A DNA stretch of 64,000 nucleotides from Planctomycetota bacterium (GTDB lineage Bacteria > Planctomycetota > Phycisphaerae > Phycisphaerales > UBA1924), in assembly GCA_024280755.1 (NCBI GenBank), contig JAJRPN010000006.1, positions 62,001 to 126,000 on the forward strand, written 5' to 3'. Positions 1 through 64,000 of this stretch are shown one piece after another. The number at the start of each line of letters is the position of its first letter. Position 1 is the stretch's first letter. Below the pieces are notes generated by a model. It saw only the letters and a list, made by a program, of their open reading frames with translations. It did not search any database and was not told the origin of the DNA. A program made the translations under genes and the position numbers.

Positions 1-504
1 GGTGATTTCCAAGGCGACGAGGCTGCGCTCCAAATGGTCATCGATGCCAAACCAAATATTTTGGCGCACAACCTCGAAACCGTCAAAAGGTGTCACCCTG
101 CGGTCCGCCCGAGTGCAAAGTATGAACGCACAATGGAACTCTTGCGAAGGGTCAAAGCCCAGGGCGGCGTGGCCAAAACCGGAATCATGGTCGGGATTGG
201 CGAGCGCACTGAAGAAGTCTTTGAGATGTTCGATGAACTGATCACAATGACGGCTGACCATGATGGTCCACGAGATCGCAACGATGCGAGTCGGGGCGAT
301 CCATGCGATATTATCACGATCGGGCAATACCTCCAGCCCACTCGCAATCACCTGCCGATTGATCGGTGGGTACACCCCGAAGAGTTTGCAGAATATGAAA
401 AGATTGGTACGGCTGCCGGTATTAAGATGGTGGTGAGTGGGCCTTTGGTTCGTTCGAGCTACCTCGCAGATAAACAAGCGGACATGTTCGCGATGTTGAG
501 TTGA
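1..504 (+). CDS. lipA: Lipoyl synthase, C-terminal part (5' end outside window)
   Basis: Radical-SAM enzyme that inserts two sulfur atoms into the octanoyl chain on lipoyl domains of 2-oxoacid dehydrogenases and the glycine cleavage system. The open frame enters from the left edge (GDFQGDEAAL...) and runs 167 codons. Visible LipA signatures are NILAHNLETV, RPSAKYERT, KTGIMVGIGE, IGQYLQPTRNHLPI and the C-terminal RSSYLA at 451-468; the serine of RSSY is the known non-cysteine ligand of the auxiliary Fe-S cluster. The cysteine motifs lie upstream of the window, so catalytic completeness cannot be judged. The next gene starts about 160 bases downstream and no hairpin terminator is visible between them. 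Confidence 0.96.
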   Translation, partial: GDFQGDEAALQMVIDAKPNILAHNLETVKRCHPAVRPSAKYERTMELLRRVKAQGGVAKTGIMVGIGERTEEVFEMFDELITMTADHDGPRDRNDASRGDPCDIITIGQYLQPTRNHLPIDRWVHPEEFAEYEKIGTAAGIKMVVSGPLVRSSYLADKQADMFAMLS

Positions 505-665
505 GTACGCAGGCAACGCGGGTAGGTTGTCTCCCCTGTTTTTGAAATGTAATTTGTAGGGTAAACCCCCTGTTGTTTGTGTTGAGGCAGATTAGAAGTT
601 CATTTTTAGGCTCAAATATCCGAGTGCAGTGAGTGGAGCATGAAGTTCCATACATTGGAGCACGG

Positions 666-3197
666 ATGTTCAGGTTCAGTTTTTTACAATCAATCAAGAC
701 CAAGCTGTGCATGATGTTCATGATTGCGGGCGCGATCCCCATGATTGTCTCGATGGCTGTGATTAATGATCGCTCTGAAAAGGCTTTTATAGCCAAGGCT
801 GAAGAATCGCTTGTTGAGAGTGCAACGACACGCGAGAGCATGCTCAATGATCATGTCGAATCGCTCAAAACGAGCGCAAAGATACTCTCGAATCAGATAG
901 CAATCAGTAAGTTTATCACTAATCGTGCAGACAACGATCCAGATGCAGGCGAATACTTTGAAGCTGCCTGGAACGAAGTGGTTGAGTTCCAAAGCGCACA
1001 TTGGGGTTCAGTCCATCATGTGTTCCTTACAGATATTTCTGGCACGGTCATTTTGAGTCCTGCCCATGCAGGGATGGATATACCTGCTCATGAAACAGTT
1101 TCTGTTGGGATGCAAAGCCCGCACCTCGGCGATTCGATCGCAGATTCAAAGTTCTTTCTTAAAGCCCTCAGCGGGGTGTATGTGACTGATTTCTTTGGAT
1201 TTGTTGAGCGTGACCATTATCACCAGCTGGTGTTGCACCCGGTTTTCGATGACGACGGACAAGCGATTGGTGTGATCGCGATGGAGGTCACGATCGAGAG
1301 CATTGAGGCTTTGATGCGTGATCAGTTCTCGATCGGAGAAACCGGCAAGATCTACATCGCGACACATCAAGGGCTGCGAGTTGTTCATCGGAAGGAAGAT
1401 TTTCAGCCAGAGCCTATTGTCGGCACTGGGGTTTTACAGGCGATTGATTCACAAGAACCAGTCAGCGGCTGGTATGAACCCGAACCGGGACGGAAAGTCT
1501 TTGGGGTGTATCAGGCTTCACGGATTTATCCTTGGGTTGTTTGTGTCGAGGTTGACCGCGATGAGCTCTTTGCGCCCGTTCGTGCGCAACAGCGATTGTT
1601 CTTCGCCGTAATGTTGGCAAGCTTAAGCGTCTTTGGGGTCATGGTGTATAGTGTGGGGCGGATGTTCTGGAAGCCCTTGCAATCGATCGCTGCATCGACC
1701 AATCGCGTCGCAGATGGAGATCTTTGGCATGAGATCCCAACCACACGCAAAGATGAAATCGGTCAGCTCGAATCAGCAGTAAACGCAATGCGTATTGCCA
1801 TGAAACAACAGATCGATCGTCTAGACTCGCTTATCGCAGAGCGAACCGTGGAACTTGAAGAGGTGAGCAGCGAGTTTAAACACGCTGCCGAGCATGATTT
1901 GCTCACAGAGTTAGCAAACCGATCTGTACTCGAAGCGATGCTCGAACAAGAACTCGAGAAGTACAAAGACGATTCGGGGCATCTGATCTCGGTGCTGTTC
2001 TTCGACTTTGATCGCTTTAAGGTGGTCAATGATTCGCTTGGGCACGCGACCGGCGACGCGTTGCTCTGTTCGATCGCGGATCGATTCCAGAGCGAGTTGC
2101 GAGATTCAGATCTGGCTGCTCGGTTTGGTGGCGACGAGTTTGTGGTCGTGCTTTCGCCAGTCGAAACCGAAGGGCATGCGCACCAGGCAGCCGCTCGATT
2201 ACTCAAGGTCTTCGAAGAGCCTCATGTGATTGATGGGCATCGGATCACATCAACGGCAAGCATCGGGCTGGTGATCGCTGACTCAAGATACACATCTGCA
2301 GCGGAGATGATCCGCGATGCGGATGCTGCGATGTACCAGGCAAAGCTCGCGGGCAAGGGGCAGGTCATCGCGTTTGATGAAGAGATGTTCGAGGATGCAA
2401 AGCGGAGATTGCGTCTTGAAGAAAACATGAACGATGCGATCGCAAACGATGAGCTCCGTGTGATGTATCAGCCGATCATCGGGATGGATGATATGAGTGT
2501 TGTTGGGTTTGAAGCCCTCATGCGATGGGAGCATCCAGAGCTTGGGATGATCCGCCCAGATCATTTTATTCCGATCGCAGAAGATACCGGGCAGATTGTC
2601 GAACTCGGCGCGTGGATTCTCAAGGAATCCATCGAGCAAATCGTCCGATGGGATCAAGAGTTCAGTCTCGACGCCACGCTCTCGATCAATGTCAATGTCG
2701 CCAAACGCCAACTGATCCACCCGGAGTTTCTTGGGATGGTCGAACAGGTTCTCAAAGACACCGGGCTCGCGCCGCATCGGCTCAAAATTGAAATTACCGA
2801 ATCGACCGCGATCGATCCACGCCATGATATGAGCCTGGTTATTAAGCGGATTCGTGAACTCGGAGTCTTGATCGCTATGGATGACTTTGGAACCGGGCAC
2901 TCTTCGTTGAGTCTGCTTCATCAGTTCGATTTTGACATCCTCAAGATCGATCAGAGCTTCGTGCAAGGTATGGAAGACTCACGCGAGATGAGCGCGGTGC
3001 TTCATGCGATTATCGCTCTGGCACAAAACACGGGCATGAAGGTGGTCGCTGAGGGTGCAGAGACAGAGACGCAGGTTGCGTGTTTGATCTCACACGAATG
3101 TGACATGATCCAAGGCTACTACTTCTCGCGTCCACTCCCATCCAAAGAAGCGGGCGAGTTTCTTGCAGAGCCTTTCGATATTCGTCGGGCAGCCTAG
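666..3197 (+). CDS. Membrane c-di-GMP cyclase/phosphodiesterase (Cache-HAMP-GGDEF-EAL)
   Basis: Bifunctional-type cyclic-di-GMP enzyme, 843 residues. Order: N-terminal membrane segment, periplasmic Cache-like sensor (about 30-290), second membrane segment, HAMP (WKPLQSIAASTNRVADGD), GGDEF domain with intact GGDEF near residue 488, and EAL domain with EAL near 616. An RxxD inhibitory site (RDSD) sits five residues before GGDEF, implying product feedback. The EAL half keeps EITEST, DDFGTGHSSLSLL, KIDQSFV and AEGAET, so both halves look active. A longer frame with GTG at 633 exists, but ATG at 666 has GGAG five bases upstream and is preferred. The TAG stop (3195-3197) lies inside the CTAG end of the adjoining repeat element. 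Confidence 0.93.
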   Translation: MFRFSFLQSIKTKLCMMFMIAGAIPMIVSMAVINDRSEKAFIAKAEESLVESATTRESMLNDHVESLKTSAKILSNQIAISKFITNRADNDPDAGEYFEAAWNEVVEFQSAHWGSVHHVFLTDISGTVILSPAHAGMDIPAHETVSVGMQSPHLGDSIADSKFFLKALSGVYVTDFFGFVERDHYHQLVLHPVFDDDGQAIGVIAMEVTIESIEALMRDQFSIGETGKIYIATHQGLRVVHRKEDFQPEPIVGTGVLQAIDSQEPVSGWYEPEPGRKVFGVYQASRIYPWVVCVEVDRDELFAPVRAQQRLFFAVMLASLSVFGVMVYSVGRMFWKPLQSIAASTNRVADGDLWHEIPTTRKDEIGQLESAVNAMRIAMKQQIDRLDSLIAERTVELEEVSSEFKHAAEHDLLTELANRSVLEAMLEQELEKYKDDSGHLISVLFFDFDRFKVVNDSLGHATGDALLCSIADRFQSELRDSDLAARFGGDEFVVVLSPVETEGHAHQAAARLLKVFEEPHVIDGHRITSTASIGLVIADSRYTSAAEMIRDADAAMYQAKLAGKGQVIAFDEEMFEDAKRRLRLEENMNDAIANDELRVMYQPIIGMDDMSVVGFEALMRWEHPELGMIRPDHFIPIAEDTGQIVELGAWILKESIEQIVRWDQEFSLDATLSINVNVAKRQLIHPEFLGMVEQVLKDTGLAPHRLKIEITESTAIDPRHDMSLVIKRIRELGVLIAMDDFGTGHSSLSLLHQFDFDILKIDQSFVQGMEDSREMSAVLHAIIALAQNTGMKVVAEGAETETQVACLISHECDMIQGYYFSRPLPSKEAGEFLAEPFDIRRAA

Positions 3198-3455
3198 GCC
3201 CTGTCTGATGACTCATGTTTTTCGACTATTCGCCTCCCCCGGGCCTCCGGGGGAGGCGCCGATCGAAGTGAGGCGGAGGGGGTCTTCTCTTTCTTCTCTT
3301 CCCCCATTGCCTATTCCCTATTGCCCATTGCCTTCTTCAAGACCCCTTCCGTCTGCTGCGCAGCCACAACCGCCCTATGGGTGCTCCCCCGGAAGCCCGG
3401 GGGAGGCAAAAAGAAAGCGTCCTGTGTGGGGAATGAGCCGTCAGACACCACCTAG
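3194..3455 (+). repeat. Palindromic element A (L arm, spacer, R arm, CTAG ends)
   Basis: A 262-base element. Its outer ends are imperfect inverted repeats beginning CTAGGCCCTGTCTGAT and ending GTCAGACACCACCTAG. Inside, the L arm near 3231-3290 is a hairpin (CCTCCCCC, GGGCCTCC, GGGGGAGG) followed by ATCGAAGTGAGGCGGAGG. The pyrimidine-rich spacer contains heptad-like ATTGCC repeats. The R arm near 3338-3410 has CTGCTGCGCAG and a second GGGGGAGG hairpin with core GGAAGCCC. It carries no gene. It is in the same orientation as element B at 4822-5068, and the two bracket the S41 peptidase gene. Confidence 0.85.
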
Positions 3456-3470
3456 CGGTTCATCATTGGG

Positions 3471-4760
3471 TCAATCCGAATCGCGTGGGGTAAAGTCGAT
3501 TGGGCCTCGCTGTTGATGCCCTTCGATACCAATGATTTTGTTCATCTCATCGCGTTTGAACTCCATGATGAAGCCATCAACGCCTGCGATCATGAACTGG
3601 TCTTTCTCGATGCAAATAAGATTCGTCCATTGCGAGACGCCATCACGCTTGTACTGAGCCGAGCCTTGTTCGATACGCACATGGCGAGGCCCATAGTCGC
3701 CCGCATACGCTGCGAGTTCTTCGGGCGAACACAGGACTGGATCGTTCTTGGCTCTGAGTGCAGCCAAGCCCCAGCGGGCCGATTCGTCGCCGTTGTTGTA
3801 GGCGTTTTGAAGGGCATGAGTGATCGCAACATCCAAGGCATCGTCAGCCGCCGATTCGATATCAGGAGCAACCCCGGTGCCTTCCCAGTTGGTGCCGCTG
3901 ATCGGGTTGATCGCGCGGGCGATCGGCAAGACGACCATGAGTTGGTTATCGAAGATGAATGAATCGACGGGGTGTGCGCCCCCGCCGGTGGTTTCGCCGA
4001 TGATGGTCGCGCGTTGGAGATTCTTCAGGTTGTAGGTGAACTCCTCGGCTGCCGAGAATGTTCGATTGCTGGTCAGCACATACACCGGGACATCGGGCAT
4101 TGCCAGGTCGGTGTTGATGTTGGCATGCGTCCAGAATTCGGTCGTGCGATCATCGGGGCGATAGTACAACGAGTTGAGATGGATTGGCTCTGAAGGATCG
4201 AAGAGATAGGACGAGATGAGTTGAACCGCTGCCGGATCGCCGCCGCCGTTTTGGCGCAGATCGAAGACAATCGAGTTTGCTCCTTGCATCAGCCGCATGC
4301 TTGCTTCAACGGTTTCTTCAATAAACGGGGCGGGATTGAACCCACGCAGATCAATATAGCCAACATTGCCATCGAGCCTTTGAACGCTGATAAACCCGAA
4401 CGGGGCAGCCGGGCCACGCATGATGGTGCTGGCATCATCATTTTCATCATCATTACTCGGAGGCTGCCACTCTTGAGGCAATGCCCGAACACCAAAGTGC
4501 AGATCGTGTGTTAAATCTCGCAGATCCTCTTCGAGTTGATTGGCCAGTGTCTGTCGATCGAGTCCGTCATAGTTCCCGTTTTCGAGATTGCTCAAGATCA
4601 TCGCCGATGCCTGCTCGCCGATCTCAGGAAAAACATAGTTCGCTTCAATAGAATGCGCGATATCGGTGATCATCTCGCTCGTCTTGGGGTTGTCTGCGTG
4701 GGCGAGGGTTCCAGGGAGGATCATGATCGACGATGCGCAATAAACGGCCAAGTGGTTCAT
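3471..4760 (-). CDS. Exported S41-family peptidase
   Basis: Serine peptidase of the C-terminal-processing/retinoid-binding-protein-like S41 family, 429 residues, probably periplasmic. Residues 1-22 look like a signal peptide. The S41 core includes GYIDLRGF, IVFDLRQNGGGDP, the nucleophile segment SNRTFSAAEEF (Ser about 236) and GETTGGGAHP. After about residue 350 comes a beta-rich tail (EELAAYAGDYG...) resembling DUF3471-type domains that follow hydrolases in other bacteria. AGGAG lies eight bases before the ATG. The gene is bracketed on both sides by direct copies of one palindromic element (3194-3455 and 4822-5068), so it could have arrived or been rearranged with them. Substrate unknown. 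Confidence 0.85.
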   Translation of the reverse strand: MNHLAVYCASSIMILPGTLAHADNPKTSEMITDIAHSIEANYVFPEIGEQASAMILSNLENGNYDGLDRQTLANQLEEDLRDLTHDLHFGVRALPQEWQPPSNDDENDDASTIMRGPAAPFGFISVQRLDGNVGYIDLRGFNPAPFIEETVEASMRLMQGANSIVFDLRQNGGGDPAAVQLISSYLFDPSEPIHLNSLYYRPDDRTTEFWTHANINTDLAMPDVPVYVLTSNRTFSAAEEFTYNLKNLQRATIIGETTGGGAHPVDSFIFDNQLMVVLPIARAINPISGTNWEGTGVAPDIESAADDALDVAITHALQNAYNNGDESARWGLAALRAKNDPVLCSPEELAAYAGDYGPRHVRIEQGSAQYKRDGVSQWTNLICIEKDQFMIAGVDGFIMEFKRDEMNKIIGIEGHQQRGPIDFTPRDSD

Positions 4761-4821
4761 CTGTATACTCCTGCGTGTGGGTGTGCCGCTGGGTTTACAC
4801 GCTCAGAAAGATCAGGATGCA

Positions 4822-5068
4822 CTAGGCCGTGTCTGACGGCTCAGTTCCATACAAGAACGCCATCCTTTTCTCCTCCCCCGGGCTTCCGGGGGAGGTGCCG
4901 ATCGAAGTGAGGCGGAGGGGGACTTCTCTTTCTTCTCTTCCCCATTGCCTCTTCCCTATTGCCCATTGCCTTCTTCAAGACCCCCTCCGTCTGCTGCGCA
5001 GCTGCCTCCCCCGGAGGCCCGGGGGAGGAGAGTGTGTGATCAAACACAAGCCGTCAGGCACGGCCTAG
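4822..5068 (+). repeat. Palindromic element B (complete, CTAG ends)
   Basis: A 247-base copy of the element at 3194-3455 with better-preserved outer inverted repeats: CTAGGCCGTGTCTGACGGC at the left and GCCGTCAGGCACGGCCTAG at the right. The L-arm hairpin core is GGGCTTCC and the R-arm core is GGAGGCCC, the reverse of the assignment in element A. The spacer (CTTCTCTTTCTTCTCTTCCC and an ATTGCC-rich run) is nearly identical to that of A. No coding frame is supported inside. Confidence 0.85.
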
Positions 5069-5132
5069 AAAATATATCCAATCATCAAACAAACAGAAAA
5101 AACGGAACATATGAACAATAACAGTAAGGCCA

Positions 5133-6077
5133 TCATGAACAGGCGGAAAACCGGAGTGTCATCCGTGTGTGCATGGTTTCATTGGGCGCCAAAAGAACCA
5201 CGCCTGTGCTTGATTTGTCCTGGGCATGGCGATTGAACCCATCATTCACCATCGAGACCGGCTCAACACATACAAACGCGTCCGCTTTTCCATCTGCAAG
5301 CTTGGGCGTATAGATCACGACATGGTTGAGGTTTTCAGAACACTGCATCGTCATGCGGATATTGCTCCCAGCCCAATCAAAGGTTGCCAGCCCGCCAAAC
5401 CCGGCGAACACATCGTCAAGCCCAGGATTGCCAATCGGATCACCATTGATGAACGCTTGACAAACCTGATCCATCTCAGGCTCGCCAGTCGGGATGCAGC
5501 CTGTTGTTGGGTATCGCCCTGCGATATCGAGCTGGACATGCAGATCATCTGCGTCTGAAAAGAGTTGGCGGTGAATATATGGATGATGCCCGCAGCCGAC
5601 AGGAATCGGATGCTCGTCAAGATTCGTGATCGAGAGATCAATCTCAACGCTATCAGGCCCGATCTCAAAGCGTTGTACCGCACCAAACTTGTACGGCGAG
5701 TTGATCTCGCTGGGCGCAAACGAACGCGAGTCGAACACGAGCCTGGCCGTAATCGGAGAGCGGTCTGTAATCGCCCAAGCCAGATCGCGGGCGACTCCAT
5801 GAATCGCGGTGTTATCGGATGCGTTGGGTTTTAAGCGATGGGTTTGATTGGCAAAGGTGAACTGCGCATCCTTTATCCGGTTGGTCCAAGGCAACATCAC
5901 AAATGATCCCGCATCCGATGCAGACTCAGATTCTTTAGGCATCGTACGAAAAACAGGAGCCCATTGCCCGGCCTGGCCCTTGATCATCAAGGAGACAATC
6001 GAGGCTCCGATCCGAGGATTGAGCACGAGTTTGATCTGGCCAAGTTCGAGCGTGATGTCGTCTGTGCGCGGATTCAT
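5133..6077 (-). CDS. Aldose 1-epimerase family protein
   Basis: Galactose-mutarotase-like beta-sandwich enzyme, 314 residues, cytoplasmic (no signal peptide), expected to interconvert alpha and beta anomers of a hexose or a derivative. Supporting motifs are MLPWTNRI, HGVARDLAW (first histidine), GCGHHPYIHR (second histidine region), LDDVFAGF (substrate aspartate region) and the C-terminal segment with LAPNETM, where the catalytic glutamate falls in this family. The frame stays open another 119 codons upstream, but that part is arginine/serine-rich, overlaps the divergent gene at 6353 and does not look like family sequence. ATG at 6077 gives the usual length. The exact sugar cannot be read from sequence. 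Confidence 0.85.
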   Translation of the reverse strand: MNPRTDDITLELGQIKLVLNPRIGASIVSLMIKGQAGQWAPVFRTMPKESESASDAGSFVMLPWTNRIKDAQFTFANQTHRLKPNASDNTAIHGVARDLAWAITDRSPITARLVFDSRSFAPSEINSPYKFGAVQRFEIGPDSVEIDLSITNLDEHPIPVGCGHHPYIHRQLFSDADDLHVQLDIAGRYPTTGCIPTGEPEMDQVCQAFINGDPIGNPGLDDVFAGFGGLATFDWAGSNIRMTMQCSENLNHVVIYTPKLADGKADAFVCVEPVSMVNDGFNRHAQDKSSTGVVLLAPNETMHTRMTLRFSACS

Positions 6078-6352
6078 GCCTGATTTTAGACCATGAAGCC
6101 GGTTCAAACTTGGCGATTGGTCATAGGGGAAACAGCCTGATTTGTGTAATCGGACGCTGGCACGATCGAGCGAGTCGTCGCAGATGGAACAGGCGATAGA
6201 AACAGGTGATTCCCGGCGCAGAAACCGCGCTGTTCTCATTCGCTTGGCTTGACAGGCCGATACATACTTTGTCTGTTCTATGGAGCGATCTGAGTTCAGC
6301 TGGGCGGATGATGACGATCGATTCGGTCTGTAGGCCGGTAGAGGAGTAGTGC

Positions 6353-8782
6353 ATGGACCCCAACAAGCGCGAGCAAACAACCAACGAGGCGACTCCATCA
6401 CGGAAGCGCGCCAAGAAAGTCGACACCAATCCACCAGCGGAGATGAAACTCCCCAAGGCCGAGGATGATGTGCTCAATGTGATCGAAGGCGTGGAGTCGC
6501 AACTTCTTGCCATGCGCCAAGCGCACGAGGCGCATCGCCAAGCCATGAAAGAACTCGCCAAGCTCAAGCGCGAGAACGAGGATCAAACAAAGGAACTCGA
6601 AGGGCGAGAGTCTGAGTTGACTACCCGCGAGGTCGAACTCGCCGAGATGCGTCAAGACTTTGAATCTCGCGAGATGAACCTGGTCCAACGCGCCGGCGGT
6701 CTCGAACAGCGTGAATCCAAGATCGCCACCCAGGCCGAGCTTCTCGAACAGCAAGAGGCAGATCTCGAAACCAAGGACAAAACGCTCGAGGTCAAGATCC
6801 AAGAACTCGATGCCCAGCTTGCCGGCCTTTCAAAGCGAAAAACCGAGCTTGGCGAAATTGAGAAACAGGTTAAGAAAAAGCTCGCTGAAGAAAACGATGC
6901 AGCAGAGAAGCTTGCCATCGCAAGCGGCGAGCTCGCATCCGCCAAGTCGCTGCTCGAGGAAATGGGAAACAAGATCAGCTCAACCACTGAGCAGCTTCTC
7001 GAAACCCAATCCGCACACAAATCAGCGGTTGCCGATCTCGCAGCAAGCAAAGATGCCCATGAGGCAGCAGCCAAGGAACTCAAAACAACGGTTTCAAAGC
7101 TTCGAGGCAGAGAAATCGAACTTAGCGAGCGTTCGCATACGCTCGAAGAACTCGCCGAAAAAGCGGGCGGGCTTGAGCATGATCTTAGCACCAGCCGCGA
7201 ACAGTACAGCGGGCAGCTTAGCGAAGCGACCGAACAGCTCGCACGCGAGCAGAAAATCGTCGAAGGGCTGCGGGCGCAGGTCGAAATGCTCGAAACCGAG
7301 CGAGATCAAGCGTTGTCGAGTTCATCAGATCAAACGAATAAAGTCGCCGCAAAGCTCAAGCAGGCAACCGCCGAGCTTGAATCCATGCGCCAGGCAGCCA
7401 ATGAACTCGGCGAGCAAGGCCAGCAGAGCGAAGGGCGCGTTGGCAAGCTTACTCAGGAACTCGCCGATTCGCATAAGCAAATCGAAACACTGACTGCACA
7501 GGTCAATGAAATCGCAGGGAGCGCAGACGAAGAGCTCACCACAGAACGCGCACGCATCGGCGATTTCGAATCGAAGATCGCATCGCTAACCAAACAGCTC
7601 GAAGATTCGTCAGCCCGTCAATCATCGCTTGAAACAGAGCTTGAGAGCAAGCCTCAGGTTGATCCAGCAATGGAATCAGCACTTCAAGAGCAGGTTGAAA
7701 AAGCACAAGAAGAATCACTCACCCTCGAGATCAAACTCGAAGAAGCTGCAACAGCGTTGGTATCGCTCAGGGATAGCCTAGCGGTTCGTGATGAAGAAGT
7801 TGCCAAGAGCAACGCCAAGGTGCAAGAGCTTTCAGAGCAGGCAACCGAGTTGTTCGAGACGATCGAAAAGCTTGGCGCACAGCTCGAAGAGGCGAAGTCG
7901 TCGCCAAAGGTTGAAGTAAGCGATTGGAATAAAGATCGTCGGGCTCGTCTCAAGAAGATGCGTCGGGTTTTAGCTGGCGATGCCGAGAAGATTCGCATGG
8001 CCACCGAAGCATTGCGTTCACGCTATGACCAGTGCGAGCAGGTATTGACCAAACGCGCCGAACTCGCCGAAGCCTATGAAGCGATCGCGTCTGCCCAGCG
8101 GAAGTATCAAGGGCGCGAAGTGCGTTCGGGGGTTTTTCTTGGGTTGATCGGGATGGCTGCGATTACAATGGTGCTCGCAGCGACGAGTTGGTTTGTCTCT
8201 GATCAGGTCACGCCGGGCATATATGCAGCCAAGGTCACCATGGCTGCGTCATCGGGCGATTCAGCATTGAGCGAAGTCGAGATGGAGCAGTGGGAGGTAT
8301 ATATTACCCAGCTCGCGACCGATCCTCGGTTCCTCGAAGTGGCTGCCGACCGGATGAAACGACGCGGGATCGCCGAGTTTAGTATCCCGGGCGATCTCTC
8401 ACGCGAGATGGAGCAATCACTTGATGTAGTCTCGGCAATGCCGGGCACGATTGTGATGGAATATCGTGGCGAAGGCGCTGCCCGCTCGGCGCGTGTGCTC
8501 GATACATTCTCTGTCGCGTTATCGAGTGCTGCAAATGCTGCTCGGGCGCGTCGTGCGGATAGCTCGATGACCATTATCGAATCGGTAGCAACTGCTGGCG
8601 ATGAACCACTCGATACACGCCGAATCGAAATGGCGGGCATGATCTTTGGTGGATCGATGCTCTTGGTCATGATCCTCGGGGGGATCATGTGGAGGCGTCT
8701 GAGTGCTGCCAAAGCCAAGTTCGAGGACGATTCACGGATCGAAGCACTCTTTGATGAGGCTGAATGGCAGATGCCGAGCTAA
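6353..8782 (+). CDS. Long coiled-coil protein with Wzz-like double-TM C-terminus
   Basis: 809 residues. Residues about 50-560 are almost uninterrupted heptad sequence rich in Glu, Lys, Gln, Leu and Ala, predicted as a long cytoplasmic coiled coil. A basic linker (DRRARLKKMRRVLAGDAEKI) follows, then a membrane segment near 595-618, an exported loop of about 140 residues and a second membrane segment near 762-782. The last part has the TM-loop-TM layout and pre-TM PLDTRRIE segment seen in polysaccharide co-polymerases (Wzz/exopolysaccharide chain-length proteins). Those usually lack an N-terminal coiled coil of this size. GAGGAG precedes the ATG. Role in polysaccharide export or envelope scaffolding is inference; no glycosyltransferase genes are adjacent. 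Confidence 0.7.
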   Translation: MDPNKREQTTNEATPSRKRAKKVDTNPPAEMKLPKAEDDVLNVIEGVESQLLAMRQAHEAHRQAMKELAKLKRENEDQTKELEGRESELTTREVELAEMRQDFESREMNLVQRAGGLEQRESKIATQAELLEQQEADLETKDKTLEVKIQELDAQLAGLSKRKTELGEIEKQVKKKLAEENDAAEKLAIASGELASAKSLLEEMGNKISSTTEQLLETQSAHKSAVADLAASKDAHEAAAKELKTTVSKLRGREIELSERSHTLEELAEKAGGLEHDLSTSREQYSGQLSEATEQLAREQKIVEGLRAQVEMLETERDQALSSSSDQTNKVAAKLKQATAELESMRQAANELGEQGQQSEGRVGKLTQELADSHKQIETLTAQVNEIAGSADEELTTERARIGDFESKIASLTKQLEDSSARQSSLETELESKPQVDPAMESALQEQVEKAQEESLTLEIKLEEAATALVSLRDSLAVRDEEVAKSNAKVQELSEQATELFETIEKLGAQLEEAKSSPKVEVSDWNKDRRARLKKMRRVLAGDAEKIRMATEALRSRYDQCEQVLTKRAELAEAYEAIASAQRKYQGREVRSGVFLGLIGMAAITMVLAATSWFVSDQVTPGIYAAKVTMAASSGDSALSEVEMEQWEVYITQLATDPRFLEVAADRMKRRGIAEFSIPGDLSREMEQSLDVVSAMPGTIVMEYRGEGAARSARVLDTFSVALSSAANAARARRADSSMTIIESVATAGDEPLDTRRIEMAGMIFGGSMLLVMILGGIMWRRLSAAKAKFEDDSRIEALFDEAEWQMPS

Positions 8783-8875
8783 TCTGAACAGTTATCCACA
8801 ATTGTGTTTGGTGCTGCCAAACAATTCGAAGATTCATAAGCTCTGAACAAAATGGGTACAAAGCAATCAAATAGA

Positions 8876-8905
8876 AGGCCGATCCGCTATGGATCGGCCT
8901 TTTTT
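8876..8905 (+). terminator. Rho-independent terminator
   Basis: Stem AGGCCGATCC / GGATCGGCCT around a GCTAT loop, followed by a run of T. It lies 94 bases after the coiled-coil gene and before the convergent anti-sigma gene. Confidence 0.85.
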
Positions 8906-8942
8906 ATGATTCAGGGTTTGGAAGTGTTCAGGAAAATGCTCT

Positions 8943-9833
8943 TTAGAGCGAGCCTTCGGAGCTGACCAAGAGAGGGCTTGCGTCCTTGATGTCTTGAGCC
9001 ATCATCGGGTAGATCGCCAAGTTGCGTTCGGTCGCCAGATTCACATCAACATCAAAGTCTTGGAACTCGCCGGTGGGGGAGAAGGTTGCGATTTCGCGAA
9101 CGATTTTACCTTCGCTATCGAGGACAACTAGTCGGTAGGGTTCGTTGTTTTCTGCCTTGAGATTTTTAACGAACAGGCGAGCTGTTTTCCAGTCTGGATT
9201 GGTCCAGACGGCTGCAACCGCACTGGTGCTGGTCGCTGCTGCGTTTGCCTCGGTTGTGAGCGCAACACGCTGGGTGTTGGCATCGAAGATTGTGGATTCG
9301 AGATATTGAGCACCAATGGTGTCATACAAGCTTGCAACGAGTGCTTGCGATTCGACCTGTTTATAGGTATCAAGCGTGTTGATGGTGACGATGCCCAATG
9401 CGATTGATGCAGCTGCAAAGCTGATCGCAGCGCCACGCCAGATGCTGTTGACCCGGTCGCTCTTCGAGAGCTTTGGTTGAGAGGTTGCGCGGTGTGCTGC
9501 TGCATGCGCAACGGTTGATGGATCGATCCGACCAACAACAGCACTTGCGAGGGCAGATGGAGCGAGCTTGTCTTGGGCGATGCGTGTTTCGTTTTCGTCT
9601 TCGCGCATCGCGGCACGGACAGCAGCCAACACGAGCGTTCGCAGCTCGGCATCTGGTTCAATCTCGGGCATGAGATCGCCCAAATCGGCCATCCGCCTTG
9701 CTTCATCACGCACGCGGGCTTGGACTGGTTCTGGTGCAGCAGCAAACGCTGCTTCGTAGGCTTCACGCTCTGTGTCGTCGAGCAATCCCATCGCATGGAG
9801 CATGGTAGATTCGATAAGTTCGTGGGTATTCAT
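8943..9833 (-). CDS. Anti-sigma factor (RskA-like) paired with the ECF sigma gene
   Basis: 296 residues with the usual anti-sigma layout: an N-terminal helical sigma-binding region (HELIESTMLHAMGLLDDTERE), one membrane segment near 133-154, and an exported C-terminal domain of about 140 residues. That domain's YRLVVLDSEGKIV and final beta segments resemble RskA/anti-sigma-K C-terminal domains. No HxxxCxxC zinc motif is present, so it is not a ZAS-type anti-sigma factor. Its start overlaps the sigma gene stop by four bases (9830-9833), implying translational coupling. Expected job: hold the sigma factor at the membrane until an envelope signal triggers release. The signal is unknown. Confidence 0.82.
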   Translation of the reverse strand: MNTHELIESTMLHAMGLLDDTEREAYEAAFAAAPEPVQARVRDEARRMADLGDLMPEIEPDAELRTLVLAAVRAAMREDENETRIAQDKLAPSALASAVVGRIDPSTVAHAAAHRATSQPKLSKSDRVNSIWRGAAISFAAASIALGIVTINTLDTYKQVESQALVASLYDTIGAQYLESTIFDANTQRVALTTEANAAATSTSAVAAVWTNPDWKTARLFVKNLKAENNEPYRLVVLDSEGKIVREIATFSPTGEFQDFDVDVNLATERNLAIYPMMAQDIKDASPLLVSSEGSL

Positions 9834-10495
9834 GATTTGATTTCCTCTCCGGTTCGTTCACGCAAACGGACCAGTGCTCTGCTCAGGGCAGATTTAATTG
9901 TCCCTAAGGGCGTGTCAAGTTCTTCGCTAATCTGCCTAAGTGTTTGTCCACCTAGGTAGGCCCTCATAACGACAGTCTTCTGAAGCTCTGGGAGTGTTTC
10001 TATTTTGATGACGAGCGCTGAAAAGTGCTCGTCATGTTCCATTCCTTGCCCCGCGTTGGACTCCGTCCAAGCGCCGATTCCTGATGCCAACGAATCATCA
10101 AGCATCGCGGTTTTGATCCGAGCACGCTTGCGTCTGAGCTTGTCGACCAAATGGCGACGAGTCAGAAGCATGACCCAGGTTACAAGTGCGGCTTTTCGTG
10201 GGTCGTACCGATCAGCAGTACGCCAGAGCCGAACAAATATTTCCTGAACGCCATCTTCTGCCTCAGATCGAGTCGGCATCGATTGGTACGCCATACGGAA
10301 TACCAACGAACCAAATCGTTCGTACAGTTCGCCGACAGCGGCTTCTTGATTGGCCGAGACTCGTTGCATCAGCTCGTAATCAACCTTATCTTGACCCGTA
10401 AGATCACTCGCTCGCAATGGCGGAGGAGTTGGACGCTCTGCGCCCGGGTTCGGAGAGCCCGGTACGGGATTGTTATTTTCTACATTCTTATTCAT
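9830..10495 (-). CDS. ECF RNA polymerase sigma factor
   Basis: 221-residue sigma-70 family protein. Region 2 is seen as YERFGSLVFRMAYQSMPTRS and EDGVQEIFVRLWRTADRYDP. Region 4 is LPELQKTVVMRAYLGGQTLR with the helix-turn-helix QISEELDTPLGTIKSALSRA. The pattern fits the SigK-like ECF groups that use RskA-type membrane anti-sigma factors, consistent with the gene that overlaps it downstream. The N-terminal 35 residues are Asn/Pro-rich and look disordered. ECF factors often autoregulate from the upstream gap (10496-10815), but no -35/-10 pair could be assigned confidently. Confidence 0.92.
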   Translation of the reverse strand: MNKNVENNNPVPGSPNPGAERPTPPPLRASDLTGQDKVDYELMQRVSANQEAAVGELYERFGSLVFRMAYQSMPTRSEAEDGVQEIFVRLWRTADRYDPRKAALVTWVMLLTRRHLVDKLRRKRARIKTAMLDDSLASGIGAWTESNAGQGMEHDEHFSALVIKIETLPELQKTVVMRAYLGGQTLRQISEELDTPLGTIKSALSRALVRLRERTGEEIKS

Positions 10496-10762
10496 ATTCC
10501 ACCGGGGTACGAGTGCGCCCGGAGACAGTGAAACAGAACACCGTCTGGACTCCTATACGAATATCCGATCATTCGGATGCTTGCAAGTGCTGTCTTTAGA
10601 AAAATTTTTCGCAATTCTACACATAAGTACGGCATATGAACGGTATTCGTGTGACGATATTTGTTTTGGGACCACCAAATTCGAGATCAGGGGTTGCTCT
10701 TTTGAATGATTTTCGATACATTGTAGATGAATCACGCTGCTGCACAGGCAGCTGTGGGGTCT

Positions 10763-10798
10763 ACGAATGCTCTCTCGTGGTACAAAATGAGCATTCGT
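10763..10798. promoter_or_regulatory. Perfect 10-bp inverted repeat before the pseudopilin gene
   Basis: ACGAATGCTC (10763-10772) and GAGCATTCGT (10789-10798) form a perfect inverted repeat with a 16-base centre, ending six bases before the GGAG that serves the pseudopilin ATG at 10816. It could be an operator or a leader hairpin covering the ribosome-binding site. The rest of the 320-base divergent gap (10496-10815) shows no other clear signal. Confidence 0.4.
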
Positions 10799-10815
10799 CA
10801 CACGGAGATAGGGTC

Positions 10816-11634
10816 ATGCCGAAGAATCGGATAGGACATACATCCAGAGGTTTGCACAGAGCCTCACAGCGTCGCGGCGGTTCGCGTGATGCTTTCACCA
10901 TGCGTGATGCTTTCACCATGATTGATCTCTTGGTGACCATTGCGGTCATCAGCTTGCTCATCGGTCTGTTGTTGCCAGGCGTTGCCAAAGTACGAGAATC
11001 AACTCGAAAAATCGTTTGTGGCTCAAACATGCGTCAAATGGGCATGGGCGTGAGTATGTTCACCCAAGACAATATGGAACGCCTCCCAAATAGTGTGTTC
11101 CTCTTGCCGCCCCGCTCAAACGCTGCTTCGTATCCATCCCCAGAACGGATGGACACGGTTCGCTTAACCTACGACGAATACCCAAACCATCGTGGCGATC
11201 TCTGGGATGGTCTTGGTCATCTCTTTGCACAAGAATACATCACGGCACCCAGTGTCTACTACTGCCCAAGCCACACCGGAAACTTCATCTTTGAAGACGG
11301 CGAAGAAGCATGGGCTCGTCTTGATGGCGAAGATGAGATCATCATCAACTACCACTATAGAGGTGCTGGTCCAGACGACTCACGCGTTCTCTACACCATC
11401 GATCCAACCGCAGCACTCGTGACTGATACACTTCGCTCATTCAATGATCTCAACCACGAAGGCGGGTTCAATATCCTCCAAGCTGGTCTCGCAGTCAACT
11501 GGTTCGAAGATGTCGGTGAAGCGATCGCCCAAGAGATCCTCCTTCGCAGCGACGAAGACGGCAACCAGGCATCAACCGTGATTAACGCATGGGACTTGCT
11601 CGATGGCGATCCAGAGGACATAGATTTGCCGTAA
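10816..11634 (+). CDS. Prepilin-type (type II secretion/IV pilus) pseudopilin-like protein
   Basis: 272 residues. After a basic leader comes DAFTMIDLLVTIAVISLLIG, the pattern of prepilin-cleaved proteins (usually GFTLIELL). Here the residue before the cleavage point is Ala and the fifth mature residue Asp instead of Glu. The globular part has CGSNMRQMGMGVSMF, typical of planctomycete pseudopilins, and CPSHTG. An exact 18-base duplication (10884-10919) doubles the motif to give RDAFTMRDAFTM. The start at 10816 has GGAG eight bases upstream; the frame is open further upstream without family resemblance. It stands alone, without other secretion genes. Likely exported and processed by prepilin peptidase; function unknown. 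Confidence 0.82.
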   Translation: MPKNRIGHTSRGLHRASQRRGGSRDAFTMRDAFTMIDLLVTIAVISLLIGLLLPGVAKVRESTRKIVCGSNMRQMGMGVSMFTQDNMERLPNSVFLLPPRSNAASYPSPERMDTVRLTYDEYPNHRGDLWDGLGHLFAQEYITAPSVYYCPSHTGNFIFEDGEEAWARLDGEDEIIINYHYRGAGPDDSRVLYTIDPTAALVTDTLRSFNDLNHEGGFNILQAGLAVNWFEDVGEAIAQEILLRSDEDGNQASTVINAWDLLDGDPEDIDLP

Positions 11635-11665
11635 GCTATTCGATTCCAATCAGAACCAAACTCTT

Positions 11666-11691
11666 CCAAGATCCATGATCTTGGTTTTTTT
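11666..11691 (+). terminator. Rho-independent terminator
   Basis: CCAAGATC / GATCTTGG stem with a short loop followed by seven T, 32 bases after the pseudopilin gene. Confidence 0.85.
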
Positions 11692-11777
11692 ATGATTCAA
11701 AATCTGCTTTGTAGATTGTTCGTGGGAACTCGCACAGAAGATGCAACGCGGTTGGATGCTTCGGCGTATCCTCTTCT

Positions 11778-12869
11778 ATGCACAAAGTTCGATACCTTTC
11801 AGTTTCTGCACTGCTCGCATTCATCCTTCTTGGCATAATGCCCAGCACAGCCCTTGCTCAACTCGCTGTCGATCGGCTCTACTTCGGAGTCGGGCAGCGT
11901 GTAGTCGTTCATGTAGACGCTCCTGAAAACTTCATCGGCGAAATCACGCTCAAGCTCCTTGATCCGGGCACCCTCAAAGTGATCCAGAGCGTCGCCGGGG
12001 CAAAGGGACGCGTCGATCTTACCAGCTTGTTTTCCACGATCTGGGCGGATAAATCGCACAAGGTCATGCTCGTGCAGCTCTATCTCGATTCCGTCGCGAC
12101 AGGCTCTCCACTGGTGCTTCAACCAATGATTACGCCCAATATTGCGGTCCGGGTGAACCCGTCAACGATGGAGCTCTCCGAGAGCAGAGAAGCCGAGGTT
12201 GTGTTTGAAGACGATCGGCTCTCGAGCAAACTCGCCAAGGGGCAGGTCGATTCGCTCGATCGAGAAGTGACCTACTCCGGGCTTCGCATCTATCGCGAGC
12301 AAGAAGTCGTCATGGAAACCACCGCAGGCGAGATCGTCTATCGGCTTCGCCCAGACGCCGCGCCAAACACCGCGTACAACTTCATGCACCTCGTCAGCGG
12401 GGGGTTTTATACCAACATCATCTTCCATCGTGTGGTCGCTGCGCTCAGCGATGGCCGACCCTTTGTGATCCAGGTCGGCGATCCCTCAGGCACCGGCTCG
12501 GGCGGGCCTGGATACATGATCGATCTCGAAAAAACAACCCTTGCGCACGACTTTGGGGTGCTTTCGATGGCCCGTGCGGGTGATCCCAATACCAACGGCT
12601 CGCAAGTCTTCGTCTGCCTCTCCAAAGAAGGCACAGCTTTTCTCGATGGCCGATACACCGCCTTTGCGCAGGCTGTTTCTGGTGCTGCGGTCATCCGCGA
12701 GATCGCAGCGGTCCCCGTCGATGCCGACGACCGTCCGATGGACCCACCCATGATCCTCAAGGCATACACCCGCGATGCGCCATCAGTTGCCAATCGGCTG
12801 ATGGCGATCAGTGTCCAGCCCACACAGGCAGACGACGCAACAAAGCTGCCCGCTGTTCCAGATCGGTGA
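11778..12869 (+). CDS. Secreted cyclophilin-type peptidyl-prolyl isomerase
   Basis: 363 residues. A signal peptide (1-27, ending ALA) is followed by an N-terminal domain of about 150 residues of unknown type and a cyclophilin domain from about 178 to 315. Cyclophilin landmarks are TTAGEIVYRL, APNTAYNFMHL, IIFHRVV (FHR catalytic arginine), QVGDPSGTGSGGPGY, GVLSMARAG, TNGSQVFVCLS and LDGRYTAFAQ. The enzyme would speed prolyl isomerisation during folding of exported proteins. The C-terminal 40 residues are low-complexity. It is convergent, with a 10-base gap, to the barrel gene at 12880. Confidence 0.9.
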   Translation: MHKVRYLSVSALLAFILLGIMPSTALAQLAVDRLYFGVGQRVVVHVDAPENFIGEITLKLLDPGTLKVIQSVAGAKGRVDLTSLFSTIWADKSHKVMLVQLYLDSVATGSPLVLQPMITPNIAVRVNPSTMELSESREAEVVFEDDRLSSKLAKGQVDSLDREVTYSGLRIYREQEVVMETTAGEIVYRLRPDAAPNTAYNFMHLVSGGFYTNIIFHRVVAALSDGRPFVIQVGDPSGTGSGGPGYMIDLEKTTLAHDFGVLSMARAGDPNTNGSQVFVCLSKEGTAFLDGRYTAFAQAVSGAAVIREIAAVPVDADDRPMDPPMILKAYTRDAPSVANRLMAISVQPTQADDATKLPAVPDR

Positions 12870-12879
12870 TCTCGCTCTT

Positions 12880-13824
12880 TTAGAATTTGAACGACACATT
12901 AATCGACCCGAAGATCCCGGTGTCGATATCTTGTGAAGTCAGGTCGTTGCCGTTGGTATCGAGAATCTCAAGTTCACCCGCCATCATCGCGCCGATGCGT
13001 CCGCTGATCTCGATGGTGTCGTTTGGTTCATAGATCGCATAAAACGCGATCGGGAATCGTCGATGCGTTGCGACGCCTTCGGGAGCAGTTGCGTGCGAGT
13101 TGTCGAGGCGAAAGGTTGTTGAAGCAAACTCGGCGGTGATGCCATAATCAAGCGCGTCCGATGCTTTGTAGTTGAACTTGAGCCCAACGCCCTCGCTCTC
13201 GATGCTCCAATACTCGTTGATCGTGTATCGCACCTGAGGCAAGGGCACCACCAACACATCATCATCGAGCTGAGTGCGCACCGCAACACCGAGTCCGAGT
13301 TCGAGCGTGTTGTTCACCTTGTAGCGATATCCGCCCATGAGCATCCCGTCGATGGTGTCGCCAAAGTCGGCGCTGTTCTCGCCGTTGGAGAGCACGCCGC
13401 CACCGATGAACCATGTCGATCCCTTTTCGGTACGAGCTGCGTATGAGCCGATGAGCGAGAGGGTGGTGACAGTGTCAAACTCGCTCCCGATGCTCGCGGC
13501 ATCGCCAGCGACCGCGGTGACTGATGGGGTGATGTCATAGTCAATCAACCCTGCATTGAAATCGATCGAGAGCATGCCCGCATCACCGATTTTTTTGGTG
13601 GCTTTGATTCCAAGCCCATACGCTGTGAATCCGAACTCTCCTGATCCGTTGTCGAAGTCTGCATTGCTCAGATACGAGCCGCGAACCTTTGCCTCGAAGG
13701 CAAAGCCGGTATTGGGTTCCAATATTGGCAGGTTCTCGGACTCTTGAGTAGGCTCATTGGCCAAAGCCAATCCAGAACCGAGAACAACAACAGCGAGAAG
13801 TGGAACAGCAGCGTGGGGGTTCAT
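12880..13824 (-). CDS. Outer-membrane beta-barrel protein, function unknown
   Basis: 314 residues with a signal peptide (1-22, ALA then NEP) and alternating amphipathic strands throughout (GFAFEAKVRGSYL, LELGLGVAVRTQL, SIESEGVGLKFNY). It ends in INVSFKF with a terminal phenylalanine, the usual outer-membrane insertion signal. No enzymatic motif is visible. It may be a planctomycete barrel of the DUF6268 type, but the family cannot be confirmed by eye. Confidence 0.72.
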   Translation of the reverse strand: MNPHAAVPLLAVVVLGSGLALANEPTQESENLPILEPNTGFAFEAKVRGSYLSNADFDNGSGEFGFTAYGLGIKATKKIGDAGMLSIDFNAGLIDYDITPSVTAVAGDAASIGSEFDTVTTLSLIGSYAARTEKGSTWFIGGGVLSNGENSADFGDTIDGMLMGGYRYKVNNTLELGLGVAVRTQLDDDVLVVPLPQVRYTINEYWSIESEGVGLKFNYKASDALDYGITAEFASTTFRLDNSHATAPEGVATHRRFPIAFYAIYEPNDTIEISGRIGAMMAGELEILDTNGNDLTSQDIDTGIFGSINVSFKF

Positions 13825-14063
13825 CGATCGGCGCCTTTCAGTTGAGAATCGAGCAGATGTGTTGGATGATACCGCAATCGAGCGGGTTTGGTCGCGGTTT
13901 GGAGCCGAAGGTCTGCGAAGAGATCACCGCTTTGATGTCGAACGCAATTCCTCAGTTCAATCGACTCGCCAAAGCGAGATTGATGGGCTAGACTTGCGAC
14001 CGGCATCATTTGATGCCAACTCGGTCGTTGTCGATTGGTCATTTGGCCCGTTTGCAAGCCTCT

Positions 14064-14136
14064 GGGGGACTAACTCAATTGGTAGAGTGCCAGCTTTGCA
14101 AGCTGGAAGTTAGGGGTTCAAGTCCCCTGTCCTCCA
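14064..14136 (+). tRNA. tRNA-Ala (anticodon TGC)
   Basis: Full cloverleaf: acceptor GGGGGAC / GTCCTCC with a G-U pair at the third position, which is the alanine identity element. The D arm is ACTC / GAGT, the anticodon stem CCAGC / GCTGG with loop TTTGCAA, and the T arm AGGGG / CCCCT with TTCAAGT. The discriminator base is A. The 3' CCA is not encoded. Confidence 0.97.
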
Positions 14137-14150
14137 CTTTATACGATCAA

Positions 14151-14177
14151 CGCCTCGCACAATGCGAGGCGTTTTTT
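14151..14177 (+). terminator. Terminator of the tRNA-Ala gene
   Basis: CGCCTCGCA / TGCGAGGCG stem with a three-base loop and six T, 14 bases after the tRNA. Confidence 0.9.
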
Positions 14178-14228
14178 CATAGGCTATCGAATGTATTTCG
14201 GGCATCATGGCTTTGTCACACTCAATGA

Positions 14229-15464
14229 TCATTCTTTCGAAATCGGACACTCCATGGTCAAACACCAAGGGGTCGCCGGGTATTCCACAACACAGCGATA
14301 CCCTCGGAACTCGCTGAGTGCGCCCCATTGTGCTCGATCGAAGGCATAGTCGATCAAACCGGGATAGATCCCAATATGTGACGCCTGAACGATTGGTGGA
14401 GCGCCCAAGAACTGAGCAGGTTGAGCTTCATGCACCGGGCGATCGTGTGACTTGCCTTTGCCAGAGCTTGGGCGGTCTTCAAGCAGCCCATAGATCGAAT
14501 GGCTGAAGTCTCCAAAGTTGGTGAGGGATTTATGGACAAAGACATCGAACACCACATGCTCGACAGGTGTACGAAGCATGAGTTCATATCGTCCAAATGT
14601 ATTCTCCTTAGACCAATAGCGAGGCAACGCCGAGCGGTAGTGTTCGCCGGTCACACAATCGAGCGACCCGTGTTTCCCTACGATGCCGGCTGCGAGTTCG
14701 TCATAGATCACCCCGTCGGTGCCGACGAACTGATTGATCTCTGGGAGTGGTTGTGAACAGAACTTGGGAACCAAAGGCAACGATGTTCCTGTAGATGCTT
14801 CAGGACATAGCGGGGCCCGTTTGAAATCCATGTTGGGCGTGGTCTCTGTATCAGAGTGCCACAATCTACGGATGATCCAAGGGACATCGCTGCGCAGGCG
14901 TTCAAACTTCATAAACCCGCTAAGCTGGAGCATGTCGAGCCGATCAGGATTGTCTATCGAAGGCTTGATGCACAGGGTAAGAAACTGAACCTTGGCGCGA
15001 ACGCCCCAGATCGCTGCGCCGGATTGGTAGAAGGCTTTGCGTTCTTCGAGTTCGATCTTGTCGTCGCGCCCGCCCGCAGCGAGCATGGCTTCGAACGATC
15101 GCCGATCGCCTGCTCGGTTTCGTACAAAGTCTCGAAAGATCCGATCCGCATCGCGGACAGCAGCGATGCGATCAGAATCGACCCCCTTGGCTTGGGCAGC
15201 CTTGAGGATGATCTCCACTCCCCCAGAACCAGGGATGTGTTTGACAGCCTTAAGGAGATCTGGTGAATCTGAAAACTTGGAGACTTTCCAAGCGAGCGTT
15301 TTGTCAAGTCCGAGAATCCGACCGATCTCGGTCGGACGAGCCCCATCGAGCCCTGCTCCGGTCAACAGATCAGCGAAGGCCGCTTGGGCCTGACGAACAC
15401 AAATCACTGCTTCATGCGAGAAATCATCGTTTGAGTGTAATTGAGAGGAAGATTGAACCATCAA
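14229..15464 (-). CDS. Conserved-looking protein of unknown function with N-terminal HTH
   Basis: 411 residues, not recognised. Residues about 40-65 (ARPTEIGRILGLDKTLAWKV) read like a helix-turn-helix, followed by SKFSDSPDLLKAVKHIPGSG. The remainder is a mixed alpha/beta domain with no membrane segment or signal peptide. The composition matches its neighbours and the frame is long and free of low-complexity sequence, so the gene is probably real. No Shine-Dalgarno sequence is evident, and either of the first two ATG codons could be used. A DNA-binding regulator with a large effector domain is one possibility. Confidence 0.65.
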   Translation of the reverse strand: MMVQSSSQLHSNDDFSHEAVICVRQAQAAFADLLTGAGLDGARPTEIGRILGLDKTLAWKVSKFSDSPDLLKAVKHIPGSGGVEIILKAAQAKGVDSDRIAAVRDADRIFRDFVRNRAGDRRSFEAMLAAGGRDDKIELEERKAFYQSGAAIWGVRAKVQFLTLCIKPSIDNPDRLDMLQLSGFMKFERLRSDVPWIIRRLWHSDTETTPNMDFKRAPLCPEASTGTSLPLVPKFCSQPLPEINQFVGTDGVIYDELAAGIVGKHGSLDCVTGEHYRSALPRYWSKENTFGRYELMLRTPVEHVVFDVFVHKSLTNFGDFSHSIYGLLEDRPSSGKGKSHDRPVHEAQPAQFLGAPPIVQASHIGIYPGLIDYAFDRAQWGALSEFRGYRCVVEYPATPWCLTMECPISKE

Positions 15465-15662
15465 TCTATTATACAGGGTTTGGAGGCGGAACCGAGCGAA
15501 GAAATGGGTTTTTGAATAATTCTCTAAATATTTCTCTAAAGAAGATTGACATGGCTTTGAGATCTGATATATTGCGTACTCAAGGGGGATTATTCATCGT
15601 GCAAAGCCTGGTGTTGTTTCTGGAACTCTGTACGAATAATCACAAGAACAGGAGAAGCGAAA

Positions 15663-16445
15663 ATGAAGTATCCAATCGCATGGATCACACTCGCAGCAGC
15701 CGCTGCTATTTCACAGGGCGAGGTCATCAGTCAAAGCGTCGCGTTTGATATGGATCTCGGGGGACAGATTCTCGATATTCAACGGTTCGACACCATGGGG
15801 GGCACCCGACAACTCACAGGGTTGTCACTCTCATATGATCAATCGATCTCCTACGACATCACCATCGAGAGCAATGGGTATACCGCAGTCGAAGCAGGGG
15901 ATTGGGAAGCATGGATTTCGTACTCTTCGATCCACCAGTTTGGGCTCATCTCAGATGGGAGAGGCGGCGATGATAATGATAACAACCCTCCATTTATTGG
16001 CCCAGGCGCAGCGGGTGCGTTTGATATGACCAGTGCGCTCGGTGCATCGGATGGATTTAACGGCACGGGCGATGATACCTATCACAAGCAAGTCTCTGAG
16101 CAGTTCGTTTTCCAATCAGGCTACGATACATCAACGATCTTTGGGCAAAGAATGCTCGATACCTTCACCGGCACCGATGTACTCTCGACGGTCTTTGGCG
16201 GATTCGTTGAAGGCGGGGGCGGCTGGAATGTTGATCCGGGTTGGGTTGTTGATCCAAATAATCCGCCTGAAGGCGACTTTGGTCCGTTTGAAGATCCGTA
16301 CTATGGGTTCTTCATGACCTTCGCGAACTTCCAGCATTCGGGCACGATCACAGTCGACTTTGAATACACCACCGTCCCGGCTCCATCTGGACTGCTCGTT
16401 CTTTCTGGCGTTGGTTTGTTTGGGGTTCGCAGACGACGAGCCTAA
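15663..16445 (+). CDS. PEP-CTERM-type exported protein
   Basis: 260 residues. Signal peptide at 1-19, a beta-rich domain with Gly/Asp/Asn-rich stretches, and a C-terminal sorting signal VPAPSGLLVLSGVGLFGVRR: a Pro-Ala-Pro-Ser variant of the PEP motif, a hydrophobic segment and an arginine cluster. Proteins of this type are handled by exosortase and reach the cell surface or matrix. An AGGAGA ribosome site precedes the ATG. The exact role is unknown. Confidence 0.85.
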   Translation: MKYPIAWITLAAAAAISQGEVISQSVAFDMDLGGQILDIQRFDTMGGTRQLTGLSLSYDQSISYDITIESNGYTAVEAGDWEAWISYSSIHQFGLISDGRGGDDNDNNPPFIGPGAAGAFDMTSALGASDGFNGTGDDTYHKQVSEQFVFQSGYDTSTIFGQRMLDTFTGTDVLSTVFGGFVEGGGGWNVDPGWVVDPNNPPEGDFGPFEDPYYGFFMTFANFQHSGTITVDFEYTTVPAPSGLLVLSGVGLFGVRRRRA

Positions 16446-16487
16446 GGCGATCGATTTCCGGCGGAGTTGATTCCCCTCTCCGTCAAG

Positions 16488-16514
16488 AAGCACCCGGCCT
16501 TCGGGTGCTTTTTT
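16488..16514 (+). terminator. Rho-independent terminator
   Basis: AAGCACCCGG / TCGGGTGCTT hairpin running into a T tract, 43 bases after the PEP-CTERM gene. It shows that GTG at 16505 cannot be a sensible start for the next gene. Confidence 0.88.
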
Positions 16515-16555
16515 CATGGATTGGCGATGAAAATGTGTGGAATGGAAGGTCTCCA

Positions 16556-17449
16556 ATGGCAATTCGACTCGAATCCGCCTTCAATCTTCGCATGACTGAT
16601 CAGCACGAAATCATTGCGTTCTATAAGTTTACCGCGATCAACGATTGTGATTCATGGGCACCTGTGCTCAAGGGGCACATGCTTGACTTGGACATCATGG
16701 GCACGATCTTGCTCGCGCCCGAAGGTATCAACGGGACCATCGGTGGCAAGCCAGAAGCGATCGAAAAGATTGTGGGCATCATGCGGGCGCATGAAGGGCT
16801 TGAAGACCTGCCTTTCAAATCGAGCTATGCCCCCGGGCATGTGTTCAACCGGGCCAAAGTCAAGGTGAAGCCTTCGTTGATCAATATTGGGTCGCAAGTC
16901 GATCCCAACGAACTCGTCGGCGAGTATGTCAAGCCCAAAGACTGGAACGCGTTGATCTCTGATCCAGAGGTCGTGCTGATTGATACCCGCAATGATTATG
17001 AGTTCCACGCAGGGACCTTCGAGGGTGCGATTGATCCAGACATCAAACGCTTCCGCGAGCTGCCCGCGTTTGTCAACGAGCATTACGACCCGAAGGTACA
17101 CAAGAAGGTCGCTATGTTCTGCACCGGCGGCATCCGATGCGAGAAATCAACATCGTGGATGCTCGAACAAGGGTTCGAGCATGTCTATCACCTCGAAGGC
17201 GGCATCCTCAAGTATCTCGAAGAGATCCCGCAAAGCGAGAGCATGTGGAAGGGTGATTGCTATGTGTTTGATGAGCGTGTGGGCGTGAATCATGAGCTGG
17301 CACCATCGGACGAGGCCAAGTTCTGCCCTGGGTGTGGAAGAGCGCTCACCACCAAGCTGCGTTGTTCGCCTGATTATGTTGCCGGGCAACAATGCTCGTT
17401 CTGTCCGAGCGTGCTCGAACGGGATGCGTCCAATCAGGCAGCGTGCTGA
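16556..17449 (+). CDS. trhO: tRNA uridine hydroxylase, rhodanese-domain TrhO
   Basis: 297-residue member of the UPF0176/YceA family. These enzymes hydroxylate U34 of certain tRNAs as a step toward 5-oxyacetyl-uridine. An N-terminal ferredoxin-like domain (IIAFYKFTAI, ILLAPEGINGTIGG) is followed by a rhodanese domain with DTRNDYEFHAGTFEGAI and the active-site loop MFCTGGIRCEKS (Cys about 189). A Cys-rich tail carries CPGC, CSPD and CSFC. ATG at 16556 has GGAAGG six bases upstream; ATG at 16592 is an alternative. The 3' end overlaps the convergent GAF gene by 16 bases. Confidence 0.92.
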   Translation: MAIRLESAFNLRMTDQHEIIAFYKFTAINDCDSWAPVLKGHMLDLDIMGTILLAPEGINGTIGGKPEAIEKIVGIMRAHEGLEDLPFKSSYAPGHVFNRAKVKVKPSLINIGSQVDPNELVGEYVKPKDWNALISDPEVVLIDTRNDYEFHAGTFEGAIDPDIKRFRELPAFVNEHYDPKVHKKVAMFCTGGIRCEKSTSWMLEQGFEHVYHLEGGILKYLEEIPQSESMWKGDCYVFDERVGVNHELAPSDEAKFCPGCGRALTTKLRCSPDYVAGQQCSFCPSVLERDASNQAAC

Positions 17450-18513
17450 TCGTTTGTTGCTGATTCAGAATCAAGATTAATCGTCGTGAGTTGATACTCG
17501 CCGGTATGCTTTGCGTGATACATCGAGCTATCGAGTGTTTCGTATACGCTTTGGGGCGCGTATTCGCACGAGCCGGTGACATAGACCGCTGCGATGGCGC
17601 CGCCGAGGCGTGGTCGGTTTTCGACCCCTTGGATTGGGTATGAATCGACAAAGCCTTGAAGCTCATCGAGATGCCGAATTGCTTGCTTGATATCGGTGAT
17701 GGTGTTCATGATGATCACAAACTTGTCGTTGTAGATTCGTCCGACGATGTGTTTTTCGCCGACTGCTCGCAAGAGCGATTTGGCGAACTCTTGCATAAGT
17801 TGGTCGCTTGGTGCTCGCCCGATGGTGTTGTTGATCTCGTTAAACCCGGCAAGATCAAGCATGATGACCATCAGCCCCGACTTGGAATCAAACGACTGGG
17901 TGAGCGATTCGCCCAGGGTTGTGTTGATCCCGTCGTGATTCCAAAGCCGGGTGAGGGGGTCGATCATGGAGAGTCGCCATGAGTTGCCGACCTGTTGAAT
18001 GAGTTGATCCTGTACCTTGTTGGCCCCCCCGGTGTGCAACTCAAACTGGGCCATGCTCGCGCAGTCCTTGAGGATCTCAAGATCATCGTTTGTAAATGTT
18101 CTTGGCTGAGTGTCAAGCACACAAAACGCTGCGATCGCAAGCCCGTCGATCGAGAAGATTGGCACGCCCGCATAAAAAAGGAATGGCGGGTCATTGTTCA
18201 CCAATGGGTTATCAACGAATCGTTCGTCAAGGCGTGTGTCTTGGATCACCAACGGGTCGTTTCCAAGAATGGTGTGCTGGCAGAACGATGCTTTGCGATC
18301 TACCTGACAGCCGGGCAGCCCTTGGATAGATTTAAACCATGTGTTCTCTTTGTCGATGCAAGACACCGCACAGATGGGCATATCCAGTGCTTTGCGTGCG
18401 AGCCGAGTGATGCGTTCGAATCGTTCCTCGATCGGTGTATTGAGGATTTGAAGCGAATGAAGTGCTGCCAGCCTGGTGTCTTCGTGTGTGTGGAGTTGTC
18501 CGTCGTGAGTCAT
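17434..18513 (-). CDS. GAF domain protein with degenerate GGDEF domain
   Basis: 359 residues, soluble. The GAF domain (about 20-165) includes LARKALDMPICAVSCIDKEN, a recognisable GAF core, and ends with FTNDDLEILKDCA. The GGDEF-like domain follows: DPLTRLWNHDGI and MLDLAGFNEINNTIG keep the fold signatures. The signature loop, however, reads YNDKF in place of GGDEF, so cyclase activity is unlikely. It probably acts as a sensor or a non-catalytic GTP or c-di-GMP-related domain. The start at 18513 has GAGGG upstream; an ATG at 18549 is also possible. Confidence 0.82.
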   Translation of the reverse strand: MTHDGQLHTHEDTRLAALHSLQILNTPIEERFERITRLARKALDMPICAVSCIDKENTWFKSIQGLPGCQVDRKASFCQHTILGNDPLVIQDTRLDERFVDNPLVNNDPPFLFYAGVPIFSIDGLAIAAFCVLDTQPRTFTNDDLEILKDCASMAQFELHTGGANKVQDQLIQQVGNSWRLSMIDPLTRLWNHDGINTTLGESLTQSFDSKSGLMVIMLDLAGFNEINNTIGRAPSDQLMQEFAKSLLRAVGEKHIVGRIYNDKFVIIMNTITDIKQAIRHLDELQGFVDSYPIQGVENRPRLGGAIAAVYVTGSCEYAPQSVYETLDSSMYHAKHTGEYQLTTINLDSESATNDQHAA

Positions 18514-18640
18514 AATTCGTTCCCTCGAATAGTGGTCTACCAAGAGCATCGAACCAATTGGTTCATCACTTTTTTACTCCGCTGGGAATGGTCTTGAAAT
18601 CATACATTTGACTCAATAGTGTGTTGTTTGTTGCATATAA

Positions 18641-18662
18641 CAACCACCTTAATAGGTGGTTG
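18641..18662 (-). terminator. Possible terminator after fumarylacetoacetase gene
   Basis: CAACCACC / GGTGGTTG hairpin with a six-base loop. Read on the minus strand it is followed by a modest T-rich stretch (TTATAT). It lies 38 bases beyond the fahA stop codon. Confidence 0.4.
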
Positions 18663-18699
18663 CATGTGTGGGTGCGGTTTGAAATTAGAGCGGTTCCGA

Positions 18700-20076
18700 T
18701 TAGACAGTACGCGCGGGTTCAATGATGCCTCGGCATTCGCCAAAGCCAATCCTACGATACCCCTCGCGTTCGCAATACGCTTTCATGATAATTTCGTCGC
18801 CATCGCCGACGAACTTGCGTTCTTCGCCGGTGGGCAAGACGATCGGCGTGCGTTGGGTGCCTGGTGCCGAGATCGGCGGGTTGGCGAACGGGTCGCCGTC
18901 CCATGTGAGTTCGAGCATCGAACCACGGGCGCCGCGTGTCGGCCCAGAGATTGTCCCCGACCCGAGCAGATCGCCCGGCTGAAGATTACAACCATTCACA
19001 GTATGATGCGTGATCATCTGGGCGAGTGTCCAATACATGTCTTTCAAGTTGGCGGTCGAAAGATGGACAGGTTCCATCCCCTGCTCGCGCATCTTAGCCG
19101 ATGCAATGTGGACCTCGACCTTGATATCAAACCCGCCCGCCTTGCGGTTGGCGTCGCTGTCCATATAAGGCAATGGCTGTGGATCGCTGGCATCGCGCTC
19201 CTCAGCGGGGCATCGGAACGGGGCGAGTGCTTCCATTGTCACAATATAAGGCGACACGGTGCTCGCGAAGTTCTTGGCGAGGAATGGCCCCAACGGCACA
19301 TACTCCCATTTCTGCAAATCACGGGCCGACCAGTCGTTGAGAATACACAGCCCGAGCATGTGATCTTCTGCATCTTCGATCGAAACCGGCTCGCCGAGTT
19401 CGTTGCCTCGCCCGACAACGACGCCCATCTCCATCTCGTAATCCAGGAGCTTGCAAGGCCCGAACCCTGGTGAGCCGCCTTCTTCGGTTGGTGCTTGTTG
19501 TCCGACGGGGCGTTTGATGCTGGTGCCTGAGGGGACGATCGACGATGCTCTGCCGTGGTATCCGATCGGGATGTGCTTGTAGTTGGGCAGCAGTGGGTTG
19601 TCCGGGCGGAACATGCACCCCACATTGGTGGCGTGGAAGAGCGAGGCGTAGAAGTCGGTGTAGTCGCCGATTTCGAAGGGCATGGTCATCTTGACTTGGC
19701 CTCTATCTTTCAGGACAGAGTCAAGGAACTCGCATTTCCTTAGGTCATCACAGCCGTCTACTTTGAGTAGATCCTGAAGTCGAGTACGAAATCGTTTCCT
19801 TGTTTCATATGAAGCGTTGGCCATGCCGTTTAGAGAGCACCCGTAGAAACTGAGTTCGTCCCATGTTTTCTCATCGAAGAAACCTTGTTCCTCAAGAACA
19901 TGCAAGTTCAGGACCTTGTCTCCAATGGCAACCGCAATATATGAGCAGGAAGAACTGTCGTCATCAAACATCACAAACGGCAGGTTCTGGATCGGAAAAT
20001 CACTCTTCGGATCGTTGGCACTCTCCACCCAAGATTTCAGGTTCTGGTCGTGGGTCTCGTCAATCGCATATGGCAT
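18700..20076 (-). CDS. fahA: Fumarylacetoacetase
   Basis: 458 residues; last step of tyrosine/phenylalanine breakdown, splitting fumarylacetoacetate into fumarate and acetoacetate. An N-terminal SH3-like domain is followed by the FAH fold. Catalytic-site counterparts are seen: DFYASLFHATNVG (Ca-binding Asp and catalytic His), GYHGRASSIVPSGT, DYEMEMGVVVG (metal glutamates), LNDWSARDLQKWEYVPLGPF (Asp, Lys) and a C-terminal SGTISGP segment (threonine region). The frame extends 62 codons upstream but is only translated repeat DNA, so ATG at 20076 (AAGGAA upstream) is the start. No other tyrosine-pathway genes are adjacent. Confidence 0.95.
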   Translation of the reverse strand: MPYAIDETHDQNLKSWVESANDPKSDFPIQNLPFVMFDDDSSSCSYIAVAIGDKVLNLHVLEEQGFFDEKTWDELSFYGCSLNGMANASYETRKRFRTRLQDLLKVDGCDDLRKCEFLDSVLKDRGQVKMTMPFEIGDYTDFYASLFHATNVGCMFRPDNPLLPNYKHIPIGYHGRASSIVPSGTSIKRPVGQQAPTEEGGSPGFGPCKLLDYEMEMGVVVGRGNELGEPVSIEDAEDHMLGLCILNDWSARDLQKWEYVPLGPFLAKNFASTVSPYIVTMEALAPFRCPAEERDASDPQPLPYMDSDANRKAGGFDIKVEVHIASAKMREQGMEPVHLSTANLKDMYWTLAQMITHHTVNGCNLQPGDLLGSGTISGPTRGARGSMLELTWDGDPFANPPISAPGTQRTPIVLPTGEERKFVGDGDEIIMKAYCEREGYRRIGFGECRGIIEPARTV

Positions 20077-20115
20077 GTCGGCGGTTCCTTGGGGTTGGGT
20101 TTGAGATGAAGAGTA

Positions 20116-20167
20116 GACCCCCTCCGCCCTTCGGGCACCTCCCCCGTCAGGACGGGGGAGGGACAAA
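20116..20167 (+). repeat. Solitary R-type arm of the palindromic family
   Basis: GACCCCCTCCGCC, a small CCC-TT-CGGG hairpin, then CACCTCCCCC, core GTCAGGAC and GGGGGAGGGACAAAG. The core equals that of the R arm beyond the DUF559 gene (20786-20845). It lies between the fahA start and a tandem-repeat tract. Confidence 0.8.
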
Positions 20168-20200
20168 GATGGAATTCTTTCCAATATGCATACAAAAAGA

Positions 20201-20279
20201 CAATCTCCCCATCCCTCCCCATCCCTCCCCATCCCTCCCCATCCCTCCCCATCCTTCCCCATCCTTCCTCATCCTTTCC
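20201..20279 (+). repeat. 10-bp tandem repeat (ATCCCTCCCC)
   Basis: About seven to eight head-to-tail copies; the first ones are exact and the last three decay (ATCCTTCCCC, ATCCTTCCTC, ATCCTTTCCG). It fills the space between the solitary R arm and the L arm of the DUF559 element. Confidence 0.9.
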
Positions 20280-20288
20280 GGCGTTTTT

Positions 20289-20845
20289 CCTTGTCCCTCC
20301 CCCGTCCTGACGGGGGAGGTGTCGAACGAAGTGAGACGGAGGGGGTCTTCTTCCCGCATCAAAATAATCTGATACCATCACAATCATGGAGGATCCTAAA
20401 GAATTTCGAGTATCGAAGCAGCCGACTCCGCGGGCAAGGAGCCAAGCGAAGACTCTTCGCACAAATCAATCGCCGCCAGAAGGGTTGTTGTGGTGGATAC
20501 TCAGACGGAATCAAATCATGGGACAGCGATTTCGTCGGCAATCGCCGATCGGGGTTTACATCGCAGATTTCTATTGCCACAATCTTCGGCTCGTGATCGA
20601 AGTTGATGGCAAAACGCATCAACAAAGACAACTCGTACATGACAAAAAGCGAGATGTGTGGATGCAATCAAAGGGGATCTTTGTTGTGCGTGTGCAGGCT
20701 AGGGATGTCTTTGAGAATCTTGAAGGCGTACAGGGGATGATTGAACAGGTTGTTCGGCGGCGGCTTGAGGAGCAAGTTGAACAATGAAGACCCCCTCCGT
20801 CGGCTTCGCCGCCACCTCCCCCGTCAGGACGGGGGAGGGACAAGG
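20289..20845 (+). mobile_element. Candidate DUF559-encoding palindromic element
   Basis: A 557-base unit: L arm (20289-20350), single DUF559 gene (20386-20787), R arm (20786-20845). Read inward, both arms share CCTTGTCCCTCCCCC, core GTCCTGAC, GGGGGAGGTG and, at the inner edge, GACGGAGGGGGTCTTC. They differ only in the middle (TCGAACGAAGTGA in L, a GGC-TTC-GCC mini-hairpin in R). The R arm supplies the last two bases of the gene's TGA stop. Arms of the same architecture without a gene occur at six other loci in the window. That the gene mobilises the arms is inference. Confidence 0.65.
20386..20787 (+). CDS. DUF559-domain (Vsr-like) endonuclease
   Basis: 133 residues of the DUF559 family, related in fold to very-short-patch-repair and other PD-(D/E)XK nucleases. 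Seen: a basic N-terminus, TNQSPPEGLLWWILRRNQ, then MGQRFRRQSPIGVYIADFYC and LRLVIEVDGKTHQQR, in which the ADFYC aspartate and the E-x-D of VIEVDG are the expected metal ligands. The HDKKRDVWMQSKGIFVVRV segment closes the fold. The gene is enclosed by inverted palindromic arms and its stop codon is part of one of them. No good ribosome site precedes the ATG. Cellular target and role are unknown; a mobility or repeat-processing nuclease is the contextual inference. Confidence 0.85.
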   Translation: MEDPKEFRVSKQPTPRARSQAKTLRTNQSPPEGLLWWILRRNQIMGQRFRRQSPIGVYIADFYCHNLRLVIEVDGKTHQQRQLVHDKKRDVWMQSKGIFVVRVQARDVFENLEGVQGMIEQVVRRRLEEQVEQ

Positions 20846-20865
20846 GATAGAAGGAAAAGGTGATG

Positions 20866-20932
20866 AAGGAAGTGTTTAGAAGGAAGTGCTTAAAGGAAGT
20901 GTTTAAAGGAAGTGTTTAAAAAGAACTGTTTA
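20866..20932 (+). repeat. 13-15-bp tandem repeat at the end of the PfkB gene
   Basis: Four close copies of AAGGAAGTGTTTAA plus a decayed fifth (AGAACTGTTTAG), directly after the R arm of the DUF559 element. The last copy contains the stop codon of the PfkB-family gene on the other strand. Confidence 0.8.
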
Positions 20933-22129
20933 GTGCGATTCAGGCACTGGCAAATCGCGTAGGAACTCTATTAGGCGTGGGCGCGATGGGCTTGCTGCGT
21001 CTCGGACATACGCTCCGGCGACGCCGCAGGCGGCAGCGAGTGATTCACCCAAAGGCAGCCCGGCCATTTGTGCGAAGCTAAACCCGCCACCAAAGTGATC
21101 CCCCGCGCCCGTTGAGATTCTTGGCTTGCGGGTGTACGGGCCAGCGAACCAATGCGATTCGCCCGAGCTATCCGCGCCGCCCGCGCCGGTGTGCTGATGG
21201 ATGACCACGCATTCGAGTCCGAGTTTTTCGCGGATGATCGCGGCTGCTTCGGGCACCATGCTCGCGAGTGTGCGGTTGTGCTCGTCGTCGTAGACCTCGA
21301 CCCCGATCACGCCGGCGATTCGGCCGCTCTCTGCGAGGTTGAGTCCCAGAGTGACGGGCATGAACCTTTGTAAGCGTTGGATCAGTTGCATCGCGATGAC
21401 GATGTCTGCATCTGTGCGCTTTGCCGGGTCTGAGAGATCAATAAAGACTCGCCGATCGCGGTTGTTGGAGAGATGCGGGAAGACATCGTTGCAGAGTCCT
21501 TCCCAGATTCCCGGCACGCCCCCAACGAGGGTCCAGTTGACGACGGAGATCAGCGAGACGCCATCGATAATCTCGATGAGTTTTTCGAGTCCGACAACTT
21601 CTTTGATTCGTTTCCAGGTGACGCGTTGGACCGACTCTGGTTTGCCGAGCATGATTTTGCCATCGTCAAACTCAAGGGCATCGGTGCGCCCGGGCGGGCA
21701 CAATGGGATGACCTGATCGCACAGATCGACGAAGGGTTGATAGATCGGATCGACCTTGTTCCAATCTTCTTCGGTCGAGACCGCGCCGACATAGGTGACC
21801 GGCGAGCCGAGCGAACCGAGCGCGCTCGAGAGCAATGGTCCATTTCCACCAAATCGGGTGTCGACGACAACGAGTTCGATATTGGCGGAGCGGTTGGCTG
21901 CTGCCCCGCATCGGGCCGCGTATTGGGGGATGGTGTGGATGCGTTCGTAGTCGTTGTGGGCCATCGAATGGCGTTGGTCGACGACATGGATGATCGAATC
22001 GACAAAGCCGTCGAACCCGACGAGCGAGCGCATGGACAGTGCTTGAGCATTATCAATGGCTTCTAGAGCGTCGGCAGCACTCTGGGCGAGGTCTGCGCGG
22101 GTCACGGATTGCATATGTATGGGATTCAT
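20930..22129 (-). CDS. PfkB/ribokinase-family carbohydrate kinase
   Basis: 399 residues. The ribokinase fold is indicated by SLVGFDGFVDSI at the N-terminus (sugar-binding region), RFGGNGPLLSSALGSLGSPVTYVGAVS and the C-terminal ISTGAGDHFGGGFSFA. The last has the GAGD motif whose aspartate is the catalytic base of PfkB kinases. It is longer than typical ribokinases (about 310 residues), mostly through inserts around residues 60-90 and 130-190. The phosphorylated substrate (sugar or nucleoside) cannot be told. It has no strong ribosome site. The 3' end abuts tandem repeats and the DUF559 element. Confidence 0.85.
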   Translation of the reverse strand: MNPIHMQSVTRADLAQSAADALEAIDNAQALSMRSLVGFDGFVDSIIHVVDQRHSMAHNDYERIHTIPQYAARCGAAANRSANIELVVVDTRFGGNGPLLSSALGSLGSPVTYVGAVSTEEDWNKVDPIYQPFVDLCDQVIPLCPPGRTDALEFDDGKIMLGKPESVQRVTWKRIKEVVGLEKLIEIIDGVSLISVVNWTLVGGVPGIWEGLCNDVFPHLSNNRDRRVFIDLSDPAKRTDADIVIAMQLIQRLQRFMPVTLGLNLAESGRIAGVIGVEVYDDEHNRTLASMVPEAAAIIREKLGLECVVIHQHTGAGGADSSGESHWFAGPYTRKPRISTGAGDHFGGGFSFAQMAGLPLGESLAAACGVAGAYVRDAASPSRPRLIEFLRDLPVPESH

Positions 22130-22208
22130 CAGAGAAGAAGTTTAGGCAAGTCCTTTCGTGGATTGGAATAAGCATACCATACATTCCCTATCGGGAGAAG
22201 GACTATCT

Positions 22209-22862
22209 ATGGCCACAATCGTTTTAGCAACACAAAATCCGGGGAAGGTCTCTGAGCTTCAATCACTCCTCAAAGACTCAAGCATTGATATTATCGGACT
22301 CGACTCATTCGATCAACCGTTCCCAGAGCCCGAAGAGGATGGCGAAACATTTCTGGACAATGCGACGATCAAAGCAATCGCCTATGCCAAGGCCACCGGG
22401 ATGCACTGCCTTGCGGACGATTCAGGGTTGATTGTTGATGCTTTAGATGGGCGACCGGGTGTGATTTCGTCCCATTACGCCTTCGATGGCGAAACGGAAG
22501 GCCAGGCAGCCAACATGACCCGCGACCAACGCGATGTACTCAACGGCGAGCGGGTTTTGAAAGAACTGGCCAATGTTGTCGATGAACAACGCACTGCACG
22601 GTTCACCTGCACGATGGTGCTTGCTGATCCATCAGGCAAGGTGCTTGCCTCGACAGTTGGAGCCTTCGAGGGGCGGATCGGGCGTGAGGACCAGGTGCCT
22701 ATGGGCGAGAACGGGTTTGGGTATGACCCGTTGTTCTTGGTTGGACCGAACTTTGATCGGACGAGTGCCCAGATGACGCCGGCTCAGAAAAACGCAGTAT
22801 CGCACCGGGCCAAGGCGGTGAACCAGATGATCGAGATCATTGTATCAGCAGGATTCATCTGA
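22209..22862 (+). CDS. rdgB: XTP/dITP diphosphatase (HAM1/RdgB)
   Basis: 217 residues. House-cleaning pyrophosphatase that removes inosine and xanthosine triphosphates from the nucleotide pool. Motifs: LATQNPGKVSEL at the start, EDGETFLDNATIKA, CLADDSGLIVDAL, GRPGV, MGENGFGYDPLF and VSHRAKA at the end. ATG at 22209 follows GGAGAAGGA at proper distance; the frame is open another 17 codons upstream without a ribosome site. Confidence 0.95.
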   Translation: MATIVLATQNPGKVSELQSLLKDSSIDIIGLDSFDQPFPEPEEDGETFLDNATIKAIAYAKATGMHCLADDSGLIVDALDGRPGVISSHYAFDGETEGQAANMTRDQRDVLNGERVLKELANVVDEQRTARFTCTMVLADPSGKVLASTVGAFEGRIGREDQVPMGENGFGYDPLFLVGPNFDRTSAQMTPAQKNAVSHRAKAVNQMIEIIVSAGFI

Positions 22863-22871
22863 CTCCCTATG

Positions 22872-23030
22872 CCCTCCCCCGCGCCCTCGCGGGGGAGGTG
22901 TCGAACGAGGTGAGACGGAGGGGGGTCTTGCTTGCTGGTTGGTTGGGTATTGATTGTTGTAATGTGATGGAAGAAAGACCCCTCCGTCACGCTGGGCGTG
23001 CCACCTCCCCGCGAGGGCGCGGGGAGGGGC
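22872..23030 (+). repeat. Palindromic element D
   Basis: The L arm (CCTCCCCC, core GCGCCCTCGC, GGGGGAGGTG, TCGAACGAGGTGAGACGGAG) and R arm (CCTCCGTC, CACGC-TGG-GCGTG mini-hairpin, CACCTCCCC, core GCGAGGGCGC, GGGGAGGGG) are separated by about 60 bases without coding content. The two cores are exact complements of each other and unlike those of other loci. It fills the gap between rdgB and mqnE. Confidence 0.85.
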
Positions 23031-23090
23031 AAGAGGGAATCGGATTTCAGAGATAACTGAAAACTCACCCGCGGCGATCTATCATTACGC

Positions 23091-24500
23091 ATGACGACGC
23101 TTACTCCAACCCACTCCTCATCCATCCCGAACCTTGACCCTGCGATCGAAGCGATCCGTGCTAAGGTGACTGCGGGTATTCGACTGAGCCTCGACGATGG
23201 CAAGGTGCTCTACGAAACGGATGATATCTGGAGCGTGCTCGAACTGGCCAAGCTCGTCCGCGATCGGATGCACCCGGGCGTGGCGTACTACAACATCAAC
23301 CGTCATCTCAACTACTCCAATGTCTGTGCGCTCTCGTGCAAGTTCTGCGAGTTCGCGCGCAAGCAAGGCGACGAGGGCGAGTACACGCGGGATCTTGAGT
23401 ACATCAAGGAGCAAGGCCGCAAGGCTGTGAAATCTGGGGCGACGGAGTTCCACATTGTGGGTGGGTTGAATCCGTACCTACCTTTCGAGTATTACACCGA
23501 CATGCTCAAAGCCCTGCGCGAAGTCGCGCCGCAGGTTCACCTCAAAGCATTCACGGCTGTCGAACTCGTCCACCTGGCACGCATCGCCAAGGTCTACAAA
23601 AGGGAAGATCCAAAGATCGGTGTGCGTTGGGTGCTTGAGAAACTCAAAGAAGCCGGGCTCGGGTCGCTGCCCGGAGGCGGCGCAGAGGTCTTCGACGAAC
23701 GCGTCCACAAAGAAGCATTCAAAACCAAAATCGGCGCCCACGAATGGCTCGATGTGCATCTGGTCGCTCACGAACTCGGGCTCAACACCAACTGCACGAT
23801 GTTGTATGGGCATGTCGATAAACAAGACGAACGGCTGCGCCACATGGAGATCCTTCGGCGATCCCAAGACCAAGCCTTGCATCGCTTGGGGTACGAAAGC
23901 GACCCGGATGGGTACATTGCACAAGGTGTTGTCGAGTCTGAACAGATCACGGCCCCGGTGATCACGCTCAACAAAGCGGGCGTGAAGCTGCCGACGCCTG
24001 ATGGAGTTTTTTTCCAACGAGCCGCGACCGTGAGGGAGCGGTCTTCTCTTGAATGTCAATCAATAAGACCGCTCCCTCACGGTCGCGGCTCGTCAGAGAA
24101 GACTCGTATTCGTGGCGGGTACTACCAAACGATCACGCCTTTGCCGTTCTTTCCTGATGGTTCTGATCTCGAAGACCTGCCCGGGCCGACGGGTTTGGAG
24201 AACCTGCGAACACTGGCGATCACACGATTGATGCTCGACAACTTCCCGCATGTGAAGTCATTTTGGATCATGCAGAGTTTGCCGATGGCGCAGTTGATGC
24301 TTGAGTCGGGAGCCGACGACATCGACGGCACTGTTGTGTGGTACGACATTACCAAAGCAGTTGGCGAGGGTACACATCAAGAAACCACCGAGCTTGATTT
24401 GAAGCGTGCGATTATTGAAGCCGGGTACGAGCCGGTGGAGAGGGACACGCTGTATCGGCGGGTCGATCGTGATGGGAGCAGGTGGTGGGTAAGCAAGTAG
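23091..24500 (+). CDS. mqnE: Aminofutalosine synthase (radical SAM), with in-frame palindrome insertion
   Basis: 469 residues. First radical-SAM step of futalosine-dependent menaquinone synthesis, joining 3-[(1-carboxyvinyl)oxy]benzoate with an adenosyl radical. Motifs: YYNINRHLNYSNVCALSCKF with the CxxxCxxC cluster ligands (CALSCKFC), FHIVGGLNP, VHLKAFTAVE, GSLPGGGAEVF and NCTMLYGH. Most MqnE proteins pass almost directly from the LRELQD-like helix to the FIPL strand. Here about 80 residues intervene, and codons 310-334 are exactly one copy of a 75-base perfect palindrome (24018-24092). The reading frame is restored and downstream motifs (ITRLMLDNFPHVKSFWIM, ADDIDGTV) are intact, so the protein is probably functional. 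Confidence 0.92.
   Translation: MTTLTPTHSSSIPNLDPAIEAIRAKVTAGIRLSLDDGKVLYETDDIWSVLELAKLVRDRMHPGVAYYNINRHLNYSNVCALSCKFCEFARKQGDEGEYTRDLEYIKEQGRKAVKSGATEFHIVGGLNPYLPFEYYTDMLKALREVAPQVHLKAFTAVELVHLARIAKVYKREDPKIGVRWVLEKLKEAGLGSLPGGGAEVFDERVHKEAFKTKIGAHEWLDVHLVAHELGLNTNCTMLYGHVDKQDERLRHMEILRRSQDQALHRLGYESDPDGYIAQGVVESEQITAPVITLNKAGVKLPTPDGVFFQRAATVRERSSLECQSIRPLPHGRGSSEKTRIRGGYYQTITPLPFFPDGSDLEDLPGPTGLENLRTLAITRLMLDNFPHVKSFWIMQSLPMAQLMLESGADDIDGTVVWYDITKAVGEGTHQETTELDLKRAIIEAGYEPVERDTLYRRVDRDGSRWWVSK
24018..24092. repeat. Second palindrome family, copy inside mqnE
   Basis: A 28-bp perfect stem (starts CGAGCCGCGACCGTGAGGGA, ends in GGTCTT) with a 19-base loop; 75 bases in total, so exactly 25 codons. 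It begins on a codon boundary and encodes a peptide containing PLPHGRGS. Related copy at 55551-55627. Confidence 0.92.
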
Positions 24501-25003
24501 GTAAACATCACTACGATGTGTATCACGATGAGAATGAACTGAGCCGATCCGCGAGAGGTAGTTGGGCGATCATCATCAGTGTGGTCGCGACTCCGCTGAT
24601 CGCATTGGTTTCAACTTCTATCTCTGATATCTTTGGGCTTGGGCTGTGGTCGTTGATACCAGGCTTTCTGCTCGGAGCGATTATCGTTGCGCCGATGTTT
24701 GTTCCATTGGCACGCAAAGTGCGCATCGTGTATGCAGCTTGGATCAGCTTTGGCTTTGCGGGGCTGTTTGCGATCGGGACCGCGATTGTGTTGCCTTGGA
24801 CTTCATTGCCGATTGCGAGTATGTTTGCCGGGCTTCTCGGGCTGATCATCGGCGAGTTCATCGCGTACAAGTTTGGCCCGCGTTACAAAGTCTACCGCTA
24901 TGCGTGCTGCCCTGGATGTGGATATACGCTTGTGGGGTTGCCTAAGAACCTGCCCTGCCCAGAGTGCGGACGGGATAACTCAGATCTGGTTATGAAGTTC
25001 TAG
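24482..25003 (+). CDS. Membrane protein with C-terminal zinc ribbon
   Basis: 173 residues, unknown function. Four predicted membrane segments (WAIIISVVATPLIALVSTSI; LWSLIPGFLLGAIIVAPMFV; ISFGFAGLFAIGTAIVL; IASMFAGLLGLIIGEFIA) are followed by a cytosolic-type zinc ribbon, CPGCGYTLVGL ... CPECG. GTG at 24482 or 24485 is the start; GGGAG at 24474-24478 fits 24485 better. It overlaps the mqnE end by about 16-19 bases, so it is probably translated with it. Similar TM-plus-ribbon proteins occur at 27284, 28000 and 44691. Confidence 0.75.
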   Translation: MVGKQVGKHHYDVYHDENELSRSARGSWAIIISVVATPLIALVSTSISDIFGLGLWSLIPGFLLGAIIVAPMFVPLARKVRIVYAAWISFGFAGLFAIGTAIVLPWTSLPIASMFAGLLGLIIGEFIAYKFGPRYKVYRYACCPGCGYTLVGLPKNLPCPECGRDNSDLVMKF

Positions 25004-25085
25004 AGGAGATACCACACGATCATTCTTTGAATCGCTAGCGGATGAGTAGATTGTTGGGTTTATCATGTCTGGCGGACTTTTGAGT

Positions 25086-26105
25086 TTAGTGATTTCCTTT
25101 AAATAGCCGCTCTGCAATAATTGGCCCGATCGAAGGTGACTCTGGTTGGGTGTGATACTTGATCACGGGAGATTTCCCGCTCGATTTGATCAGTTCAATT
25201 TCTTCTTTTCCAGTCGCGTGAATCGCAAGTAGACTAGTCCACTTAATCGACTTCGTTGAGCCCCCTAAATCATCGAACATGAGTAGCCGTTTATCTGTCA
25301 ACACAACGCATCCCGAATAAATCACTTTATACTTATTGATTGATTCCCCGTTAGTACGGATTTTCCTTGTCTCATACCAATCCGCCCATTCCGCATGGTA
25401 CGCATCTTCTCCTGCATCAAGTCGAATTTTCTTAACCGTTATTCGAGTCAAAGGTTTGTTTATTACCTCCCAGCGATGCTGTGCAGCATCTATCAATCGC
25501 TGCGTTCTATTGTCAAACGACATTTCTATGCGGAGAGCCTTCGCCATTTGGTGAACTCTCTGGTACTCGTGTGGAGTCAGCAAATCATCCTCAAGCATTT
25601 CAGCTATGTGCGATTGAAGAACCCCAGACACTGTTTCAACATATGTCTCTTTTGTATCTCTGAGTCCAATTTGCTTTGCGAATTTGCTAAGCCGAGCAGC
25701 TTCTTCTTTTTCTAATCCCTCTGGACCTACAGAAATCAGAAGACGATTGATAAATACTTCGCTTCCAACGCTTTGGATGATTTTATCGATTTCTTCTTTC
25801 TGCAATCTGAAGATTGCGACATATTCCTTAGCAAAGGCTTTTTCAGAAGCATCGAACTCTCCGTCTTGAAACAGATGGTACATAATCTCTCGAAACAAGC
25901 TGACCCACCGGCTATGAAATTCAGCGGCAATGTCCAACTCATATTCCTGCCCGATATACTCGATCATAGTGCGATCGAATGAGCCTTGAAGGACTAGGTT
26001 CTTTGCTCGGATAAACGCATTCTCTTTTGGGTCATCACCAAAGTAGCGTTGTAGCCGTGAGCGTTCAATGAGTCGTTCTGGTGGTATAGGGAGTGAGATG
26101 GTCAT
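25086..26105 (-). CDS. TerB-like/PH-like domain protein, unknown function
   Basis: 339 residues, soluble. The first 200 residues are helical, with acidic segments resembling TerB-type domains (MYHLFQDGEFDASEKAFAKE; MLEDDLLTPHEYQRVHQMA). The last 100 residues are beta-rich (YSGCVVLTDKRLLMFDD ... IKWTSLLAIHATG), in the style of bacterial PH-like domains that sense membrane or stress. Base composition looks more AT-rich than the neighbours and codon choice is less uniform, which may mean transfer. The family calls are by eye only. Confidence 0.6.
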   Translation of the reverse strand: MTISLPIPPERLIERSRLQRYFGDDPKENAFIRAKNLVLQGSFDRTMIEYIGQEYELDIAAEFHSRWVSLFREIMYHLFQDGEFDASEKAFAKEYVAIFRLQKEEIDKIIQSVGSEVFINRLLISVGPEGLEKEEAARLSKFAKQIGLRDTKETYVETVSGVLQSHIAEMLEDDLLTPHEYQRVHQMAKALRIEMSFDNRTQRLIDAAQHRWEVINKPLTRITVKKIRLDAGEDAYHAEWADWYETRKIRTNGESINKYKVIYSGCVVLTDKRLLMFDDLGGSTKSIKWTSLLAIHATGKEEIELIKSSGKSPVIKYHTQPESPSIGPIIAERLFKGNH

Positions 26106-26129
26106 GGAATCAATAGACCATATTCAAAT

Positions 26130-26152
26130 AAAAAAGCGACCCGGAGGCCGCT
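26130..26152 (-). terminator. Terminator of the DUF481 gene
   Basis: On the minus strand AGCGGCC / GGTCGCT (one G-U pair) closes a four-base loop and is followed by six T. It begins 30 bases after the DUF481 gene. Confidence 0.75.
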
Positions 26153-26181
26153 GATTGAGGGGTTGATTTGACGAAGTTGGT

Positions 26182-27117
26182 TTAGAACTTCCAGCCGAGG
26201 CCCATGTAGTAGTTGACATCGTTTGGCTTGAAGCCGGAGCCTGGTTGGGAATCATGGCGATGCTCGAGACCGGCGTTGAGGGTCATGCCGGATTCTTTGT
26301 CCATGATGACTTCGATGCCTGCGCTGTTGTTCCAGCGGAACTCGCCGAAATCATCGAAGCTTGGGTAGTAGGTCGTCGATGCGGCGAGTTTGGTGTTCTC
26401 GGAATACTGGTGCGTCCAGTCGAGGCCCAAGAGTCCTTCGGGGATGAACTCTTCATCTGCGGTGCCGCCGGATTCGTATGACCCGCCGAGACCAGCACGA
26501 CCGATGAGGGTTGTTTTGTCATCGTTGATGAACTCATAGCCAACACCGAACGCGCCCGAGAGGCGATGCTCCCAGCTTTGGAACTCTTCGTACTCGTACT
26601 TGCCTTGGGCGAAGTAGCGCCACTTGGAATCGGTCAACCAATCGTTGTTGATTGCGATCTCGCCACGCGAGGTGGTTTTATCACTGTCGGTTGTGCCGTA
26701 GATGTAGGAGAGGGAGAGGGAAGTTTCATACTTGGAGGTATTGCGTTGTCCAGCGAGTGCGGCGCGTGCGCTGAGGTTTTCGGTGTTGCCCGATGCGCCG
26801 TTGATGCCAACATTGGCGGTCCATTCCCAGCCGTCAGACCATGATGATGGGTCGGCAGGAACATCCGCTTCTTCTTCAGGCTGGATTCTGTTGGTGGTTT
26901 GGGCCGTGGTGACGACAGCGATCTCGGTGCCGGTGAGTGCGGCGACTTCTGCTTGTGCTGTTTCGAGTTCCGCCTTTGCATTCTCGAAGGCGATGCGTGC
27001 CGACTCGAGGCGTTCGAGGGCTGTGGTGTTGTCTGCTGCAAACGAAGTGTTTGCGATCCCTGCTGCGATAAAGATCATCGCAGCCCGATTCTTTTGATTC
27101 ATCCGGTTCATACTCAT
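26182..27117 (-). CDS. DUF481-type outer-membrane barrel protein
   Basis: 311 residues. Signal peptide, then a short coiled-coil stretch (ALERLESARIAFENAKAELE), a Pro/Asp linker, and a beta-barrel domain of the DUF481/YdiY kind: WEWTANVGINGASGNTENLS, SLSLSYIYGTTDSDKTTSRG, YFAQGKYEYEEF and a C-terminal VNYYMGLGWKF ending in Phe. It sits in the outer membrane; function in the family is unknown. ATG at 27117 follows AGGTGG; a GTG 12 bases upstream is less likely. Confidence 0.85.
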   Translation of the reverse strand: MSMNRMNQKNRAAMIFIAAGIANTSFAADNTTALERLESARIAFENAKAELETAQAEVAALTGTEIAVVTTAQTTNRIQPEEEADVPADPSSWSDGWEWTANVGINGASGNTENLSARAALAGQRNTSKYETSLSLSYIYGTTDSDKTTSRGEIAINNDWLTDSKWRYFAQGKYEYEEFQSWEHRLSGAFGVGYEFINDDKTTLIGRAGLGGSYESGGTADEEFIPEGLLGLDWTHQYSENTKLAASTTYYPSFDDFGEFRWNNSAGIEVIMDKESGMTLNAGLEHRHDSQPGSGFKPNDVNYYMGLGWKF

Positions 27118-27152
27118 TGTTGGTTCCACCTGTATTGTGTGCCTATCTCGTG

Positions 27153-27171
27153 CTTTCTAGTCCCTAGAAAG
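27153..27171. promoter_or_regulatory. Small perfect inverted repeat between divergent genes
   Basis: CTTTCTAG TCC CTAGAAAG, an 8-bp perfect repeat with a 3-base centre, 36 bases upstream of the DUF481 gene start. Could be an operator; no regulator gene is adjacent. Confidence 0.3.
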
Positions 27172-27283
27172 TCCCTTCGCTCCATCCCCGAAACGATGGG
27201 AAGGAGAGGGAAGGCGGGCAGGGTGAAAAAGTCAACTGATTACTGGGTGAAACCCCCAGAGACATATCCCGTATGCTATTGAT

Positions 27284-27982
27284 GTGCCTCGATCACATAT
27301 CTGCCCATCCTGCCTGACAGAACTCGCAAGAATTCGCGCAATCCCTGATGAACACTATGGTTTACCGATCGTGGTGTGCCCAGGGTGCCAACTGGCATGC
27401 GTGCGGACGAAGCATCCGGATCAACAGTTCTGGCGTGTGTTTCGAAGAACCTGGGTGACCATTCGGCTAGTGATCGCCAAGGTTATCCTGGTCATCTTGA
27501 TGTCGCTTTTGATGTGGGGACTTGTGTATTGGTCTGCTGATTTGTACACGGATTACCGGGGGAACTTTCATTTTATTGACCCGTTTGTGTCTGGTCATTT
27601 CGAGACCACGCTTGGGGCGTGGGGATTGCCTTTGGCTGCGATTGCAATCGGGTGCAGCATTCGGCTCGTGTTCCTGCACCTGAGGGCATGGGTGCCGATT
27701 TTGATGGTGTTGGTGCTCACTGCTTTTTTCACAACACTTGATTTCACCGTTGGACATCTATTCAACGCAATCGCTCAGATTGGATCATTCCGTTCGCAAA
27801 TCGATATCCCGTCCGCAAGTGAGATGATCTTGCGTGGGCAGTTCTTCGCGATGTTGGCTGGATTAGCGATCATTGGTTTAGTCCCAGCAGTGTTGTTGCG
27901 TCGATCGGTAGAGCGGAGTGGCGCCAAACGATTCCGTAAAATCCGAAAGAAACTGCGCAAGCGCAGATCGCATGATGATTGA
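27284..27982 (+). CDS. Membrane protein with N-terminal zinc ribbon
   Basis: 232 residues, unknown function. N-terminal CPSC ... CPGC ribbon (residues 7-35), then about four membrane segments (VIAKVILVILMSLLMWGLVY; LGAWGLPLAAIAIGC; VPILMVLVLTAFFTTLDF; FFAMLAGLAIIGLVPAVLL) and a strongly basic tail (RFRKIRKKLRKRRSHDD). The GTG start is read as the only well-placed start. It is followed 17 bases later by a second gene of the same design, probably co-transcribed. Confidence 0.7.
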   Translation: MPRSHICPSCLTELARIRAIPDEHYGLPIVVCPGCQLACVRTKHPDQQFWRVFRRTWVTIRLVIAKVILVILMSLLMWGLVYWSADLYTDYRGNFHFIDPFVSGHFETTLGAWGLPLAAIAIGCSIRLVFLHLRAWVPILMVLVLTAFFTTLDFTVGHLFNAIAQIGSFRSQIDIPSASEMILRGQFFAMLAGLAIIGLVPAVLLRRSVERSGAKRFRKIRKKLRKRRSHDD

Positions 27983-27999
27983 TCCGAGTTGGAGTATAC

Positions 28000-28893
28000 A
28001 TGATGGCCGAGAATGAGACACCAGTGAAAGATGGAATGATGTCCGAGCACATCCGGGCGGACCGCGCGTGCATTGGGTGCGGGTTTAACCTGTATGGGCA
28101 GTCGGTGACCAAGGAAGAACACTATGGCTTGGCCATCGCTCGTTGCCCAGAGTGCGGCGAGGTTGCTGCCCTTCAAACCTACCCGACCATGTCCCACTGG
28201 GTGAATCGGTTCCGGGCGTTGCTCGCGGGGTTTTGGGTCATTGTGCTGCTCATTGCGTTTGTCATCCAGGTCTTAATCGTCGCGGCCTTCGCCGACAGCG
28301 TTTCTCGCGATGTCAGTGATCCGCTTGCAAAGAAAATTGGTGAAGTGTATTACAACTGGGCCGAGGAAAACGGAACAACAACAAGCATCGCAGGATGGGC
28401 AACCACCCCAGAAGCATACTACCAATGGGTGCAAATCCCGAGCGATTGGGCCGATGAGCATCTCGATGCTATTGTCGCTGACTATGGAGGGCTTTGGAGT
28501 ACTTTTGATCGTTCGAATATGATCTATGTGATCCCTGCGTGGATGGTCGTGTTTTTAGCCGGGGTGTTCTGGAGCATCGTCTTACTCGGGGCGACCCGAA
28601 AGCGAGCCACCATTGTGCCACTCGCAGCAAGCGCGCTTGTCCTTGTGCTGACATACATCGAGTTTCCCTCATCAATGTTCATCGTTCCTCAAGCATCTGA
28701 TGTCGCCAAAGAGTTGTATGCTCATATCATGGCTCCGATCGCGATCATTGTCCAGTTGCCAGCGTTATTCATCGGCGTGTTCTTTGGGCGAAAGATCGCG
28801 CGTTGGATTATTCTGCTCACACTGCCTCCACGCAGTCGGGTTTCGCTCTCGATCCTTTGGACGCGCGATGGGCTTGATCTTCCTAGGCCATAA
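28000..28893 (+). CDS. Membrane protein with N-terminal zinc ribbon
   Basis: 297 residues, unknown function. The ribbon CIGCGFNLYGQ ... CPECGEVAAL is followed by HWVNRF and four membrane segments (ALLAGFWVIVLLIAFVIQVL; IPAWMVVFLAGVFWSIVLL; ATIVPLAASALVLVLTYI; APIAIIVQLPALFIGVFFG). An exported loop of about 90 residues lies between the first two. ATG at 28000 follows GGAG by five bases. It reads like a paralogue of the gene just upstream. Confidence 0.72.
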   Translation: MMAENETPVKDGMMSEHIRADRACIGCGFNLYGQSVTKEEHYGLAIARCPECGEVAALQTYPTMSHWVNRFRALLAGFWVIVLLIAFVIQVLIVAAFADSVSRDVSDPLAKKIGEVYYNWAEENGTTTSIAGWATTPEAYYQWVQIPSDWADEHLDAIVADYGGLWSTFDRSNMIYVIPAWMVVFLAGVFWSIVLLGATRKRATIVPLAASALVLVLTYIEFPSSMFIVPQASDVAKELYAHIMAPIAIIVQLPALFIGVFFGRKIARWIILLTLPPRSRVSLSILWTRDGLDLPRP

Positions 28894-28913
28894 TCGGGTT
28901 CATGTATACACAA

Positions 28914-28940
28914 AAAAGCCCGCTCCATGTGGAGCGGGCT
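28914..28940 (-). terminator. Terminator of dnaK
   Basis: AGCCCGCTCC / GGAGCGGGCT hairpin with an ATGT loop. On the minus strand it is followed by six T, 23 bases past the dnaK stop. Confidence 0.9.
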
Positions 28941-28962
28941 GTGCGTTGGAGTATCAGATGGT

Positions 28963-30867
28963 TTAGTCGGCGTCTTTGACTTCAAAATCTGCATCAATGA
29001 CATCTGGGTCATCATTGCTCGCAGCGGACGCATCGGCTTCTGGCGCCTCGCCTGCTTCGGCTGCGCTCGCTTCATAGATCACCTTACCAAGTTCCATCGA
29101 TGCCGCTTCGAGTTCTTTCAAACCTGCTTCGATTGCTTCCTTGGTGATCGAATCATCCTTGAGCTTGGACTCAAGCCCTGAGATCGCTGCTTCGATCGAG
29201 CTGCGGATTTCAGGTGTGACCTTTTCTCCATGCTCTTCGAGGCTCTTGCGGGTTTGGGCGATCGTGCCATCTGCACGGTTCTTGAGATCAACGAGTTCAC
29301 GCCGCTTCTTGTCTTCCTCAGCGTGAGCCTCGGCGTCGGCCTTCATCTTGTCGATCTCGCCAGCGTCCAACCCGCCCGAGTTCTCGATACGAATGTCGGC
29401 CTTCTTGCCCGTGCCCTTGTCGGTCGCCGTGACTTGAAGGATGCCGTTGGCATCGAGTGCAAACTCAACCTCGATCTGAGGCGTGCCACGAGCGGCAGGC
29501 GGGATATCAGCAAGCTCAAACATGCCCAGTGTGCGGTTGTCCTTGGCAAACTCACGCTCGCCCTGAAGCACATGGATCTGAACCGATGGCTGATTATCCG
29601 CAGCGGTCGAGAAGGTTTCCTTCTTGCTCGTTGGGATGGTTGTGTTGCGTTCGATGAGCTTGGTCATTACGCCGCCCATTGTTTCGACACCGAGTGACAA
29701 CGGGGTCACATCGAGAAGGAGAACATCCTTCACATCGCCGCTGAGCACGCCGCCCTGAACAGCAGCGCCGATGGCGACTACTTCGTCGGGGTTCACAGAA
29801 CGGTTTGGCTCTTTACCAAAGAGTTCCTTGACGATTTCTTGCACCTTAGGCATCCGCGTCGAGCCACCAACAATAACGACTTCGTCGATCTTGGAGATGT
29901 CAATCCCGGCATCCTTGATCGCATCAAGACATGGCTTCTTCACGCGGTTGAAGAGATCATCACAGAGTGTTTCAAACTTCGAGCGTGAGAGCGTCTGCTG
30001 GAGATGCTTGGGGCCGCTATCAGTCGCGGTGATGAACGGCAGGTTGATCGTGGTTTCCTGTGAGTTGGAAAGCTCGATCTTCGCCTTTTCAGCAGCTTCC
30101 TTGAGGCGCTGCATCGCCATCGGGTCGCCGGTCAGGTCGACACCCTCAGCCTTACGGAACTCCTCAGCGATGAAATCAATCAATCGCTGGTCCCAGTCGT
30201 CGCCACCCAGGTGGGTGTCGCCATTGGTCGAGAGCACTTCGAATACACCATCACCAACATCGAGGATCGATACATCGAATGTACCACCACCGAGGTCGAA
30301 GACCGCGATCTTTTCGTTCGCTTGTTTTTCGAGACCATACGCCAAAGCCGCAGCGGTTGGCTCGTTGATGATCCGCTTGACACTCAAGCCCGCGATCTCA
30401 CCCGCGTCCTTGGTGGCCTGGCGCTGAGCATCGTTAAAATATGCCGGCACGGTTATCACCGCTTCGGTGACGGTTTCGCCGAGGTAATCTTCAGCGGTGC
30501 GTTTGAGCTCGCCGAGGATCATCGCCGAGATTTGTTGAGGCGTGAACTCTTCATCGCGGATCTTCACCTTGACAAAGTCTTCCGCGCCGCCGGTGAGGGT
30601 ATAGGGGATGAGTTTCTCTTCCGAGCCCACCTCGCTATGACGCCGACCCATGAACCGCTTGATCGAGAAGACCGTGTTCTGCGGGTTGGTCACCTGCTGG
30701 TGTTTGGCCTGTTGCCCGACAAGGCGTTCGCCCTTTTCGGTGAACCCGACGACCGATGGGGTCGTGCGGTTGCCTGAGCTATTAATAAGAACCTTTGGGG
30801 TGTCGCCTTCCATGACAGCGACGACCGAGTTGGTTGTTCCGAGGTCGATTCCAATGATTTTTCCCAT
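28963..30867 (-). CDS. dnaK: Chaperone DnaK (Hsp70)
   Basis: 634 residues, full length. The ATPase domain begins [17 protein letters not shown] and holds [45 protein letters not shown] and [14 protein letters not shown]. The substrate domain has [16 protein letters not shown], and the lid ends in an acidic [10 protein letters not shown] tail. It binds exposed hydrophobic segments of unfolded proteins with DnaJ/GrpE. GGAG precedes the ATG. grpE and dnaJ are not adjacent. The upstream region is short and abuts palindromic element E; no full CIRCE operator is present. Confidence 0.98.
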
Positions 30868-31061
30868 GATAAGTCTCCTTCAAGTCAATCCCAAATGCAG
30901 GCTGTGAGCCGACTAGGGACAGTGGTTTTCGTGGTTCGTCGCCAGAAGAGTTGCAACTCCCGTGCCATTGAATTGGCGACAATTCGGGCTATTCCAGCCC
31001 GCTAGAAGCCCATTCGGGTGCCCAATTTGCACTCTCCTGTCAGTTTGGCAGAGCTTGATCA

Positions 31062-31210
31062 CCCCTCCCTGCGCCCCGCGGGGAGGGGTCGAACAAAGTG
31101 AGACGGAGGGGTGTCTTTGTACTTCTTCTCTTACTGATACTGATTTTTAAAGATCAAGACACCCCTCCGTCTGCTTCGCAGCCACCTCCCCGCGGGGCGC
31201 AGGGAGGGGC
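31062..31210 (+). repeat. Palindromic element E, upstream of dnaK
   Basis: L arm CCCCTCCC, core TGCGCCCCGC, GGGGAGG, TCGAACAAAGTGAGACGG; R arm CCTCCGTC, CTGC-TTC-GCAG, CCACCTCCCC, core GCGGGGCGCA, GGGAGGGG. The spacer includes CTTCTCTTACTGATACTGA, shared with element F at 34.4 kb. A decayed R-arm remnant follows at about 31245-31300, running into the end of the next gene. With the dnaK leader (30868-31061) this fills the 430-base gap. Confidence 0.85.
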
Positions 31211-31296
31211 AGAAAAAAAAGCCCTCTCAGTCATGCTGCGTATGCCACGAAATACCCTATGGGTGCTCTCCCCGGAGGCCCGGAAGAGGCGAAAAA

Positions 31297-32547
31297 TTAT
31301 TTGTAACCCAACGCGGCCTTAAGCACCGGATCATTGCCCGCGAAGAAATCGGCTGATTCGACCTCAACAGGCACATCTGGATAGACGGCATCGAGGTCTT
31401 CGTCGAATCGCTGGAACCACTTGGTCGAATGCGAAACGACCAGCTTGGAGTTGGGGAGGGTAAAGGATTGGATCTCGCCAAAGTGGTTGGGCTTGCCGCC
31501 GGTGGGTTCGCCGATCAGCACTGCCCCTGCTCGATCTCGAAGCTGATGGGCGTTGCTCATTGCGGAGCTATAGGTGTATCGAGAGATCAGTGTGATGATA
31601 TTGCCAGGGTTGCTAAACCGTTCTGATTCTTTGAGCGTATCGATCATGGGCCACAATACCGTTTCGTCGCCGCCGCCATTAAAACGCAGGTCGATCACGA
31701 GGCGTTGAGCATCGAACTCTTCCGATTTTTCCATGATGAACTTGATGAGCAACTCCATCGGAAAGTCTTTGGCGTTCTTGCATTTGTTGTAGGCAAGATA
31801 CATGGCCTTCGACTCGGGGAGGAAGTCCGTTTGATAATCACCATTGGCTTTGCGATACATCAAAGGCATGCCATTTTCAAGGTTTTGAGCAAAGCTCACC
31901 CATGATGGACGAATGGTCGGTACCGTGCAATCAAGCGTCACAACGCGCTCGCCTGCTGCATCCCTGATCGTGAGCGGATAGGTCTTTGCATCAAACGCGT
32001 CTGCGAGTCCAACCGCTGCCAATGCGGGTAGCAGCGTGATGTATGAACTGCCCGCGTTCATCAAACGCGAGTTGTTTTCGTATCCAAAGAGCACGCTGAT
32101 TTTCTCAAAGGCCTCAGCGGCATTCGTATCGCCAAACCCGATGATCTGTGCGCCGACGAGTTCCTTATTTAGAGCGGTGGCTGCTGAGATAAACACGCCA
32201 TCGGCAAGCACAACGCACTGGATCGGCAGGCGGTGCATGGTTTTGGAAGCAGCATTGATCTCGATATTCGTATGCGAATCGCCACCCATCGCGACAAGCC
32301 GATTGAGTTCGATGATGATCTGCGCATCGTCAAGCATTGGAATCTGTTGGGAGAGCGTGTCGAAAGCCTCTTCAAACTCTTGGGCTGTGTGCTTGGTATA
32401 AAAATCTGGATGCTTAGCGAGCAGGTTCTGGGCAAGCACCTTGATGTCCGTCTGCCAAAGCTCGGTGGTCATCTGCCCATGCGCAGGCATACACAGCATC
32501 CCGAGGAGTGCAACGAAGAGAGTAATCCGATTGAAGGTAGAAGCCAT
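31297..32547 (-). CDS. Exported S41-family peptidase-like protein
   Basis: 416 residues. Signal peptide (ending AHG), a helical N-terminal domain (QDIKV-like helix bundle around 28-90), a PDZ-like middle (about 110-210) and an S41-like core with RLVIDLRFNGGGDETVLWP, ISRYTYSSAMSNAHQLRDRA (Ser-Ser at the nucleophile position) and VLIGEPTGGKPN. Only distantly similar to the S41 protein at 3471. Periplasmic hydrolysis of peptides is the family expectation. Its 3' end runs up to a decayed repeat remnant. Confidence 0.82.
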   Translation of the reverse strand: MASTFNRITLFVALLGMLCMPAHGQMTTELWQTDIKVLAQNLLAKHPDFYTKHTAQEFEEAFDTLSQQIPMLDDAQIIIELNRLVAMGGDSHTNIEINAASKTMHRLPIQCVVLADGVFISAATALNKELVGAQIIGFGDTNAAEAFEKISVLFGYENNSRLMNAGSSYITLLPALAAVGLADAFDAKTYPLTIRDAAGERVVTLDCTVPTIRPSWVSFAQNLENGMPLMYRKANGDYQTDFLPESKAMYLAYNKCKNAKDFPMELLIKFIMEKSEEFDAQRLVIDLRFNGGGDETVLWPMIDTLKESERFSNPGNIITLISRYTYSSAMSNAHQLRDRAGAVLIGEPTGGKPNHFGEIQSFTLPNSKLVVSHSTKWFQRFDEDLDAVYPDVPVEVESADFFAGNDPVLKAALGYK

Positions 32548-32650
32548 ACCCGTAGTATATCGCTGAAAAACCGGATATGTAGGGTGGTTTTACTCCCGGG
32601 TGCCATGTCTTGACCGTCTTCGGCAAGCAGTGGCGCCCTGGGCGATGGTT

Positions 32651-34126
32651 TTACTGTCCCTGTGCTAATGAGAAGCCAGGTACGCCGTCGTACATACGGA
32701 TCGGGATGAACTCTGTCACCGTGAACTTCTCAGCGATCTTGGCAAGCAAGTGAACCGTTGGGCCCTGTCCGATCACAGTGCCCTCCTTGAGCTCAAATCG
32801 CACGCAGCATTCGTTGACTAGCTCGGTGTATGGCGAGCCCGTCGGCCAGACCTGTGTACCACGGTTGGAGATCACCGAAAGCTTAAACGGCGTGGTTCCG
32901 CACAGCCGTTGGAGTTTGGCTGCAAGATCGAGTGGAGTCAGTGTGGTCTCAAGGAAGATATCTGCGCCGCACACGGTCGTCAAGACCTGCTCGTGGGTGG
33001 TCATCATCAGATTCACGCTCGGGCGGACCGGAGGCGTGTGCGAAATCTCATCACTCGCAGGCACGGCTGCGCCTTCAATGGTCTCTGGGTTCTTGCCTAG
33101 GTTCTGGGCAATCGCTGCAGCAAAGGCTTTGGTTCCCACAGGCTCGCCCTTACCTTTGACATCACCCGTATGCACACCTGATTCGAGTGTGTAGAGGAGT
33201 GAGTTCTCGATAATCGCTGCGGTCTTACGCATCCCGATATGACGGAGCATGATCAAGCCCGAAAGCATCAAACTCGTTGGGTTGGCGAGGTCTTGACCTG
33301 CGATATCGGGCGCAGTCCCATGGACGGCTTCGAAGATACTGATTTGATCGCCAATGTTCGCAGATGGTGCAAAGCCCAATCCGCCGACGAGTCCCGCTGC
33401 AAGGTCAGACACAATGTCGCCCTGCAGGTTGGTCAGCACGATCATCTTGTACTTGTCTGGGCGAAGCACCAGGTTCATGCACAGCGCGTCGATGATGACA
33501 TCTTCGGTTTCGATCTCTGGGAAATCTTGCGAGATGAACTTGAAGCGATCGAGGAATGTCCCGTCGGTCATCTTCATGATGTTGGCTTTGTGCCCACAGG
33601 TGACCCGGTCGATCCCGAAGGCTGTCGCGGTCTCGAAGGCGAAGCGGTTGATCTGGTCGCACCCTGGGGTGGTGATGATCCGCTTGGCGGTGTAGGCGTC
33701 GGGGGTGAGCCGATGTTCGATCCCGCCGTAGGTGTCTTCTACATTTTCACGGACGACATAAAAATCCACAGGCACACCCGCACGCGAGTACACGGTTTCT
33801 ACGCCGGGGAGTGTCTGGAAGTGACGCAGGTTGGCGAAGGCGCCGAAGGTCTTGCGGAGGGTCACATTGATCGATTTGCCCCCGCCCCCGATCGGCGTGC
33901 CCATTGGCCCCTTGTACAGGATTCCGGTGGTTTCGATGGTTTCGATCGCTTCATCGGTCATCCCACGGGTATCGCCATCGTTGAAGACCTTGCGACCCAT
34001 GTCGACTTGGGTGAACTCAACATGATCGAGCACGCCCGCTGCCTGAAAGATGCTCAGGCAGGCCTTGGTGATCTCGGGTCCGATGCCGTCGCCGGGTGCG
34101 AGTGCGATTGTGAGTTTGTCAGCCAT
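32651..34126 (-). CDS. icd: Isocitrate dehydrogenase (long form with C-terminal extension)
   Basis: 491 residues. Oxidative decarboxylation of isocitrate in the TCA cycle. The beta-decarboxylating dehydrogenase core (about 1-335) has APGDGIGPEI, KSINVTLRKTFGAFANLR, VRENVEDTYGGIEHR, MIVLTNLQGDIVSDLAAGLVGG and EAVHGTAPDIAGQDLANPTS. About 140 further residues follow, as in the Thermus/Rickettsia-type enzymes. After HGTAP the residues are Asp-Ile, where NADP enzymes such as that of E. coli have Lys-Tyr, so NAD+ is the predicted coenzyme. ATG at 34126 follows AGGTGA; 34 more upstream codons are open but unlike the family. Confidence 0.93.
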   Translation of the reverse strand: MADKLTIALAPGDGIGPEITKACLSIFQAAGVLDHVEFTQVDMGRKVFNDGDTRGMTDEAIETIETTGILYKGPMGTPIGGGGKSINVTLRKTFGAFANLRHFQTLPGVETVYSRAGVPVDFYVVRENVEDTYGGIEHRLTPDAYTAKRIITTPGCDQINRFAFETATAFGIDRVTCGHKANIMKMTDGTFLDRFKFISQDFPEIETEDVIIDALCMNLVLRPDKYKMIVLTNLQGDIVSDLAAGLVGGLGFAPSANIGDQISIFEAVHGTAPDIAGQDLANPTSLMLSGLIMLRHIGMRKTAAIIENSLLYTLESGVHTGDVKGKGEPVGTKAFAAAIAQNLGKNPETIEGAAVPASDEISHTPPVRPSVNLMMTTHEQVLTTVCGADIFLETTLTPLDLAAKLQRLCGTTPFKLSVISNRGTQVWPTGSPYTELVNECCVRFELKEGTVIGQGPTVHLLAKIAEKFTVTEFIPIRMYDGVPGFSLAQGQ

Positions 34127-34298
34127 GTCTTCACCTTGTTTGGGGGGTTGGTTTTCTGGGTATACTTTTCCAGATCGGCACAATAGGTTCAATGGGTGAG
34201 CGGATGTAGGCTCTTCTTTGATGAACATGCTTCGTATCCAAGATTTCTTAAATCAGGGTGTCCCGATTCGCCGTCTCTGGCACAGTCGGGTCTTGTTG

Positions 34299-34513
34299 CC
34301 TTCCCCGGGCTTCGGGGGGGAGGTGGCATGCGAAGCGTGATGGAGGGGCTTTTTTATCCCTCCCTGCGCCCCGCGGGGAGGTGTCGAACGAGGTGAGACG
34401 GAGGGGTGTCTTGGTTTTTCTTCTTCTCTTACTGATACTGACTTCCAAAGACCAAGGCATGCCACCCCTCCGTCTGCTGCGCAGCCACCTCCCCGCGGGG
34501 CGTAGGGAGGGAT
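34299..34513 (+). repeat. Palindromic element F (compound)
   Basis: A partial arm (CCCCGGGCTTCGGGGGGGAGGT) is joined to a full unit. Its L arm is CCTCCC, core TGCGCCCCGC, GGGGAGGTG, TCGAACGAGGTGAGACGG. Its R arm is CCTCCGTC, CTGC-TGC-GCAG, CCACCTCCCC, core GCGGGGCGTA, GGGAGGG. The two cores differ by one base. The spacer is homologous to element E. Together with flanking unique sequence it fills the gap 34127-34583. Confidence 0.82.
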
Positions 34514-34583
34514 AAAACGAAAGGCCCTTTCGGCCACGAAGGTGCGACCAGCTTCCCATTGGTGCGGGGAAGGCGTAAGATAT

Positions 34584-35561
34584 TCAACCGTGTGCTGCTC
34601 GGTCGAGTCGCTCAATGATCGCTGCTCGGATCGCCTGATCCTGTGCAGTGCTGCCGATGGCTGGTTCTTCGATCCAGATCGAATCTTGGCTTGCCTTATC
34701 CCCTTGATGCAAAGCCCTATAGAGCATGCTGGCGTATTGGCCAAGGTCTTGAGGCATCGAGATCAGCGTCCCGCCCGAAGGATGTACATCAGTCGACCAT
34801 GCAAGGAGAACAACCGATTCGCTCGCTGAGGCAAGCAATCCGGTGGAGGCCAACTTGGTTGGCGTTCTTGGTTGATAATGCGCGCCGACAACTCCGGGCG
34901 ATCGGGCAACTGAGTCTTCCGCCTGTTGGGTCACACACTCGACAGATTTGCCAAGCGTCTCGCCGATCGCATGCGCCCCGACAATGCCCGGGCGAAGGAC
35001 CTTGGAAATGTCGCCAGCAAGATCGACCACCGTCGATTCGATCCCCGCTCGACAGTGCCCGCCATCAATCACGATCAGATCCACATCGCCAAATCCGTCG
35101 GCAACATGCTCGGGCGTGGTGGGGGAGATTCGCCCCGATGGATTCGCACTCGGCCCAACGATCGGCTTGCCAAACGCTTCGATCAGCGCCAATGCGCATG
35201 GGTGTGCTGGGCATCGCACCGCGACCGTATCGCCATTGGCACACACGATTCCGGGCACGCAATCTGCTTTGGTAAGCACCAAAGTCACCGGCCCGGGCCA
35301 ATATGCCTTGGCGATCAGCTCGGCTTCTTGTGTCCATTGTGCCACGACCGTTTTGGCCATCTGGATCCCTGAGACATGCACAATCAATGGGTTTGTTGCC
35401 GGTCGGCCTTTGAGCGCAAAGACCTTTGCCACTGCATGGCCATCGAGCGCGTCGGCTCCAAGCCCATACACCGTTTCGGTCGGGAACGCGACGAGTTGCC
35501 CATTGGTGAGGCGATCGACACCCGTTGCGATCGCTGTCGGGCCTTCAAGGATCTCAGTCAT
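34584..35561 (-). CDS. tsaC: Threonylcarbamoyl-AMP synthase, Sua5-type (TsaC family)
   Basis: 325 residues. Makes threonylcarbamoyl-AMP from threonine, bicarbonate and ATP for the t6A37 tRNA modification. The YrdC-like domain shows FPTETVYGLGADAL, KGRPATNPLIVHV, WPGPVTLVL, VGPSANPSGRISPT and STVVDL. It is followed by a Sua5 C-terminal domain (SPGVVGAHYQPRTP, then a Rossmann-like part), so this is the long Sua5 form. ATG at 35561 overlaps the stop of the upstream TolC-like gene by eight bases, suggesting translational coupling between two functionally unrelated genes. Confidence 0.93.
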   Translation of the reverse strand: MTEILEGPTAIATGVDRLTNGQLVAFPTETVYGLGADALDGHAVAKVFALKGRPATNPLIVHVSGIQMAKTVVAQWTQEAELIAKAYWPGPVTLVLTKADCVPGIVCANGDTVAVRCPAHPCALALIEAFGKPIVGPSANPSGRISPTTPEHVADGFGDVDLIVIDGGHCRAGIESTVVDLAGDISKVLRPGIVGAHAIGETLGKSVECVTQQAEDSVARSPGVVGAHYQPRTPTKLASTGLLASASESVVLLAWSTDVHPSGGTLISMPQDLGQYASMLYRALHQGDKASQDSIWIEEPAIGSTAQDQAIRAAIIERLDRAAHG

Positions 35562-37503
35562 CGCTCGCATCCGATTCTTGAACTTGTTCATCAGCCTCTG
35601 CATTTACAGGCTCAACCTTGTAGTCCAAAGCCGATTCCCCCGGTGCAAGCTGGTTCGCATCGGGCACGATGAAGTCAATTCGTGAACGATCGAGCGTCGT
35701 GCCCATCGCTTTATGCAGATCGACGATCGCGGTGTTGTAGTTGATCAATGAGGCTGCTTCGGCGATCTCCGCATTGGCCAATGCTTCTTGTTGGTTGAGT
35801 TCAAGGTTCAATCGTTCGACCGAATAGCCTGCATTGGTGAGCTCTTTCTCTACGATCAAAGCTCGCAACGCTTCGCCTTGGGCGACGCGCGAGAGTGTTG
35901 ATTGTTCGATGAGCGCGTTGTTCGTGACCATCGCGTTGAGCGCGATCTTGATATCAAGCACCACGCCTTGGGCGGTTTGGCGATAGGCGACGACCGATTG
36001 CATGCGTTGGAGTCTGGTTTTGCGATATTCCGCTTCGCCGATCCGGTTGCCGATGGGTTGTTCGAACGATAGGCCCAAAAGCCAGTCGTCAATAAACCGC
36101 GTCGCGTCGTCATCGTTGTACGCATCGCCAAAGGAATCTCCGAACCCAAGCAGGCGGGCCTGGGCCTGAAGTTCAAGCTTGGGCAGGCGTTGGTTCTTGG
36201 CGACCTGCTGACGGATGGTCGCATCGTCAATGCTCAAGAGCGCGATGTCCATCTCTGGACGATTGGTTACGCCGTTGGTGATCGCATCGAGCAACGAATA
36301 CGAAACGGCTTCGCGCATCGCATCATCGCGAGGCACAATCAACGCCTCGCTTCCAACCGCGAGGTTCGGATCGTTCATCAACTGCTTTAAGCGATCGCTC
36401 GCGTTGCGTAGGTTGGTTCGTGCGACGAGCAGATCAGACCGGCGACGCTCGACGCGTGCGACGGCATCTGCCACCTGTGCCTGGCGTGCATCTTGTACAC
36501 GCCGAGCTTTGATATCATCGCGTACCTTGATTCCGCGTTCGAGCAGTTTGGACCGGATGACGAGTTCTTTATACCGAAGCACCAAAGTCCAATATGCTTT
36601 CTCGGTTTCACTCGCAGCGTCGATCAAGGTTGATTTTAACGAGGCCACACTTGTCCGCTCGGCGTTGCGTGCCAGATAGATCTGGGCCATGTTCGTATCG
36701 CGTCCAAATCCGCGGAGTAACGGCTGCGTGATTCCCAGTGTGATGTTCGAGGCATTGGCCGGGTTGGGAACCGGAGGCGTCCCGAAGAACGAACTATCGA
36801 CATTGGTATAGTTGATGTCGTTGGTGATTGAGACCGTGCCCCCGGTGGTGAGTTGGCGCGATACTCCGATCGATCCATCCGCCGATTGGGAAGCATTGCG
36901 TACAAAGGTTGTCGAGCCGCCGAAGCCTGAACCTGCCTGTGGGATGATCGAATCTTGATATTGCGCCGATGCAGAGAACAACCAATCGAACTGTGCCTCA
37001 GCCTGGGTTAGCGCACTTTGCGAGATCGCAGGCGCAAAGCTGGCGATCTCTACACTCAAGTTATTGACGACGGCGGTCTGAATCGATTGCTCAAGCGTGA
37101 GTCCGATGAGCTTTGTGGGTTGTCCCATGAGATCATCGCCGACCAGTGATGATATTGGATCATCGCCTTGGGGCGACTGCGCTCGAAGCTGCTCGATATA
37201 TCCAGATGCAGAAAACTCTCGTTCGATTTGTTCGAGATGATCGTCGCGGATTTCGAGCTTGCTCAGATCGAGCGTTGTGCCTAGGTTTCGGGATTGAGGA
37301 TTCTGTTTGGCGTGTTCGATTTCGACCTCGATCGCCCGGATCATTGCCTGCTGGAGTTCCTTCTCGCTCTGGCGTTGAATTGGGGATGAACACCCACCAG
37401 CAGCGAGGGTACCCGCAAGGATTGCGCCGATGCTGCCGGAATGGATTGATGTTCGGAAAGCAGTTGTGCGGAAAGCGTGACGATTGCGTGGGTTCATAGC
37501 CAT
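35554..37503 (-). CDS. TolC-family outer-membrane efflux protein, probable lipoprotein
   Basis: 649 residues. The N-terminus ends in LAGTLAAGGC, compatible with a lipobox, then about 130 residues not usual for TolC, then two OEP repeats. The first covers about 140-380 (LTLEQSIQTAVVNNLSVEIA, ITQPLLRGFGRDTNMAQIYL). The second covers about 400-620 (LLDAITNGVTNRPEMDIALL, LSFEQPIGNRIGEAEYRK, ALIEQSTLSRVAQGEALRAL). It forms the outer-membrane duct of an efflux or type I secretion system, but no inner-membrane partner genes are near. The last residues are acidic and variable. The weak ribosome site leaves ATG at 37503 or 37497. Confidence 0.88.
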   Translation of the reverse strand: MAMNPRNRHAFRTTAFRTSIHSGSIGAILAGTLAAGGCSSPIQRQSEKELQQAMIRAIEVEIEHAKQNPQSRNLGTTLDLSKLEIRDDHLEQIEREFSASGYIEQLRAQSPQGDDPISSLVGDDLMGQPTKLIGLTLEQSIQTAVVNNLSVEIASFAPAISQSALTQAEAQFDWLFSASAQYQDSIIPQAGSGFGGSTTFVRNASQSADGSIGVSRQLTTGGTVSITNDINYTNVDSSFFGTPPVPNPANASNITLGITQPLLRGFGRDTNMAQIYLARNAERTSVASLKSTLIDAASETEKAYWTLVLRYKELVIRSKLLERGIKVRDDIKARRVQDARQAQVADAVARVERRRSDLLVARTNLRNASDRLKQLMNDPNLAVGSEALIVPRDDAMREAVSYSLLDAITNGVTNRPEMDIALLSIDDATIRQQVAKNQRLPKLELQAQARLLGFGDSFGDAYNDDDATRFIDDWLLGLSFEQPIGNRIGEAEYRKTRLQRMQSVVAYRQTAQGVVLDIKIALNAMVTNNALIEQSTLSRVAQGEALRALIVEKELTNAGYSVERLNLELNQQEALANAEIAEAASLINYNTAIVDLHKAMGTTLDRSRIDFIVPDANQLAPGESALDYKVEPVNAEADEQVQESDASDD

Positions 37504-37629
37504 ACATCAACGGTAGGTTGGGTAAAATGTGGTGTCGTTGCCAGAACAGGAGAACCTCACCAATGTGTGCGGGTACACTCATAGACCAGCAACCCAGACC
37601 CAGATCGAGAATGCGCCAGGAGGCTCAAG

Positions 37630-39000
37630 ATGCCAACGAATATCAGATACACATTGTCTATCTCCGCATGTGCCCTTACGCTCACATTGGGCGCGATCCC
37701 GGCTTCTGCGATCTCAACTGCTGTCGAGGCGGTTGTCTTCCAAGATGCTCAAGAATACAAGATCGTCAAAGCGAACAAGACCCTGCTCCGCTGTGGCGAT
37801 CAAGATGTTTTCTACGCAATCGCCGAACTGAACGCCAAGATGCCATTAGAAGTCCTCGGAACCTCTGGTAGCTACACCAAGGTTCGCATGCCAATGGCGA
37901 TCGGTGCCTTTGTTCCTGCCAACGAAGTCGATGTCTCGGCCGACGGTCAGGTCGTCACGCTGATCACCCGTTCGAAACTCCGTGCCCCATCGCACCTGCT
38001 CGGGTTGTCAGGATCATGGAAGGCTCTCTATACCGAGGGGCTCAAGGCGGGTACCGAGCTGACGGTTCTCAAAGCACTTCAAAACGATGCTGGCGATATT
38101 GTTGGCTACCGCGTTTCGCCGCCCGAAGGGCCAACTGGTGAGATCGCGATCGCCTATATCAGAACCGATGCCTTGCGCGATCCCAAAGCGGGCGAAGTCG
38201 CCAACTACAACCCCGCAGCCAAGCCCGTTCAAGAGCCAGTCTCCGAGCCTGTCGCAGAGCCAGTATTCGAAGAATCAGCCCCTGTGGTTGTCGATACTTC
38301 GATGATGGAAGAGATGAACACTTCGACAGCTCAACCTGTCGAGATCTCAAACGCGGCTCCGGTTGATGTTGAAGAAACCGATCGCGAAGATGATTCTGCT
38401 CCTGCCGAGCTAGTCCAGATCACCGCGCCCAGCGGCTTGGTTTCAGCATCAGCACTCGAAGATCTCGAAGCAGCATTCGACAACGCACGAACACTGCCCA
38501 AGGCCGAGCTGGATCAGTCACTCGATGAACTCCACGCCGAGTTCTCACGCACACGCGTCCAGGCCGACGATGGATCATCGCTGGCGGCTGCCCTTGATCA
38601 ACGCCTCGAGTGGATCGATATTCGTATCGAGACTCGCAACCAACGCCAGTCGATCACTGCGATCCTTGCGGCCTACGACGCCAATGCGGATCAATCGGCC
38701 AAAGATATCCAGGCTTGGCAGAGCGGGCGTGCCTATCAACTTGTCGGACGCATGACCACCAGCGCTGTATATACCGGCGAGCATCTCCCCTTGCTCTACC
38801 GCATCCAAGCGATTGATCCATCGACCGGCGCAACACGCACTGTTGGCTATGTCGCACCAAGCTCGACCCAAGACTTCCGCCATCTGCTCGGACGAGTCGT
38901 AGGGGTGGTTGGATCAATGAATAACGACGATTCGCTCAAGCTCACCATCATCGAGCCAGATCGCATCGATCCGATGCCTGAAATAAGGTTCAATCAATAG
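37630..39000 (+). CDS. Exported protein with SH3-like N-terminal domain
   Basis: 456 residues, unknown function. Signal peptide (about 1-28, PASA), a beta-rich SH3b-like region (about 30-175: LEVLGTSGSYTKVRMPMAIG, DGQVVTLITRSKLRAPS), a Pro/Glu-rich linker (about 195-280, repeated Pro-Val-Glu units), a helical part and a final beta domain (RAYQLVGRMTTSAVYTGEHL ... GRVVGVVGSMNNDDSLKLTI). A strong AGGAGG site precedes the ATG. Cell-wall-binding is a possible reading of the SH3-like part. The FIST gene follows 22 bases later. Confidence 0.75.
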   Translation: MPTNIRYTLSISACALTLTLGAIPASAISTAVEAVVFQDAQEYKIVKANKTLLRCGDQDVFYAIAELNAKMPLEVLGTSGSYTKVRMPMAIGAFVPANEVDVSADGQVVTLITRSKLRAPSHLLGLSGSWKALYTEGLKAGTELTVLKALQNDAGDIVGYRVSPPEGPTGEIAIAYIRTDALRDPKAGEVANYNPAAKPVQEPVSEPVAEPVFEESAPVVVDTSMMEEMNTSTAQPVEISNAAPVDVEETDREDDSAPAELVQITAPSGLVSASALEDLEAAFDNARTLPKAELDQSLDELHAEFSRTRVQADDGSSLAAALDQRLEWIDIRIETRNQRQSITAILAAYDANADQSAKDIQAWQSGRAYQLVGRMTTSAVYTGEHLPLLYRIQAIDPSTGATRTVGYVAPSSTQDFRHLLGRVVGVVGSMNNDDSLKLTIIEPDRIDPMPEIRFNQ

Positions 39001-39022
39001 CCACCAGCATGATCTTCCTGTG

Positions 39023-40318
39023 ATGTCCGAGCAACCATATCCTGATCTCGATTCGATCAAAATGGTCACCGCGATGTCAACGCGCGAGGACCCGATCGAC
39101 GCCGCATTGCAGGTGTCTGATCGGGTCAGGCATCAGCTTGGTTCATCTCCAGATCTGCTGATGGTGTTTGTATCGATTCATCATGCTCGGAAGATGGGCA
39201 TGATCGCCGACACGCTCCGCGATCGGCTTAGCTCGACGCATATGCTTGGGATCACCGCTTTGGGCGTGATGTCCAACGCGGGCGTGATCGAAGAAGGCCC
39301 CGCGCTTTCTGTGCTCGCGTGCAGATTCCCCGGCGTGGGCATCAACCCATTTTGGATTGATCACCTTTCGCCAAGGGAATCGATGGAAGAACGGGCAGCC
39401 AAGCTCTCAGATTGCATCGGCGCAGCCGAGGATATGCGAGCGGCGTTTTTCTTTGCCGATCCGTTCTCGGTGCCATTGGTGAACCTCATCCCCGCGCTTT
39501 CTGCATCGCGTGTGCAGGTTGTTGCCAAATCTGGGCGCGTCGATCACATCGGGACCATCATCGGAGGCATGGCATCTGCTGGCAACGCGCCAAACACCAA
39601 CACGCTCTTGCTCGATGGTGAAATTCGCAACTCGGGCGCGATGGGCGTGACACTCAGTGGCCCAATCCAGGTCGATACCATCGTCTCGCAGGGGTGTCGA
39701 CCGATTGGCCACCCGATGGTCATCACCAAAGCCCGAGGCAACCTCATCCTCGAACTCGCAGGCGTTCGCGCCGTCGATGCTATCCGCGAGATCGTTCGTG
39801 AACTCGACGAAGCGGATAAACAACTTCTTTCCAGTGGGCTCGTGATGGGGCGCGTCATCAACGAAAATAAAGCACACTTCGGGCGTGGTGATTTTCTGAT
39901 CCGCAATATCATGGGCGGCGACGAAACCTCGGGTGCGGTGGCGATCGCAGATATCATCCATGCCGGTCAAACCGTCCAGCTTCATCTTCACGACCAACAA
40001 ACCGCCCGCGAAGACCTCTCGCTTTTGCTCGATGGGCAAAGGCTCTACTCCAAACCCGCTGGCGCACTGCTGATCTCATGCACCGGACGAAGCAACAACT
40101 TCTTTGGCGAGCAGACGACTGATGCCAGCGTGATCACGCATGCCTTCGATCCCAAGCCAGACGGGGCAAACCTTGCCAAGTCGGGCAAAGAAGTCGATCC
40201 AGACGCGGGCATCCCCCTCGCCGGTTTCTTTGCTGCTGGCGAGATCGGGCCTGTCGACGGGCAAATCTTCCAGCACGGGCATACCGCGGTCGCAGCCCTC
40301 TTTCGAGAACCAGAATAA
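39023..40318 (+). CDS. FIST-domain protein
   Basis: 431 residues with FIST-N (LLMVFVSIHHARKMGMIAD ... LGITALGVMSNAGVIEEGPA; GGMASAGNAPNTNTLLLDG) and FIST-C (KPAGALLISCTGRSNNFFGE; GIPLAGFFAAGEIGPVDGQI) domains. FIST domains are ligand-sensing modules, proposed to bind small molecules such as amino acids, usually placed near kinases or cyclases; none is adjacent here. No membrane segment. ATG at 39023 is taken; a GTG immediately before it is also possible. Convergent with the next gene, 20-base gap. Confidence 0.87.
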   Translation: MSEQPYPDLDSIKMVTAMSTREDPIDAALQVSDRVRHQLGSSPDLLMVFVSIHHARKMGMIADTLRDRLSSTHMLGITALGVMSNAGVIEEGPALSVLACRFPGVGINPFWIDHLSPRESMEERAAKLSDCIGAAEDMRAAFFFADPFSVPLVNLIPALSASRVQVVAKSGRVDHIGTIIGGMASAGNAPNTNTLLLDGEIRNSGAMGVTLSGPIQVDTIVSQGCRPIGHPMVITKARGNLILELAGVRAVDAIREIVRELDEADKQLLSSGLVMGRVINENKAHFGRGDFLIRNIMGGDETSGAVAIADIIHAGQTVQLHLHDQQTAREDLSLLLDGQRLYSKPAGALLISCTGRSNNFFGEQTTDASVITHAFDPKPDGANLAKSGKEVDPDAGIPLAGFFAAGEIGPVDGQIFQHGHTAVAALFREPE

Positions 40319-40338
40319 ATGGATTGTTCCGAGAACGC

Positions 40339-41301
40339 TTACAGCAATCCCAATGCCTTGAGATCATCCAGAGGCTCATCGAACGAGCAGCTCCCGTAGC
40401 TTGTCGCGAAAGCCTCGCGGACCTGTGCAAATGCAGCAATAGGCAGCGACACATCGCGCCAGGAAACGGATTCATTGGTAAAGACAAACGCCTTGGGGTC
40501 GGTTTCATTGAGCAAGGCGATCGTCGTGTCCATGTCAAAGCCCTTGATTGATCGTACAAATGCACCCGCAAGGAACACATTGATAAACCCGTGCATGACC
40601 GCTCTTGGCGCGTCGGGTTCATAGGTCAGTGCATGCTCGGCTCTGATCGGATGGTGCAAGCCTGCGGTTGCTTTGAAGGGCACATCGGCTGCGCTACATG
40701 CGTGCATGAACCGAGCGATATCTTCTGACGAGGGGAATAGATCCGGTGTGACGCCGCCGCAACGGATTTTGGCAGCAGCCTGATTCCCAGCGATCGCTGC
40801 GATGAATCCGCGTGGGTCGCCACCCATAACAGCTTCGCTGGGCAGCTCAAAGGCCGGGGCGATCATCGCAGGAAGCACCTCCATGATCTCGTCAACATCG
40901 CCCGGCGAATCGATCTTCATCTCGATCACATCGACCATCGCGAGCCCGTGCTCTTCCTTGTCGTGATGCTCGTTGAACTTGTAAATCTCTTCAAGGTTTT
41001 CTTCGAGATTGCCCACGATGATCGCTGAGATTTGCCACGGGTCTTGCATGTCAGCATTTTCACGATACCCGCTTGTCGCATAGGTCCCCGGCATGACCAC
41101 CGCTGCATGCTTGCTCAGTTCTTCGAGCCGAGGCACTGTGCAGATAAACCGCGAGAGAAAACGCTCGTGCTCGCTGCGCAGATACTTGGCGTAGTTCTCA
41201 ACCGCCGTATCCATAGGCAACTTGCTCGGCGGGAAAAGCCCGGCATAGTCAATCAGTCCGGTCATCAATGTTTCAATCGTTCGGTTCATTACAATGCTCA
41301 T
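40339..41301 (-). CDS. Conserved protein of unknown function (possible TIM-barrel)
   Basis: 320 residues. LMTGLIDYAGLFPPSKLPMD at the start, LSRFICTVPRLEEL, and AKIRCGGVTPDLFPSSEDI with VPFKATAGLHHPIR are very regular, conserved-looking segments. The KIRCGG and FKATAGLHHP pieces sit where aldolase/TIM-barrel enzymes have active-site strands, but no named family is recognised. It is the last gene of a three-gene minus-strand run (43848 to 40339) with 39-base gaps, downstream of an esterase and a propeller protein. Confidence 0.7.
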   Translation of the reverse strand: MSIVMNRTIETLMTGLIDYAGLFPPSKLPMDTAVENYAKYLRSEHERFLSRFICTVPRLEELSKHAAVVMPGTYATSGYRENADMQDPWQISAIIVGNLEENLEEIYKFNEHHDKEEHGLAMVDVIEMKIDSPGDVDEIMEVLPAMIAPAFELPSEAVMGGDPRGFIAAIAGNQAAAKIRCGGVTPDLFPSSEDIARFMHACSAADVPFKATAGLHHPIRAEHALTYEPDAPRAVMHGFINVFLAGAFVRSIKGFDMDTTIALLNETDPKAFVFTNESVSWRDVSLPIAAFAQVREAFATSYGSCSFDEPLDDLKALGLL

Positions 41302-41340
41302 TTCATGTGTGGTTCAACTGCAAGCGTAGGCACATATCTA

Positions 41341-42471
41341 TCATTGGCCATCTGGCCCAACGGTGCCCTCGTGAAGAATCGGCTCCCAAGGGGACATCGA
41401 ATCCATAGTCGTTCGCGTGGGATCAAAGAAATCAACCATCGCCCGTTCAAAGAGTGCATGGCGACGCGCATTGCCAATCCCGCCTTCAAAGTGACCATAA
41501 GGCACCACAAACCGCCACTTGCGCCCTGGGTCGGCATCGATCGAGTTAAACACGGCGGCTGCAGCCGGGGCGGGCACCACATCGTCCTTGCGGGCAAGCA
41601 TCCCCAAGGTCGGCACACGCACCTTGCGTCCATGCACTCCCGCGTCGCACAAGCGGAGTCGATCGATCAACTCGCTGGTGCGTTGGCTGTGATGCGTCAG
41701 GATCTTCTGGATATCAAGCGTTGTCCCTGATGGGCGGTGTGCCAATCGCCAGTTCCATGCGCCCAGAGAGGGCAGCGAGATGGCGAGCCGATCAATAATC
41801 GATTCGCCCGAGAGCTTCCCAATGAGCTGGCCGGCAGCGATCGTCGCCAACCCGCCGCCGAGGGATTTTCCGGTGAGGAACACGCCGGGATGATCGATCG
41901 CCGAATCAACATTGATCTGCACATCCGTATCCCGATGTAGCAATGCATTGCGCATCACTCGACAGGCGTTGCACACATCTGCCACCGCGTTGGGCAAGAT
42001 CCAATCGGCATGCTGCTCGCCCGTGAACCCGCGCCCGATCCACCCTGCGCCGAGTTGATCGGGTGTGGTCATATCGCCGATACCGATTTGTGATCCAGGG
42101 TATCCACGCAATCGAATCACCAATACCGCGACTCCGGTGTTCGCGATCGCTTGCCATCTGCGTGTTGAATCTTCGAGTGCCGCAGCATGCTTGTACCCAT
42201 GTATCGTCACCAGCGATGCTCGAACAGATTGGCCGTTCTTAGGCAATACGAGTGCGCATCCGATCCGTACGCCACCGACCGAGACAAACTCGTGCGTCGT
42301 ACTCGGATCAGATTGATCGTGAGCCGTCCGGACGCAAAGCACAGGCGAATCATCGATCAGCCGATCGTACCATTTACGCCAAAACCGAGAATGATCGGGC
42401 GCGGGCGAAGGATCGCCGATGTGCGCAAATGTTTGCACATCGTTCAATCCATACTCGTCAGGCTCGATCAT
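41341..42471 (-). CDS. Alpha/beta hydrolase, CE7/acetyl-xylan-esterase-like
   Basis: 376 residues. Alpha/beta-hydrolase fold with ASLVTIHGYKHAAA (oxyanion region), VIRLRGYPGSQIG, the nucleophile elbow TGKSLGGGLA, the acid loop ARKDDVVPAP and the histidine segment PYGHFEGG. The RLRGYPGS / elbow / DDVVP order resembles carbohydrate esterase family 7 (AXE1 type), whose members deacetylate sugars or cephalosporins. No signal peptide, so it is cytoplasmic. Middle gene of a probable operon with 39-base gaps on both sides. Confidence 0.8.
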   Translation of the reverse strand: MIEPDEYGLNDVQTFAHIGDPSPAPDHSRFWRKWYDRLIDDSPVLCVRTAHDQSDPSTTHEFVSVGGVRIGCALVLPKNGQSVRASLVTIHGYKHAAALEDSTRRWQAIANTGVAVLVIRLRGYPGSQIGIGDMTTPDQLGAGWIGRGFTGEQHADWILPNAVADVCNACRVMRNALLHRDTDVQINVDSAIDHPGVFLTGKSLGGGLATIAAGQLIGKLSGESIIDRLAISLPSLGAWNWRLAHRPSGTTLDIQKILTHHSQRTSELIDRLRLCDAGVHGRKVRVPTLGMLARKDDVVPAPAAAAVFNSIDADPGRKWRFVVPYGHFEGGIGNARRHALFERAMVDFFDPTRTTMDSMSPWEPILHEGTVGPDGQ

Positions 42472-42510
42472 TCTGGTATGTACTCCAGCAGCTTGTGATG
42501 CAAGCCAGGA

Positions 42511-43848
42511 TCAATCTTCAGGCATGTAGTTCTCAAATGCGTCTGCTTCGTTCTTGTCAAGAATCGCCTTGCGTTGGGCTTGATACGCCTTGTCGATCGC
42601 ATCAAGCTCGACCTTTGCAGCCCAAAGCTGGCTGCTCGGGCGTTCTTCGCCATCACGCGTTGCGCCGCGTTGGGCGGTCCAGATCATCCACTCGCCATCA
42701 GAAGTAAACGCGGGCAAGCCGTCGAATCCACGAGCCTGCGAGATGCGCATGCGTGGGGTTTCTTCCATCGGGTATTCGCCCGAAGCATCGATCACATAGA
42801 TCTCGTAGTTGCCGTGGCTTTGCTCGCTTGTTGCATAGAACAAGTATTTTCCATCAGGCGTATAGAACGGGCACCAGTTGACATGTTCGTTGTCGGTGAG
42901 TTGTGTCTCGACCGCACCAGTCACTTTACCTGAGTCATCGAACTGCAAATCGGCGACAAAGATCTGAAGCAAGTTGTCGCCGCGACGATCCGAACGATAG
43001 CAAATCGATTGTCCATCGGGTGAGAAGAACGGCCCGCCGTCATACCCATCAGCAGTGATCAGTGGCGTGTGAGATCCATCGGTAGAATCGTAGATCCAGA
43101 TATCGCCGTTGTTTGAACCTGGTTCGAGCTGGGTATAGAGGATATATCGGCCATCAGGCGACCATGATCCCTCCGCGTCGTATCCTTCGCGTACCCAAAC
43201 CGGACTCGTGTTGGTCAGGGTTGGAACCGAGATAATATCGTTCATCGAAAGCTCGGGCGTTGCGGTTGGATCTTCTTCGAGGAGCTTCTTTGCTCGGGCG
43301 GTTGCCTCGTCTGAGAGCACATAGGTCATGCTCAGATTGCCAGCAACGATGTCCATCTCGGTTGGGAACTTCCATGAGTATTTGGAGGTTTTGCGTTGGA
43401 ACCCTGCGACATCTTTGCCGCTCGGTGCGGTGATTGTTGTGCCAAAGAGGATCCGCATCGGATCAGTGGGATGGAACCATCCGCAGGTATTGGCAGAGCC
43501 ATTGCTTGCAGAGACCATGCCAGCTTGACCAATCCCGGTAATGTCCCCGTTGTCGTCACGCTTGACCGATGCGACATACATCGCGTAGTGTGCGCCCGCT
43601 TCTTCGCCCTCAGGCGGGGTTTCGATCGCTTGGAAGATCACCATTCGTCCATCTGGTGAGAAGTAGCTCTCGCCAGCTTTGATGTATTTGGTTTCGGATG
43701 TGAGTTGGACATGCTCGGTGAGGAAGTTGCTCTCGAGGGCTGGCCATTGGTCATCCCATTCTGGATTTGGGTTCGGATTTGAAGCCAGTGCCATCGCACA
43801 CGCCAATCCAGTTGCACAGAACAGGGACACAATTGCTGAAGATTTCAT
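42511..43848 (-). CDS. Exported TolB-like (PD40) beta-propeller protein
   Basis: 445 residues. Signal peptide (1-22) and repeated PD40-type blades: SYFSPDGRMVIFQA, GSWSPDGRYILYTQ, PFFSPDGQSICYRSDRRGDN, PFYTPDGKYLFYAT, AFTSDGEWMIWTAQRG. The C-terminal helix is charged. Such periplasmic propellers bind proteins or oligosaccharides. The AAGGAGA site before the ATG is good. First gene of the run that includes the CE7-like esterase. Divergent from the pseudouridine synthase gene with only 34 bases between starts. Confidence 0.85.
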   Translation of the reverse strand: MKSSAIVSLFCATGLACAMALASNPNPNPEWDDQWPALESNFLTEHVQLTSETKYIKAGESYFSPDGRMVIFQAIETPPEGEEAGAHYAMYVASVKRDDNGDITGIGQAGMVSASNGSANTCGWFHPTDPMRILFGTTITAPSGKDVAGFQRKTSKYSWKFPTEMDIVAGNLSMTYVLSDEATARAKKLLEEDPTATPELSMNDIISVPTLTNTSPVWVREGYDAEGSWSPDGRYILYTQLEPGSNNGDIWIYDSTDGSHTPLITADGYDGGPFFSPDGQSICYRSDRRGDNLLQIFVADLQFDDSGKVTGAVETQLTDNEHVNWCPFYTPDGKYLFYATSEQSHGNYEIYVIDASGEYPMEETPRMRISQARGFDGLPAFTSDGEWMIWTAQRGATRDGEERPSSQLWAAKVELDAIDKAYQAQRKAILDKNEADAFENYMPED

Positions 43849-43882
43849 CGATATTCTCCTTGGAAGGATACACTCCGGTTGT

Positions 43883-44680
43883 ATGAATGATACTAGGTCT
43901 CAACAACCCGAATCTGGTGATATCCGACGCGTGAATCGGGGACCACTCCCCGAGATGTCCTATTGCCCGCCAATAGGCATCCCAACAATCCTCTATGAGG
44001 ATGAACACTTTGTGATCGTGGACAAGCAGTCTGGCCTGTTGACTGTGCCCGGGATCGCGCCCGAGAAGAAGGATTGCCTCCGCTCGCGGATCGAAGATCT
44101 TTTTCCTCTCGCGACCGGGCCGATCACTTGTCATCGGCTCGACATGTCCACCTCGGGGGTGATGATCCTCACGCTCAACCCCAACACCCATCGCAATCTC
44201 TCACGCCAGTTCGAGCAGCGAAAAGTCCACAAACGCTATGTCGCACTGCTTGAGGGGCACCTCGAACACGACACAGGCACTATCAACTGTCCGATGCGCA
44301 AAGACATGGATGTTCGCCCGTTGATGCTCGTCGATTACATCCAAGGCAAGCCTTCCGTCACGCACTACACCGTGCTTGCCCGTGAAGAGTTTGAAGGGCG
44401 AGCGGTGACGCGTGTTGAGTTTGAGCCTCAGACTGGCAGAACGCATCAGCTCCGTGTCCACGCTGCTCATCCGTTTGTCACCACAGTGGGGGAGGACACG
44501 ATGGGTACGAACGATTCAACAGAAACCGCCGGGATGGGCGCACCAATCGTCGGCGACGAGATGTACAACCCCAACGCCCAAGACACAACCACACGCCTGA
44601 TGCTCCACGCTTCGATGTTAACAATTTATCATCCAGTTACAGGCAAGCAGATGACCTTCAAAGCATCGGTGCCGTTTTAA
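43883..44680 (+). CDS. RluA-family pseudouridine synthase
   Basis: 265 residues. Converts uridine to pseudouridine in rRNA or tRNA. Motifs: ILYEDEHFVIVDKQSGLLTV, CHRLDMSTSGVMIL (catalytic Asp about 87), KRYVALLEG, RVEFEPQTGRTHQLRVHAAH and a C-terminal LMLHASMLTI. A short insertion (TVGEDTMGTNDSTETAGMG) splits the usual region before IVGDEMY. No S4 RNA-binding domain. The start at 43883 lacks a good ribosome site; the frame is open upstream but overlaps the divergent gene. Exact target base unknown. Confidence 0.9.
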   Translation: MNDTRSQQPESGDIRRVNRGPLPEMSYCPPIGIPTILYEDEHFVIVDKQSGLLTVPGIAPEKKDCLRSRIEDLFPLATGPITCHRLDMSTSGVMILTLNPNTHRNLSRQFEQRKVHKRYVALLEGHLEHDTGTINCPMRKDMDVRPLMLVDYIQGKPSVTHYTVLAREEFEGRAVTRVEFEPQTGRTHQLRVHAAHPFVTTVGEDTMGTNDSTETAGMGAPIVGDEMYNPNAQDTTTRLMLHASMLTIYHPVTGKQMTFKASVPF

Positions 44681-44690
44681 GATCCGACTT

Positions 44691-44870
44691 ATGCAAAGAC
44701 CATCATGTCCAAGTTGTCAGCAAGCAGGTTTCATTGTGAAGTCGCCGATAAATTTTTTTCGCATTGTATTGGCAGCGTTGACGGCTTCTCTTGTTGCTGA
44801 TCTTGTTCCGGTGCGTTGGAAATGCCCACAATGTGGCCATGTATTTGAAGCCACAAGTGATGGGAAATAG
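44691..44870 (+). CDS. 59-residue zinc-ribbon/membrane-segment protein
   Basis: Small open frame starting 10 bases after the pseudouridine synthase stop. It reads MQRPSCPSCQQAGF, then a hydrophobic stretch (FFRIVLAALTASLVADLVP), then VRWKCPQCGHVFEATSDGK. Two CxxC knuckles flank one hydrophobic segment, so it could fold as a single zinc ribbon split by a membrane-associated hairpin, or lie on a membrane. Same taste as the ribbon proteins at 24482, 27284 and 28000. Function unknown; the spacing and the paired CxxC motifs argue it is real. Confidence 0.6.
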   Translation: MQRPSCPSCQQAGFIVKSPINFFRIVLAALTASLVADLVPVRWKCPQCGHVFEATSDGK

Positions 44871-45224
44871 TCAAAACGGATTGAGTTCATTTTAGGGCCT
44901 CGACTTATCCTCATCTGTACCAGTAGCCAGCTTTTTTATGCCCCGTCCCGCCATCTCAATCGGCATGATCGCCAACCCAACAATCAAACAACTCGGACAC
45001 CCAGACTTCACCAATCCTGTGGAAAACATCCCCGAACGACACGCCGGTTTTGGTTCTCGTTTCTTCGCATTCCCATATCGGTTCTTGGTCTGATGATCTA
45101 ATTCCATACTCTTCAAACGTCCACGCACGCGAGATTATTCCCAAATGTTCCTACCAGCCTCCGCACCTCTGCGTGATCTTCGCGCCCTCTGCGTTCCTCT
45201 TGCTTCTCTTGGTTTTCTCGCGAG
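44871..45224. other. 354-base gap without a supported gene
   Basis: Minus-strand frames of 60-80 codons exist (one contains CPSC before a hydrophobic stretch, ending near 44892), but none has a ribosome site or family resemblance. Around 45150-45205 the sequence has a CTCTGCG-rich phrase (CACCTCTGCGTGATC ... CCCTCTGCGTTCC) of the type scattered in some genomes; it occurs once here. Confidence 0.5.
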
Positions 45225-45719
45225 TCAATAAATCAAAGCAGGCGTATGCGGTGCTGGCCAGCTAATCGCGGTCGATTCCATGAGCTTGCGAAGCTGGATC
45301 AAATCATGCTCATAAAACGCGTTGCGATCGAATGAATCCAGATCCAGCACCCCGAAGCATGACCCGTCGCTATTGAACAAAGGCAAGATGATCTCGGACT
45401 TATCCCTGGGATCACATGGGATGTAACGCTCGCCCAGATTATGCACATCGTTGACAATAATTGGGCGTTTTTTGCTCCATGCCATCCCGCACGCCCCGTG
45501 CAGTTCTATGGGAGAACACGCCGGTTTGTTTCGGGAACAGACCAGGCTCATCTGGTCGGCCTGGTCGTCCTTTTCATAGAACCCAACCCACGACACGCCT
45601 TGGTCCTTGAAGAACCGCCAAATCACATCGCACACTTCCCCCATGCGCCGCTGGCGATTTCCTTGCACACCAGAGAGTGCTCGCGCTACCGATTGATAAT
45701 CTCGTTCGTAGACAGTCAT
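45225..45719 (-). CDS. msrC: Free methionine-(R)-sulfoxide reductase-like GAF protein
   Basis: 164 residues, one GAF domain. WVGFYEKDDQADQMSLVCS, KPACSPIELHGACGMAW, VNDVHNLGERYIPCDPRDKS and FGVLDLDS follow the fRMsr pattern. The three cysteines of the E. coli enzyme (KxAC, GxCG, IxCD) are all present with near-identical spacing. Predicted to reduce free methionine-R-sulfoxide using thioredoxin, a repair step against oxidation. Element C of the palindromic family begins nine bases beyond the start codon. Confidence 0.87.
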   Translation of the reverse strand: MTVYERDYQSVARALSGVQGNRQRRMGEVCDVIWRFFKDQGVSWVGFYEKDDQADQMSLVCSRNKPACSPIELHGACGMAWSKKRPIIVNDVHNLGERYIPCDPRDKSEIILPLFNSDGSCFGVLDLDSFDRNAFYEHDLIQLRKLMESTAISWPAPHTPALIY

Positions 45720-45728
45720 GGTCGGATA

Positions 45729-45897
45729 CTAGGCCGTGTCTGATGGTTCATTCCCCACACAAGGACGCTCTCTTTTCTCCTCCCCCCGGGCTTTCCGGGG
45801 GAGGTGTCCCGAAGGGACGGAGGGGGTCTTGAAGAAGGCAATGGGCAATAGGGAATAGGCAATGGGGAAGAAAGAGAAGCCCGGGGGAGGAGAGTCG
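45729..45897 (-). repeat. Palindromic element C (inverted, truncated)
   Basis: A reverse-orientation relative of elements A and B. The outer end CTAGGCCGTGTCTGATGG at 45729 corresponds to their right end, followed by the R arm (core GGGCTTTCC, CCC-GAA-GGG mini-hairpin) and the ATTGCC-type spacer read backwards. Only CCCGGGGGAGGAGA remains of the L arm, and the second CTAG end is missing. Confidence 0.8.
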
Positions 45898-45901
45898 ATG
45901 T

Positions 45902-45934
45902 AAAAAAACGAACCCGGAAAGATCCGGGTTCGTT
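45902..45934 (-). terminator. Terminator of rpsR
   Basis: AACGAACCCGGA / TCCGGGTTCGTT with a four-base loop. On the minus strand it is followed by seven T, 40 bases past the S18 stop codon. Confidence 0.9.
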
Positions 45935-45973
45935 CAATACGGGTTTGTTCAATAGGTGTTCTTTGCAAGTTAC

Positions 45974-46264
45974 TCAGAGCGTTGCGCTGGTGAATGGGAG
46001 CAAGCCCATAAAGCGTGCCCGCTTGATTGCTCGTGCAACCATGCGTTGTTGGCGTGCGTTGGTACCAAGGCGTTTGCGGCCGTAGATCTTGCCGTTGGGT
46101 GTCATCATTCGGCGAAGTGTCTCGTGATCTTTGTAATCACAGTATTCGATGCCCTTGCCCGATTCTTTGGTAGCCTTTGGTGCCGGGCCGCCGGTAAATC
46201 GGTCGTCGCCGCCGCTGCGGTCTCTGCTGTTGCCGCCGCCTCTTGATGAGTTCATTCTGCTCAT
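45974..46264 (-). CDS. rpsR: 30S ribosomal protein S18 (bS18)
   Basis: 96 residues. Gly/Arg/Ser-rich N-terminal tail, then IEYCDYKDHETLRRMMTPNG, KIYGRKRLGTNARQQRMVAR and AIKRARFMGLLPFTS, the conserved S18 core. Primary partner of S6 on the 30S platform. It stands alone, not next to rpsF, ssb or rplI as in many bacteria. GGAG lies nine bases before the ATG. A hairpin occupies the leader (46294-46326). Confidence 0.97.
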   Translation of the reverse strand: MSRMNSSRGGGNSRDRSGGDDRFTGGPAPKATKESGKGIEYCDYKDHETLRRMMTPNGKIYGRKRLGTNARQQRMVARAIKRARFMGLLPFTSATL

Positions 46265-46293
46265 ATCGTTGATCTCCGTCTTGGACTTCGTGG

Positions 46294-46326
46294 CTTATCG
46301 ATCAGCGAACAACGCTCGATCCATAA
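46294..46326 (-). promoter_or_regulatory. Hairpin in the rpsR leader
   Basis: On the minus strand CTTAT, GGATCG, GCG pair with CGC, TGATC, ATAAG around a TTGTT loop, with one mismatch and one bulge. It is 30 bases upstream of the rpsR ATG, between the DoxX gene and rpsR, without a T tract. Candidate leader structure for autoregulation or processing. Confidence 0.4.
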
Positions 46327-46358
46327 GCGACGGATCATTGTTTTCTTGGAAGGTGAGT

Positions 46359-46913
46359 TTAGCCCCGAAAACTATCTTCAGCGACCGGCGAACCCGGTTT
46401 TGCGTCCTGAATTGCGTCCTTGGGGGTGCAATTTCGTTCTCTGAGCGTGTCAAGAGCGAGAATGCCGCCTCCACGCCAGAGCAAATAACCAACCGGGATC
46501 AGCATAATCACATCGCGGATCACCTGGCACCATCCGACGGTTGCGCTGCACACAAGGTTCACATCGCCAAAGCATGAGCAATCCGCCTCGACCGAGGGAT
46601 CAAAGATGACATGGAGTAATGCAGCAATGAAGAATATGAGCATCAGCCCAATGGCTAATGTTGCAGCCCGGGTCCAGAGCCCAAGTACGAGCAGCAAGCC
46701 GGCGATCATCTCGACCCAAGGCATTGTGTAGGCAGCGCTGATAATCAGATGCCCGTGCGTGTCGGGATCAAGAATCTTGAACCCTTTGATCGCAAAGGCG
46801 AACGCTTGGACATTGTCCCACTTCATGTACCCGGCGTACAAGAACACGCCTCCAAGGGCGACGCGCATTGGGAGTTGAAGCAAGATCGATTCGGCCCATC
46901 GTTTGGCACTCAT
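46359..46913 (-). CDS. DoxX/MauE-family membrane protein
   Basis: 184 residues, four membrane segments (LPMRVALGGVFLYAGYMKW; PWVEMIAGLLLVLGLWTRAA; LAIGLMLIFFIAALLHVI; VIRDVIMLIPVGYLLW). The CSCFGD motif is characteristic of the MauE-like branch, linked to disulfide or redox handling in the periplasm. ATG overlaps the stop of the rhodanese gene by four bases. Third gene of the DUF1573-rhodanese-DoxX set; probable role in periplasmic sulfur/thiol chemistry is inference. Confidence 0.85.
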   Translation of the reverse strand: MSAKRWAESILLQLPMRVALGGVFLYAGYMKWDNVQAFAFAIKGFKILDPDTHGHLIISAAYTMPWVEMIAGLLLVLGLWTRAATLAIGLMLIFFIAALLHVIFDPSVEADCSCFGDVNLVCSATVGWCQVIRDVIMLIPVGYLLWRGGGILALDTLRERNCTPKDAIQDAKPGSPVAEDSFRG

Positions 46914-47533
46914 GGCGAACCCTCTTCATCGTTCAAACTTGTTGGTAAACCGGCGGCAGCCCATTCGTCATACCCAACCCCCATGATCGAAAGATCGGTA
47001 TATCCGAACTGTTCGAGAATAGCTTTGGTATTGAACGAGGCGTCGCATTCGTCGCCGCCCAGGCAATAGATGACCACCTGTGCATCAGGCGGAATGCTCT
47101 GCATTTCTGCATCGCCCTCGTCGGTGAACATAGTCGCAGCCGTCAAATAGGCGGCCAACGAGATGTGCCCCTCGTCATATTCGCTACGGAGTCGAGAGTC
47201 GACAAAGTATGCCCCGTCGATCCACATCTGGTGCGCCTGGCGAAGCGTGAGCATCCCAGCGGGCACGGGGGCATCGAGCCGAGCATCGAAGTCGCCGTCG
47301 GTAGGCAACTCAGGATCATCAACCTGTGCAGGTGTCGGATCTGGTTGAAAATCAGGTAACTGATCAGGATCAGCAATCTCGGGTGTGTTGTCTTCTGGGG
47401 CTGGCTGGGTGCTTGTCGAAGCACTCGCCCCAAGGATTACGGGCAGCTCGCGCAAAAGCGAATGCCCGACCCCGGCAATATACCCGAGCCCGACAATCGC
47501 CAAGACGCCTGCGATGGTTTGAACGCATTTCAT
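46910..47533 (-). CDS. Membrane-anchored rhodanese-like protein
   Basis: 207 residues. N-terminal membrane anchor (IAGVLAIVGLGYIAGVGHSL), an acidic Pro/Asp linker (about 40-90), then a rhodanese domain: LTLRQAHQMWIDGAYFVDSR, YDEGHI and the active-site segment VVIYCLGGDECDAS with the persulfide-carrying Cys. The domain should lie outside the cytoplasmic membrane. It overlaps the DoxX gene and follows the DUF1573 gene by 43 bases. Candidate sulfur carrier working with its two neighbours. Confidence 0.87.
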   Translation of the reverse strand: MKCVQTIAGVLAIVGLGYIAGVGHSLLRELPVILGASASTSTQPAPEDNTPEIADPDQLPDFQPDPTPAQVDDPELPTDGDFDARLDAPVPAGMLTLRQAHQMWIDGAYFVDSRLRSEYDEGHISLAAYLTAATMFTDEGDAEMQSIPPDAQVVIYCLGGDECDASFNTKAILEQFGYTDLSIMGVGYDEWAAAGLPTSLNDEEGSP

Positions 47534-47576
47534 CTAGGATACTCTCTCAAATAGGATACTCTTTCAAAGCTGATTC

Positions 47577-48680
47577 TTACTCGCGGCGAAGCTGGCCATA
47601 CATCTGCACGGTGAGCTGCTCTTCGTCTTCAACATCAGTCACAATATGAAGCTGGGTGTTAAACCGTGCGGCCGAGTTAACAACCTTGCCTGTGATCTTG
47701 ACGATCCAGTCATTGCGAAGCTTCTCATCAACCGGGGTAAAGGTGTAGTTGGCATCGATGGCGATCGAGTTGGCGAGTGCACTTGAGATATTGAATGCTG
47801 AGCCAGACTTGGAGATGACATGGAACTCGCGTTCGAACTCGTCACCCACAACCATCCGCCCCATTGTTACACGGACAGGGTTCATCTTGAGATCGCCAAG
47901 CACGCGTGCAACCGCAGCGAGCGAGTAGATCGGCTTGCGTTCGTCGTTGGTACGAACAGTGATCTGGGCACGATGGTTATCTGGCTTGGCGGTATCTTTG
48001 AGCGTGAGCCTGATGATTTGCATAATCATCTTCTCGCCTTCGCGTTCGACCTCGCCGCCATCGAGTACTTCGATCGAGAACGAGTCGGTATCGTCGCCTG
48101 TTGCGCGGGTGACCTTAAATCCATCGATTCGGCCAAAGACCTTGAAGTCTTTGGAAACCGAGTTGCCCTTGACGACCGCATCAAATGGCATGATATTTGG
48201 CTCGGTAATGATCACTGCTTTGACCAACGAACGAACCATGATCGAGAGGCTTGGGGTGATGTCAGAGTCGGTAAAGACCGTGATGTTTCGTGAGATCGCT
48301 CCCTGTCTCCCCTTTGGATCGAAGGTGACTTCGATCGAGCCTTGCTCGCCAGGCATGTAGGTCTTCTTGGCGAGTTCGGGAACAGTACATCCACACGAAG
48401 GTTTGACCTGCGTGATCGTCAACGGGGCCGCGCCGGTGTTGCGGAACAAGAACGAAACCTTGCCCTTGTCGGTGTCCAAGATCTCGCCGGTGTCTTGGGT
48501 CTTGCTTGCGAAGACCAGGTTGCCCTGCCCTTGGAGTGCAGGAGAAATCAATGAGGGCATCAGAGGCGAGAGATTTTCTCTATCGAGCGACTGGGCATTG
48601 GCAGCGGTGTTTAAGCCGCTCAAGAGTGTCAAGCTGGCGATAGCCAATGCTGATGTACGAAGTTTGCGTTGCGTTTTCAT
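47577..48680 (-). CDS. Exported DUF1573-domain protein
   Basis: 367 residues. Signal peptide (to about 28, ANA). DUF1573 domain around 55-150: FLFRNTGAAPLTITQVKPSC then GCTVPELAKKTYMPGEQGSI, with the CGC cysteines and an Ig-like fold (VTFDPKGRQGAISRNITVFT). Two further Ig-like beta domains follow (about 165-270 and 275-367). ATG at 48680 has GGAG nine bases upstream; the longer frame to 48848 has no support. First gene of the three-gene set with rhodanese and DoxX. Function in the family is unknown. Confidence 0.88.
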   Translation of the reverse strand: MKTQRKLRTSALAIASLTLLSGLNTAANAQSLDRENLSPLMPSLISPALQGQGNLVFASKTQDTGEILDTDKGKVSFLFRNTGAAPLTITQVKPSCGCTVPELAKKTYMPGEQGSIEVTFDPKGRQGAISRNITVFTDSDITPSLSIMVRSLVKAVIITEPNIMPFDAVVKGNSVSKDFKVFGRIDGFKVTRATGDDTDSFSIEVLDGGEVEREGEKMIMQIIRLTLKDTAKPDNHRAQITVRTNDERKPIYSLAAVARVLGDLKMNPVRVTMGRMVVGDEFEREFHVISKSGSAFNISSALANSIAIDANYTFTPVDEKLRNDWIVKITGKVVNSAARFNTQLHIVTDVEDEEQLTVQMYGQLRRE

Positions 48681-49047
48681 CTGTTTCATCTCCGGATTCG
48701 TTTCGTCAAAGTGCTGTGCTGACCGTATTGATCCACTCATTTGTATACAGATCAGCTCGGCACATAGTTTCATGATTCTATTCAGGCTCGATCTAAAGAT
48801 CAGCATCGTTCCCATAACCCGATAAGAGATCCTATCCGCCAAATTCACATGATTGAGGCATAGATCCTGATCTATTCATAAGGAATCGAAACAACCCGAT
48901 CCTGTATTGATCAATATGCTTCACATTCAAACAAAGGCTTCCCAGACACGATCCGTACAAACCATCAGAGTCGGCGTAATCCCTCTCGACAGTACCAACG
49001 CCCGTCCGGGTACCCTATTGCAACTCAGATGAGAAAAAATCAGTTTC
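48681..49047. other. 367-base gap between two minus-strand genes
   Basis: AT-richer than flanking genes; no coding frame with support and no convincing hairpin terminator. It must hold the promoter of the DUF1573 operon and the 3' end of the M64 peptidase transcript, but neither could be placed. Confidence 0.5.
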
Positions 49048-50493
49048 TTAACACCCGCCGGTACTAAACGCGCTGAGGAACGCCGAGATATCGAAGAAGT
49101 TGAATGCGCCATCATTGTTAAAATCGGCGATACCGTCCTGAGCGTTGAAGGCGGTCAAGAAGGCCGAGATATCGAAGAAGTTGAGCACGCCGTCGCCGGT
49201 GATATCCGCAGCCAGCACACAGGCATTCACAGTAAACGATCGGTTTTCGGTCATGAAGATATCACGAATCGCTTCATTGCGAACCCAAGGCGTCGGGTCA
49301 ATCACTTCTACCCGAACGGTGTGATCGCCAGCACCCATCGTGAGTGTTGAAAGATCCAGGGTTGTCTGCTGGATCGCGCTCACGATGATCTGCTCGTCGA
49401 GATACCACAAAATCTGAAGATCATGATTCATAGGCTGCATCGGCAACACCCAAAGCGTATCGCTCGCATCAACGGTTGAGCCGTCAGCGGTGCCGTCATC
49501 GATTGGATTCACCTCTTTGTAAATCTGATGCAACAGGCGCTCTGCGCTGACCAGATTAAACGGCCGACCAAGGCTTCGCATCATCGAGTTGCTCGATGGG
49601 CGATGCACACCAAACTGCGAATAGTTCCCGCCTTCGAATGTCGTCACCGGGTTATCGAATCCGGTCATTGAGGCATCCATCCAGTAGTGCCACTTTGTAT
49701 TAAGGGCAATTTGATTGGCGCGGTTGTGAATGGAAACATCAACAGGGGCGAGTTCGCCGCCGGTATAGGTCGTTGGCCCCCCGTAGGTGTATTCATCTGC
49801 GAGATCGCCGAGCGAGTGTCCGAGTTCATGAATCGCGATATCGGCAGCCGCACTGTTCTGCCCGGCGGTCGTCCCGAGGTTACTGCTCGAATACCCTGCC
49901 CCGCCGTACTTGCTCGAGTTGGCGACCGCGATCACCTGGTCGATATCTGGCGCTGCCGCCGCTGCGTTGTAGGCTTTGGCAACACTCACGCACAAGAGCC
50001 GCTCGACCCCTGCACACCAATATTGCATATCAAGGGCGGTGTTGCGAGAGATCCCATTCACAGGATCGTTATCTACGCCAGATTCGGCAGAGATCACTTC
50101 AATTTGCGAAACCCGGAAGTATGGCTCATAGCTAGTGAACGGCTCATAGCTGAACATCGAGCTGATTACGCCGTTGGCATCGGTATGAAACTGCCCTTGC
50201 TCGCCAGCGGTATATCCATCACCAACGAGGACTACATCGACCCGGTTGTCGACAATCCCTCGGTTTGCTTGCTTTACGGCATCAACAATTTCTTTCGCAT
50301 CTTGATCCATAGGCAAGAAAAACACCCCGCCCTCAAGATTCCCATGCTCATCACCCCAGCATCCATGCACTTTCTCGAGTTGATTTTGCCCGGGGTTGAT
50401 GTTTTGTCCACTCGAACCGGGTGTAGGGCCAGCCCATGCAGATCCTGCAAAAGCGACGATAAGACCGATAGAAAGCGTATTGAGAGCGTTCAT
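49048..50493 (-). CDS. Secreted M64-family zinc peptidase with dockerin-like tail
   Basis: 481 residues. Signal peptide (1-21, AWA), an N-terminal beta region, then the M64 (IgA-peptidase) catalytic domain: VDVVLVGDGYTAGEQGQFH at its start and the zinc site HELGHSLGDLADEY, followed by HRPSSNSMMR. The last 70 residues are two EF-hand-like repeats, DITGDGVLNFFDISAFLTAF and DFNNDGAFNFFDISAFLSAF, then STGGC. This is the dockerin/GC-type ending of exported Phycisphaerae proteins. Extracellular or surface protease; substrate unknown. Confidence 0.9.
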   Translation of the reverse strand: MNALNTLSIGLIVAFAGSAWAGPTPGSSGQNINPGQNQLEKVHGCWGDEHGNLEGGVFFLPMDQDAKEIVDAVKQANRGIVDNRVDVVLVGDGYTAGEQGQFHTDANGVISSMFSYEPFTSYEPYFRVSQIEVISAESGVDNDPVNGISRNTALDMQYWCAGVERLLCVSVAKAYNAAAAAPDIDQVIAVANSSKYGGAGYSSSNLGTTAGQNSAAADIAIHELGHSLGDLADEYTYGGPTTYTGGELAPVDVSIHNRANQIALNTKWHYWMDASMTGFDNPVTTFEGGNYSQFGVHRPSSNSMMRSLGRPFNLVSAERLLHQIYKEVNPIDDGTADGSTVDASDTLWVLPMQPMNHDLQILWYLDEQIIVSAIQQTTLDLSTLTMGAGDHTVRVEVIDPTPWVRNEAIRDIFMTENRSFTVNACVLAADITGDGVLNFFDISAFLTAFNAQDGIADFNNDGAFNFFDISAFLSAFSTGGC

Positions 50494-50639
50494 CCGAGGA
50501 TTCTCCGAGTTGGCGTGTTGCAGAGATGCAAGCGAAAAGGATGTGCATGTATCGACAAGACCGCCGACACTATCTCTGCTCTGGACACAAACCTATACGA
50601 AAATCATTCTTTTGGGTTCCATTTGTTCCGAATATTTGT

Positions 50640-51992
50640 TCAGGGGCACCCTGCCTGGAAAGCGGTGAGAAACGCTGAAATATCAAAGAAGTTGAGTACT
50701 CCATCGCCAGTAAAATCGGCATTGAGATTATCTGTCTGGTACAACTGGAGGAATATCGAGATATCAAAGAAGTTATTGGCAGGATCGCCGTTCATGTCAG
50801 CAATGCATGGCCCGCTTTGCGGGGCAATAATCCCAACCCGCATCGAGTCAGCAGCGCCGGGGCCAAAGATCCCCAATTCCATCGATTTCTGCACAGGTTC
50901 ATTGGTTGAAATGAATGAAAACGAATACATCGTTCCCCATCGGATTGCATTGCCAAGGGGATTGGTGTCGAAGTCTTCATCAAGATGCCACATCGCTTGG
51001 CCACCAGTTGCATTGAGTGACCAATTCGTATTGTCAATCAGTTCGTCAACATCATCATGATACTCAACATCGTGGAAAGTATGCCCGCTCGCGGCTTGGG
51101 TATTGCCGAGAGGAACGAGGATTGAGCTGATCCCATGAACCAAGTTCTGATTATGCGCCGCGTAGTCATATCGCCACTGATCGATCCCGATGCTCATTGC
51201 TTTGGAACCAATCACAAACCGCTCGCCGCTGCCCGGGATGTTTGCTTGGGTAATCATCACGCTCGCATCTGGCATTCCGATCCCATTGCCGTGATCTCGC
51301 CAAGCGAAGATCGCAGGCTGCTCGGTATAGGTCGGGCCGACAACGCTTGCGGTCGCAGGGCCTGGTGAGAACACAACCTGGCGATAGCTCACATTGTTCG
51401 CTCTTGCTTGGTCGGTAGTTTCGCTGCTGGAAACAATTTGGGTCTCGACGAAGTACAACGCGCTTGGGTCGCTGATGTCTGCGAGGTTCACGCGGAGCCG
51501 CTTGTAGATCAAATCCCCGGTCTGCCCGATGGAAGTAAATGGATATGGATAATCACCTGTGAACGCATTCACCTCGGTGCGTGGCCCCATGCTTGGTTGG
51601 GCGCCGTGGACCGCACTTGAACTTGTGTCAGAACACCCGGCTCCCAGTGCATCAAACCCGGCGGGGGTGCATCCTAATCCGCAAGCATTGCTGGGCAATG
51701 GGATCGTTGTGTGGCGAACGAACCCAATTCCGAGTTGTTCAAGTTGTCCGTTGGCGAGTTTGTAGATTGTTTGCGAAACGATCGGATGCTCGTTGGTGTT
51801 ATCGATCCATGCCAGTTCGCTGTCGCCAATATTGCAGACGGTTGTTCCGAATGAGTATGCCATTTTGCCATCGACCAATCCAAAGGTGGCTGCCGAGGTG
51901 ATGTCGGAAACAATCAAATCTGGTTCAGCCATCGCAAAGCCTGAAGTGATGGCCAGCATGCTTAAAAGCGATCGCGTTGTGTTGCATTTCAT
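50640..51992 (-). CDS. Secreted protein with dockerin-like tail, function unknown
   Basis: 450 residues. Signal peptide (to about 22, AMA) then PDLIVSDITSAATFG, the opening of a beta-rich exported domain seen in planctomycete secretomes, with SYRQVVFSPG and HTFHDVEYHDDVDE segments. The tail has DMNGDPANNFFDISIFLQLY and DFTGDGVLNFFDISAFLTAF, ending QAGCP: the same EF-hand-like pair as in the neighbouring M64 peptidase. ATG at 51992 follows AGGAG; 11 upstream codons are not needed. No enzymatic motif recognised. Confidence 0.82.
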   Translation of the reverse strand: MKCNTTRSLLSMLAITSGFAMAEPDLIVSDITSAATFGLVDGKMAYSFGTTVCNIGDSELAWIDNTNEHPIVSQTIYKLANGQLEQLGIGFVRHTTIPLPSNACGLGCTPAGFDALGAGCSDTSSSAVHGAQPSMGPRTEVNAFTGDYPYPFTSIGQTGDLIYKRLRVNLADISDPSALYFVETQIVSSSETTDQARANNVSYRQVVFSPGPATASVVGPTYTEQPAIFAWRDHGNGIGMPDASVMITQANIPGSGERFVIGSKAMSIGIDQWRYDYAAHNQNLVHGISSILVPLGNTQAASGHTFHDVEYHDDVDELIDNTNWSLNATGGQAMWHLDEDFDTNPLGNAIRWGTMYSFSFISTNEPVQKSMELGIFGPGAADSMRVGIIAPQSGPCIADMNGDPANNFFDISIFLQLYQTDNLNADFTGDGVLNFFDISAFLTAFQAGCP

Positions 51993-52073
51993 TCGTGGTT
52001 CTCCTGGAGGCTTCCCCTCAAACACAGTGTACCAGAAAAAGAGCGATTCGTATAAACTATTCTGAGGCTCTAT

Positions 52074-53177
52074 TTAAAGCTCTAAATGAGCTTGCTCTGC
52101 CCCGTGCGCCCGCCAATGCTCGATTGCTTCATAAATTTCGGCGTCGGTCTTTGCTTCCCGGAGGGCGTTTTTCAAAGGCCGACAGTGCCCGCCATTGATC
52201 TGCTTGCCAAGCAGATTCGCCTTCTGACGAAACACATGCCTGGCATGGTCGCTGTCTCGATATTCAATCATGCGATCGAAAAAACCTAAGAGCATATTGA
52301 GCTTCTCGTCTTCGCTAGGAAGTAGATCAGACAGATCGATCGCTCCGACAGCCTCGCTATCGCTCGGGTCAATTCCTTGCTCGACCGCCCGCTGTTGCAA
52401 TGCCCAGCCCAGTCGAAACAGCCAAGGGTTTGAGAACGATCCTCGCCCGATCATTACGCCCGCGCATCCGGTATGGTGCATCATCGCAATCACATCGTTC
52501 TCCGATTTGATATCGCCGTTGCCGATGACGGGAACGCCGGGGTTGTGCGCACGAACATCGTCCACCACGCGCTTGATCCCATCAAGATCGCACTCGCCTT
52601 TGAACTTCTGTTTGGTCGTGCGCCCATGCACGGTGATCATCGCGGCCCCGCGTTCGCAAAGCCCAACGGCGAGCGTGCTGGCCACGCCATCGAGCTTGGC
52701 CTGATGGTTCCATCCGAGCCTCATTTTGGCCGTCAGAGGCACATGCTTGGGCAGTGCTTCACGGAGTTGCTCAAACATACTCAGCGTGCGATCAACATCA
52801 CACATCAGCTTCGAGCCGCCATCCTTCTTGGTCACCTTGTCGACCGGGCAGCCCATATTGATATCAACAACCTGGGCCCCGTTATCGACGCACCACTGGG
52901 CACCTTGGGCAAGAATATCCGCATCTGAGCCATAGAGCTGCATGCACACCGGGCGATCGAGTTCATTGGTCATTGCAATCCTGTGCGAGGTCTCTTGCGA
53001 GAGAAGCAAGCCCTGCGGGCTGAGCAGGTCTGTGCAAGCAAGCCCAACGCCTCCCAGCTCTCGGCAAGTAATCCGCCACGCCAAATCACACCATCCAGCA
53101 ATCGGCGCAAGCAACAAGTTCGAGCCAAGCTCGACGGCCCCATCGGGGCACTTTAATGTCAGTGGGTGTCCAATCAC
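52074..53177 (-). CDS. tRNA-dihydrouridine synthase (Dus family)
   Basis: 367 residues. FMN-dependent reduction of uridine in tRNA D loops. NLLLAPIAGWCDLAWRITCR, VCMQLYGSDADILAQGAQWC, VVDINMGCPVDKVTKKDGGS (catalytic Cys about 110), AKMRLGWN, ITVHGRTTKQKF, VPVIGNGDI and VMIGRGSFSNPWLF are the Dus landmarks. Closest by motif to the DusB type, with a 30-residue insertion before the C-terminal helical domain. Confidence 0.92.
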   Translation of the reverse strand: MIGHPLTLKCPDGAVELGSNLLLAPIAGWCDLAWRITCRELGGVGLACTDLLSPQGLLLSQETSHRIAMTNELDRPVCMQLYGSDADILAQGAQWCVDNGAQVVDINMGCPVDKVTKKDGGSKLMCDVDRTLSMFEQLREALPKHVPLTAKMRLGWNHQAKLDGVASTLAVGLCERGAAMITVHGRTTKQKFKGECDLDGIKRVVDDVRAHNPGVPVIGNGDIKSENDVIAMMHHTGCAGVMIGRGSFSNPWLFRLGWALQQRAVEQGIDPSDSEAVGAIDLSDLLPSEDEKLNMLLGFFDRMIEYRDSDHARHVFRQKANLLGKQINGGHCRPLKNALREAKTDAEIYEAIEHWRAHGAEQAHLEL

Positions 53178-53405
53178 GGTTAATTGTAGGGTGAAAACTC
53201 AATACTGAGGGGGTTTGAGTGCTCACAAATAGGAGTTATCCACAATTTTGAAAATTAATCCTTGTTTCAGTTGAGAGCTATTTGCTGTTTCTAGAAAAAG
53301 AGTATGCATAGAATAGATGGTCGTGCTTTGAGTCAGAATATTACGGTTTGGCAACGGCGTTAATTCACTTCTTTGTGATCCGTGAATCAAGTAGGAGTAA
53401 GCGTC

Positions 53406-54683
53406 ATGAATGCGGTCCAGATGAAAATAAGTTTGTGTTTGAGCATAATTTTGACACTGATATTTTGTAGCGGGTGCGGAGAGTTGAGGGTGCGGCCTAA
53501 GCGAGCGTACAACACGAATGACGCATTAATAGAACTGAATATTGAATCAGCTATATCGAGAATGATCAGTGAATACTATGGGACTACTTTGCCTGAAACG
53601 AGAAAAGATACGCGAGATACAATTGTCAGTAAGGTTTTGATAGTGACCGATATACACTACCATGATTTTATCGAATCTGTGAGCGTGTTCAAAAAAAAGA
53701 AAGATACTGCGGCAGAGATTGGTGTAGTCGCAGCTTCAGGTGTCGCTTCGCTCATTCATCCATTGAGTACAGCTCAAATATTTTCGCAGGTCTCTGTAGG
53801 GATTCAATCTTCGAACATTGCAGTCAATAAGAATTTTTTCTATGAGCAAACGATTCCTGTTTTAATTTCAAGCATGAATGCAAGGCGACTTACGGTTCGG
53901 GCAGACATTGTACGAAATGTGAAACTCGGAACTCAAAATTATCCTCTTCAGGCAGCCCTTGCAGATTTAGATCGGTACTACAACGCGGGTACCTTTGAAG
54001 GTGCGGTTGAGTTGATTGCAAAGAAGGCTGGAGATGAGAAGAAAGAGGCTGAGGAGCGAATCAATAAGGCTTATGAAGATGCACTGAAGAAGGCCGAAAA
54101 GGCGACAAAGGAGTACGAGCTTGAAAAAGAGTTGTTAATTTCAAGCATGAGTGACATGGAAGCAATGACTGGATTGATTGATCAAGCAGTCAAGGGCTTC
54201 AGAGATTATATTAGAGCGAGTGGGGATGAAAAAAATGCTATCCGCTTAATCCAGTCGGAGTTATACGATCTTGTCGCACCCCGAAAGCCTCTGGAGTCTG
54301 AGTCATCAGAAATAAACAATTTCCTTGGGACAGCCGTGGGGCAAGTTGAAGGAGTAGCGAGATTCGAGATAAAAGAATACAACAGCTTTCAGGTTACAGA
54401 GGAACCATCAACAGTATCTAAAGTGCCGCCTACCAATTTGCTTACGAATTTTGAAGCACTGCTCACAACTCTTCGATCTGATTATACACCCAGAAATAGG
54501 GAACTTGTAGCGAATCTAGTGATTATGGTTCGTGAACTAATTCGTACTCAGGCAGATGGTGGAGGAGAGGCTGGCAGTGAGAGCGAATCGGAAGAGTCTG
54601 AAGCGGGCGGCAATGCTGGTGATGAACCAAGCGTAGATGGCAATGGCAGGACGCAGTTCATAGAGGTAGACTTGAATGAGTAG
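53406..54683 (+). CDS. Lipoprotein of unknown function, coiled-coil middle
   Basis: 425 residues. Start at 53406 with AGGAG eight bases upstream. N-terminal signal SIILTLIFCSGC fits a lipobox with lipidated Cys. An alpha/beta N-terminal domain (TIVSKVLIVTDIHYHDFIES), a Gly/Ala membrane-like stretch, a coiled-coil segment (EAEERINKAYEDALKKAEKA) and a Ser/Glu/Gly-rich low-complexity tail follow. Base composition is clearly more AT-rich and codon use less regular than most neighbours, suggesting a recent arrival. Not recognised. Confidence 0.7.
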   Translation: MNAVQMKISLCLSIILTLIFCSGCGELRVRPKRAYNTNDALIELNIESAISRMISEYYGTTLPETRKDTRDTIVSKVLIVTDIHYHDFIESVSVFKKKKDTAAEIGVVAASGVASLIHPLSTAQIFSQVSVGIQSSNIAVNKNFFYEQTIPVLISSMNARRLTVRADIVRNVKLGTQNYPLQAALADLDRYYNAGTFEGAVELIAKKAGDEKKEAEERINKAYEDALKKAEKATKEYELEKELLISSMSDMEAMTGLIDQAVKGFRDYIRASGDEKNAIRLIQSELYDLVAPRKPLESESSEINNFLGTAVGQVEGVARFEIKEYNSFQVTEEPSTVSKVPPTNLLTNFEALLTTLRSDYTPRNRELVANLVIMVRELIRTQADGGGEAGSESESEESEAGGNAGDEPSVDGNGRTQFIEVDLNE

Positions 54684-54732
54684 TTCGATCTAGTCTCCGG
54701 AAATAATAAACCAAATACAAATGGGGTAAGCA

Positions 54733-54996
54733 ATGGGATCAAAAACACCAAAGTTAGAAGGGTCGCCGACTCAGGGTCATTTTTTTCGAAGATTTACCGG
54801 CATGACAAAGTCGATGGCGAATAAAGTTCGGGCTTCTGAAGTATCAAAGTATGGGGCATCAGGGAGTGATTCACTTGTCCGAGTGACTGGACCAAGGAGT
54901 GCGGGTGGGGTATGGTGGGTGAAGGCTGAACATGTTCATAGCAAATGGAAAGCAAAAAATCTAAATACGCGAGCTACTTGGCCCAATGGTAATTAG
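54733..54996 (+). CDS. Small basic protein, uncertain
   Basis: 87 residues; GSPTQGHFFRRFTGMTKSMA, SGSDSLVRVTGPRSAGGVWW, AEHVHSKWKAKN. Rich in Lys, Ser and Gly, no family recognised. GGGGT lies nine bases before ATG. It follows the AT-rich lipoprotein gene by 49 bases in the same direction and shares its composition, so it may belong to the same inserted segment. Confidence 0.4.
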   Translation: MGSKTPKLEGSPTQGHFFRRFTGMTKSMANKVRASEVSKYGASGSDSLVRVTGPRSAGGVWWVKAEHVHSKWKAKNLNTRATWPNGN

Positions 54997-55009
54997 ACGG
55001 ACCTAATGT

Positions 55010-55522
55010 TCACATCGCCATCGCTGCGAAGTAAAACATCAACACCACGCCCGCCATCACCGCAGCAGCCAGATCGTCGAGCAAGATGCCCCACCCGCCC
55101 GCGTACTTCTGCATCGCGCCCGCGGGCCAAGGCTTGAAGATATCGAACGCGCGGAACAACAAGAATGCTCCGAGCAATGCGCCCATGATCGCCAGCGGCG
55201 AGCCGAGCATGCCAGCGGGGATCATCATCAAGGTGATCGCTTGCCCTGCGGTTTCATCCGCAACAACCTCGGATGGGTCTTTGCCCCATTTTGCCTCGGC
55301 TTCGTGCCCAAAGAGAATGCACGAGGCGCTATAGATGACCAGAATCAGCACCATCGTCAGGTAGTAGATCCAACTGAGCGAAGTGCCCGGGCCGATCCCG
55401 GCGAAAATAAAGATTCCGGCAAGCGCGACCGGAGGCATCGAGCCCCATGTACCCGACATCGGAAAATGCCCGAGCCCGTTGGTGGTTAAAAAAGCCTGCG
55501 TGGTGCGTCCCATTGTGTTCAT
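55010..55522 (-). CDS. pgpA: Phosphatidylglycerophosphatase A-type protein
   Basis: 170 residues. Removes the phosphate of phosphatidylglycerophosphate to give phosphatidylglycerol. TTNGLGHFPMSGTWGSMPPV, a membrane stretch, then KWGKDPSEVVADETAGQAIT (conserved DPxExVxDE metal/phosphate site), AFLLFRAFDIFKPWPAGAMQ and GWGILLDDLAAAVMAG are the PgpA signature blocks. ATG at 55522 follows AAGGA; the longer frame would translate the palindrome at 55551-55627. It lies directly after the pgsA gene, whose product makes its substrate. Confidence 0.92.
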   Translation of the reverse strand: MNTMGRTTQAFLTTNGLGHFPMSGTWGSMPPVALAGIFIFAGIGPGTSLSWIYYLTMVLILVIYSASCILFGHEAEAKWGKDPSEVVADETAGQAITLMMIPAGMLGSPLAIMGALLGAFLLFRAFDIFKPWPAGAMQKYAGGWGILLDDLAAAVMAGVVLMFYFAAMAM

Positions 55523-55550
55523 CGAAAGATTCCTTTGGGATTTGTCTGTA

Positions 55551-55627
55551 CGAGCCGCGACCGTAAGGGAGTGGTCTTTTCTTTTATCTCGGCTCAATGA
55601 AGACCGCTCCCTTACGGTCGCGGCTCG
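55551..55627. repeat. Second palindrome family, copy between pgpA and pgsA
   Basis: 28-base arms (starting CGAGCCGCGACCGTAAGGGA) around a 21-base centre, total 77 bases. Same family as 24018-24092. Here the stem carries TAAGGG paired with CCCTTA where the mqnE copy has TGAGGG paired with CCCTCA, plus one G-T mismatch. Could act as a strong hairpin in the pgsA-pgpA transcript. Confidence 0.92.
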
Positions 55628-55640
55628 TTAAGACAGATGC

Positions 55641-56504
55641 TTACCGCTTTTTGGTATTCTGACCGCCGGTCGCCGTTTTGGGGCGTGCCTTGCCGGATTG
55701 GCTGCCGCCTTTGGTCGATTTGCGAGCCTTTTTGCCTCGCATGAGTTCGAGCATTCGTGCTTGCTCGTTCATCGTGTGCTGGAGTGCTTTGCCAATGTAC
55801 GGCAGGCCAGAGAAAATCGTTGTAACCAGTGTCGCCCAAACGAGTAAGGTGATGACGAGCCGCCCTGTGGAGTCTGGCCCTGGCGATCCAAAGGCTACAA
55901 TCAGCAAGATCAGCGGGATCGTGATCGATTGCAGGATCATCTTCGCTTTGCCCATTGAGCCGGCCGAGAAATCAACGCCTTCCGCTTCATATGCCCCCCG
56001 GATCGAGGTGACCAGGAGTTCCCGAAGGATCAATGCAACGACCATCCACCCAGCAACGCCAGAAATCTGCATGGTTGAGCCGGTCGCTGCGATCGTGGCA
56101 TTGAAGGCCGGCGTCGCGAGCATGACGAACCCGCCGAGGATCAGCAGCTTGTCTGCCATCGGGTCCATAATTCGGCCAAACTTCGACTCGACATTCCACT
56201 TGCGAGCAAGGTGTCCATCGAGGGCATCGGTGATGGCCGCGATGATAAAAATGACCGTCGCCGCGATCAAAAGTCCTGTTCCTTGCTGGGCTATTTCGCC
56301 AAGTCGATCAGTACCAGTAGCTTGTGCGACGATCGTTCGCGGCTCGACATTCGAGAGCAAGATCACAAAGACCCACGCGAGCACTACCCTGCCCAGTGTG
56401 AGCATGTTGGGGATGTGCATTTTGCGGGAGGGTTGGGCTTGTTGCATGAGTATGTGGGGTGAAACCATGCGACGATCATAGAGACCTGATCTTGGATCTG
56501 CCAT
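55641..56504 (-). CDS. pgsA: CDP-diacylglycerol-glycerol-3-phosphate 3-phosphatidyltransferase
   Basis: 287 residues. Membrane enzyme making phosphatidylglycerophosphate from CDP-diacylglycerol. HIPNMLTLGRVVLAWVFVIL opens the domain, and the CDP-alcohol phosphotransferase motif DALDGHLARK ... GRIMDPMAD is intact. Several membrane segments follow (GVAGWMVVALILRELLVTSI; ITIPLILLIVAFG). The last 50 residues are a Lys/Gly/Ser-rich basic tail (MRGKKARKSTKGGSQSGKAR) beyond the usual family end. ATG at 56504 follows GGAG; 56468 is an alternative. Upstream of pgpA, probably co-transcribed with it. Confidence 0.93.
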   Translation of the reverse strand: MADPRSGLYDRRMVSPHILMQQAQPSRKMHIPNMLTLGRVVLAWVFVILLSNVEPRTIVAQATGTDRLGEIAQQGTGLLIAATVIFIIAAITDALDGHLARKWNVESKFGRIMDPMADKLLILGGFVMLATPAFNATIAATGSTMQISGVAGWMVVALILRELLVTSIRGAYEAEGVDFSAGSMGKAKMILQSITIPLILLIVAFGSPGPDSTGRLVITLLVWATLVTTIFSGLPYIGKALQHTMNEQARMLELMRGKKARKSTKGGSQSGKARPKTATGGQNTKKR

Positions 56505-56795
56505 CCCCACGCTCCGCTTGAGGCTCAATATTTTTGATCTTGAATTCTGCCTGATCGTTGCGCAGATTTTGGCGGACACAATCGCGTTGTATGTGCGAGA
56601 AATGGGGCTTTGAGTTGAACGATTCGCCGAATGGCTCTATCCTCCATGTCTCGGGTTGGGGTGCGGTGCGCTCCATTGGCCGAGAGTCTATCCAAGGCTC
56701 TGGTTTGGTATCCATAATGAAGGTATCAGCCCTGGAGCTTTGATCGTTGATAGTGTCAGCATGCAACCCTTCACAGGGCATTTGAAAGAGACACG

Positions 56796-57836
56796 GTGGA
56801 ACAGATCATCTCTCCGATTGCGTTGTACCTCATCTGTGCCCTTGGCGCCGCTGGCGTCGCCCTCGCGCTCCCTCGCAAGGGGCTCGCACACACCAAAGAC
56901 AAAGCCTTCCAGTATGGCGGCGCGGTGATTGTCGCGTCGGCCTTTGGGTTTGCTGCGTTGCTCATGGGGCTCAAAGCATCTGATGCGGGCAACCCGATGC
57001 CCAACTTGTTCTTCTATCCATTCGCATTCGTTGCCATTGGTGCATCGGTTCGCATGATCACTCACAAACGCCCGGTCTATTCGGCGTTGTACTTCATTAT
57101 GACCATTATCGCATCGTGCGGGATGTACATCCTGCTCTCGGCAGAGTTCATGGCGTTCGCGTTGGTCATAATCTATGCAGGTGCGATCCTGATTACCTAC
57201 CTCTTTGTCATCATGCTTGCGACCCAAGCGCCAACAAGCGACAACGAGGACGATTTAACAGATGTCGATGCGGTTGCCCGCGAGCCGATGCTTGCGACAG
57301 CGATCGGGTTTGTGATGGTCGGTCTGATCACCGCTGCGATGTTCGGCGGCATCGGCGAGCTCTCAAGCCCGAAGATGACCCAAGCCCAAGCACAGAACTC
57401 GGTGCTTGCCTACTTGCCTAAGAAGGTCGACAAGATTCTTGATCGTGCAGGCTTGCTCGAAGATGGCTGGGCTGTATCCCGCGATCTCGACACCGGCATG
57501 GCCGTGATGGATCCTGATGCTCGCACAATCCAGATCGAGCTTGCAGGCAAGGACGATCACGGGGACGATACGGTGCTTGCGACACGCACCTTAACGAGTG
57601 AAGATTGGCCCGAAGCACTCGCTGCGGATAACCTCGATCGGCTCGGTTTTAACCTGCTCAACGATCATCCAATAATGATTGAGGTCGCGGGCATTATTTT
57701 GCTTATGGCGATGCTGGGCGCGACCGTCTTGGCACGCAAGCATACTGAACTCGAAGACGCACTTAAGGCGGCCCAAGCTCGCAAGCTGGGCACCATGTTC
57801 CATGATGATGGGGAACCATCAGGAGGGCAGGCATGA
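56796..57836 (+). CDS. nuoJ: NADH-quinone oxidoreductase subunit J
   Basis: 346 residues, five membrane segments. Proton-pumping membrane arm of Complex I. RPVYSALYFIMTIIASCGMY, LLSAEFMAFALVIIYAGAIL and ITYLFVIMLATQ are the family core. The typical protein is near 170-200 residues. Here about 110 extra residues (about 185-305) separate the fourth membrane segment from the last one (IMIEVAGIILLMAMLGATVL), and a 40-residue tail follows. GTG start; the ribosome site is weak. First gene of nuoJKLMN; pgsA diverges upstream, so nuoA-I are elsewhere. Confidence 0.92.
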   Translation: MEQIISPIALYLICALGAAGVALALPRKGLAHTKDKAFQYGGAVIVASAFGFAALLMGLKASDAGNPMPNLFFYPFAFVAIGASVRMITHKRPVYSALYFIMTIIASCGMYILLSAEFMAFALVIIYAGAILITYLFVIMLATQAPTSDNEDDLTDVDAVAREPMLATAIGFVMVGLITAAMFGGIGELSSPKMTQAQAQNSVLAYLPKKVDKILDRAGLLEDGWAVSRDLDTGMAVMDPDARTIQIELAGKDDHGDDTVLATRTLTSEDWPEALAADNLDRLGFNLLNDHPIMIEVAGIILLMAMLGATVLARKHTELEDALKAAQARKLGTMFHDDGEPSGGQA

Positions 57837-58195
57837 TGCACGCCTTTGAAACTTTACAACTCGCACAACTAGCATTCCCCGCAGAGATGAATAACTCGGT
57901 GCTTGCGCCGTATTTGTTTGTGTCGGCTGCGATGTTCTGCATCGGTCTGATCGGATTCATGACGCGCAAGAATATGATCATCATGTTCCTGTGTACCGAA
58001 CTGATGTTCCAAGCGGCTGGTCTCTCGCTCATCGCGTTTGGTCGTCATCATCTTGGATCTGATGGCCAAACATTTGTCATCTTTGTGCTGACTGTTGCTG
58101 CTGCTGAAGCAGCGATGGCGTTGGCACTCGTTGTCTTGCTCTTCCGTCATCGCGAATCACTCAGTGCCTCGGCCTGGAAGGAACTCAACGGATGA
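57833..58195 (+). CDS. nuoK: NADH-quinone oxidoreductase subunit K
   Basis: 120 residues, three membrane segments. LFVSAAMFCIGLIGFMTRKN, MIIMFLCTELMFQAAGLSLI (membrane glutamate of the proton path) and FVIFVLTVAAAEAAMALALV (second glutamate) are conserved NuoK features. It overlaps nuoJ and nuoL by four bases each, a coupled operon. About 20 extra residues at the N-terminus. Confidence 0.95.
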   Translation: MMHAFETLQLAQLAFPAEMNNSVLAPYLFVSAAMFCIGLIGFMTRKNMIIMFLCTELMFQAAGLSLIAFGRHHLGSDGQTFVIFVLTVAAAEAAMALALVVLLFRHRESLSASAWKELNG

Positions 58196-60444
58196 TGACC
58201 GCTTCGATCTTATCCAGCTTTACCAGTTTCGTTTCACCCGCAATGGTGTCTGATGCCTCAGGCGATCATGGCGGCAATGCTTCTGCGCACCTCGCCAATA
58301 TGGTCGAGCATGTCGGCATCGGCCCAAAGTGGGTCCTGCTGATCGTGTTTTTGCCTTTGCTTGGGTTTGTACTCAATGCGATCTACGCAGCGACTTCGAA
58401 TAAAACGAAGCTGCCCGCATGGACGACCATCGCCTTGCTCGCGGCTTCTTTCATCGCCACGCTGGCGATGTTCCTGTCATATGAAGGCACGCCGTACACC
58501 GTGCATGCCTTCGACTGGTTCAACCTGCACTATGGCGATAAATCATTCGTCGCCAACTTCTCCTTCTATGTCGATAAGCTGACCATCCTCTGGATGTTGT
58601 TTGTGACGGGCTTGGCCACGCTCATCGCGTTGTACGCTTCGGAATACATGTCGCACGATATTGGTGCGGGGTATTGTCGATTCTTCGCCGCGTTTGGATT
58701 GTTCGTGTTCTCGATGTCCTGCTTGGTCATGGGCGACAACATGTTGATGTTGTACCTGGGCTGGGAAGGCGTGGGCTTGTGTTCATACCTGTTGATTGGG
58801 TATTTCTACAAGAAGCCGTCGGCTGTGGCCGCCGCGAAAAAGGCGTTCATCGTCAACCGCATCGGCGACCTTGGTTTGGCTTTGGGTATCTATCTGACCT
58901 TCGTTCACTTCGGCACGATTCAGTACGCTGAACTTTTCGCAAACGAAACACTGCATAACTACATCAACGCGGCAGCCGTGGGGGACTTCTCCGGCATTCC
59001 TGGGGAAGCCCAATGGATTGCGTTGCTCTTGATGATCGGTGCATTCGGTAAATCCGCACAGTTCCCGTTGTATGTCTGGCTTCCAGATGCGATGGAAGGC
59101 CCGACCCCCGTATCAGCACTCATCCACGCGGCGACGATGGTGACCGCGGGCGTATATTTGATCGCACGGTTCTACCCTGTGTTCTTGATATCGGAGAATG
59201 CACTTCCGATCGTCGCCTGGATCGGCACGATCACTGCGTTCCTTGCCGCGACGATTGGCATGGCTCAGTTTGATATCAAACGCATCATGGCGTATTCAAC
59301 CGTGTCCCAGCTTGGGTATATGTTCGCTGCGTTGGGAATGCTCTCCACAACCGGGGCGGCATTCCATGTGTTGACCCATGCGTTTTTCAAGGCGTTGTTA
59401 TTCCTCGCGTGTGGTGCCGTTATGCACGGCTTCGCCGGTCAGCTCGATCTCCGCAAACTCTCAGGAGTCGCGTGGATGAAGGGCTGGGGAATCGTCGGCG
59501 TCACGATGCTCATCGGTTGTATGAACCTCGCAGGTTTGCCATACATCACCAGTGGTTTCTACTCCAAAGACATGATCCTCGCTGAGGCGTTCATCACGCC
59601 GGGGTATCGTTTAATTGGTTGGATCTTGGTCATCACCGCGATCATGACCGCGTACTACACCTTCCGTGTTTTCTTCCGCGTCTTCCTCGGCGAACAACAC
59701 GCCGAACCGGGTGAAGATTTTCATGGGGACGATAAGAGCGACTTCCATCCACACGCACCAGGTTGGGCGGTCAACACCGTGTTGATTACGCTTGCGACTT
59801 GTTCAATGCTTGCGATTTCGTTGGCGTATATCGACAAAGCCGAGCATCATGGCTGGGTTGGTTCGATGGTTGCTGAATCAACAGCGTCCTTCCATTCGCC
59901 ATACGCAGGCGCGGTCTACGCAGCTCATGGCGGCGGCGAACTCCACGCGGTCGCCGGTCCTGTCGGACACGCAGCACCGGGTACCGTCCTTGGGATGGAT
60001 GCACACAAGGGGATGATTCTTGTCTCTGGACTCGGTGCAATCTTCGGCGTGTTCGTCGCGGCATACTTCCACGGGCCAAAGGGTTGGCAGGGATTGTTCG
60101 TTGGCGGGCGCACCGAAGCGGGCAAGTGTCGAATGGATGCAGTTGCCAAACGCATGGGTCCAATCCCACGCATGGCCGAGAACAAGTGGTATGTCGATGA
60201 GTTCTACGCGATGGTCTTGGTCACGCCTTTGCGTGTGATCGCACATGTCTTCCATTGGATCGATAAGTTGTTACTCGATGGTTTGGTGAATCTGGTTGGA
60301 TTCCTTCCTCGCGTATTTGCATGGATTATCCGTCCGAGCCAGTCTGGCGTGCTGCAAGGCTACGCCGTGAGTATGGTCGGTGGATTGGCGATCTTGCTCT
60401 TTGTCGTGCTTGTGGTCGTTATGCGAGCAGGAGGTGTAGCATGA
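58192..60444 (+). CDS. nuoL: NADH-quinone oxidoreductase subunit L
   Basis: 750 residues, antiporter-like proton-pumping subunit with many membrane segments and the long lateral helix at its end. Landmarks: FYVDKLTILWMLFVTGLATL, LGWEGVGLCSYLLIGYFYKK (key Glu), QFPLYVWLPDAMEGPTPVSA (Lys-region equivalents), MAYSTVSQLGYMFAALGM and LAGLPYITSGFYSKDMILAE. It exceeds the usual length of about 610-650, with a histidine/glycine-rich insert near 555-600. Overlaps nuoK and nuoM by four bases. Confidence 0.96.
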   Translation: MMTASILSSFTSFVSPAMVSDASGDHGGNASAHLANMVEHVGIGPKWVLLIVFLPLLGFVLNAIYAATSNKTKLPAWTTIALLAASFIATLAMFLSYEGTPYTVHAFDWFNLHYGDKSFVANFSFYVDKLTILWMLFVTGLATLIALYASEYMSHDIGAGYCRFFAAFGLFVFSMSCLVMGDNMLMLYLGWEGVGLCSYLLIGYFYKKPSAVAAAKKAFIVNRIGDLGLALGIYLTFVHFGTIQYAELFANETLHNYINAAAVGDFSGIPGEAQWIALLLMIGAFGKSAQFPLYVWLPDAMEGPTPVSALIHAATMVTAGVYLIARFYPVFLISENALPIVAWIGTITAFLAATIGMAQFDIKRIMAYSTVSQLGYMFAALGMLSTTGAAFHVLTHAFFKALLFLACGAVMHGFAGQLDLRKLSGVAWMKGWGIVGVTMLIGCMNLAGLPYITSGFYSKDMILAEAFITPGYRLIGWILVITAIMTAYYTFRVFFRVFLGEQHAEPGEDFHGDDKSDFHPHAPGWAVNTVLITLATCSMLAISLAYIDKAEHHGWVGSMVAESTASFHSPYAGAVYAAHGGGELHAVAGPVGHAAPGTVLGMDAHKGMILVSGLGAIFGVFVAAYFHGPKGWQGLFVGGRTEAGKCRMDAVAKRMGPIPRMAENKWYVDEFYAMVLVTPLRVIAHVFHWIDKLLLDGLVNLVGFLPRVFAWIIRPSQSGVLQGYAVSMVGGLAILLFVVLVVVMRAGGVA

Positions 60445-62120
60445 GTATTGAGTCACTGATGATTATCATTCTGATCGTTGCTCCGATTGTCGCTGCCCTG
60501 CGGATTGCACTCTCGAAGAATCCAAACACTGGGTTTTGGACAGCGATGTGTACCAGTGCGATCATGTTTGGGCCAGCACTCAAACTCCTCGACAGCTTTA
60601 ATTTTTCTCACGGCGCATCAGCCCAGTTTGGCTATTCGATCCCTTGGGTTGAATCGCTCGGGCTCAACTTCTCGATCGGGATGGACTCCATCTCGCTCTT
60701 GCTGATCTTGCTCTCGGTATTGCTCGGGCCAATCGTGGTCGGGGCATCGAAGTCCGCGATTGTCAAAGACAAACGCATGTACTACGCATGGCTCATGGTG
60801 CTGCAAGGGGCAATGGTCGGCGTGTTTGCTGCACAAGATTTGCTCTTGTTCTACATCTGCTTCGAGTTTACGCTGTTGCCGATGTTCGTATTGATTCGTA
60901 AGTTCGGCTCGACCAATCGCGTCGCGGCTTCGATCAAGTTCTTCCTCTATACCTTCACCGGGTCGATGCTCACGCTCGCTGCGATGGTCTATGTCGTTTG
61001 GTTCGTCGCTCAGCCCGATCAGTTCGGATCGTGGACGCTCGATATCCCGACCCTGACCAAATATGCCTGGCATATGTCGCTTGGTGAGCAGAGCTGGGTC
61101 TTGCTTGGGTTGCTCGCCGGGTTTGCCGTCAAGGTGCCTTTGTTCCCATTCCATACCTGGTTGCCTTTGGCGCATACCGAAGCACCAACTGCGGGTTCGG
61201 TGGTCTTGGCTGCGGTGTTGCTCAAACTCGGAACCTACGGCATCTACCGCTTTGCGATCCCATTGGCGCCAACCGCTTTCTTTGAATACGCGCCCCATAT
61301 CGCGGTGCTTTCGATTATCGGGATCATCTATGCAGGTCTGATCTGCTGGGTGCAGACGGATATCAAGAAACTCGTTGCATATTCATCGGTGTCTCACCTT
61401 GGATTCGCGGTCCTCGGGCTTGCTGCTCTGAATGTGACGGGCTTTAGTGGTTCGATTTTGTATATGCTCAGCCACGGTCTTTCGACCGGCGGGTTGTTCC
61501 TGATGATCGGGTTCATGTACGAACGCTACCACACTCGCGACATGAATGTTGTTGGCGGGTTGGCTGCCAAGATGCCGATCTGGGCGACCTTCATGGTCTT
61601 CTTTGCGATGGCATCCGTTGGTTTGCCGGGTTTGAACGGGTTCCCTTCAGAAGTCTTGTGTCTCATCTCTGCGTTCCAGTCTGATGCTGCATGGACTCTC
61701 GCCGGCGAACCCGGTGCGTGGGGTTCATCACTCGGCCCTTGGTTCGCGGTCTTTGCCGGCACCGGCATGGTTATCGCGGCGATGTATCTGTTGTACATGG
61801 TCGGTAAAATCTGCTTCGGCCCGCTCAAAGAACCCGAAGATCACCACCCACATGAGACCCTCCCGACCGATTTGAACGCTCGCGAGATCGCCACCCTCGT
61901 GCCTTTGGCCCTCGGGTGTATCTACTTCGGTCTCCAACCAACGGTGTTGCTCGATACCGTAAACGATCAGGTCAACGCGACCGTGCGAATCGTCGAACAA
62001 GCCAACGGCTTGGAATCGAATCAGCCTCGCATCGAACACATGACTGATCATGCGACTGATCAAGCAAAGCCTGCCGATCATTCCGCTCCAACGAACCACG
62101 AAGGAGCCTCGCATGACTGA
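60441..62120 (+). CDS. nuoM: NADH-quinone oxidoreductase subunit M
   Basis: 559 residues, second antiporter-like subunit. LNFSIGMDSISLLLILLSVL, LLLFYICFEFTLLPMFVLI (key Glu), VPLFPFHTWLPLAHTEAPTA, GSVVLAAVLLKLGTYGIYRF and KKLVAYSSVSHLGFAVLGLA are typical. The C-terminal 60 residues are hydrophilic and His/Asp-rich. GGAGG precedes ATG at 60441; the frame upstream belongs to nuoL sequence in another frame. Overlaps nuoN by eight bases. Confidence 0.96.
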   Translation: MSIESLMIIILIVAPIVAALRIALSKNPNTGFWTAMCTSAIMFGPALKLLDSFNFSHGASAQFGYSIPWVESLGLNFSIGMDSISLLLILLSVLLGPIVVGASKSAIVKDKRMYYAWLMVLQGAMVGVFAAQDLLLFYICFEFTLLPMFVLIRKFGSTNRVAASIKFFLYTFTGSMLTLAAMVYVVWFVAQPDQFGSWTLDIPTLTKYAWHMSLGEQSWVLLGLLAGFAVKVPLFPFHTWLPLAHTEAPTAGSVVLAAVLLKLGTYGIYRFAIPLAPTAFFEYAPHIAVLSIIGIIYAGLICWVQTDIKKLVAYSSVSHLGFAVLGLAALNVTGFSGSILYMLSHGLSTGGLFLMIGFMYERYHTRDMNVVGGLAAKMPIWATFMVFFAMASVGLPGLNGFPSEVLCLISAFQSDAAWTLAGEPGAWGSSLGPWFAVFAGTGMVIAAMYLLYMVGKICFGPLKEPEDHHPHETLPTDLNAREIATLVPLALGCIYFGLQPTVLLDTVNDQVNATVRIVEQANGLESNQPRIEHMTDHATDQAKPADHSAPTNHEGASHD

Positions 62121-63756
62121 GAAGCTCGCCATCCTTTGGCCCGAAATCTTCCTCTTCATCGCCACCTGCTTGGTCATGATCACCGGGCAATGGCCATCGC
62201 GTGCCATCCGCGCGTTCACGCCTTGGATCTGTGCCGTCGCACTCTTCGCTGCATTCGGTGCTGCTATGAGTTCACCCGGCTCTGGCTCAGCACATGGCGG
62301 CATGTTCCCCGAGATCGTGCCTTACGCCAAGATGCTCATCGCCGCTGTCGGCATGCTGATCTTGTTGCTTCTTTCGGGCACGGTCGATCGAGAACTCGAA
62401 GCCGAAGTCGATGCGGGCAAACCATTCTCATCGATCCGCTCGAACCGAGGCGAGTTCTACGCCTTCTTCATGTTCTCGCTCACCGGGCTGATGCTCACCG
62501 CATCTGCCGACGATCTCATCTGGCTCTTTCTCGCTCTCGAACTGACCTCGTTGCCGACCTATATCATGGTCGCTATTTCGACCGAGCGCAAGAAGTCGCT
62601 CGAAGCCGCCGTGAAGTATTTCTTCCTTGGTGCGCTCGGCGCAGCCATCTTCCTCTACGGGTTCGCTTTGATCTATGGCGCGACCGGGTCGACCAACCTG
62701 AGCGAAATTGCTACTGTGTTTGCCACCCAAACAGCCAACGGCGGCATCTCGTCGTTGGGCATGATCGGATTGCTTATCGCCATCATCGGCATCGCGTTTA
62801 AAATCGCGGCTGTCCCGATGCACTTTTATACACCCGATGTGTACCAAGGTGCAGCCTCACCCGTCGCTGCGATGCTCGCGTTCGTCCCAAAGACCGCCGG
62901 CTTCTTGGCACTCATGTTCATCCTGGGCACCGTCGGCTGGAACGATGGAACTGCTGGAGGCGGACACCTCCCCGTCGCCATCGAAGCAACCCTCTGGATC
63001 ATGGCCGCATTGACCATGACCGTCGGCAACATCCTCGCACTTCTCCAAACATCTGTCAAACGAATCCTTGCCTACTCATCAATCGCGCACTCGGGCTACA
63101 TGCTCGTGGGTTTGATCGCTGGTCCTGGAATCATCGGCGGCCCGTTCTATCAGAACGGCCTCGCAGCCGTGCTGTTCTACCTGCTCACCTACGGCATCAT
63201 GACCGTCGGTGTGTTCGCCGTCCTCGCATCGCTCGAACACCGCAACGGCGATGAGGCAGACGATATGGACGACATCCGAGGCTTGTGCAAATCGCATCCA
63301 GTCCTCGGCTGGACACTCGTCATCTGTACCCTCTCGATGCTCGGGTTCCCGCCTTTGCTCGGGTTCTTGGGCAAGGTTGGTTTGTTCACTTCAGGCATCG
63401 CAGCCGGGCAATACGCACTCATCGTGATCCTCGGGATTAACTCAGCCATCGCCGCGTGCTACTACCTTCGTTTGGTGGCAGCAGCATATATAGATGACAA
63501 GGGCAAGGTCAGCTCGCCTGTTTATGCCAGCCCGTTTGCAACCCGCAAAATCGCAGGCGTGGTCTCCGCATTCTTCGTATTGTTCTTGCTTGTCTTCGCC
63601 CAGCCAATGATCAACGGTGCTTACAACGCATCGAAGTATGTCCCCGCGGTTGCAGGCGAAGTTGAGCACAACGATCACACAGATCGTCACACGCAATCAT
63701 CACCAGCCAAAGCCGACGAAGATGTCGCCTTGACTCATAAAGCCCTAATCGACTAA
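62113..63756 (+). CDS. nuoN: NADH-quinone oxidoreductase subunit N
   Basis: 547 residues, third antiporter-like subunit. MFSLTGLMLTASADDLIWLF, ALELTSLPTYIMVAISTERK, AVKYFFLGALGAAIFLYGFA, AAVPMHFYTPDVYQGAASPV, VKRILAYSSIAHSGYMLVGL and LSMLGFPPLLGFLGKVGLF are characteristic. ATG at 62113 follows AAGGAG. With NuoJKLM it completes most of the membrane arm; NuoA and NuoH are not here. The electron acceptor is expected to be menaquinone made through MqnE. Confidence 0.96.
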   Translation: MTEKLAILWPEIFLFIATCLVMITGQWPSRAIRAFTPWICAVALFAAFGAAMSSPGSGSAHGGMFPEIVPYAKMLIAAVGMLILLLLSGTVDRELEAEVDAGKPFSSIRSNRGEFYAFFMFSLTGLMLTASADDLIWLFLALELTSLPTYIMVAISTERKKSLEAAVKYFFLGALGAAIFLYGFALIYGATGSTNLSEIATVFATQTANGGISSLGMIGLLIAIIGIAFKIAAVPMHFYTPDVYQGAASPVAAMLAFVPKTAGFLALMFILGTVGWNDGTAGGGHLPVAIEATLWIMAALTMTVGNILALLQTSVKRILAYSSIAHSGYMLVGLIAGPGIIGGPFYQNGLAAVLFYLLTYGIMTVGVFAVLASLEHRNGDEADDMDDIRGLCKSHPVLGWTLVICTLSMLGFPPLLGFLGKVGLFTSGIAAGQYALIVILGINSAIAACYYLRLVAAAYIDDKGKVSSPVYASPFATRKIAGVVSAFFVLFLLVFAQPMINGAYNASKYVPAVAGEVEHNDHTDRHTQSSPAKADEDVALTHKALID

Positions 63757-63762
63757 TCAATA

Positions 63763-64000
63763 ATGAACGCCGCACTCTCAACAATCACGCTTGCGATGTC
63801 CGATGTGACCACTACGGTCGCCGATCTTTCATCTACTGATCCAGTAGTATTTTTCTCGACAGCGGGGTTGATGGCGTTGCTCACGCTCACTATCCTCGAG
63901 ATTGTCCTTGGCATTGATAATGTAGTCTTTATCGCGATCCTCGCCGATAAGCTTCCTAAAGAAAAACAAGCCAAGATCCGTAACATCGGCTTGCTCCTCG
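63763..64000 (+). CDS. TerC-family integral membrane protein, N-terminal part
   Basis: The first 79 codons are visible before the window ends. [35 protein letters not shown] and [11 protein letters not shown] match the opening of TerC/Alx-type proteins, where the acidic residues in EIVLGIDN are thought to bind a metal in the membrane. Family members are implicated in manganese export or metallation of exported proteins. It starts six bases after nuoN. Confidence 0.88.

Follow-up and report, generated by a model that had tools for sequence, protein, structure and literature searches.

RAYTs are the textbook enzymes associated with REP sequences. In the REPIN/RAYT system (REPtron; TnpA-REP, IS200/IS605-like), a low-copy enzyme gene has palindromes on either side and is accompanied by gene-less inverted pairs, and several enzymes may reside in one genome, often with different repeat subfamilies. 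Other palindromic repeats have been described without an enzyme. Holder et al. (2015) reported a G/C-rich intrastrand triplex motif from over 260 bacteria; E. coli K-12 has 23 copies of it, which include five cases of inverted pairs. The accessible part of their report describes no association with mobile elements and names no enzyme, and the word 'nuclease' is absent from its main text (PMC4666352). The CGTC-tagged REPs of Di Nocera et al. (2013) resemble these repeats in being enzyme-less, as the accessible part of that report describes REP dimers without a dedicated transposase (PMC3733652).

The DUF559 nucleases have been described in other contexts. YcjD is a PD-(D/E)XK relative of Vsr, and its profile finds Vsr (PMC1189080); the DUF559 protein VsrA of Caulobacter, which is SOS-linked and forms foci, was interpreted as a mismatch repair enzyme (PMC12907096); and one DUF559 gene has been filed with the EDxHD homing family (PMC9403480). 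YcjD, VsrA and the EDxHD enzyme I-Bth0305I belong to the same nuclease family or superfamily as the protein studied here, but they are presumed repair or homing enzymes, and the accessible parts of these sources describe no link with palindromic arms. Literature searches covering few subscription journals or preprints found no publication that connects palindromic repeats with DUF559 or Vsr. Here we describe a locus at which the two meet, and the association of DUF559 with such arms is as good as certain.

A DUF559 gene between two inverted arms

The window, by which we mean the whole stretch of 64,000 nucleotides that was analysed, contains a 133-residue open reading frame matching the DUF559 profile (PF04480) with an E value of 8.9e-29 and 100 bits against a gathering cut-off of 20.6. 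The gene and its surroundings comprise the following features:

20205..20280, + strand: tandem array of a 10-bp unit (CATCCCTCCC), about 9 nt outside the left arm (sequence reading, self-comparison)
20289..20351, + strand: left arm (sequence reading, self-comparison; hairpin predicted by DNA folding)
20296-20319: palindrome of the left arm (CCTCCCCCGTC/GACGGGGGAGG)
20338-20345: mirror-image purine block of the left arm, GGAGGGGG
20386..20787, + strand: DUF559 (PF04480) nuclease gene, 133 aa (ORF list, Pfam match, alignment)
20786..20845, - strand: right arm, an inverted copy of the left arm with its palindrome at 20815-20838; overlaps the stop codon

From its outer end (CCTTGTC) the left arm passes through the palindrome, an 18-nt spacer and the purine block to its inner end (TCTTC). 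The outer ends of the two arms (20289-20324 and 20810-20845, 36 nt) are complementary at 97% and the inner ends (20335-20350 and 20786-20801, 16 nt) at 100%. From 20786 on, the right arm overlaps the TGA stop codon and supplies its GA. A first-pass annotation of this DNA had already placed a DUF559 gene between inverted arms and attributed the last two bases of its stop codon to the right arm, and the reading frame, the profile match and the arm comparison agree with it on both points. Folded alone as single-stranded DNA, the left arm of the unit gives a predicted hairpin with a z score of -1.28, which is not exceptional against shuffles.

Twelve residues are invariant in a 65-row alignment of DUF559 proteins (E32, W36, Q52, G56, D61, F62, C64, E72, D74, H78, D86 and R89). 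The closest solved chain is 3hrl (E 5.2e-33), followed far behind by the mobile-intron protein 3r3p (E 3.7e-5). The gene is free-standing between two neighbouring open reading frames, with no intron or intein around it, and the genes of the neighbourhood, named by reading their translations alone, are presumably fumarylacetoacetase-, PfkB-, rdgB- and mqnC-like. Regarding a role in defence, PADLOC gave only partial matches, the best of them to DpdF (E 1.5e-7).

Tandem arrays with units of 9-14 bp adjoin the outer arm ends at two of the four DUF559 loci of the genome, at 20205-20280 and 20866-20932 in the window and at 1242-1306 and 1886-1943 of locus L002. They are perhaps the sign of a target preference or the product of nicking and slippage.

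Inverted arms frame DUF559 genes in many bacteria

Stand-alone DUF559 genes mostly lie between two inverted arms, in the loci surveyed across bacteria as well as in the window's phylum. A search of one genome per species returned at least 585 candidate stretches, at least 567 of which were confirmed as DUF559, and the best 80 of these were used; by organism names they cover Proteobacteria, Bacteroidota, Cyanobacteria, Chloroflexota, Myxococcota, candidate phyla and others. The 500 nt upstream of each gene were aligned with the reverse complement of the 500 nt downstream, at a threshold score of 30. Both flanks were available for 66 loci, of which 46 passed, and one of the latter (L132), a run of N, was removed. 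Inverted arms thus frame 45 of 65 DUF559 loci from many bacterial groups, among the best 80 of at least 567, and the other 20 are without an inverted pair at this threshold.

In the window's phylum the proportion is 39 of 43, eight of the 51 loci entered having fallen out for cut contigs; excluded beforehand were L035, which lies at a contig end, and L040-L046, seven loci that are weak matches or belong to very long frames and were armless in a first rough run. In an earlier version of the test, with some cut contigs retained, 42 of 47 passed. Control loci from the same phylum, 30 entered for each class, were framed in 17 of 24 usable cases for RAYT/Y1 transposases and in 1 of 26 for HNH nucleases, and intervals shifted within the many-group loci gave 1 of 356. 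Extending the flanks to 900 nt left the picture in place (many groups 42/61, window's phylum 39/43, RAYT 17/24, HNH 2/26). Inverted repeats therefore frame DUF559 genes with about the regularity seen for RAYTs. The regular position between arms that the first-pass annotation expected of DUF559 genes is found in the window's phylum and well beyond it, its relatives share the association rather than lack it, and its comparison of the nuclease with RAYT is strengthened by the behaviour of the RAYT/Y1 genes in the same test.

The arms are G+C-rich hairpins between genes, and ordinary intergenic hairpins such as terminators might flank a gene by chance. The framing controls contradict this, with inverted arms at only 1 of 26 HNH loci and 1 of 356 shifted intervals, and no arm was flagged as terminator-like between 19500 and 23500; we give this explanation practically no credence.

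At two loci (L020 and L032), the DUF559 reading frame seems to continue into the arm, giving a repeat-encoded C-terminus (PSPQPSP, PSPNPSQREGREA).

The arms have the layout of an intrastrand triplex

Read from the outside towards the gene, an arm has a pyrimidine strand, joined by a short loop to a purine strand, and then, after a spacer, a further purine block. Purine hairpins with a stem of at least 7 and within 260 nt of the gene occur on at least one side of 95 of 110 DUF559 genes (shifted intervals 29/397, HNH 1/26, RAYT 7/24) and on both sides of 67 of 110 (1/397, 0/26 and 2/24, respectively). The purine strand faces the gene in 157 of 162 hairpins, while shifted controls split 13 to 17. 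The inner block is closer to the mirror image of the purine strand in 94 arms and closer to its direct copy in 7 (54 ties). Placed inside the hairpin it fits better in 130 arms, and placed outside in 9 (16 ties); in 71 of 155 arms every position of the mirror block fits. Examples are AGAGGGG followed by GGGGTGT, and AAGGAGGGG followed by GGGGAGGTT.

Such a layout corresponds to an intrastrand triplex whose third strand is antiparallel and made of purines, and the arm sequences are compatible with one. When G positions alone decide the mirror alignment (130 arms from 126 loci), the third base over A-T pairs is A in 48%, T in 44%, C in 5% and G in 3% (n=238). The direct orientation, which 54 arms fit, also yields A 45% and T 31%, with G 12% and C 11% (n=115), so that the A-or-T rule is clearer in the mirror alignment without being exclusive to it. 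A T over A-T is permitted by the purine triplex code as given by Holder et al. (PMC4666352) and would not be expected from mere mirrored duplication.

The sequence feature of the triplex motif (TM), an antiparallel third strand with G.GC and A/T.AT triplets, is present in the arms. TM or PIT repeats also share with them the combination of hairpin and third strand and the occurrence as inverted pairs, and their E. coli copies adjoin a DUF559 gene. They differ in the second loop, as the ITxF search is described with loops of 1-6 nt (PMC4666352) whereas that of the window arms measures 18 nt; short loops are found in other lineages.

The comparison with REPIN/RAYT brings out two differences. The enzyme is a PD-(D/E)XK, Vsr-like DUF559 protein instead of an HUH Y1 transposase, and the arms read are purine hairpins with a mirror purine block and without a GTAG tag adjoining the hairpin. 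Reading the arms of the source genome's DUF559 loci by eye revealed no GTAG next to a hairpin; the single arm at 20115 has one GTAG, at its inner end, and several RAYT loci of the window's phylum show TAGCC in their arms. The DUF559 system is like REPIN/RAYT in kind but without its defining features, the enzyme and the tag. CGTC REPs were also considered as the cognate repeats of DUF559 and find no support in this role; their pattern (CGTCAT..ATNCC, as one regular expression) is not associated with DUF559 flanks (1/67 and 2/43, controls 7/397).

A repeat family of single arms and gene-less pairs

The core palindrome, with up to 3 mismatches, has three matches in the window against none in 100 shuffles, and a looser general arm pattern (CCCCTCCG-N(8-30)-CACCTCCCC) has ten against none. 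Across the source genome, a 3.02-Mb assembly that is 94% complete, the core palindrome occurs at 51 sites with the same tolerance and the general pattern 94 times forward and 124 times in reverse, the reversed control patterns giving no match in either case. The genome-wide search suggested by the first-pass annotation thus finds a repeat family. That annotation had counted gene-less arms with the same architecture at six further loci of the window; the arms are there, but a pattern scan places them at seven sites, four inward-facing pairs and three single arms:

3233..3281, + strand: single left-type arm (pattern scan)
4872..5028, no strand assigned: gene-less inward-facing arm pair, REPIN-like
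20115..20166, - strand: single right-type arm of the core subfamily of the window unit, just upstream of the unit
22873..23027, no strand assigned: gene-less inward-facing arm pair, compared in relatives
31064..31207, no strand assigned: gene-less inward-facing arm pair, TGCGCCCCGCG core
34359..34510, no strand assigned: gene-less inward-facing arm pair, TGCGCCCCGCG / TACGCCCCGCG core
45779..45825, + strand: single left-type arm (pattern scan)

We found 68 arms in 424 kb of the source genome (the window and the C41 and C3 stretches). Neighbouring arms less than 700 nt apart form 31 pairs there, 19 of them inward-facing, and the narrow spacing of inverted doublets that characterises REPINs is present, with gaps of 30-61 nt in 17 of the 19; the remaining two gaps measure 154 nt and 447 nt, the latter being that of the window's DUF559 unit. 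Both arms have an identical hairpin core in 12 of the 19 inward pairs, against 13.5% of random pairs, and whole-arm similarity shows a weak difference (0.796 against 0.766 in random pairs, p 0.066). Single-stranded DNA folding of the pair at 22868-23032 gives a z score of -8.45.

All four DUF559 matches of the source genome adjoin such arms. The genes of the window, L001 and L004 each lie directly between one left and one right arm, and that of L002 lies between two complete tight gene-less pairs, so that the nearest arm shows this gene its outer side. The hairpin core is common or nearly common to both arms at three of the four loci, L001 having two different cores. The other three proteins are 42-54% identical to that of the window (46-59% over the domain segments), so that the gene unit has undergone no recent multiplication; the multi-copy part of the system is the gene-less pairs, while the gene copies are far apart in sequence. 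Over 24 loci taken from six genomes with multiple DUF559 genes, three of which have further such loci, arms that belong to one locus resemble each other more closely than arms from separate loci of a genome do (p 1.1e-6, from 21 against 136 comparisons that are non-independent). Several DUF559 genes thus reside in one genome, often with different arm subfamilies, and two loci of genome G180 share one.

The dispersed pairs and the geometry of the arms bear on a homing-type element, in which DUF559 would break an unoccupied allele and the unit would be copied by homologous repair, the arms being protective or by-products. The mobile-intron protein 3r3p as the next solved relative after 3hrl and the filing of a DUF559 gene with the EDxHD family (PMC9403480) point in this direction. 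Homing, however, generally targets one allele and would not yield dispersed gene-less pairs, and it leaves two-sided arms of fixed polarity unexplained; we find it very improbable.

Repeat load follows DUF559 more closely than RAYT

We scored genomes as palindrome-rich when their hits numbered 10 or more and were no fewer than four times the control plus one. Among 294 genomes drawn evenly from the window's phylum, 26 of 43 with DUF559 (E <= 1e-20) were rich against 19 of 251 without (p 2.5e-14, a statistic that ignores kinship), and the 26 fall in 15 families. Seventeen DUF559 genomes were not rich, ten of which belong to a single family, f50; the arms of this family, where read, are mostly of other purine types that the pattern misses, such as CCCCCTT, CCCCCGC or CCCCTCT. 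A set of 50 DUF559-bearing genomes from many groups contained 38 rich ones, with 2201 palindromes against 59 for the reversed pattern; the set derives from a first list of 60 by dropping 11 and adding one, and the share may be flattered, since seven of the 11 dropped loci were without an inverted pair at threshold. Within the window's genus, genomes with DUF559 (E <= 1e-10) carry more arms than those without (8 against 13 genomes, p 0.001), and among the 13 without, four still hold 10-17 arms and G009 holds 53.

The first-pass annotation had seen in arms moving through DUF559-less genomes an argument against its reading. Palindrome-rich genomes without a match at E <= 1e-20 exist, 19 of 251, and speak in part against it, but some of them hold weaker or partial matches. 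Two of the 19 (G329 and G079) have weaker matches in long frames, and a renewed search of the other 17 found partial matches to DUF559 in three and, in one, a match within a frame of 1762 codons. Five of 22 arm-bearing genomes without a good DUF559 match gave some match at E <= 0.1 when searched again, partial DUF559 in G326, G181 and G254 and long frames in G140 and G009.

The 149 genomes also searched for Y1 transposases allow the two enzymes to be separated. Rich genomes make up 6 of 8 with DUF559 and no RAYT, 4 of 40 with RAYT and no DUF559, 10 of 15 with both and 5 of 86 with neither, and RAYT taken alone has a weak link with richness (14/55 against 11/94, p 0.028). The source genome contains no Y1 (PF01797) match at E <= 1e-10. 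RAYT thus finds no support as the mobiliser of the arms, and the load of repeats tracks DUF559.

These counts also weigh on the possibility that another factor spreads the arms and that DUF559 genes insert into, or are captured between, existing pairs. The 19 rich genomes without DUF559 favour such a passenger role, as does the divergence among the DUF559 genes of a single genome. The strong co-occurrence (26/43 against 19/251) argues against it, RAYT is an insufficient cause, and the arms of one locus match each other; a mere passenger is therefore unlikely.

Occupied and empty sites

The spacer between the two neighbour genes of the window unit measures about 835 nt here and about 83-87 nt in the relatives G009 (about 90% identical) and G013, in both of which the unit is absent from the orthologous site. 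The comparison of empty and filled sites that the first-pass annotation had called for thus finds a unit-free state in two relatives, the others being uninformative because the upstream neighbour was not matched there. The pair at 22873-23027 is present in G000, and G009 shows its left arm before the contig breaks off; the pair is absent at the site in G005, G016, G010, G015 and G013. No clear target-site duplication was found at the two sites compared, the window unit and the pair 22873-23027, whose flanks are at least 10% diverged.

In G014 (L304), the rdgB-mqnC spacer holds another palindrome pair, of the CGACTCGCC...GGCGAGTCG type, where the pair 22873-23027 sits in the window. A different palindromic insert of about 110 nt, with long inverted arms around GACCGCTCCCTCACGGTCGCGGCTC, lies at 24003-24112 of the window, in frame within the mqnC-like open reading frame 23091-24500. 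It is absent in G005, G013 and G010, and G014 and G016 may hold something similar, judging by alignment length.

A probable resident nuclease for a REPIN-like system

We consider it probable that DUF559 is the resident nuclease of a REP/REPIN-like system, comparable to RAYT/REPIN but run by an unrelated nuclease. The sequence basis of this reading, set out above, consists of the framing, the fixed polarity, the triplex-compatible sequence, the matched arms, the gene-less inward pairs, the co-occurrence and the empty site. In such a system, the purine block on the inner side of an arm would serve as the third strand of an intrastrand triplex in single-stranded DNA, supplying a specific shape and register for recognition. 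When the strand is exposed, for example as the lagging strand, DUF559 would recognise the folded arm pair and nick or cut at its base. Its targets would be both its own unit and, in trans, the gene-less pairs, which would thereby be copied, or moved, into further intergenic positions. The gene, like that of a RAYT, would stay at low copy number and the gene-less pairs would be its abundant products. The nicking and the action in trans are, we think, suggested by analogy with REPIN/RAYT as far as described in the accessible parts of the literature (PMC3116915, PMC8266576).

The first-pass annotation had gone further and seen the window unit as the autonomous member of a palindrome-based mobile family. 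The repeat family, the regular presence of DUF559 between arms, the repeat load that tracks it and the empty site support this reading in part; the autonomy of the gene unit is at most putative, its copies in this genome having diverged widely and the gene-less pairs being many.

A broader proposal, to which we give even chances, is that DUF559/YcjD proteins are the missing enzymes of triplex-forming palindromic repeats and define an HUH-independent class of mobile elements, with ends recognised by triplex, pairing of enzyme and repeat subfamilies, and doublets moved in trans. Two orphans may then explain each other, a widespread triplex repeat reported from more than 260 genomes with no enzyme named in the accessible part of the report (PMC4666352) and a widespread nuclease family without an assigned function. 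If true, the REP/REPIN way of life would have evolved around a second type of enzyme, unrelated to the first, and triplex DNA would gain a natural recognition partner in a system as small as a protein of about 130 residues and a DNA arm of about 60 bases.

Triplex repeats and DUF559 in E. coli

Two E. coli records contain a DUF559 gene, which we take to be ycjD, followed by copies of the triplex motif. E. coli strains did not provide clean insertion sites and were set aside as such. Between alx and sstT, the repeat pair is replaced by one hybrid hairpin in two strains read, which is best read as an internal deletion of the pair, and a third strain carries different DNA at this place; at gcvP, the pair and DNA next to it are both absent.

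The collapsed pair is one of the points in favour of DUF559 as a host repair nuclease that cuts the hairpin or triplex obstacles formed by repeats, lies beside them by regulation or joint inheritance, and moves nothing. The kinship with Vsr-like repair enzymes, visible in the YcjD profile finding Vsr (PMC1189080), and the SOS link and foci of Caulobacter VsrA (PMC12907096) fit this role as well. Yet a guard against DNA structures would not need to sit within a pair of arms whose polarity is fixed and which resemble each other more than they do the arms of other DUF559 loci in the genome, nor would it need several genes per genome, often with different arm subfamilies. It is the most credible of the alternatives and still unlikely, and a nuclease resident in its own repeat system remains our preferred reading.

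At about 2950-3000 of the E. coli loci L159 and L160, an unrelated palindrome (CACCTCATTCTGACAA..TTGTCAGAATGAGGTG) stands 5' of the DUF559 gene and overlaps its start region, the triplex repeats being seen only 3' of the gene. In a comparison of loci L165 and L174, about 135 nt beside a triplex repeat are present in one strain and missing in the other, and the two alignments overlap by 21 nt at the junction.
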